Below are positions 1 to 25,906 of a stretch of DNA of 25,906 nt, piece after piece. Both the position numbers and the translations under genes were made by a program. The stretch covers positions 1-25,906 of IMG/VR virus record IMGVR_UViG_3300033143_002119, one strand, 5' to 3'. How positions within the stretch are numbered: position 1 is the first letter of the stretch; each line of letters starts with the position of its first letter. Source of the DNA: a virus. Under the pieces are notes generated by a model. The model was not told the origin of the DNA. It saw nothing but the letters and a program-made list of their open reading frames with translations, and did not search any database.

Positions 1-1
1 G

Positions 2-19
2 GCCCCTGTTGCCCGGGGC
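2..19 (-). terminator. possible GC hairpin after the leftmost gene
   Basis: Five-base arms GCCCC (2-6) and GGGGC (15-19) enclose an 8-base loop just downstream of the stop of the 31-225 gene. A T-tract, if there is one, would lie beyond the window edge, so terminator function cannot be judged. Confidence 0.25.
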
Positions 20-30
20 TGTGTTGTGGG

Positions 31-225
31 TTAGAGTCCCAGGCCGGCGGCTACCCCGAGGCACCCGTTTTCCCGGATGGCGTCGATCGCCTTGTTGCGG
101 AGTTGGATCGCCTCGGCCTTGGTCTCCAGGTCGCAATCGGCGCAGCACTCGGGCAGGCTGTCGATGATCGCCTGGTTGAAGTTGTAGGCGGATACGGCGT
201 GCTGGATTTCAGTGTTTGTCATCAT
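31..225 (-). CDS. small hypothetical protein with a Cys cluster
   Basis: A 64-residue protein of unknown function. Residues around 25-32 carry a CCADC cluster and the C-terminus has one more Cys; the rest looks helical and soluble, with no membrane segment. Two ATG codons lie in tandem (225 and 222). A GGAG ribosome-binding site sits about 8-9 bases before the first, inside a leader that is nearly identical to the one in front of the neighbouring 267-542 gene. It lies 41 bases downstream of that gene on the same strand, so the two are probably transcribed together from the sigma-54-like promoter at 592-607. The four Cys could bind a metal or be redox-active, but nothing proves either. Confidence 0.6.
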   Translation of the reverse strand: MMTNTEIQHAVSAYNFNQAIIDSLPECCADCDLETKAEAIQLRNKAIDAIRENGCLGVAAGLGL

Positions 226-230
226 GGCTG

Positions 231-257
231 GCTCCGTGCGGTGTGTGTTGCGTCATT
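231..257 (-). repeat. leader repeat, copy 1
   Basis: A 27-base stretch just before the start of the 31-225 gene matches 549-575 at 25 of 27 positions, including 20 consecutive identical bases. On the minus strand it reads as a CA-rich run (CAACACACACC) followed by CGCACGGAGC, which supplies the ribosome-binding site. Confidence 0.85.
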
Positions 258-266
258 GGGCTTGGC

Positions 267-542
267 TTAAAATTGACAAGCGGTGGAAAACCAAGGGCGC
301 CCCGCGGCCCGAGCTGCTTTGGTTGTTGGTTCAAGCGCCCGCGCCGCGTGCGTATCGTGAGAATCGCTCGCCCAGAGAAGCGCGTTATCAGTCACTTTTC
401 CGGGGGTAGAATCGTCGGTAATGCCGGCCCAGCAGGAGCAGCGATAAATCACCTTGCCATCGTCGCCGAAAACATCGGCGCGAAGTGAATGGATTGTATT
501 GGTGTGAACCCGGTAGCGATGTGAAATCTTGTTGGTGTCCAT
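267..542 (-). CDS. small hypothetical protein behind a sigma-54-like promoter
   Basis: A 91-residue protein of unknown function. The N-terminal half looks like a small beta-rich unit with a YRCSCWAG motif near residues 33-40; the C-terminal half is Ala/Thr/His-rich and ends in another Cys. No membrane segment or known domain is recognised. I chose the ATG at 542 because a CGGAG site stands 6-10 bases before it within the duplicated leader. The ATG at 578 in the same frame would add 12 residues but would lie only a few bases from the predicted transcription start. The gene follows the dyad array at 652-734 and the sigma-54 element at 592-607, so it appears to be expressed separately from the structural operon. 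Confidence 0.6.
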   Translation of the reverse strand: MDTNKISHRYRVHTNTIHSLRADVFGDDGKVIYRCSCWAGITDDSTPGKVTDNALLWASDSHDTHAARALEPTTKAARAAGRPWFSTACQF

Positions 543-548
543 GTTGCT

Positions 549-575
549 GCTCCGTGCGGTGTGTGTTGTGTCGTT
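549..575 (-). repeat. leader repeat, copy 2
   Basis: Second copy of the leader at 231-257, placed directly before the start of the 267-542 gene and downstream of the sigma-54-like promoter. The two differences from copy 1 are both transitions. Confidence 0.85.
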
Positions 576-591
576 CATGTCCCCTATACAG

Positions 592-607
592 TGCAACCGT
601 CGTGCCA
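592..607 (-). promoter_or_regulatory. sigma-54 (RpoN) -24/-12 promoter
   Basis: Read on the minus strand the element is TGGCACG, four bases, then TTGCA, which matches the RpoN consensus (TGGCACG-N4-TTGCW) at every fixed position. By the usual -12 spacing, transcription would start near 581, about 39 bases before the ATG at 542. It is intergenic and points at the next gene. About twelve fixed positions make a chance match in this window unlikely (roughly 0.003 expected on both strands if bases were equal). RpoN promoters require an ATP-dependent activator bound upstream; the dyads at 677-716 lie at the usual distance. Confidence 0.7.
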
Positions 608-683
608 TGTTTTTGGCCCGCACAAGTACGCGGAATCACAGCAACGGAAATTCACACCGTGAGACTTTCTCACCAGTGAGACG

Positions 684-703
684 AAAAAGTCTCAGCGTGA
701 GAC
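684..703 (-). terminator. intrinsic terminator 2 of the late operon
   Basis: On the minus strand GTCTCA, a 3-base loop CGC and TGAGAC are followed directly by five T. The stem is six base pairs. It is the second of two tandem T-tailed hairpins after the putative endolysin gene. Confidence 0.5.
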
Positions 704-704
704 G

Positions 705-733
705 AAAAAAGTCTCAGATCTGAAATTTGAGAC
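705..733 (-). terminator. intrinsic terminator 1 of the late operon
   Basis: On the minus strand GTCTCA, an 11-base loop and TGAGAC are followed by six T. It lies 30 bases downstream of the putative endolysin stop, a sensible place to end the structural and lysis transcript. The arms can also pair with those of the next hairpin, so alternative folds are possible. Confidence 0.5.
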
Positions 734-762
734 GAAATGGCGACAATGTAGGCAGGTCGAGC

Positions 763-1512
763 TCAGGCGGTAACGAAGTAGGGGCGGTCGCCGATGTTAT
801 CGTAGGTCGCCCAGCACGGGTCGATCGCCGCGATACCACAGACGGCAGGGCGACCGGCGCGCACGTCCTTGGGCCTGTCGCTGTGCTGCCATCCCTGCAA
901 CATCGACCAGCCGCGCGGCAGCGGCTCGGTGATCAGCGCCAGGCGCTCGGCGTAGCTCGACGCGGCGGCGCGCTGGTAGGTGCGCATGAGCATCGCCGAA
1001 CGCATGTAGGTGCGCATGTGCGGCAGGCTATACCACTGCTCGCCCGTCAGGCCCTCGAAACCGATGTAGCCGCCAGGGCGACCCTTGCCCTCGACGCAGC
1101 CGGCGATCCAGTGGCCGAGCCCGCGCAGCACGAGCTCGGCGTCGGGCTCGTCGGTCCACTCACAATCGTGGTAGACCGTGGCGCCGTCGATACCGGCCAG
1201 ATCTGCGGCGTTGCGCGCGGCGTTGTAGCCCACCTCGCGGCAATAGTCGTCGTTGCCGAGCCAGTTCTTGCCGTGCATCCGCGGAAACTGGTAGAAGCCA
1301 ACGTCGAGCCCGACGGCGATGTGCTCGCGTACCTCACGATGCGATAGCGAGATCGGCCACTGGTCGTCCGGCTCGTCGTTGACCTTGCGGTCGCGGCGCA
1401 CGTAGCCGACCCGGAACGTGTAGCCCGCGGCCTTCATCGCCGCCGCCTGCTCCTGCGTGACGTGCACCGACGTGTCGAAGCCGGCCCCGATCTGCGGATG
1501 GCACAGCCTCAC
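763..1512 (-). CDS. putative endolysin, DUF1906 (Rv2525c-like) glycoside-hydrolase-like
   Basis: A 249-residue protein resembling the DUF1906 glycoside-hydrolase-like TIM-barrel family. Seen: GAGFDTS near residues 9-15 (strand-1 Asp13), then a helix with AAAMKAAGYTFRVGYV, the LSHREVREHIAVGLDVGFYQ segment (strand 3), an Ala-rich helix, and TVYHDCEW at 112-119 with the acidic residues expected at the active-site end of a barrel strand. Family knowledge links such domains to cell-wall cleavage. As the largest gene at the end of the lysis cassette it is the best endolysin candidate. The start is GTG at 1512, overlapping the previous stop as GTGA, with AGGGGG six bases upstream. The longer open frame to 1683 is only the shadow of the neighbouring gene. 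No signal peptide is present, so a holin or other export route would be needed. Confidence 0.65.
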   Translation of the reverse strand: MRLCHPQIGAGFDTSVHVTQEQAAAMKAAGYTFRVGYVRRDRKVNDEPDDQWPISLSHREVREHIAVGLDVGFYQFPRMHGKNWLGNDDYCREVGYNAARNAADLAGIDGATVYHDCEWTDEPDAELVLRGLGHWIAGCVEGKGRPGGYIGFEGLTGEQWYSLPHMRTYMRSAMLMRTYQRAAASSYAERLALITEPLPRGWSMLQGWQHSDRPKDVRAGRPAVCGIAAIDPCWATYDNIGDRPYFVTA

Positions 1513-1718
1513 GGCTGCCCCCTTGGCGCCAGCGCGACGGGCTGCAGCCGCGGCGTGCTGTGCTCGGCCCGCTCCCAAGCCGCGCAGCCGTCTTCGTGCG
1601 CTCGCACGGCCGCGGCGATCATGCCCGGCAGCGAGCCGATGAGCCTGCCGAGGTAGACGGCGGCGCCGAGCACGGTCAGACACAGCGCAGCCAGGGCGAT
1701 CCAGGAGGAGGGGGTCAT
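1509..1718 (-). CDS. small membrane protein, holin or spanin-like candidate
   Basis: A 69-residue protein with one strong membrane segment at about residues 6-28, followed by an amphipathic stretch (AAAVRAHEDGCAAWERAEH) and a Pro-rich tail. This layout (short N-terminus, one membrane helix, charged soluble tail) fits a one-pass holin, a pinholin-type partner or a short inner-membrane spanin; the sequence does not decide between them. The ATG at 1718 has GAGGTG seven bases upstream and overlaps the previous gene's TGA by ATGA. Its own TGA overlaps the GTG of the putative endolysin gene, so all three are probably translationally coupled. Confidence 0.6.
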   Translation of the reverse strand: MTPSSWIALAALCLTVLGAAVYLGRLIGSLPGMIAAAVRAHEDGCAAWERAEHSTPRLQPVALAPRGQP

Positions 1719-1804
1719 CGTAGCACCTCGTCTAATAGGTAGAGCGCCATCGCCAGCCCCAGACCACAGACTACCACGGCGCAAGTTGCTGCCCGCCGGA
1801 TCAA
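1715..1804 (-). CDS. 29-residue membrane peptide in the lysis cassette
   Basis: A very short gene starting at TTG (1804) and ending in a TGA that overlaps the next ATG. The product has a basic N-terminus (IRR), a hydrophobic helix of about 18 residues (CAVVVCGLGLAMALYLL) and a short charged end (DEVLR). GGGGAG lies six bases before the TTG, and the TTG overlaps the previous stop as TTGA. The reading frame fills exactly what would otherwise be an 82-base gap in a chain of overlapping genes. The size and single helix suit a holin accessory, antiholin or membrane-disrupting peptide. It is too short for homology to help, and the non-ATG start keeps confidence moderate. Confidence 0.5.
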   Translation of the reverse strand: MIRRAATCAVVVCGLGLAMALYLLDEVLR

Positions 1805-1983
1805 TCCGGCTCCCCGTCGAGCGCGGTGTACTCCGCGAGCTCGGCGTCGGTGTCGGCCTCGGTGATGCGCGCCCCGACCGCGATGCAATCGGCGCGCGCC
1901 TGGTCTTCGGAGATCTTGCCGGCGGCGAGCTTCGCGGCGATCCGGATGAGCTCGACCGCTGCCGTCAGAATTACTTCGAGCAT
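1801..1983 (-). CDS. small hypothetical lysis-region protein
   Basis: A 60-residue protein with a moderately hydrophobic, probably amphipathic helix at residues 2-22 (LEVILTAAVELIRIAAKLAA) and an acidic C-terminal half ending in DGEPD. GGAGG lies seven bases before the ATG at 1983. The gene overlaps the end of the upstream 1971-2651 gene by 13 bases and is followed by the 29-residue membrane peptide via a TTGA overlap. I do not recognise the family. Its position suggests a role in lysis or its regulation. Confidence 0.6.
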   Translation of the reverse strand: MLEVILTAAVELIRIAAKLAAGKISEDQARADCIAVGARITEADTDAELAEYTALDGEPD

Positions 1984-2651
1984 GCGACGTCCTCCACAGT
2001 GCCGAGCATGGCGAGTAGACCGGCCACCCCTGCGCCGAGCAGCATGCGCCACTGGTCGAGCGCTCGTATCAGGGCGCAGGCCCCAGGGCGTAGCTTGGCG
2101 ACCCACGTCGCATCGGTGCGCTTCGCCTGCCGCGCCGTTTCCAGTCCGGCGAACGCTGCCAGGGTGCACGTATTGATCGCAGGCCTGACGATCGTGGTCC
2201 ATGCGGTCAGCGCCTTGCGGCAGCCGCGGAGGCACTCGTCGCGCGCGACGCTGTGCTCGGCGCCGTGCTGCTCGACGCATGCGATCCGCTTGATTTTGCA
2301 TGCCGCCGCCAGTGTCCGGCCTGTGGTATTGCCGACCTTGACCGTGATAGTGACGGCGCGATAACCGGCTGCGTTGTTGGCGCAGGCCGGGCCGAACGCG
2401 ACCAGGGCGATCACGACGGCGACGAGCACAGCAGCCGGTCCGGCAGGCGGGAAGCTGCGCGGCGCGGAGCGACCCGGAAGGAAGCTGTAGATCCAAGCGG
2501 CGCAAGCGCCGAGCATGGATACGGCCAGGGCTGCGAAGTCGTGAACAGCCGCCGGCAACTGCTTCGCCGCGGCGAGAATGCCAGCCAGCACGCCGAGCAG
2601 GGTGATCACGCGTGCGATCCAGGTCCAGGTGTTGATCCGTGCGTCAGTCAT
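1971..2651 (-). CDS. Cys-rich multi-pass membrane protein, possible holin
   Basis: A 226-residue protein. I see membrane segments at about 10-27, 37-57 and 73-90 and a weaker one near 205-220. Between the third and fourth is a soluble loop with many Cys (residues 118, 125, 140, 144, 162, 192), including an ECLRGC motif. The paired N-terminal helices joined by a short loop resemble multi-pass holins, but the family members I know are far shorter and lack the Cys-rich loop. The start at 2651 follows GAGGAG by 5-6 bases; the longer open frame to 2711 runs into the upstream gene. It is the first gene of the lysis cassette. An alternative is an envelope protein with a disulfide-bonded exported loop. 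Confidence 0.55.
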   Translation of the reverse strand: MTDARINTWTWIARVITLLGVLAGILAAAKQLPAAVHDFAALAVSMLGACAAWIYSFLPGRSAPRSFPPAGPAAVLVAVVIALVAFGPACANNAAGYRAVTITVKVGNTTGRTLAAACKIKRIACVEQHGAEHSVARDECLRGCRKALTAWTTIVRPAINTCTLAAFAGLETARQAKRTDATWVAKLRPGACALIRALDQWRMLLGAGVAGLLAMLGTVEDVACSK

Positions 2652-2662
2652 GCTTTCTCCTC

Positions 2663-3895
2663 TTAGGCCGGCTCGAGGAAGCCGTCGTCGCTCAACGGGA
2701 TCCAGCGGCAATGCCAGTCGATCGCGCCGCTCGCCAGGGCGGCGCCCAACACCATGCGTACATAGGTAACAGCGCCCGGATCGGCTGCGACGTCGATCGC
2801 AGTCTCAGGGCTGCGGAAACTGGCGCTTTCTACGACCGCCGGGCCGCTGCTCGGGTCGGCCAGTCCAAGCGCTACCGCGGCGGCGCCGTTGCGCACGAGC
2901 TCGGCGCCCGCAACAGCCTGGTCGATATCGGTACCAGGCGCGTCGGTGATATCCGCCGTGCCGTTGCTTGAGTACGCTTCTAGGTGCACGACGCAGGCTG
3001 TGTTGGGGATCACGGTTTCAACGGTGCCGAAGATATCTTGGATCCTGACCGCGCCCGTGACCTTGAATAGATTGTAGGTGGTAGGCGCTCCCGCGAAGGT
3101 AACGACCTTGTGCACCTCACTGTCATAGGTGAAGCCTGACCAGACTGCGGAGTGGTCCACGTCGATCCAGCGACCGTCGCCGCCGCCGCTCGCGCAATCC
3201 TTGACCATGCCATTCGTGCAGCCGGCGTCGATCTGGTATCCCGCCGTGGCGTGACCCTGGGAGCTACACTCCCTGAGCCGTAGCTTATCGCAGGAGTTTG
3301 TAGCCCAGAAGCCGATCGACGTGTCGGCGACCTCGCCGCCAGTGCAGCAGTCTTCGAGCTTGACCTTGTCGCCCTGGATCTTGAACGCGGCGACCAGCGG
3401 GTCGGCGCAGCGGCAGTCGGTCAGCACCGAGCCACTGCCGACGATGTCAAAGCCGAGGTCGGCAGCCGAGCCGCACGCGACCCTTGTGTTGTGCACGTAG
3501 GCGAAGGCGCCGGTGATCACGACGCCGCTCTGGTTTGCGGCCGGCGTCACCTTGAGCGCGCCGCCGGGGCATTGCACGAGGCAGTAGGCCCCGGAGATCG
3601 TCAGGGCTGCACCTGTGGCTGGGTCGAGAATCACGCCGTGCTGGAATAGGATCTGCGTCCCTGCGACGTCGAGGTCGAGCCCGGTCTCGGTGTAGGTCGC
3701 GGCGCGCACGACGAGCGTATCACCGGCGCTCAGCAGCGCAATGCCTGCGCCGATGGTGGCAAGCGCTGCTGACGGGTCGTTGCCGGCGTTGGTGTCGGCG
3801 CCGTTCGTGCCGTCGACGTACCAAAGCGCCCCGGCAGACCGCGGCACCTGGCTTGTCGCCCCGAGTACCAACCGCGCCCATTGCCAGGGAAGCAT
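2663..3895 (-). CDS. beta-helix tailspike-like protein
   Basis: A 410-residue protein. After a short N-terminus (MLPWQWARLVLGA) comes WYVDGTNGADTNAG, then a segment resembling the entry of right-handed parallel beta-helix (pectate-lyase-like) proteins: ATIGAGIALLSAGDTLVVR. Repetitive short strands with many Cys follow to about residue 260. The C-terminal 150 residues look like a beta-sandwich. Such spikes bind or degrade surface polysaccharide; no catalytic residues can be named with confidence. The ATG directly follows the upstream TAA (TAAATG) and GAGGAGG lies about eight bases before it. It closes the fibre block and precedes the lysis cassette. Confidence 0.65.
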   Translation of the reverse strand: MLPWQWARLVLGATSQVPRSAGALWYVDGTNGADTNAGNDPSAALATIGAGIALLSAGDTLVVRAATYTETGLDLDVAGTQILFQHGVILDPATGAALTISGAYCLVQCPGGALKVTPAANQSGVVITGAFAYVHNTRVACGSAADLGFDIVGSGSVLTDCRCADPLVAAFKIQGDKVKLEDCCTGGEVADTSIGFWATNSCDKLRLRECSSQGHATAGYQIDAGCTNGMVKDCASGGGDGRWIDVDHSAVWSGFTYDSEVHKVVTFAGAPTTYNLFKVTGAVRIQDIFGTVETVIPNTACVVHLEAYSSNGTADITDAPGTDIDQAVAGAELVRNGAAAVALGLADPSSGPAVVESASFRSPETAIDVAADPGAVTYVRMVLGAALASGAIDWHCRWIPLSDDGFLEPA

Positions 3896-5636
3896 TTAGG
3901 GCCTCCTCACTTCGAGTCCATACCAGACGCCGCTGCACTCGCTGCCGGCTGCGCCGCTCAGCAGCAGGTCGGTGCCGGAGACAATCCAACAGTCTCCTGC
4001 GTGCTCGGTGACAAGCTCGGTCACTGCCGACGCTGCCGAGTGGTAGCGCCCGCTCGTGTTGTCGATCGCCCATGCGATATCGCCGGTCGAGACCGACGCA
4101 GACGCAGTCGGGATCACCGACCTGCCGGTGCCGGGCTCTTCGGTGAGGGTTGGCGCCCAGATCGATGCGGTGCCCGAGCTGCCGAAGAAGAACTTGAATC
4201 CGCCCCAACCAGACGCGTTGGCTGCCCATGGGTTCGTCTGAGTCATTGCACTGTGCGACGCATTGATCAGCGCCCACGATCCGCCAACGGCAGAGCAGTC
4301 AACTGTCCATAGCCCCAGAGCCGATCCGGCCGTGTTTTTAAACGTAATTACCCCAGATGAGCACTTAAGCCAAGCCCTTGGGTAAAGAACGGCGTCGTTA
4401 GCATAGCCAGCGCCGGCATACAAAACATCGTTTGATTCCGTCCCGAGCGTTACCTCGGTCGCCGTGTAGCTGCCGTCCGGGGCGGCAACGGTTGTGCTCG
4501 CGTCGGCAGTGCCTCGACACGTCCAATTGACGCAGTTGATCGCGGTGTTGTAGGTTATCCGATTCGTTGCGCTCGGCTCGGTCGGCCACCCCAGCCCCGT
4601 CGCGTCGACGGTGTAAGGAGTGAGCCCACCTGGCACGCAGACTGCGCTACCATCGGATGTCGGCCAGCACGCCGCGCCGCCGGTCTGCGTCCACGTATCA
4701 TCTGCAGCTAGCGGCTTCGCGTTGCTCGGGCCGCCAGCCGGGGGTTGCCATAGGTCGCCACAAAGGGATCGGTGCTGCGCCAGAGTGAGAGCGACGCCGT
4801 CATGGATGGCTACGCGAGCGATCCCGTGACTGCTGGCATAGGTGCCGAGATTTGCCCACCCGTGGATTCTCATGTCGGCAGTGGTCATAAATCCATCGGC
4901 ACCGCTCAGGTCGTTTGTGGCGCTCGTGTCGTCAGCGCCGTCAAAATAGACCTTGCCCGCGTTCGCGGTGCGAGAATCGAGCACGAGCGTCGCACAGTGC
5001 CAAGCCGCGTCTGACGCGAATGTGTCGCCATACAGCACACCATTACTCCCGCCGTTGTCAGTTACCCCTTCTAGACGGGTGGCGATATTGGTACGGACCA
5101 TCCACCCGGGGTTTCCTGCGCCCGTCGATCTCATTGTAACCATGGTCGGATTGACCGCCCCCGCCGGATTGCTCCGATAAACCACTGTCACCGATACCAA
5201 GTCGGTGGCCGACAGGGAGACCGCAGACTCGATATGTAGTCAGCTCGCTCGTGTAGTCAACCCAGCCCGTTGCGTCTCGCGTAGGCACAGACGCCAGCAC
5301 GCCGGCACGCGGCGAGCCGTATGGGGACAGGTGCCACCCACCCACGTCCCCGTAGTCGGTCGCATCGCCGCTCGATTGCTGAAAGACCCAGCAGTGGTCA
5401 GATCCAGCGCACCAGCCAGAGCGCGCAGGCAACGCCCCGAGGTCGCGGTCTGCGTCGAGCCAGAGCGATACGACGCTCGGCGCGTAGCTCGTGCCGTGCG
5501 AGCCGGGCGGCAACAGATCCTCCTGCGCGCCGGTCTGCCAGATGGCGATCAACGTCGCCAGGGTAGCAAGCCCGCCCATTGCGCCGCCGATAGCTGCGCC
5601 GCGCTTCAGGCTGCGACGTGTGCGGCGTCTCGGCAT
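3896..5636 (-). pseudogene. membrane-anchored lectin-like protein, frameshifted
   Basis: Two overlapping frames together make one coherent protein of about 580 residues. The first, from the ATG at 5636, has a very basic N-terminus (RRRTRRSLKRG), a Gly/Ala-rich membrane helix and the start of a concanavalin/LamG-like beta-sandwich. At about 5239-5200 the meaningful frame moves by +1 (one extra base, or a true +1 shift) and continues to the stop at 3896 with the rest of the sandwich (KVYFDG, GIARVAIHDGVALT) and a Cys-containing C-terminal domain. That domain matches the product of the 6118-7089 gene, including PYTVDAT and GWP.EPS..NR. The downstream part has no ribosome-binding site of its own (first in-frame start-type codon TTG, 5200). 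The break could be a mutation, an assembly error or recoding. Confidence 0.55.
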
Positions 5637-5639
5637 AGG

Positions 5640-6116
5640 CTAGTGCGCCGGCACGACGAGCACGTGCACGTTGACGTTGGCCGCGAGCGTCTGGACGTGC
5701 ACGAAGCCTCGCGACGCGCCGGGCGGCGTCGGGATCTCGTAGACGTTGCCGTTCTGCACGCCGGCGTCGGCGCCCTTCGCGCCGCGCTTGTCCGGCCCGG
5801 CCGCGACGAAAGCCGCCGTCTCGCGCCACTTGTTCGCGGTGGCTGCGTGCGGCAGCCAGAACCACAGCGAGAAGTTGACCTCTGCCGCGGCAGCCGACGC
5901 TCCAGAGAGCTCTACGCATACCGACAGGAGGTTCGGGCCGCGGAATTGCGCTGACCCGGCGCCGCCGTCGACGCCCGCGACCACGAAGCCGTGCGTTACG
6001 AGAGACGGTGCAGTTGTAGCCGCTGCGATCGTCTCTTCGCCCGGCGTCGTGCTGGCCGAGTACGTAAGCGGCGCCTGCGAATACAGCGAGTTTCTGCTCG
6101 GTGGTCCTTTGCCCAT
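5640..6116 (-). CDS. hypothetical fibre-region protein
   Basis: A 158-residue, beta-rich protein. A low-complexity start (MGKGPPSRNSLYSQAPL) is followed by segments consistent with a beta-sandwich (LLSVCVELSGASAAAAEVNFSLWFWLP) and a C-terminus rich in strands (FVHVQTLAANVNVHVLVVPA). No membrane segment or catalytic motif is seen. It lies between the two anchored lectin-like paralogues with spacers of 1-3 bases; GGAG is eight bases before the ATG at 6116. It may be an accessory fibre or head-decoration type protein. I do not recognise its family. Confidence 0.6.
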   Translation of the reverse strand: MGKGPPSRNSLYSQAPLTYSASTTPGEETIAAATTAPSLVTHGFVVAGVDGGAGSAQFRGPNLLSVCVELSGASAAAAEVNFSLWFWLPHAATANKWRETAAFVAAGPDKRGAKGADAGVQNGNVYEIPTPPGASRGFVHVQTLAANVNVHVLVVPAH

Positions 6117-6117
6117 G

Positions 6118-7089
6118 TCAGTAGCTCCACGTCAGGCCGAGCGCGTACCAAATCCCGTGACATGTACTCGACCCTGACAGCTTGATCGTTGTGCCGCTAT
6201 AGCTCCAACACGTGCCGCTGTGCGTCGTGAGCGTCTCGCTCTTCGCGACGCCGGACGCCGCCCAGTACGCGCCGTGGTCGTTGACAATGGACCACACAGA
6301 CGCGCCCACCGTCGAGCCCGTCGCGTCGCTGGTAGGTATCGTCCCGAGCAGCCGCGTCGAGCGCACGTAGCCGAGCACCTCGGTCGCGGTGATCTGCCAG
6401 ATCGAGCAGTCCAGCCCGGACAGCCGCAGGCGCACGACGCCGGAGCCGTTGGACTTCCACGCTTGCACCTCGGTCACCTGGCTGTGCCCCGTGTAGAGCA
6501 GCTGCCAGCCCGCGCCGAGTGCTGTGCCGTCGACTGTCCAGTGACCTTCGCCGCCTATGTTCGAGGCGTCAAGCGTGCCGTTGGGACACTTGGCATACAT
6601 CCGCAGATCGAGCAGCGTCGAGTTAGCGTAGCCGACCGCCGTCGCGTCTGCGCTGCCGCCGCCCATCGCGAAGGTGTAGGCCGTGGTAGTGCTATCCGGG
6701 GCGACGGTCGTCGAGTCCATCGTCGCGGTGCTGCAGACAAACGGCGTGCCGTCACAGCTCGCCGCCGAGTTGTACGGGAAGCGGTTGATCTGCGACGGCT
6801 CGATCGGCCAGCCGGTGTCGGTCGCGTCGACGGTGTACGGTAGCGCGTTCGCCGCGAAGCAGGCCGCTGTGATCCCTGTTGCGTCCTGCGGATAGCAGAT
6901 CGTGCCGGTGCGAGCGTAGCCGCTGTGCCAGTCGAGCGGCGGCGTCGTGCTGCTGCTCGCGTCGAGCGCGGTGCTCTGATGTCCGGGGGATAGCACGCCG
7001 GAATCGGCGCCGCCGACGATGGTTACAAGCCCCACGCCGACGAGCGCCACGATCCCGACGATGCCGCCAACGATGCTACGGCGGGTCAT
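6118..7089 (-). CDS. membrane-anchored putative receptor-binding protein
   Basis: A 323-residue protein. The N-terminus is MTRRS followed by a long hydrophobic helix (about residues 6-27), a signal anchor. A Ser/Thr-rich linker follows, then a domain with spaced Cys (ICYPQ, ACFAA, SCDGTPFVC, KCPNG, LDCSI, GTCW, STCHG). From PYTVDAT (84-90) to the end it resembles the C-terminal domain of the frameshifted 3896-5636 product, including the closing C.G.WY.L pattern. AGGAG lies 10 bases before the ATG at 7089. Predicted topology puts the Cys domain outside the cytoplasm, which is odd for a tail fibre. It could be an envelope protein displayed by the infected cell, or a virion protein whose hydrophobic N-terminus inserts into the baseplate. 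Confidence 0.55.
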   Translation of the reverse strand: MTRRSIVGGIVGIVALVGVGLVTIVGGADSGVLSPGHQSTALDASSSTTPPLDWHSGYARTGTICYPQDATGITAACFAANALPYTVDATDTGWPIEPSQINRFPYNSAASCDGTPFVCSTATMDSTTVAPDSTTTAYTFAMGGGSADATAVGYANSTLLDLRMYAKCPNGTLDASNIGGEGHWTVDGTALGAGWQLLYTGHSQVTEVQAWKSNGSGVVRLRLSGLDCSIWQITATEVLGYVRSTRLLGTIPTSDATGSTVGASVWSIVNDHGAYWAASGVAKSETLTTHSGTCWSYSGTTIKLSGSSTCHGIWYALGLTWSY

Positions 7090-7092
7090 CGG

Positions 7093-7524
7093 CTACCACT
7101 CCTGCGCGTCGATCGTGAGCTCGATCACCTGATTCGCGGAGACGCCGGAGACCACCTCGAGATAGGCGTAGCGCGCGTTCGGGTTGTGCTCCAACACGGC
7201 CATCTGGCCGAGGGTCGTCGAGAGATTGGCGTACCCGACGAGGTTGAAGCGCCCGGAGCAGTGCCACTGTTCCGTGTCGGGGTTGTAATTCCAGTAGGCG
7301 CAGAGCCAGTTGGCGTTGGTGGCGTCGGTGCCAGAGAAACGCGCGGAGATGAGCACCTTTTTCGGGCCGCGCCGAACCTTGGACACCTCGCCGTCTGACT
7401 GCGGCGCGAAGGTAGCGTGCACGGTGCCGACGCCAGACGGCGCGCTGTTGGCTGCCGTGATCGGCACCTCGTAGTCTGTGGCGTCGGCGGGATTGAGAGA
7501 AAGGGGCTTGTGTCGATAGGCCAT
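7093..7524 (-). CDS. hypothetical beta-rich fibre-region protein
   Basis: A 143-residue protein with no membrane segment. Strand-rich segments (KKVLISARFSG, WLCAYWNYNPDTEQWHCSGRFNLVG, YAYLEVVSG, VIELTIDAQEW) suggest a beta-sandwich. GAGGAG lies about nine bases before the ATG at 7524. It follows the only gap of about 100 bases in the fibre block and stands between the propeller fibre and the anchored protein. It may be a structural or attachment protein; the family is not recognised. Confidence 0.6.
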   Translation of the reverse strand: MAYRHKPLSLNPADATDYEVPITAANSAPSGVGTVHATFAPQSDGEVSKVRRGPKKVLISARFSGTDATNANWLCAYWNYNPDTEQWHCSGRFNLVGYANLSTTLGQMAVLEHNPNARYAYLEVVSGVSANQVIELTIDAQEW

Positions 7525-7630
7525 GCTGACTGCTCCTCGGTTAGCTTTCCGTGTTTGTCCTACGTGGCTTTGATAATCCCACGGCGCGCGCCGGCGCGAA
7601 AGGCCAGGCGAATGGTTGTTAACGGGTTAA
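7525..7630. other. 106-base intergenic gap with palindromes
   Basis: The gap between the propeller-fibre stop and the next gene carries a perfect 12-base palindrome (CGCGCCGGCGCG, 7587-7598). It also has two HpaI-type palindromes in tandem (GTTAAC at 7618-7623 and 7626-7631). TGTTAACGGG here (7617-7626) also occurs at 22615-22624. No T-tailed terminator and no convincing promoter were found. Confidence 0.5.
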
Positions 7631-8944
7631 CTAGGATCGACCGGTGAACGGCAGCGCCAGCGTGTAGAGCGGTTTTCGCCCCGGGTCGGTGCCTCGGACT
7701 CGCATGTACGTGCGCGGAGCGCCGCCCACTTCGAGCGCTCGCAGCTTCGTCACGGCTGCGGCGTCCTGGCAGTAGACGGCCTCGCCGTCGCAGCAGATGA
7801 GCTCTCCGCTCTGCACGCTGGCCTTCGTCGCGACGGCGCCAGGGTGGGCGGCCGACGCGGTGATCTGCCAGAGCTTGTCGTTTTCGTCTGCGGCGTAAAC
7901 GAAGTCGCCGTCGCAGCAGAGCGCGTAGACGTTCAGGGTGGCGTTGCCCACGTTGATCGACCAGAGCACCGTGCCGTCGACGCGGTCGAGGCAGAACAGG
8001 TTGCGCGTCGGGCCGGCCGCCGTCGCGAAGTCGTCGGTCGCGACGTAGACGTGGTCGCCGTCGCTGCACATTGCGCGGATCGTCGGCGCGTTGGTGTCGA
8101 TCGCGACGGACCATGCCGGGGCTGCGCCGGGCAGCGCGTAGGCCCAGACGTCGTTGCCGCCGTTGCGGTCGCCGCCGCAGTAGCACTGGTCGTCGTCGAT
8201 CGCCAGCCCGCGCAGCTGCGCCGAGCCGGTGCTGTTTGTCGCCCGAAATGACATAGTAGCGCTGCCCTGCCAGATGTCGATATCACCGGCGCCGGTGTTG
8301 CCGGAGATCCCGGCGACCCTGCTGCCGTTGGTCACGAGCACGTTGTGCCCGAACGTTGCGCCGACGCTGGCGACGTTGGTCGAGTCACTGTCGCGACGGA
8401 ACAGCCCCGGGTTCGCGGCGTTGGAGACGTAGAAGATATGCTCGCCGCTGCAGCACAGCGCCGCGACCTCGGCTGTCAGGGGATCGATCTCCCAGATCTC
8501 CGATCCATCGTCTGGGCTCGCCGCCACGACGTAGTAGCTCGACGTGCCGGCGACGTAGTATACCTGGCCGCCGTCGCAGCAGATGTGCTTTGGGTTTAGG
8601 CCGCCGGTCGCCGTCGTCGTCGTCGTGTAGCGCTGGTCGAGACGGCTGTAGAATACGTTCGTCGAGTCTGGCGGGATCACGGTAAAACAGCTGCGCAGGT
8701 CGCATTCGTCGATCCCTTCTTTGAGCGTTGTGAACTGACGCACGAGGATCGGGTCGAGCCAGAGCAGCAGGTCGCCGAGTAGCTCCTGGAACCAGTTGAA
8801 CTCGTCGTTGTCGGGGATCTGGTTTGGTGCCCAGCCGTTGGCGCGCACGGCGCCGCCAGGGTCGGTCGATCCGTAGGTCGGGCTGCCGCTCGTGCGCCAC
8901 CCTACGCTGGCGTACAGTGCCGGTTTCGTAATGCGTTCGCTCAT
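7631..8944 (-). CDS. tail fibre with a seven-bladed Cys-rich beta-propeller
   Basis: A 437-residue protein. Residues 1-100 resemble a tail-fibre attachment end, with the pattern ANGWAPNQIPDNDEFNWFQ seen in many fibre N-termini. From about residue 119, seven repeats begin at roughly 119, 161, 200, 246, 289, 340 and 381 (about 44 residues apart). The best-kept ones share CCDG..VYYV, CCSGEHIFYV, MCSDGDHVYVA, CCDGDFVYAA and CCDGEAVYC. Spacing and the outer-strand pattern fit a PQQ/WD-like beta-propeller, so this is probably a receptor-binding fibre. Vicinal Cys pairs in repeated blade positions are unusual. The ATG at 8944 overlaps the upstream stop (ATGA), with AAGG upstream. Confidence 0.65.
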   Translation of the reverse strand: MSERITKPALYASVGWRTSGSPTYGSTDPGGAVRANGWAPNQIPDNDEFNWFQELLGDLLLWLDPILVRQFTTLKEGIDECDLRSCFTVIPPDSTNVFYSRLDQRYTTTTTATGGLNPKHICCDGGQVYYVAGTSSYYVVAASPDDGSEIWEIDPLTAEVAALCCSGEHIFYVSNAANPGLFRRDSDSTNVASVGATFGHNVLVTNGSRVAGISGNTGAGDIDIWQGSATMSFRATNSTGSAQLRGLAIDDDQCYCGGDRNGGNDVWAYALPGAAPAWSVAIDTNAPTIRAMCSDGDHVYVATDDFATAAGPTRNLFCLDRVDGTVLWSINVGNATLNVYALCCDGDFVYAADENDKLWQITASAAHPGAVATKASVQSGELICCDGEAVYCQDAAAVTKLRALEVGGAPRTYMRVRGTDPGRKPLYTLALPFTGRS

Positions 8945-9498
8945 GGGGTGATCCTTGTCGCGAGCCGCCCTTGATTGAAGCCAGGCCCGGAGTTGAAACG
9001 AAATACGCCGGCGTCGTCGCCTTCGTGCAGTGTGTAGCTGACGCCGACAGGCCGCAGAATTTCCAGCACGCGGATTACGCGCGCGCGCCAGTCGTCGACA
9101 ACAGGCGCGTCGGTTTCGTATTCCAGCCGATAGTGCGCCAGCGAAAAGACGGTGTAGCGCACCGCTTTGCCGATGAGGGTCGACGCGATGGCAATGATCT
9201 CCTTCGCCGTCGCATCGCTCTGGTGAGCGGCGATTATGATCTCGAGCACCTGTGCATAGTCGCCGTCGCTCAGGTTGCCGCGCAGCTCGTCGAAAATGCC
9301 GCCGTACTCGTCGAGGATATCGCCGGTCGCGTTCGCGAGCCGGCTATTGGTGAGCACCTGCCACAGCACGTCCTCGAGTAGCTGCACCTCGTCGGCCAGG
9401 ATTTCGGTCAGCGCCGGTATGCGCGCCTTCTCGCGTGCCCAGCCCTGCATTTGCGCGACCGCCCGCGCGGCATGGTCGGTGATTTTGGTGATAGTCAT
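8941..9498 (-). CDS. DUF2612-type baseplate protein
   Basis: A 185-residue protein resembling the DUF2612 phage family. The core is LLEDVLWQVLTNSRLANATGDILDEYGGIFDELRGNLSDGDY (about residues 40-82), followed by a helical segment with TAKEIIAIASTLIG. This family follows the J protein in simple contractile tails, where P2 has gpI, and probably links the baseplate edge to the fibres. The start overlaps the J stop as TAATG and the stop overlaps the fibre start as ATGA, so it is tightly coupled on both sides. Confidence 0.7.
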   Translation of the reverse strand: MTITKITDHAARAVAQMQGWAREKARIPALTEILADEVQLLEDVLWQVLTNSRLANATGDILDEYGGIFDELRGNLSDGDYAQVLEIIIAAHQSDATAKEIIAIASTLIGKAVRYTVFSLAHYRLEYETDAPVVDDWRARVIRVLEILRPVGVSYTLHEGDDAGVFRFNSGPGFNQGRLATRITP

Positions 9499-10685
9499 TA
9501 GCTGTTGACCGTGACATTGGTGTCGAAGTGCGGCACCTCGTCGAGCTCGGGATACAGCGGCACGGTATCGCCGGCGCCAGGTGCGCCCCCGATCTTGATC
9601 CGCAGGTCGCAGTGGTCGATCCCCGGCACCTGCTCGCGCACGTAGTCTACGAGGTCATCGGGGAGCACCTTCGAGCCGAGCGTATAGCTGTTGTCGTAGA
9701 GCTTGAGCGCCGCCTCGACGTCAGCGTCGCCGGTCGTCGGGTATTCGCTCGTTACCGTCAGGTTCAGGATCGCGTAAAGCTCGACCTGGGAGCCGTACTC
9801 GAAGCCAAACTCCTGCTCGAAACCGGCGTCGTCGGTCACGGTGTAGCGCTCGGAACCGTCGACGTAGATCCCGGCCGGGGACACGGCCCAGGTCGCCTCG
9901 ATGATCTCCTGCTCTTGCGCGACCGATAGCCCGGTCGGCCATACCACGAGGCGATAACTCTTGCCCGGGATGCCGCGCGCGTCGGTGATCAATGTCAGGT
10001 TTTCGATCACGGTCGCCGCCGTCACGGCGTCAAGCGCTTCGATCTTTGCGCGGATGGACGCAGGGCGCGCCGTGCCGCCCGCTGACAGGCTCGCCTTCTG
10101 ACGGCGCCTGTAGGCCGCGTCGGTCTCCACCTCGACGCCTGCGACCGCTGCCGCGGCGTTGGTTACAGTGGTCCAGCCCGCGACCGCGTCGACGATCTCG
10201 GTGATTGACGCCGCCGTCGCCTCCTGCGCGCCGATCGGTGCGCACGTGCCCGAAACGTCGACCGTACCGCCGCCGCCGATCGTTGCGGGGTCGTCGAGCG
10301 CCCAGTAGATATCCGTCGTGCCGGGCACGCGCGCACGCTTGCCGGCCGCGATCACCGTCGCAGGAGTGCCGCCCAGCGTCAGCGTTACGGTCGAGTAGGT
10401 CGCCGCCCGCCGCCGAACGTTGATCAGCGCGCCGAGGTTGTCGAGCTCTACCCCTTCGGCCGCGTCGCGGTCGCGCGCGTCGAGCGTCGCCTGTAGCAGA
10501 TCATACGCCTGGCCGAGCGCGTCGGCCGGCGGGTCGAGGATCTGCGATAGGCCCTTGTCGGCCTCGAGCTGCGCGTCGACGCCCCACTCCGGCGACGCGA
10601 TGACCGCCTCGTCGATGTTTTCGCGCACCTGCGCCGTGTTGAGGAGGTTCGCGCCGCTGCCGTCGTAAGTCGGGATCGTGCTCAT
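9498..10685 (-). CDS. J: baseplate J-like protein
   Basis: A 395-residue protein of the baseplate J/gp47 family, which forms the wedge periphery around the hub. Seen: an N-terminal helical part with ADALGQAYDLLQATLDARDRDAAEGVELDNLGAL, a beta-rich part (TVTLTLGGTPATVIAAGKRARVPGT), ETDAAYRRRQKASLSAGGTARPASI typical of the family core, and C-terminal LVDYVREQVPGIDHCDLRI. The length is within the family range. The start at 10685 overlaps the gp25-like stop (ATGA), the usual order gp25 then J. The symbol follows the P2 naming by analogy. Confidence 0.85.
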   Translation of the reverse strand: MSTIPTYDGSGANLLNTAQVRENIDEAVIASPEWGVDAQLEADKGLSQILDPPADALGQAYDLLQATLDARDRDAAEGVELDNLGALINVRRRAATYSTVTLTLGGTPATVIAAGKRARVPGTTDIYWALDDPATIGGGGTVDVSGTCAPIGAQEATAASITEIVDAVAGWTTVTNAAAAVAGVEVETDAAYRRRQKASLSAGGTARPASIRAKIEALDAVTAATVIENLTLITDARGIPGKSYRLVVWPTGLSVAQEQEIIEATWAVSPAGIYVDGSERYTVTDDAGFEQEFGFEYGSQVELYAILNLTVTSEYPTTGDADVEAALKLYDNSYTLGSKVLPDDLVDYVREQVPGIDHCDLRIKIGGAPGAGDTVPLYPELDEVPHFDTNVTVNS

Positions 10686-11023
10686 GATGTCACCGTTACC
10701 GGCCCGTAGACCGTATCAGCCGTGATCGTCAGTACCTTCGTCGCCGGGTCGAGCGAGATGTCGCATGCGATGAGTGATCCTTCGCCGAGCACCTTATCGG
10801 TCACACGCCTGACCCAGCCTTCGAGCACCGTATCCGGCACGCCGCGCTCGCTCGTCGCCGCGCGATAGGGGAAGCCTGCCTCGGTGTCGAAGGCCCACTC
10901 GCCGAGCCCGATCGACAGGTGGATCCAGAGCTGCTGCACCTTCTCGTCGTCGCCGCTGACGGTTGAGACCAGGCCGTTATCCCAGGCAATGTCGCCGGCG
11001 GCGTCGAGCAGGATGTCAGTCAT
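10682..11023 (-). CDS. gp25-like baseplate wedge protein
   Basis: A 113-residue protein of the GPW/gp25 family, the inner wedge subunit that carries a lysozyme-like fold without activity and starts sheath polymerisation. Seen: an N-terminal DILLDAAGDIAWDNGLVSTVSG, then KVQQLWIHLSIGLGEWAFDTEAGFPY, which matches the conserved region (helix followed by G.....P.GfPY-like turn). The gene is flanked by the spike and J genes with ATGA overlaps on both sides. Confidence 0.8.
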   Translation of the reverse strand: MTDILLDAAGDIAWDNGLVSTVSGDDEKVQQLWIHLSIGLGEWAFDTEAGFPYRAATSERGVPDTVLEGWVRRVTDKVLGEGSLIACDISLDPATKVLTITADTVYGPVTVTS

Positions 11024-11667
11024 ATCGCTTTGACCTTCGTGGCTGCGCAGCTGCCGACCGCCGTAAGCGCCGTGAACAGTACTGTCGGCACGACGCCGTG
11101 GCCTGCGTGGCTGTGCGCGTCCACTGTGTCGCGGATGAATTGCAACTCCGTTACAACGTCGACCGCCAGGGCGACCAGTTTCGTTGCCGTCGAGTCGCCT
11201 AGCAGTAGCTCGGCCGCCTTGATTACGAGCGCGCCGGCTTTGTATGCGTCGGCTGCGAGCGGTACCGACACCGGCTGCGACCCTGGCTCGAACACGGCGT
11301 CTGACAGTGAGTTGCGCCGCTTGAGGGCAAGCGGGTCTAGCTCGGTTGCTTGCATGCGCCAGGCGCTGATATCGGCGCCGGCGACCCGGATCCAGCCGAA
11401 GTCACCTGCGACCAGATCGCCGACGATCGACCACGTCGATCCGGCTGGCCAGCGCACCTGCAAATCGTGGCACGGGGCGGCCGTTGTGAGCTGGTCGCGC
11501 CGCGGCACGAGCACGAGCGGCTGGACCGTCGCCGTCTGCTGCGCGGCGTTGTAAGCGATCACCTTCGCCGGCAGGTCACCGAAGCCGGCCTCGGCGCCCT
11601 TCGTCTTCGCGACCAGCTTTAGCAGCTCGCCGAAGGTGGTCGCTCCTTCTGTGCTTACAGGGTCCAT
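11020..11667 (-). CDS. Gp138-like tail spike tip protein
   Basis: A 215-residue protein. Residues about 30-105 look like the OB-fold of Gp138/gpV spikes (LPAKVIAYNAAQQTATVQPLV, then WSIVGDLVAGDFGWIRVAG). The C-terminal part looks like a short beta-helix and holds HSHAGH at 185-190; His-X-His motifs at spike tips of P2 gpV and phi92 Gp138 bind an iron ion, so the same is likely here. The start at 11667 overlaps the hub stop (TAATG); the longer frame to 11745 runs through the hub gene. It probably forms the trimeric membrane-piercing spike below the hub. Confidence 0.7.
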   Translation of the reverse strand: MDPVSTEGATTFGELLKLVAKTKGAEAGFGDLPAKVIAYNAAQQTATVQPLVLVPRRDQLTTAAPCHDLQVRWPAGSTWSIVGDLVAGDFGWIRVAGADISAWRMQATELDPLALKRRNSLSDAVFEPGSQPVSVPLAADAYKAGALVIKAAELLLGDSTATKLVALAVDVVTELQFIRDTVDAHSHAGHGVVPTVLFTALTAVGSCAATKVKAI

Positions 11668-12473
11668 TATGCCGCCAGCCTTACGCCGACGAGGTCGGAC
11701 TGCCAGAGCAGCTCGGTGTCGCCTTTGTCGTGCGCAGAGGTGCAACGGAACGCGCCGGAAATCATCCGCGACTTGATCGCGAAGCCGCCGCCAGGGCGCA
11801 CAGCGCCGAGCTGCGACGTGCTCACCTTGACGCCCTTGTCCGCTCGCTCCGGGCTGCCGATCATGCCGGACGGTACGCTGATAATCGGGGCGTTGCCTGG
11901 CATCGCCTGACCCAGGGCGAGCAGCTGAAAGGCGCCGTCCTGTAGCGACCAGCTCGCCTGCTCGCCGGAGTAGAGCTCGTCGAGTACCTCGTCGACGCTG
12001 CCGCCGAAGGTGGGCGGCGCCTGGTATACGCGCTCGGGGATCGGCGCGATGTAGCCGCGCGCGATAGCATTCGCGGCGAGCAGGTCAGAGAGCACCTGCG
12101 TGCGCGTCGTGCCGGCTGGATACGACCCGGCGAACGTGCCGGTCTGCATTATCAGCTTCCCGTCGGTGGCCTCAAGCGTCGTGATCTGATTTGGGTGTGA
12201 CACCTTCGTTTTTACGCCGCCCTTGCGAAGCGCACCGTAGAACAATGAGCCCGGCACCGTCTCGCCGGCGAGTACATGTAGCGCCATGCCTGGTGTTTCG
12301 AGGAAGGTCAGCGACGCCGGGGCGAGGTTGTAGATCTCGACCTTCGCTTTATTCGGCGTGCTGCCTGCTGTGCGTTCGATATCGAAGGCGATGTATAGCC
12401 GCGACCACTTCCGGCCAATGGTGCCCGGTAGGCCGACGTCGATCTGTACGATGCGCGGGGCGATGCGCATCAT
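11667..12473 (-). CDS. baseplate hub protein (gp27/gpD-like)
   Basis: A 268-residue protein. Seen: SRLYIAFDIERTAGSTPNKAKVEIYNLAP near residues 25-53, a pattern common in hub proteins of simple contractile tails, then GSLFYGALRKGGVKT, a helical DTL-type segment (TRTQVLSDLLAANAIA) and a second beta domain. Its place between the plug and spike genes is the hub position. Two ATG codons lie in tandem (12473 and 12470). The first overlaps the previous stop as ATGA, and I prefer it. Confidence in hub function rests mainly on gene order. Confidence 0.6.
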   Translation of the reverse strand: MMRIAPRIVQIDVGLPGTIGRKWSRLYIAFDIERTAGSTPNKAKVEIYNLAPASLTFLETPGMALHVLAGETVPGSLFYGALRKGGVKTKVSHPNQITTLEATDGKLIMQTGTFAGSYPAGTTRTQVLSDLLAANAIARGYIAPIPERVYQAPPTFGGSVDEVLDELYSGEQASWSLQDGAFQLLALGQAMPGNAPIISVPSGMIGSPERADKGVKVSTSQLGAVRPGGGFAIKSRMISGAFRCTSAHDKGDTELLWQSDLVGVRLAA

Positions 12474-12847
12474 ACGACCTCGATCGTGATCGCTGCTGCC
12501 GCCGTCGGGTCGGCCAGGTCGGCAGGCTCGAGGTAGACCAGATGACAGCGGCGCCCGAGATCTTCGTAGCCGCACTCAACGCCACTATCGCTCGTGTCCC
12601 AGATCGCGATGTCGCCAGGCGGCAGCCCCGGGATCTGGTAGGTCTCGAGCAGTGGCGTGTCGATGCTCAAGCGCTTGCCGAGTAGCAGCGGCTCGTCGGC
12701 TGCATCGTACAGATATAGATACCATCGGTCCGTGCGCTCGGCGTAGCGTAGCACGACGCGGAACGTATCATCGCCGAGCTGGATCGTGTAGTCGTACTCG
12801 GGCACCTGCTCGACGTCGGCGATGTCAAACGGCGGCAGCTGGATCAT
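12470..12847 (-). CDS. baseplate plug protein (Pam3 gp18-like)
   Basis: A 125-residue protein resembling the small plug proteins of minimal contractile baseplates. It has an N-terminal extended segment, a FRVVLRYAERTDRWYLYLYDAADEPLLLG core (beta-strands around a Trp) and a C-terminal segment LVYLEPADL. In cyanophage Pam3 such a protein closes the tube next to the hub. I place the start at 12847, where AGGG is nine bases upstream and the ATG overlaps the previous TGA as ATGA; an in-frame ATG at 12856 lies too near that site. Confidence 0.6.
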   Translation of the reverse strand: MIQLPPFDIADVEQVPEYDYTIQLGDDTFRVVLRYAERTDRWYLYLYDAADEPLLLGKRLSIDTPLLETYQIPGLPPGDIAIWDTSDSGVECGYEDLGRRCHLVYLEPADLADPTAAAAITIEVV

Positions 12848-13398
12848 GAGAACCATCCCTTGAGCTTGTAGATCCAGTCGGTCTGCTTTGGCGTGCTCGG
12901 CTTCGGCTTGCCGGCGCCGGCGCCGCCCTTCGTCGGCTTCGGCGTCGCGCGCTTGCGCACCGACGGCTTGAGCCTCGACGCCGGGATCGTCGTGTACTCC
13001 GGCGCGGGGATGCGCACGGTCTGACAGTCGATCGCGAAGCGCATCATGTCGCCGTCGCCCTGGCCCGTGTTGGCGTCGTCGGTCGCTATTACCACCTCGC
13101 GCGCCCACCAGTGGGTTATCAACAATACCGGCTGCATTGCCGCCGCGACCGCTTCCAGCGCTGCGTCAGCCTGCGATACGCGCTGTTGTGATACCGGCAG
13201 GCCCCACGGCCATGCTGTGATCACGCCCTCGACGCGAAACTTAGTCGGGCCGCGGTTGCCGAAGTCGCTCATGTTCGCGCCGGCCTCGACGGGCTTGTCT
13301 GTCCACTTAACGGCGCCGCGTCTGCCCTCCTTGAGATCGGCATCGAACTCGAAAAGGATCGCGTACGTCGCAGCGTCGAGTAGGTAAACCTCGCTCAT
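12844..13398 (-). CDS. Dit-like tail hub/initiator protein
   Basis: A 184-residue protein. The N-terminal part (AVKWTDKPVEAGANMSDFGNRGPTKFRVEGVIT) resembles the N-terminal domain of Dit-like phage proteins, which join tube, tape measure and hub. The C-terminal 45 residues are Lys/Pro/Gly-rich (RKRATPKPTKGG) and end in a short amphipathic helix, WIYKLKGWF. No LysM domain is present. The start overlaps the tape-measure stop (ATGA), a usual place for this gene. Confidence 0.6.
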   Translation of the reverse strand: MSEVYLLDAATYAILFEFDADLKEGRRGAVKWTDKPVEAGANMSDFGNRGPTKFRVEGVITAWPWGLPVSQQRVSQADAALEAVAAAMQPVLLITHWWAREVVIATDDANTGQGDGDMMRFAIDCQTVRIPAPEYTTIPASRLKPSVRKRATPKPTKGGAGAGKPKPSTPKQTDWIYKLKGWFS

Positions 13399-15395
13399 GC
13401 TGTCACCGGCACGCCGATCGTCGGTCGGAAGATCGAGAAGGTGTCACTGACCGTCTTGTCGAGCGCGCGCTTCGTGCCGGCTGCGACCGCGGCCTCGAAC
13501 TGCGCAGGGGTCATGTCGGCTGTGCCTTGGACGCTCACAGACACCGCGCCGACCGAGATCTGATTCGTCGTCGCGCCGCCGGGGGCGAGCTGCCTGCGCC
13601 TGCCTGCGGCGAGCTCTGCCATGCCGGTGATACCGACCTTTGCCCCGGTCAGGCTCGCCGCCTTATCGACGACCCAGCCGACCTTGGACGCGATGCCGTC
13701 GACGAGCTTTTTGATCGGGCCTAGCGCTGCGTTCCAAGCCTTCGCGATCTGACCAGCCGCCCATTTCATCGCCTTCACAAGCCAGGTGACCATTTTGATC
13801 AACAGGGTCAGCGCGTTGATGCTCGCGACGATCATAACGACGAGCACCTGCAGCGAGCCCTTCGCCACGGTGCCGAGGTATGGAAGCGCCTTCTTGATCA
13901 GGCTCCATAGTACCTCCTGGATCTTGAGCCATGCGAGCCAGAGCGCAGTCAGCCCTGGCTTGACGGCGATCCAGATCTCGATCAACGCCGCTTGCAACTC
14001 GAGCAGCCCCGGCTTGATTGCGCGCCAGACCTGGCCGAGCACTATAACGCCGGAGGTCAGTGCCGTTTTAAACACCTCGAAGCCGTCGAGGATCACCGGC
14101 CACAGCTCGTTGAACAGGTCGCGGATGGCATAGCCCAGCGCGATGAGCGCCGGGCCGAACTCGCGCCAGAGCGCTTTGTACATCTGGTGTTGTAGGACGA
14201 TCAGCTTCCAGACGATCTTGGCGACGCTGTAGCCAACGGTGCCGAGCCACTTCACAGCGGCGCCTAGTGCGTTGACTACGGCCCTCGCTTTGTCGGCAAC
14301 GCCGAAATGTTCGAAGAGATCGCCGACTGCAGACTTGCCGCCCTTGCTCCACACGTAGAGCGATTGAATAACCAGCACGACGGCTGCGACCGCCGCGACG
14401 ATGAGCATGTATTTCGCAGCTGTTTTCAGGGCTGCGATGCCGTTGATGCGCATCCAGAACGCGGTCTTTTTCAGTACGCCGACGAGCGTCGTGAAAGTCT
14501 GCGCGAGCTTGACAGTGACGATCGCCGCCAGGGCGACCGCGAGAAACTTCGCCGCTACGCCTGCCAGGTGGAGCGCTCGGCGCAGGTTGTCTCCGGACTT
14601 CGCCCAAGCGACGAAGGCATGCAGGTTTTTTGTTACCGCCGGGAGCAGCTTGACCGCGATCTGATTCCGTACTCCCTTTAGCACTGATACCGTGCGCAAC
14701 ATTTCGTCGTTGTAGTCTTCGGCGATCTTCGCCTCGGACACGGACAGTACGACGCCGAGCTTCTTGGCCTCTAACATCGCCGCCTTGATCCCCTTGGATC
14801 CCCCCTCCAGCAGCACGCCCATCTTTTTACCGGAGCGGCCGAACAGGTTCATCAACACCTGCGTTCGGTTCCCCTGGATCCGGCCCTCTTTGAAGCTGTC
14901 GGCGATCTCAGTCATCAGCCGGATCGGATCTTTGAACTTGCCGCCTGCTGTTTTTATATCTACGCCGGCCCGGCGGAATGCGTCGGCCGCCGCCTTCGAT
15001 CCGTCGGCCGCGTTGCCCGCGTTCTGCGCGAGCTTCGGCAACGCGACGTTAAGCTCCTGGATCGTGATCCCGCTCAGCCCAGCCGCGTGTGTCATCGCCT
15101 GGTAGGCCTCGGTGCTAATTCCAAGCCCGCGCGCAAACTTCGCTGCCTCGTCTGCCGCCTTCGCGAAGTCATGCGTAAATAGCTTCGCGACGCGGCCGGC
15201 GATGAGTGCCCCGACGACGTGCCGGAAGCCGAGCGCCATCCCCTTGAGGTCGCGCTTTAGCGTGTAGGCTGCGCGGCTGGCGGCGCGCATTTCGCGCTTC
15301 GCTGCACGGGTGTGCGTCTCCACCTTCTTCAGGCCGGACGCATCCGACTTGAAAAGGATCCGCGTAATGAGCGATCTGACGACGCCGCCTGCCAT
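13395..15395 (-). CDS. tail tape-measure protein
   Basis: A 666-residue protein. The N-terminal third is helical and charged (KKVETHTRAAKREMRAASRAAYTLKRDLKG) with the YQAMTHAAGLSG.TIQELN.AL pattern common in tape measures. Residues from about 280 to 550 hold several hydrophobic helices (AKFLAVALAAIVTVK, AAKYMLIVAAVAAVVLVIQS, VLVVMIVASINALTLLIKM) that can insert into the host membrane. The C-terminus is soluble. At about 1.5 angstrom per residue the length predicts a tail near 100 nm. GGAGAG lies about nine bases before the ATG at 15395. It is the longest complete gene in the window. Confidence 0.9.
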   Translation of the reverse strand: MAGGVVRSLITRILFKSDASGLKKVETHTRAAKREMRAASRAAYTLKRDLKGMALGFRHVVGALIAGRVAKLFTHDFAKAADEAAKFARGLGISTEAYQAMTHAAGLSGITIQELNVALPKLAQNAGNAADGSKAAADAFRRAGVDIKTAGGKFKDPIRLMTEIADSFKEGRIQGNRTQVLMNLFGRSGKKMGVLLEGGSKGIKAAMLEAKKLGVVLSVSEAKIAEDYNDEMLRTVSVLKGVRNQIAVKLLPAVTKNLHAFVAWAKSGDNLRRALHLAGVAAKFLAVALAAIVTVKLAQTFTTLVGVLKKTAFWMRINGIAALKTAAKYMLIVAAVAAVVLVIQSLYVWSKGGKSAVGDLFEHFGVADKARAVVNALGAAVKWLGTVGYSVAKIVWKLIVLQHQMYKALWREFGPALIALGYAIRDLFNELWPVILDGFEVFKTALTSGVIVLGQVWRAIKPGLLELQAALIEIWIAVKPGLTALWLAWLKIQEVLWSLIKKALPYLGTVAKGSLQVLVVMIVASINALTLLIKMVTWLVKAMKWAAGQIAKAWNAALGPIKKLVDGIASKVGWVVDKAASLTGAKVGITGMAELAAGRRRQLAPGGATTNQISVGAVSVSVQGTADMTPAQFEAAVAAGTKRALDKTVSDTFSIFRPTIGVPVTA

Positions 15396-15397
15396 AA

Positions 15398-15577
15398 CTA
15401 CAGGCTCTCCAGTACGTCACGGAGCGATAGGCCGAGCGCTGTATCGACAACGTGAACCATTGGCCATTGCGTTGCTACCGTCACCGGATCGTAGCCTCCT
15501 CCTCCTGTTGTAACTCGCCAGAAATACCAACCGCGCCAACCCAGGCCGGGCAGCTCGGCGTCAAGCTGCTCGATCAC
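15398..15577 (-). CDS. second tail-assembly chaperone ORF
   Basis: A 59-residue product if started at the GTG at 15577, which overlaps the previous stop as GTGA; the same frame is open upstream to beyond 15700. The sequence (GWRGWYFWRVTTGGGGYDPVTVATQWPMVH) has the aromatic/Gly-rich look of second chaperone ORFs. In many phages this part is made as a -1 frameshift extension of the first ORF. The -1 geometry is right, but I find no X_XXY_YYZ heptamer in the overlap. Coupled re-initiation at GTG is therefore my preferred reading. It lies just before the tape-measure gene, as expected. Confidence 0.5.
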   Translation of the reverse strand: MIEQLDAELPGLGWRGWYFWRVTTGGGGYDPVTVATQWPMVHVVDTALGLSLRDVLESL

Positions 15578-16155
15578 AGAATCTCGGAAGGCTTCATCGC
15601 TGCGCTCTTGGGCTCGCTCGGCGGCATCTCCGCTTCGTGCTCCGGGCCGATCCCGGCTGACATCGCGAGCCCGGCCAATTGCGGCCGCAAATCGCCCCAT
15701 ATGCTCTCGACGAAAGGGCCGTAGTTGACCGTCAGTACCCAGCGCACGGCGTCGATCGCCTCGCGTAGGTTGCCGCCGCCGAAAGCTGCGGTGCGCTGCC
15801 CGTCGTCGAGCAGCGGTTGCTTGCGCAACTCGCCGCCGACCGTGGCGATCCGGGTCGTCGTCGCCAGGATGCGCGCGATGAGCTTCGACCCGCCGGCGGC
15901 GATGACCCTGCCGGGCAGCTCGCCGAGCGCACCGATCGCCTGGCCGAGCACCTTCTCGTCGAGGTCGAGCGCTCCGGCGTTACCGCCGAGCAGCACCGAC
16001 TTGAATGCCTCGCCGAGCGGCCCGCCAACCATCGCCGCGAGCTCTAAGCCGAGGTCGAAGCACTGGTCGAAGGCGAACGGCACTGTCTCGTAGCGGTGCT
16101 CGCGACCGTCGAGGTCGAAGAGCGTCGTGTCGACCGACATGAGCTCAGAACCCAA
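15574..16155 (-). CDS. tail-assembly chaperone
   Basis: A 193-residue protein located between tube and tape measure, the usual place of tail-assembly chaperones that coat the tape measure before tube polymerisation. The N-terminus (SVDTTLFDLDGREHRYETVPFAF) resembles the small beta-hairpin start of the family; the rest is helical. I chose TTG at 16155 over the ATG at 16140 because a 12-base AGGAGGTGATCC, complementary to the full 16S anti-Shine-Dalgarno end, stands at ideal distance only for the TTG. The C-terminal tail (PEHEAEMPPSEPKSAAMKPSEIL) looks disordered. Confidence 0.65.
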   Translation of the reverse strand: MGSELMSVDTTLFDLDGREHRYETVPFAFDQCFDLGLELAAMVGGPLGEAFKSVLLGGNAGALDLDEKVLGQAIGALGELPGRVIAAGGSKLIARILATTTRIATVGGELRKQPLLDDGQRTAAFGGGNLREAIDAVRWVLTVNYGPFVESIWGDLRPQLAGLAMSAGIGPEHEAEMPPSEPKSAAMKPSEIL

Positions 16156-16167
16156 GGATCACCTCCT
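16156..16167 (-). promoter_or_regulatory. 12-base perfect Shine-Dalgarno site
   Basis: On the minus strand AGGAGGTGATCC, a full complement to the GGATCACCTCCT end of bacterial 16S rRNA, immediately precedes the TTG start of the chaperone gene. It overlaps the stop codon of the tube gene. Confidence 0.8.
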
Positions 16168-16606
16168 ATGCCGAGACGAGATAGCGGTTGGCGCCTTCGG
16201 TCCAGCCGCCAGGCTGGATCTCGGCGACGAAGGCCCACGGCACGACGAGCGGCTCGGTGCTGCCCTTGATCTCCGGCGGCAAGAAGTAGGACGTCTGCGC
16301 GATAACCAAGCTCGTGCCCTCGAGATCCTTGATCAGCATCGGCCCGGTCTGGCCAGGCGTGCCGAGGATATCCAGGGCGACCTTCGCGCTGATTAGCTCA
16401 TTGATCGGCGATCCCTTTACGATCGACACCGTGCCGTCGTAGAGCACCGCAGGGGTGCCGCTGCGAACGCTCGCGCCGTGCGTCCCTTCGATCTCAGTGA
16501 AGGGCTTGTTGCGCGGCGCCAGCGTCAGAAACTCGCCAGACGCGAACTCGAAGAGCTGGATCCCCATGACGGTGATCGACAGTCGGTTTGGGTCGAAATG
16601 ATACAT
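16166..16606 (-). CDS. tail tube protein
   Basis: A 146-residue protein immediately downstream of the sheath gene, the usual tube position, and of usual tube size. Beta-rich, with MYHFDPNRLSITVMGIQLFEFASGEFL at the start and a long loop region (GTHGASVRSGTPAVLYDG) resembling DUF3277-type tubes. It should form stacked hexameric rings inside the sheath. GGAG lies nine bases before the ATG at 16606. The stop overlaps the strong ribosome-binding site of the chaperone gene. Confidence 0.75.
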   Translation of the reverse strand: MYHFDPNRLSITVMGIQLFEFASGEFLTLAPRNKPFTEIEGTHGASVRSGTPAVLYDGTVSIVKGSPINELISAKVALDILGTPGQTGPMLIKDLEGTSLVIAQTSYFLPPEIKGSTEPLVVPWAFVAEIQPGGWTEGANRYLVSA

Positions 16607-16633
16607 GCTCGATCTCCTGCTCGGGGGTTGCCG

Positions 16634-17680
16634 CTAGAACGTGATCCCGATGTTGAAATTGAAATCCTTGATCGCGCCGGCCTTCTGCACCGTGCCAGCG
16701 ATCGTGACCGTCTTGGTCGCGCGCGTCACTGCCGATATATCGACCAGTTTCGGCACGTCGAGCACGAGCGAGTTTTTGACGAAGTGCCCGGCCTTCACTC
16801 CGACCGCGACGACCGCCCGGATCACTCCTTCGCAGAGCGCGATCCCGTCGTCGTCGTAGGCGATCTTCGAGTTGGCCATGCTCTGGCGTTTCGCGAGCGC
16901 CGCGATCCCCTCGCCGAGGCGTGCTTCGAACCAATCTTCGATGATCTTGTCTTCGATCCAATCGCCGCCGAACAGCACGCCGGGGCGCATGACAGAGCCG
17001 CCCTTGAAAGGCAGATAGAGGTTGCCGTTCAGCCCCTCGACGACTGCCTTTTTCGTGGCGTCGATGTCGGCCGAGCCGGGAGCGCTGCAGCCGACGAGCT
17101 CTTTGTCGTGGGCAACGCTGCTCTGGCTGTCGAGGTCGCACGACAGGATCGTGGCCAACCAGTCGAGGTCGACGAACTCGTCGTCGTCGTCGTGCCAGGT
17201 GCCGAAAGCGCGGTTGTTGTTGTCGGCCTGGAGATCTTCGAAGAGGTTCGCAGGCGTGCCGGCAGTGATCGCCGCGTCGCTGGACTGGATCGAACCGATG
17301 CGACCGTTCGCTGCGACCCACGTCGCCAGGTCGTCCTGTGTGGCCTGCGTGCGGTCGTCGCAAACGACGCCATAGAACTCTGACCAGGCGATGAGCAGCG
17401 CGTCGAGGTCGGTGTCGAGCGTCGCGTACGTCACCGGGGCGACGGCGATATCGGGCGGCCTCAACTCCTGCGAAAAGAACGCAGCCAGGGCGAGCATAGC
17501 CGGCGCGCTCAGATCGGTGTCTGCCTGCGCGTCGCGGTTGCTCGTGTAAAGCCGGTAGTCTTCGGTGAAGCCTGCCTCTACCTCCTCCGTCGCCAGCACG
17601 ATCCGGCCGAAGTTGGCAATGTCGACAGACATCGACTCGCCGTAGATGTTGATATTGATGTCCAGGTCGTGAGAAGCCAT
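16634..17680 (-). CDS. tail sheath protein, DUF3383 family
   Basis: A 348-residue protein that resembles DUF3383 sheaths, shorter than T4 or P2 sheaths. Seen: a start with ININIYGESMSVDIANFG, then LDTDLDALLIAWSEFYGVVCDDRTQA, an Asp-rich loop (WHDDDDEFVDLDWL), LYLPFKGGSVMRPGVLFGGDWIEDKIIEDWFEARL, and a C-terminal strand (KDFNFNIGITF) of the kind that links neighbouring sheath rings. AGGAG lies seven bases before the ATG at 17680, overlapping the stop of the tail terminator. It shows that the phage has a contractile tail. Confidence 0.85.
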   Translation of the reverse strand: MASHDLDININIYGESMSVDIANFGRIVLATEEVEAGFTEDYRLYTSNRDAQADTDLSAPAMLALAAFFSQELRPPDIAVAPVTYATLDTDLDALLIAWSEFYGVVCDDRTQATQDDLATWVAANGRIGSIQSSDAAITAGTPANLFEDLQADNNNRAFGTWHDDDDEFVDLDWLATILSCDLDSQSSVAHDKELVGCSAPGSADIDATKKAVVEGLNGNLYLPFKGGSVMRPGVLFGGDWIEDKIIEDWFEARLGEGIAALAKRQSMANSKIAYDDDGIALCEGVIRAVVAVGVKAGHFVKNSLVLDVPKLVDISAVTRATKTVTIAGTVQKAGAIKDFNFNIGITF

Positions 17681-17689
17681 CGGTAACTC

Positions 17690-18250
17690 CTATGGGTACG
17701 TTGCGTCAAAACCGCTGTAGCCCATTGCGTTGACTGTTTCAATGGTACCAACCCTGCTCGAATCCGCCGCCATGTAGACCACGGCGAACTCGATCATCGC
17801 GCTGACCTCGTGCACCGTCTCGCGTAGCTCGCGCGTGTCGAAGACGTCTGCGATGTCGCGGATCGCGATCCCTGCGGTGTTCAGGTATGCCTGCTCGACC
17901 AGCCGACCGCGCGCGGTCGGCAGTAGCTCGGCCAGGTCCGGGCCGGTGTCGCCGTAGAACTTGACCTCGACGACGAGCTCGCGCGTGCGCGTTAGTGCGA
18001 GCTCGTGCGTTGAGCCGTCCGGGTCGGCCGGTGCTACCTCGGCGCCTACCCGCCGGTGCGGTGTCGCGCTCAGGTTGCGGCTGCTCGTGCGCTCTACCGT
18101 CGCGTAGGGAAACGCGATCGACAGGCGCGAGCCGTCGGCGGCGAGCGGCTTTGCATTGATGACCTTGCTAAGCGTCGGCAGCGCAAGCTCGACGTAGCCG
18201 CGGAAGGCGTCGAGCGCTTCGCGTGCTGTTAATGCGAGCGTGCTACTCAT
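17690..18250 (-). CDS. tail terminator protein
   Basis: A 186-residue protein located just upstream of the sheath gene, resembling neck or tail-terminator proteins of simple myophages (LIC_12616/gp12-like). The core has FPYATVERTSSRNLSATPHRR, EVKFYGDTGPDLAELL, a run of helix (GRLVEQAYLNTAGIAIRDIADV) and a final strand AMIEFAVVYMAADSSRVGTIETV. It should cap the tube and sheath before head joining. The start overlaps the previous gene by eight bases (ATGAGTAG). Confidence 0.65.
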   Translation of the reverse strand: MSSTLALTAREALDAFRGYVELALPTLSKVINAKPLAADGSRLSIAFPYATVERTSSRNLSATPHRRVGAEVAPADPDGSTHELALTRTRELVVEVKFYGDTGPDLAELLPTARGRLVEQAYLNTAGIAIRDIADVFDTRELRETVHEVSAMIEFAVVYMAADSSRVGTIETVNAMGYSGFDATYP

Positions 18251-18590
18251 CGCTGCCGACCTCGGCGCAGATGTACGCCACGTGAGGCAGCCCGGACACG
18301 TGTGCTACGTGGTCGATCTCGGCGATCGGCATCAATGTGCCCTTCGACGTCGCGAACCGGATCTGGCCTGGCTTGAGGTGGCTGACACGGCCCACGTCTC
18401 CTTCGGTGTAGACGACCCAGCGGGCCGACCTGCGCGCTGCCTCCGGCAGCAACTCGATCTGCGCCTGGCCGACCGGCTGCACCGATCCCCATACCGTCGC
18501 GGTGCTGCCGCCGGAAAGCACAATCTCGCCGTTAACGATGCTTTGGCTGTAGCCCGTCGCCGTGATCTGCTCGCGGCCGAGGAGTCGCAT
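18243..18590 (-). CDS. head-closure (head-tail joining) protein
   Basis: A 115-residue protein with the pattern VWGSVQPVG.AQIELLPEAAR...RWVVYTEGDVGR typical of small head-completion proteins that close the connector. A Pro/Gly-rich loop and a final helix-strand segment follow. The ATG at 18590 overlaps the previous stop as TAATG, and the stop overlaps the next gene by eight bases. The larger open frame upstream is a shadow of the neighbour. Confidence 0.65.
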   Translation of the reverse strand: MRLLGREQITATGYSQSIVNGEIVLSGGSTATVWGSVQPVGQAQIELLPEAARRSARWVVYTEGDVGRVSHLKPGQIRFATSKGTLMPIAEIDHVAHVSGLPHVAYICAEVGSDE

Positions 18591-19078
18591 TAGACAGCGT
18601 CCCCTTCGCGCGGCCGGCGCGGGTCGTCTCCGGCCGCGACGGTGCCTGACGACGCTGCTCGGCGCGAGCCGACCCTGCCGCCCTCGAAGACCGTCGAGCG
18701 GATCGCCTTTGCCATCCGACCAGAGCGGCGTTGTACAACGCGCATCGCCGCCGCGCGCATCGCCGCCTGGATCGGCTTGCCCATGAGAGCATGGATCCGC
18801 TGCGGCGTGTCGGTGCGTCCGGCGAGTAGCTCCTTGTGGATGCGATCGAAGGCTGCGTCGGTGCTGCCCCGCGCGGCGTCGTAGCCGCTGGCGATAGCGG
18901 TGTGCACTCGCAGGATCGCCGCGACCTTCGCGACCTCCTGACCGCGTGCGCCGCCGCCGCTGCGTGGATAGCGCAGCTTCCAATTCAGGATCCCGTTGCG
19001 CAACTCGAGCCCGTCGGCCTTCGCCGTCGCGCGCGCCATCGCGCCGAATCCCAGATCTTTGTCTTCGACGTGCTGCAC
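18590..19078 (-). CDS. putative neck protein
   Basis: A 162-residue basic, helical protein. A central part (GKPIQAAMRAAAMRVVQRRSGRMAKAIRSTVFEGG) resembles the HK97-gp10-like or virion-morphogenesis neck proteins, though weakly. The start is GTG at 19078, just after the previous stop, with AAGGCGAAG upstream; an ATG at 19039 is an alternative. The gene order (connector, neck, head closure, terminator) supports a role in head-tail joining. Confidence 0.5.
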   Translation of the reverse strand: MQHVEDKDLGFGAMARATAKADGLELRNGILNWKLRYPRSGGGARGQEVAKVAAILRVHTAIASGYDAARGSTDAAFDRIHKELLAGRTDTPQRIHALMGKPIQAAMRAAAMRVVQRRSGRMAKAIRSTVFEGGRVGSRRAASSGTVAAGDDPRRPREGDAV

Positions 19079-19081
19079 GTT

Positions 19082-19519
19082 CTACTTCGCCTTCGCTTCT
19101 GCTTCCTTGGCCGCGGCGGCGGCGTTTGCCTTGCCCTGCGCCTGCAGCGCCGCGCGGCGCTTCTCGGCCTGCGCCTTGCGCGCCTTGCGAGCATCGAAGA
19201 CCTTGAGCCGCGCCGCCTCGAGCTTGCCGCGGTCGGCCTGCGCCTGCTTCGCTGCGCGCTCGCGACCTTCCTTGACCTGCTCCGCGTTCGCGCGGCGTGC
19301 CGCGGTGGCGCGCTCGAAGGCTGCGCGCTGCTCGGGGTGCTCCTTGTCGCGCTCGGCAGACTTCTCGGCCTGGTCGAGCAGGTAGGCGTCGGCGTCGTGC
19401 GCGATCCGCGGTACCATCCGGGCATACTCGGCGTCAGTAACGCGGATCCGCGAGCCGGAGAGCACGCGGCCTTTTTTGCCGGGGCGCTCGAGGTTGACTT
19501 TCAGGATCACAGCTCTCAT
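19082..19519 (-). CDS. hypothetical protein with Lys/Ala-rich helix
   Basis: A 145-residue protein. The first 45 residues (MRAVILKVNLERPGKKGRVLSGSRIRVTDAEY) form a probable beta-rich unit. The remaining 100 residues are a highly charged, Ala-rich single helix or coiled coil with repeated KAxAEK and QAxAKA units. GCGG-rich ribosome-binding site precedes the ATG at 19519; the longer open frame to 19666 is a shadow. The head-neck position suggests a connector accessory or a nucleic-acid-binding role, but no family is recognised. Confidence 0.55.
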   Translation of the reverse strand: MRAVILKVNLERPGKKGRVLSGSRIRVTDAEYARMVPRIAHDADAYLLDQAEKSAERDKEHPEQRAAFERATAARRANAEQVKEGRERAAKQAQADRGKLEAARLKVFDARKARKAQAEKRRAALQAQGKANAAAAAKEAEAKAK

Positions 19520-19520
19520 G

Positions 19521-19958
19521 TCATACCGCCTTTGGAATTCTGAGAAGGTTTGCGAACGCGCCCGACCAGAACTGCATCGCCGCGCGGCGCGCGTGCGTTG
19601 CGGCGCTGAGCCCGGAGACGCCGCCGGCGTACGCTTCCTGTAGCGCGCCGGTCTTGACCATGGCAACGCCGCCGCTTACGGGGCTGCTATAGATCGCGCG
19701 CATTGCCTTGACCCACTCGAAGACGCCGAGCGCGATCAGCGCATCGGCGGTTGGGTCGTCGGGCGTCGTGTCGACAAGCTCGTCGGTGTCCGGGTCGGTG
19801 TAGTACCACTCGGCGAGCTCGTCGAGGTCGGCCGACGCCGCAGCGAGCCAGAGGCCCAGATTCGAGTCTTCGCTCGTATCGTCGGACGCGAGCCCGACGT
19901 AGACACGCAGGGATTCGCCGAACAGGCCGAATGTAAAGCTACTCGCCGCCGTTGCCAT
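19521..19958 (-). CDS. head-tail connector protein (adaptor-like)
   Basis: A 145-residue mostly helical protein. The N-terminus (SFTFGLFGESLRVYVGLASDD) is followed by helices with ADLDELAEWYYTDPDTDEL and ALIALGVFEWVKAMRAIYSSPVSGGVAMVKTGALQEAYAGG, a shape and composition similar to gp6/DUF4054-type adaptors bound under the portal. It overlaps the upstream gene by 20 bases. The ribosome-binding site is weak (GGGGC). Confidence 0.55.
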   Translation of the reverse strand: MATAASSFTFGLFGESLRVYVGLASDDTSEDSNLGLWLAAASADLDELAEWYYTDPDTDELVDTTPDDPTADALIALGVFEWVKAMRAIYSSPVSGGVAMVKTGALQEAYAGGVSGLSAATHARRAAMQFWSGAFANLLRIPKAV

Positions 19959-20259
19959 CGGAAGCCCCGGCCATGGTTGCGGCCCAGAGTTGGGCGCGTA
20001 GCTCCGGCAGCAGCGCGCGCTTGTTGTGCTCGACGCCGAGCGTGCCCAGCGCGATCATGATCTCGTGCCTTGTCATGTCTGCGACCGCGTAGCGCTGGCG
20101 AGGGGGCGGCGCCGGAGCAGGCGCCGCGGTGGCGTTCTGCTCCGGCGCGTCGTCGTTGTGCTGGGGATTGGGGGCGGGCGCCCGCTGTGCGCGGGCGGAG
20201 CCGAGCCGACGACACCGGCGGCGTCGCGTACGGCGTGACTCTGTGGTGGGAATGCTCAT
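19939..20259 (-). CDS. small protein with HeH/SAP-like motif
   Basis: A 106-residue protein. The first 20 residues are very basic (RRTRRRRCRRLG). A Pro/Ala-rich linker follows, then TRHEIMIALGTLGVEHNKRALLPELRAQL (about 62-90), which fits the helix-extension-helix/SAP pattern often present in small proteins next to major capsid genes. AAGGAAG lies about six bases before the ATG at 20259, overlapping the stop of the capsid gene. It may contact DNA or the connector. Confidence 0.55.
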   Translation of the reverse strand: MSIPTTESRRTRRRRCRRLGSARAQRAPAPNPQHNDDAPEQNATAAPAPAPPPRQRYAVADMTRHEIMIALGTLGVEHNKRALLPELRAQLWAATMAGASDGNGGE

Positions 20260-20271
20260 GCGGTGGCTTCC

Positions 20272-21948
20272 TTACGCCGTGGGCGGCGCGTCGAAGTAAC
20301 AGCGGCGCCAGGCGGTGCCGACCTTGAGCAGGTGCGCGAAGCTCTGCTCGTAGAGCATGGTCTGCTGATTCGAGATCAGCTGGTCGTTGACGTAGCCGAC
20401 CACCATTTCCGCGTCAGGCACGCGGCAGAAGCTCGACGCCTGCTGCGGGTCGAATACCAGCGCGTACGTCTGCGCGATCTTGCTGGACAGCACGACGCGC
20501 ACGCCACCGATCGCCTTCAGCGTCGGCGTGTTGATGATCGCCGGGCCTTCACCGGCGCCGTGCACGTAATTCATGTTCGCGTCTTTCGCATTCGCGAGCT
20601 TGAACCAGTCGAGCTTGTGCATCACGCAGACGATATTGCGATCGCCGGGGATGTTCGCAGCGGACCACAGAACCAGATCGGCACGGTTGCCGCCGTCTTC
20701 GAGCGACGTGCTCCACGTGTCGGTGCTGACGCTGTGCGCGGTGATCTGCGTCGAGTTGAGCAGGCCGTGCAGCTGCGGCGCCGTGCCGCTGCCGTAGAGT
20801 AGATGCCACTCGAGCACCTCGCGCAAGCGCACCGGGAGCCGCCCGCTCGCCCACGAGGCGAGGTCGAAGAGGTTCGTGCGGCGCAGGCGCTGACGGGTCA
20901 GGATTACGTACGTGGCGAGCGTCTGAATGTCGACGCTCTGCAGCGACGCCTTCAGCACGCCGGCCGGCTTGATCCCGTTCTCGGCGGTCGCCGCGAACTC
21001 CTCGCCGGTCAGCAGGTCGCCGTCGTCGCAGTCGTAGTCGACCACGTTCGTGGCGAAGGTGATCGTGGTTCCGGGGGTGATCGCGCTGACGGTGTGCGGG
21101 CCGTGCTTGCCCTCGTAACCGCTGGTAGCCGACCAGGCGTAGACGGTCTGGCCGACGAAGAAGCCCTCGGTGTTGTGCACCGTGAACGCGCCAACGGCCG
21201 TGACGGATCCGCCGGTGATCGCGCCGTTGAGAGCGGCGACCACGTGGCCCTTGCTGCTCTCCTCGTCTTCTACCATCTCCTTGAAGGTGTCGGCGTCGAC
21301 GACGCCGGGAGCCTCGAAGATCAGGTCGACCAGACCGATCGGGTCGCGGATGAGCTCGGTGAGGCCCTGCTGTACGATCGGGTCGCTCGCGTCGCTCATG
21401 AGCCCGTCGTCGATCACGACAGACGACTCGCCGGCGAAGCCGTGGCGACGGGCGAACGGCATCGCGTTTTCGATCTTGAATCGCACCGACGCGCGCTTGT
21501 TGCCCTCGGCGAGCTCGCGGTACTTCTTCATTCCCTCGCCGGAAGCGAGCTCTTGCGCGAAGGCGCTGCCGAGGCGTCGCTCGGCAGGGCTCGGCGTGCC
21601 ACCCATGGCTTCGACGCGGGCGGTGCGCTCGTCGATCTGCTTGATGAGATCGTGATCCTTGTCGAGCCGGTCGGCGAGCTCGGCGTACTGCTCGCCGGCC
21701 TCGAGCTTGGCGAAGCGATCCGCGACGCTCTGCTCGGTGGCCAGACTCGCGGCGCGCGTGTCGATGAGCTCGATCCGCTCGTCGATCTTCGCGACGGTGT
21801 TACCGATGACCTCGATCTGCTCGGTGACCTTCGCGCCGAACGCCTCGAAGGCGGCAGCCGGAGCGGTGGGCGCCGGCGCGTCGAGAGACGCCGGGGGGCG
21901 GTTGAACGCGCCCGGCTTGGGCGCGAGCTTGGATCTCTTCTTTGACAT
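20272..21948 (-). CDS. major capsid protein, HK97 fold, with scaffold domain
   Basis: A 558-residue capsid protein. Residues about 33-115 are a coiled-coil delta/scaffold-like region (VTEQIEVIGNTVAKIDERIEL), normally removed by the protease encoded next door. The HK97 core starts near 150. The E-loop region begins near 222 and returns with EEFAATAENGIKPAGVLKASLQ at 316-337. In between is a roughly 70-residue beta-rich insertion (FTVHNTEGFFVGQTVYAW, HTVSAITPGTTITFATNVVDYD). The conserved TRQRLRR and GSG..PQLHGLLN segments follow. GAGGAG lies nine bases before the ATG at 21948; a TTG at 21954 is too near it. Confidence 0.85.
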   Translation of the reverse strand: MSKKRSKLAPKPGAFNRPPASLDAPAPTAPAAAFEAFGAKVTEQIEVIGNTVAKIDERIELIDTRAASLATEQSVADRFAKLEAGEQYAELADRLDKDHDLIKQIDERTARVEAMGGTPSPAERRLGSAFAQELASGEGMKKYRELAEGNKRASVRFKIENAMPFARRHGFAGESSVVIDDGLMSDASDPIVQQGLTELIRDPIGLVDLIFEAPGVVDADTFKEMVEDEESSKGHVVAALNGAITGGSVTAVGAFTVHNTEGFFVGQTVYAWSATSGYEGKHGPHTVSAITPGTTITFATNVVDYDCDDGDLLTGEEFAATAENGIKPAGVLKASLQSVDIQTLATYVILTRQRLRRTNLFDLASWASGRLPVRLREVLEWHLLYGSGTAPQLHGLLNSTQITAHSVSTDTWSTSLEDGGNRADLVLWSAANIPGDRNIVCVMHKLDWFKLANAKDANMNYVHGAGEGPAIINTPTLKAIGGVRVVLSSKIAQTYALVFDPQQASSFCRVPDAEMVVGYVNDQLISNQQTMLYEQSFAHLLKVGTAWRRCYFDAPPTA

Positions 21949-21950
21949 GG

Positions 21951-22556
21951 TCAAAATCTCCTCAGTCGGGCGGTGGCCCGGTGAATCGCCGCCGCTAGCG
22001 CGACCTCTGGATTGCTATCGATCGCCGGTGCCGCGGCAGGCTCCGGTTCGGCTGCTGCGCCTTCATCTGCGGCGCGCTCGACGAGCTCGGCGTACGCCTC
22101 TGGGTTCGCGCCCTCGGGGCAAGGGCCGACCTCGTAGATCGCCGAGAAGGAAAGCATGTGCTCGACTCCGTCGTCGTCTTCGGCGATCTCCCCGAAGTCG
22201 AATAGCATCGACGCGCCGGTGCGTGCCCTGCCATCCATGACGGTGAGTATGTCGATCGTCTCGTCGGTAGCGAAGGGAATACCCTCGAAGTAGAGCCCGC
22301 GGTCGTCTTCGTGTAGCTCAGACGCTTCGCCGAGTTGCAACGACCAGACGTTGTGTGACCAGTAGACCGGCATCTGCTGCCCGGCCTGGCGCGCGAGCAC
22401 CGACGCGAAGGCGCCAGGGTCGATCATCATGCGGCGCTTTTTCCACTCGAACGGATCGAAGTACTCGAACTCGTTACCGGTGATCGCGGCATATCCCTGC
22501 AGCTTGACGGTGCTCGGATCGACGACTTCGATCTGTGCTCGGGGCTTGAGTGCCAT
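21951..22556 (-). CDS. HK97-type prohead protease
   Basis: A 201-residue serine protease of the HK97 prohead family (U35). Seen: LQGYAAITGNEFEYFDPF at the N-terminus, the His motif MPVYWSHN (His68), DDRGLYFEGIPF, and the Ser motif ARTGASMLFDFGE (Ser116). The C-terminal 40 residues are Ala/Glu/Pro-rich and probably self-cleaved. It should trim the scaffold domain of the capsid protein during maturation. It starts at the ATG at 22556. An 88-base region upstream separates it from the plus-strand gene. Confidence 0.85.
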   Translation of the reverse strand: MALKPRAQIEVVDPSTVKLQGYAAITGNEFEYFDPFEWKKRRMMIDPGAFASVLARQAGQQMPVYWSHNVWSLQLGEASELHEDDRGLYFEGIPFATDETIDILTVMDGRARTGASMLFDFGEIAEDDDGVEHMLSFSAIYEVGPCPEGANPEAYAELVERAADEGAAAEPEPAAAPAIDSNPEVALAAAIHRATARLRRF

Positions 22557-22607
22557 GTCGTCAGGCTACCCGAGCTGAGCCGCTCGGAAAAGGGGCCAAC
22601 TTCGCCT

Positions 22608-22621
22608 GTTGACATGTTAAC
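22608..22621. promoter_or_regulatory. candidate operator dyad over the -35 box
   Basis: GTTGACATGTTAAC is an imperfect 14-base palindrome (six of seven pairs match) that covers the TTGACA box of the plus-strand promoter. A ribbon-helix-helix repressor made by the adjacent gene could bind here and control itself. Confidence 0.45.
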
Positions 22622-22637
22622 GGGGCGGATTGATACT
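22609..22637 (+). promoter_or_regulatory. sigma-70-type promoter for a leaderless gene
   Basis: A perfect -35 box TTGACA (22609-22614) is followed by a 17-base spacer and GATACT (22632-22637, four of six matches to TATAAT). The predicted start lies seven or eight bases later, at or next to the ATG at 22645. Confidence 0.65.
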
Positions 22638-22644
22638 ACCTGGC

Positions 22645-22830
22645 ATGCCGAAAACTGAGCACATCCGAGTCAGCGTGCGCGCGTGGTACGCGCTAAAACG
22701 GGTCCAAGCGTACGCGCCTGACTACCAGCGCGACAACGTTAAAACGTTCGCAACGCTGGTCGACGCGATACTCTACGGCGACGACGAGCTGCTCGTGCTG
22801 GCGCGTAAAAAGATGCGCGAGACGAACTAG
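22645..22830 (+). CDS. ribbon-helix-helix-like regulator, leaderless
   Basis: A 61-residue protein, the only convincing plus-strand gene. HIRVSVRAWYALKRVQAY (about residues 6-23) fits a beta-strand followed by helix 1, and NVKTFATLVDAILYG fits the turn and helix 2 of the Arc/CopG-like fold; C-terminus ARKKMRETN is basic. No Shine-Dalgarno sequence precedes the ATG, and the promoter at 22609-22637 would start the mRNA on or beside it. In-frame TTG at 22630 is not preferred. The stop interlocks with the portal stop. It probably represses itself, and perhaps also other phage promoters. Confidence 0.6.
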   Translation: MPKTEHIRVSVRAWYALKRVQAYAPDYQRDNVKTFATLVDAILYGDDELLVLARKKMRETN

Positions 22831-24272
22831 TCGTCGGCGACGATCGCGAGCTCTGGTGGCTGCGTGTCCTGCTCGTCGTCGGCTTCCTGGTCGGCGTCTT
22901 CGTCGGTCGCTTCGTCCGGCTCGGCGCGTCCGGCGATCACGTCGCGACCGGTCGACTTGTCCAGGTAGGGCCGCTCCGGCATGCCGAGCTCGAGGTGGTC
23001 GTTAATGTCGTTGGTTGAGTACCCAAGGCCCTGCAATTTCTCGCCGACCTCGAGCGCCGCGAGCTGCAGCTGCAACCCGATGTGCGACCCTGCCAGCGAG
23101 TAGAACAGGCGCACGTCGTCGCCGTACTGCCGGTGCACTAGCTGCGCGTTGTAGTGACCGTAAATCACTTCGAGCACCGGCGCGATCGAGCCGGTGAACC
23201 AGAGCACCGTGGCCTCTTTGGTGTTGCTATAGGTCGCCCGGTCGAGCTGCCCGAGAATGCTCGGCTGCGTGCCGATCGTAGCAATGATCTCGTCTCGCGC
23301 TGAATTCTTGGTATCGAAGACCTGCAGCTCTTCGGGCGACCAGCCCTTGATGGCCTTCGGACCGGAACCGAGCACGAGGATCCCACCGTCGTCTTGCACG
23401 CGCTGGTGATCGGCCTCAAGCTCGGCCTTGATCTTCGCGCGCTGCTCGGGGTTCGGGCTCAGTGGCGCGTCGAAGCCGACGACGATCCCGGGCGAGACGC
23501 GGTTACGCAGGTTGTAGCGCTGGCGCTCGGTGGCGATATGATCGATCTCGGTGGAGCGGAGCGCGGCGCGCAAGGGGCTCGCGCCTTTCCAAAAGCTCGA
23601 CGGGCTCGGCGCCATGATGTTGAGCAGCTGGTCTGGCTTCCACGTCAGGTCAGGCTTGCCGCCGCCGCGCTTGTATCGGTAGAGCGTCGGCGCGCCGTAG
23701 AGCTCATCGACGTCGGCGCTCATGGAGATCGGCGATAGCAGCGGCACGACTGACAGCCCCGCGAGCGAGCAGACCGGCACCTGATAGGCGTTGCCGGCCG
23801 CGTAGTAGTGCAGCGCCGTCACGTACAGGAGGTGCTGCCACGACCAAAACGGGAAGGTCTCAGATTTCCCGAGCGGGTCGCGGATGAAATCCTGCAACGG
23901 ATGCGACGCGTCCTGCATCTTGACCCACCTGCCGCCTACCTTCTCTTGCGCGATCGGCGTCAACTGCGACATGGCCTTCGCGTTTCCGTTGATGCTCGCC
24001 CACGACCAGGCGCTCGCGCGCAGCAGTCGATCGAGGTCGGTGTCGGTGTAGCCCATGGTCGCAGGGTATACCGGCGTCATCGGACCTAGCATCGTGTAGC
24101 GCTGGTCGACGTCGTCCCACGTCAGCGAGCTGAGCCGGTGCCCGGTCGCCGTCGCAAGTCCGAGCGCCTGCGTGCTTGCCCGGTGCTCCGGCTCGGCTGT
24201 GCCGCGCCTTGCATTGCGCCCGGCGACCCACTTTTTCAGATTCAACTCGTGTGACTCGACGTATCCGGCCAT
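22827..24272 (-). CDS. portal protein, HK97 family
   Basis: A 481-residue portal that forms the dodecameric ring at the head vertex. Seen: SAWSWASINGNAKAMSQLTPIAQEK (about 87-111), PLQDFIRDP, TALHYYAAGNAYQVPV, YKRGGGKPDLTWKPDQLLNI, PLRAALRSTEIDHIATERQRYNLRN (stem helix region) and QPSILGQLDRATYSNTKEA..LWF, all typical of Phage_portal members. The C-terminus is very acidic (DEATDEDADQEADDEQDTQ). GAGGAGG lies seven bases before the ATG at 24272. Confidence 0.85.
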   Translation of the reverse strand: MAGYVESHELNLKKWVAGRNARRGTAEPEHRASTQALGLATATGHRLSSLTWDDVDQRYTMLGPMTPVYPATMGYTDTDLDRLLRASAWSWASINGNAKAMSQLTPIAQEKVGGRWVKMQDASHPLQDFIRDPLGKSETFPFWSWQHLLYVTALHYYAAGNAYQVPVCSLAGLSVVPLLSPISMSADVDELYGAPTLYRYKRGGGKPDLTWKPDQLLNIMAPSPSSFWKGASPLRAALRSTEIDHIATERQRYNLRNRVSPGIVVGFDAPLSPNPEQRAKIKAELEADHQRVQDDGGILVLGSGPKAIKGWSPEELQVFDTKNSARDEIIATIGTQPSILGQLDRATYSNTKEATVLWFTGSIAPVLEVIYGHYNAQLVHRQYGDDVRLFYSLAGSHIGLQLQLAALEVGEKLQGLGYSTNDINDHLELGMPERPYLDKSTGRDVIAGRAEPDEATDEDADQEADDEQDTQPPELAIVADD

Positions 24273-24296
24273 GGCTGACCTCCTCGGCTTAGCCTA

Positions 24297-24309
24297 CCGG
24301 CGCCGCCGG
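24297..24309. other. GC-rich inverted repeat in terminase-portal gap
   Basis: CCGGC-GCC-GCCGG lies in the 50-base gap between terminase and portal. No T-tract follows on the minus strand, so this could be an attenuating hairpin or chance. Confidence 0.25.
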
Positions 24310-24322
24310 CGAGTTGCAAGCC

Positions 24323-25906
24323 CTAGCCGAATTGCCGGCCGCGCTCGAAAAACGTGAGCGCCATCGTCATCGTATCAACCCGGTCGTCTCGGGTGCGATT
24401 CGGGAAGCCGCATACCTCGGCGAGCCAGTAGTGCTGCTCGCCGTTCTCGTGCTCGCTCTGGATGTAGACGCGGCCTGACGCCGGCACGTAGGAGATCGCC
24501 TCTGCTCGCTGCCGCTTCGTCTCGCCTTGCACACTCCAATCGCGTACGAATTGATGTTCTCTTGGTAGCTTCTCTTCGGCTGCGACGTTCAACACTGCGC
24601 GCAGCCCGGCGATGATCGACGGGCCGTTCGCTGCCTTCTCGATCAGAATGCAGGCGAGCTGGTCGCCGTGCTGCTGCACGAGTTGCACGAGCACCTGGAT
24701 CGATGACGCTGAGTTGATTTTCTGGCGCACCTGCTGCACGAGATAGCAATCGCGGCCGAGCTTTCCCCATACGTCGAAAACAGCGTAATCAGTGTGCCGG
24801 GTCGCCTTCGACTCTTTGAGATTGTTCGGGTCGGCTGTGATGATCAGGTATTCGTACTTCGGCGGCAGCGGATAGGTGGGGAAGTCACCGTTCGCGAAGT
24901 CCGGGATCCTGACGGCGCGGCGCCAGTCGTCGATCGTCGGCTCGTGCGACCACCTCGCGAACATGTCGCGTAAAAAAATAACGCCGTGCTCAGGCGTTGG
25001 GTTCTGTTGGTTCTGTGCCTCGTCGGTCGCGGGATCATTCTCTCGCTCGGCGCTGGTCGTCGCCTCGTCGAGGATCGCCGGGTTGAGTAGCTCTTCGGGC
25101 TCGGTGCGTTGATCCGTCCATAGCTCGCCCGTGGCCAGGCAGCGCACCGACGAGCAGAACGTACGATCTGGCTCGTGCCGGTTCGGTAAAAACAGGTGCA
25201 CGAGGTTGGGATTCTCGGCCCGGCTAAGCAGGTATCCGGTAGCGTCGCTCTCGTGCGTGCGTTGCTGGATCTCGACGAAGGGAGACGTCAGCCGCGCGCG
25301 GCGTTTCAATAGCACCGATTCGAGCCAGGTGTTTATTTTTGCGTTCTCCTCGACGGAAACCTTGAGCGGATCGTTCGCGTCGTCGAGCACGCGGCAATGG
25401 GGGCGGGCGCCGATGATCCCAGAGCGCACCGTACGCGAGACGCGCCCACCGCGGCGGGTCGTCGCGAAGTTAGAATCGGCGGCGACGTGCGTTGACAGCT
25501 GCCAGTCGGGGCGGAAGGTGTTCTGGTACCAGGGCGACGCGACTAGATCGCGGTGGCGCCTGGCGTCGCGCAGGGCAACAAAATCATTCGTGCTCAGACA
25601 GAGGAAGCGATACCATGGTTTTTTCAGCCAGCACCAGGCCGGGAACAGTACCGAGCAGAGCAGCGACTTAGCGAAGCCCGGCGGCACGTTAATCAGAAGC
25701 CAGAGGATCTCCTCGGCGAACGCGGCTTCTAGGTGCTCGCAAATGCAGTCGATGTACCAGCCCCAGATCAGCGGCTCGTCTTCGTGAAAGAACGGCCAGG
25801 CGTTTTTAACGAACGTCGCGAGCGACGCCTCGCACCAGTACGCGGTAACAGCCGCGCGCGCCTCGTCTTCGCCGGCGCGCTCGATTATGTCGAGCAGTTG
25901 CGCGTG
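24323..25906 (-). CDS. terL: terminase large subunit (5' end outside window)
   Basis: At least 527 residues of the packaging motor; the frame stays open to the right edge, so the N-terminus is missing. Counting from the edge: WLLINVPPGFAKS (Walker A, PPGFAKS at 75-81), HCRVLDDANDP (Walker B, 174-180), then the RNase H-like nuclease with LIITADPNN (Asp359), ACILIEKAANG (Glu423) and DDRVD (507-511), giving the three expected acidic positions. The methionine-like start at 25687 is a GTG inside the Walker A region and is not the true start. The small subunit is expected beyond the right edge. Confidence 0.9.
   Translation of the reverse strand, partial: HAQLLDIIERAGEDEARAAVTAYWCEASLATFVKNAWPFFHEDEPLIWGWYIDCICEHLEAAFAEEILWLLINVPPGFAKSLLCSVLFPAWCWLKKPWYRFLCLSTNDFVALRDARRHRDLVASPWYQNTFRPDWQLSTHVAADSNFATTRRGGRVSRTVRSGIIGARPHCRVLDDANDPLKVSVEENAKINTWLESVLLKRRARLTSPFVEIQQRTHESDATGYLLSRAENPNLVHLFLPNRHEPDRTFCSSVRCLATGELWTDQRTEPEELLNPAILDEATTSAERENDPATDEAQNQQNPTPEHGVIFLRDMFARWSHEPTIDDWRRAVRIPDFANGDFPTYPLPPKYEYLIITADPNNLKESKATRHTDYAVFDVWGKLGRDCYLVQQVRQKINSASSIQVLVQLVQQHGDQLACILIEKAANGPSIIAGLRAVLNVAAEEKLPREHQFVRDWSVQGETKRQRAEAISYVPASGRVYIQSEHENGEQHYWLAEVCGFPNRTRDDRVDTMTMALTFFERGRQFG

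Follow-up and report, generated by a model that had tools for sequence, protein, structure and literature searches.

A candidate late-to-early operon junction carrying a non-conserved sigma-54-like element in an uncharacterised phage group

Gene order and relatives of the window

The window analysed here covers one complete viral record of IMG/VR (25,906 bases). Nearly all genes are encoded on the minus strand, in the order terminase, portal, protease, capsid, sheath, tail and baseplate proteins, fibre-like proteins, a glycoside-hydrolase endolysin and two small ORFs. The late operon ends with a gene (763–1530, minus strand) for an Rv2525c-like glycoside-hydrolase (endolysin-type) protein (Pfam PF08924, E = 3.7e-7, over the cut-off). 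Downstream of it, the first gene (267–542, minus strand) encodes a protein of 91 amino acids and the second (31–225, minus strand) one of 64 amino acids, neither belonging to a known family. The leader of the second gene repeats ACACACACCGCACGGAGC, and the leaders of both small genes are near-identical, with AACACACACCGCACGGAGC before each ATG (236–262 and 552–573), a short ribosome-binding leader present in duplicate. Only 30 bp of the contig remain beyond the second small gene, and the early operon itself lies outside the window. By synteny, the 267–542 gene is probably the first early gene, and the two small genes together are probably the first early genes of the phage.

The endolysin-type gene and the first small gene are separated by a spacer of 220 bp (543–762), which is low in GC in a phage of 65% GC. 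It is one of only two gaps of more than 200 bp in the listed minus-strand gene set, the other one (22557–22826) containing a plus-strand ORF. This ORF (22630–22830, in the 270-bp portal/protease gap) encodes 66 amino acids and showed neither a convincing Pfam match nor a match among the loci fetched. An Rfam scan of positions 1–1800 revealed no credible RNA family, and a plasmid search gave no match.

Single-protein searches in IMG/VR found no relative of the 91-amino-acid protein and nothing for the endolysin, and the baseplate J search returned only another assembly of the same virus, ending at window position 7956. A seven-member baseplate alignment was dropped as a query because it was too diverse; a three-member baseplate alignment led to a first relative, G002 (IMG/VR 3300022688_000024, also L012). 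The second relative, L101 (IMG/VR 3300001815_000026), was found by the leader pattern GACATGARCGACAC...ACGGAG alone, and its kinship was confirmed by tail and lysis genes in common with the window. Besides these two, a looser leader pattern yielded chance matches only. A more distant relative, L094, has a different arrangement after the late operon, and the comparison thus rests on two informative relatives. No prophage relative appeared in two GTDB genome scans, hence no host was assigned.

The late proteins of G002 are mostly 50–69% identical to those of the window, and across these phages the identity of matched proteins ranges from less than 30% to 76%. G002 (33% identity) and L101 have homologues of the endolysin-type gene in the corresponding position. 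The spacer that follows the lysis genes of G002 aligns with that of the window (local alignment score 25, compared with a shuffle mean of 10.0 and a maximum of 16.5), including a conserved segment at 614–643 on the minus strand (TGCTGTGATTCCGCGTACTTGTGCGGGCCA), and contains a T6-tailed hairpin. Beyond it, G002 carries genes for a PD-(D/E)XK nuclease, a recombination directionality factor-like protein, a helicase and a primase-polymerase, that is, early genes. The late/early junction is homologous in G002 and L101.

Dyads and hairpins of the TGAGAC/GTCTCA array

Two dyads had been described in the earlier note as activator sites of a sigma-54 promoter. Both are exact, TGAGAC-GAAAAA-GTCTCA at 677–694 and TGAGAC-GAAAAAA-GTCTCA at 698–716, lying 21 bp apart with the second spacer one base longer than the first, but they are part of a larger array. 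On the plus strand, TGAGAC occurs at 660, 677, 698 and 728 and GTCTCA at 689 and 711. The half-sites at 660 and 728 had been overlooked, as had a third dyad, GTGAGA-CTT-TCTCAC at 659–673, and the alternative pairings that give T-tailed hairpins on the minus strand.

Along the transcribed strand, the minus strand, the array reads GTCTCA-N11-TGAGAC-TTTTTT-C-GTCTCA-CGC-TGAGAC-TTTTT-C-GTCTCA and contains two tandem hairpins, 733–711 followed by T6 and 703–689 followed by T5. Hairpin 1 (705–733 with its tail; GTCTCA-AATTTCAGATC-TGAGAC, then TTTTTT) has a stem of -5.8 kcal/mol and a terminator score of +2.2. Hairpin 2 (684–703 with its tail; GTCTCA-CGC-TGAGAC, then TTTTT) has a stem of -5.3 kcal/mol and a score of +4.7; including the tail it reaches -6.5 kcal/mol, and none of 200 shuffles was equally good. 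Two T-tailed hairpins were obtained in none of 2000 shuffles of the region, and no plus-strand terminator passed scoring. The first stem starts 30 nt past the endolysin stop (763), directly after the last late-operon gene. The half-site at 728 has no partner as a dyad but forms the 5' arm of this stem, and both T-tracts directly follow a complete stem.

The array therefore looks more like tandem intrinsic terminators than like activator sites, the more so as dyad spacers that vary in length (6, 7 and 3 bp) are at odds with a single fixed dimer site. The stems have only 6 bp with three G-C pairs, which is weak for a phage of 65% GC, and because of this weakness we do no more than infer termination by the two hairpins. 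The third dyad, which no T-tract follows, is left unexplained by the terminator model.

The sigma-54-like element and the promoter place

At 592–607 on the minus strand lies TGGCACGACGGTTGCA, a match to the -24/-12 consensus of sigma-54 promoters that had been read as TGGCACG-N4-TTGCA at 607–592. This reading holds, as the element has no mismatch to TGGCACN5TTGCW and is the sole such site in the window, where dinucleotide shuffles give a chance expectation of 0.005 for the exact TGGCACGN4TTGCW and of 0.0075 for TGGCACN5TTGCW per window. The element scores 17.0 bits with a matrix derived from intergenic sigma-54 sites of E. coli (42 sites; PMC4591121 Table 1), which is mid-range for real sites. 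In other phage DNA (1.42 Mb), only four sites reach 17.0 bits or more, corresponding to about 0.07 per window-sized stretch. The match is unusual, yet it was picked post hoc from a search over many kinds of features. The position of the predicted start near 581 and that of the two dyads 95–135 bp upstream are arithmetically correct. It had escaped notice that no stop codon interrupts the ORF frame back to 623 and that the element therefore lies inside an in-frame open stretch.

The region downstream of the element is shared with both relatives. A leader, GGGACATGAACGACACAACACACACCGCACGGAGCAGCAAC, with its GGAG ribosome-binding site (543–582, minus strand) is conserved in G002 and L101, and the arrangement GACATGARCGACACA...GGAG...ATG is common to all three phages. 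GGAG is the best ribosome-binding site and precedes the ATG at 542; ATG 608 and ATG 578 were considered as likelier starts and rejected, the GGAG site fitting ATG 542. A leader opened by an upstream ATG in frame with the gene is seen in all three phages (window 542–578, L092 and L101; MNDTTHT.., MSDTQNT.. and MSDTENT..), and a longer N-terminus from such an ATG is conceivable.

Upstream of the leader, TATA at 585–588 (minus strand) aligns with the TATATA (-10-like) box of G002 and L101. The promoter place in both relatives reads GGGGTTGC-N19-TATATA, without the GG of a -24 element. The -35 and -10 boxes are visible by eye in G002 and L101, with GGGGTTGCGT-N17-TATATA in the former and GGGGTTGCAA-N17-TATATA in the latter, where the window has TGGCACGACGGTTGCACTGTATAGGGG. 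The intergenic regions of the relatives contain no -24/-12 element, the best matrix scores being 0.8 and -2.7 bits compared with 17.0 bits in the window. The -35 box of the relatives, in turn, is absent from the window, in which no TTG is found 16–18 bp upstream of TATAGG. Scored with an E. coli sigma-70 matrix, neither the window nor G002, the two sequences scored, exceeded the shuffle maxima.

The earlier interpretation thus stands in part. A promoter at this place, pointing at the small genes and separating them from the late genes, is supported, its place with respect to leader and gene order being conserved in two relatives. The sigma-54 type does not carry over, as it is absent at the homologous position in both. 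This absence speaks only partly against the element, since neither relative keeps the 91-amino-acid gene. Judged from these alignments, sigma-54 control is not conserved and would at best be a lineage-specific replacement.

The probable late-to-early junction and its comparison with known systems

We consider it probable, though well short of certain, that positions 543–762 represent the junction of a late and an early operon, with tandem terminators followed by the promoter of a next unit that starts with the two small ORFs. From the observed hairpins, homology and gene order we infer termination, promoter activity, early timing and type of polymerase as follows. The spacer would be the place where, in a contractile-tailed phage, the late operon (packaging, tail and lysis) meets the early one, the two running on the minus strand. 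Two tandem T-tailed hairpins would end late transcription just past the endolysin gene, and about 80 bp further the next transcription unit, with the two small ORFs as its first genes, would start from a promoter that has its start site and leader in common with two relatives. The promoter of the relatives (GGGGTTGC-N19-TATATA) would be of the ordinary housekeeping type by its appearance, and the perfect sigma-54 element of the window is most likely a coincidence, arising in a diverged promoter that kept the TTGC and TATA pieces. We agree with the earlier proposal in placing the small genes outside the late programme, though not on account of RpoN control: they are positioned as the first genes of the next unit and, by this position, are probably early. 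Against the junction model stand the weak stems, the promoter of the relatives, which in G002, where it was scored, is not above shuffles, the missing -35 box of the window, the third dyad without a T-tract and the end of the contig ahead of the early operon. If correct, this reading shows where late genes give way to early ones in an uncharacterised phage group and compares the early promoter across three members.

It is doubtful, by comparison, that in the lineage of the window a sigma-54 promoter with a start near 581 took the place of the ancestral housekeeping one, with a host or phage AAA+ activator binding at the TGAGAC dyads (about -78 to -135). In favour of such a replacement are the perfect consensus match, which scores 17.0 bits with a matrix of real sites and is identical over 16 bases to the sigma-54 promoter of E. 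coli rtcBA, and its standing in the place of the -35 box that the relatives have and the window lacks. The start predicted from the element and the one to be expected from the relatives are no more than a few bases apart, and the dyads lie at the usual distance of activator sites (about 80–150 bp upstream). Of 5770 TTGCW boxes in other phage DNA, a single one is preceded by TGGC[AC][CT] at the correct spacing; TGGCACG precedes none of them. However, the element is not conserved in G002 and L101 although leader and promoter place are kept, and the dyad spacers differ (6, 7 and 3 bp). A search for the phage AAA+ activator that the earlier note had envisaged detected no sigma-54 activator domain (PF00158) in four phage records, which may be fragments, while the controls were positive. 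In E. coli, moreover, most bound sigma-54 sites are intragenic and most appear to be transcriptionally inactive (PMC4591121), which we count against the replacement. We found no phage early sigma-54 promoter in the open-access literature; a T7-like Pectobacterium phage has been reported to encode a weakly supported sigma-54-like protein (PMC7693777). The fuller scenario, in which the early promoter switched from housekeeping to sigma-54 at the same start site and the early genes are not expressed until a stress or nutrient activator of the host binds the TGAGAC dyads, seems rather doubtful to us. If true, it would mean a rare phage early programme that answers to the regulatory state of the host instead of starting at once on entry.

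The array might also consist of operators through which a phage repressor or activator regulates the early promoter, whichever sigma factor this promoter uses. We think this rather unlikely. The three dyads, centred at 666, 685.5 and 707, are spaced by about two helical turns and have identical arms and A-tract centres, but spacers of 3, 6 and 7 bp do not suit one dimeric protein, and the distance of at least 70 bp from the array down to the promoter start is too large for repression by simple steric hindrance. Operators would also leave the lone half-site at 728 unexplained, which is accounted for as one arm of hairpin 1. The array occurs in neither G002 nor L101, and the exact dyad 18-mer is found in only one other viral contig of IMG/VR (L003), about the chance expectation. 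In this apparently unrelated contig, the 18-mer is intergenic (3960–4030) and has 8-bp arms (TTTGAGAC-TTTTTC-GTCTCAAA) within an outer inverted repeat, CCCTTATC...GATAAGGG.

That all of 592–716 is fortuitous, a chance -24/-12 match next to a functionless slipped tandem duplication, with the small genes read by read-through from the late operon, is very improbable: the two 21–22 bp units do resemble a tandem duplication with one A of slippage and the spacer is low in GC, but the hairpin-plus-T arrangement exceeds shuffles, and these phages, diverged as they are, share the leader and the promoter place.

Among known systems, the closest counterpart of the element is the E. coli rtcBA sigma-54 promoter (PMC4591121 OS35), in which all 16 bases are identical to window positions 592–607, the four free positions included, whereas the flanks are unrelated. 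Since TGAGAC dyads are absent from the DNA upstream of E. coli rtcB, nothing points to an activator site in common, and we take the identity to be a coincidence. From sigma-54 (RpoN) promoters in general the element differs in being unconserved in relatives and in having no identified activator. The promoter place also resembles phage early promoters read with the housekeeping sigma factor, being probably that of the first promoter of a replication/recombination block, such as follows in G002, with TTGC(G/A)-N17-TATATA in the relatives and an A+T-rich upstream stretch in L101; the window differs by its missing -35 box and by TATAGG as the equivalent of the -10 box. The two hairpins, although their 6-bp stems reach only -5 to -6 kcal/mol and their tandemly repeated arms can pair in another register as dyads, resemble tandem intrinsic (rho-independent) terminators in that a stem-loop is directly followed by T5 or T6, twice, just after the last gene of an operon.
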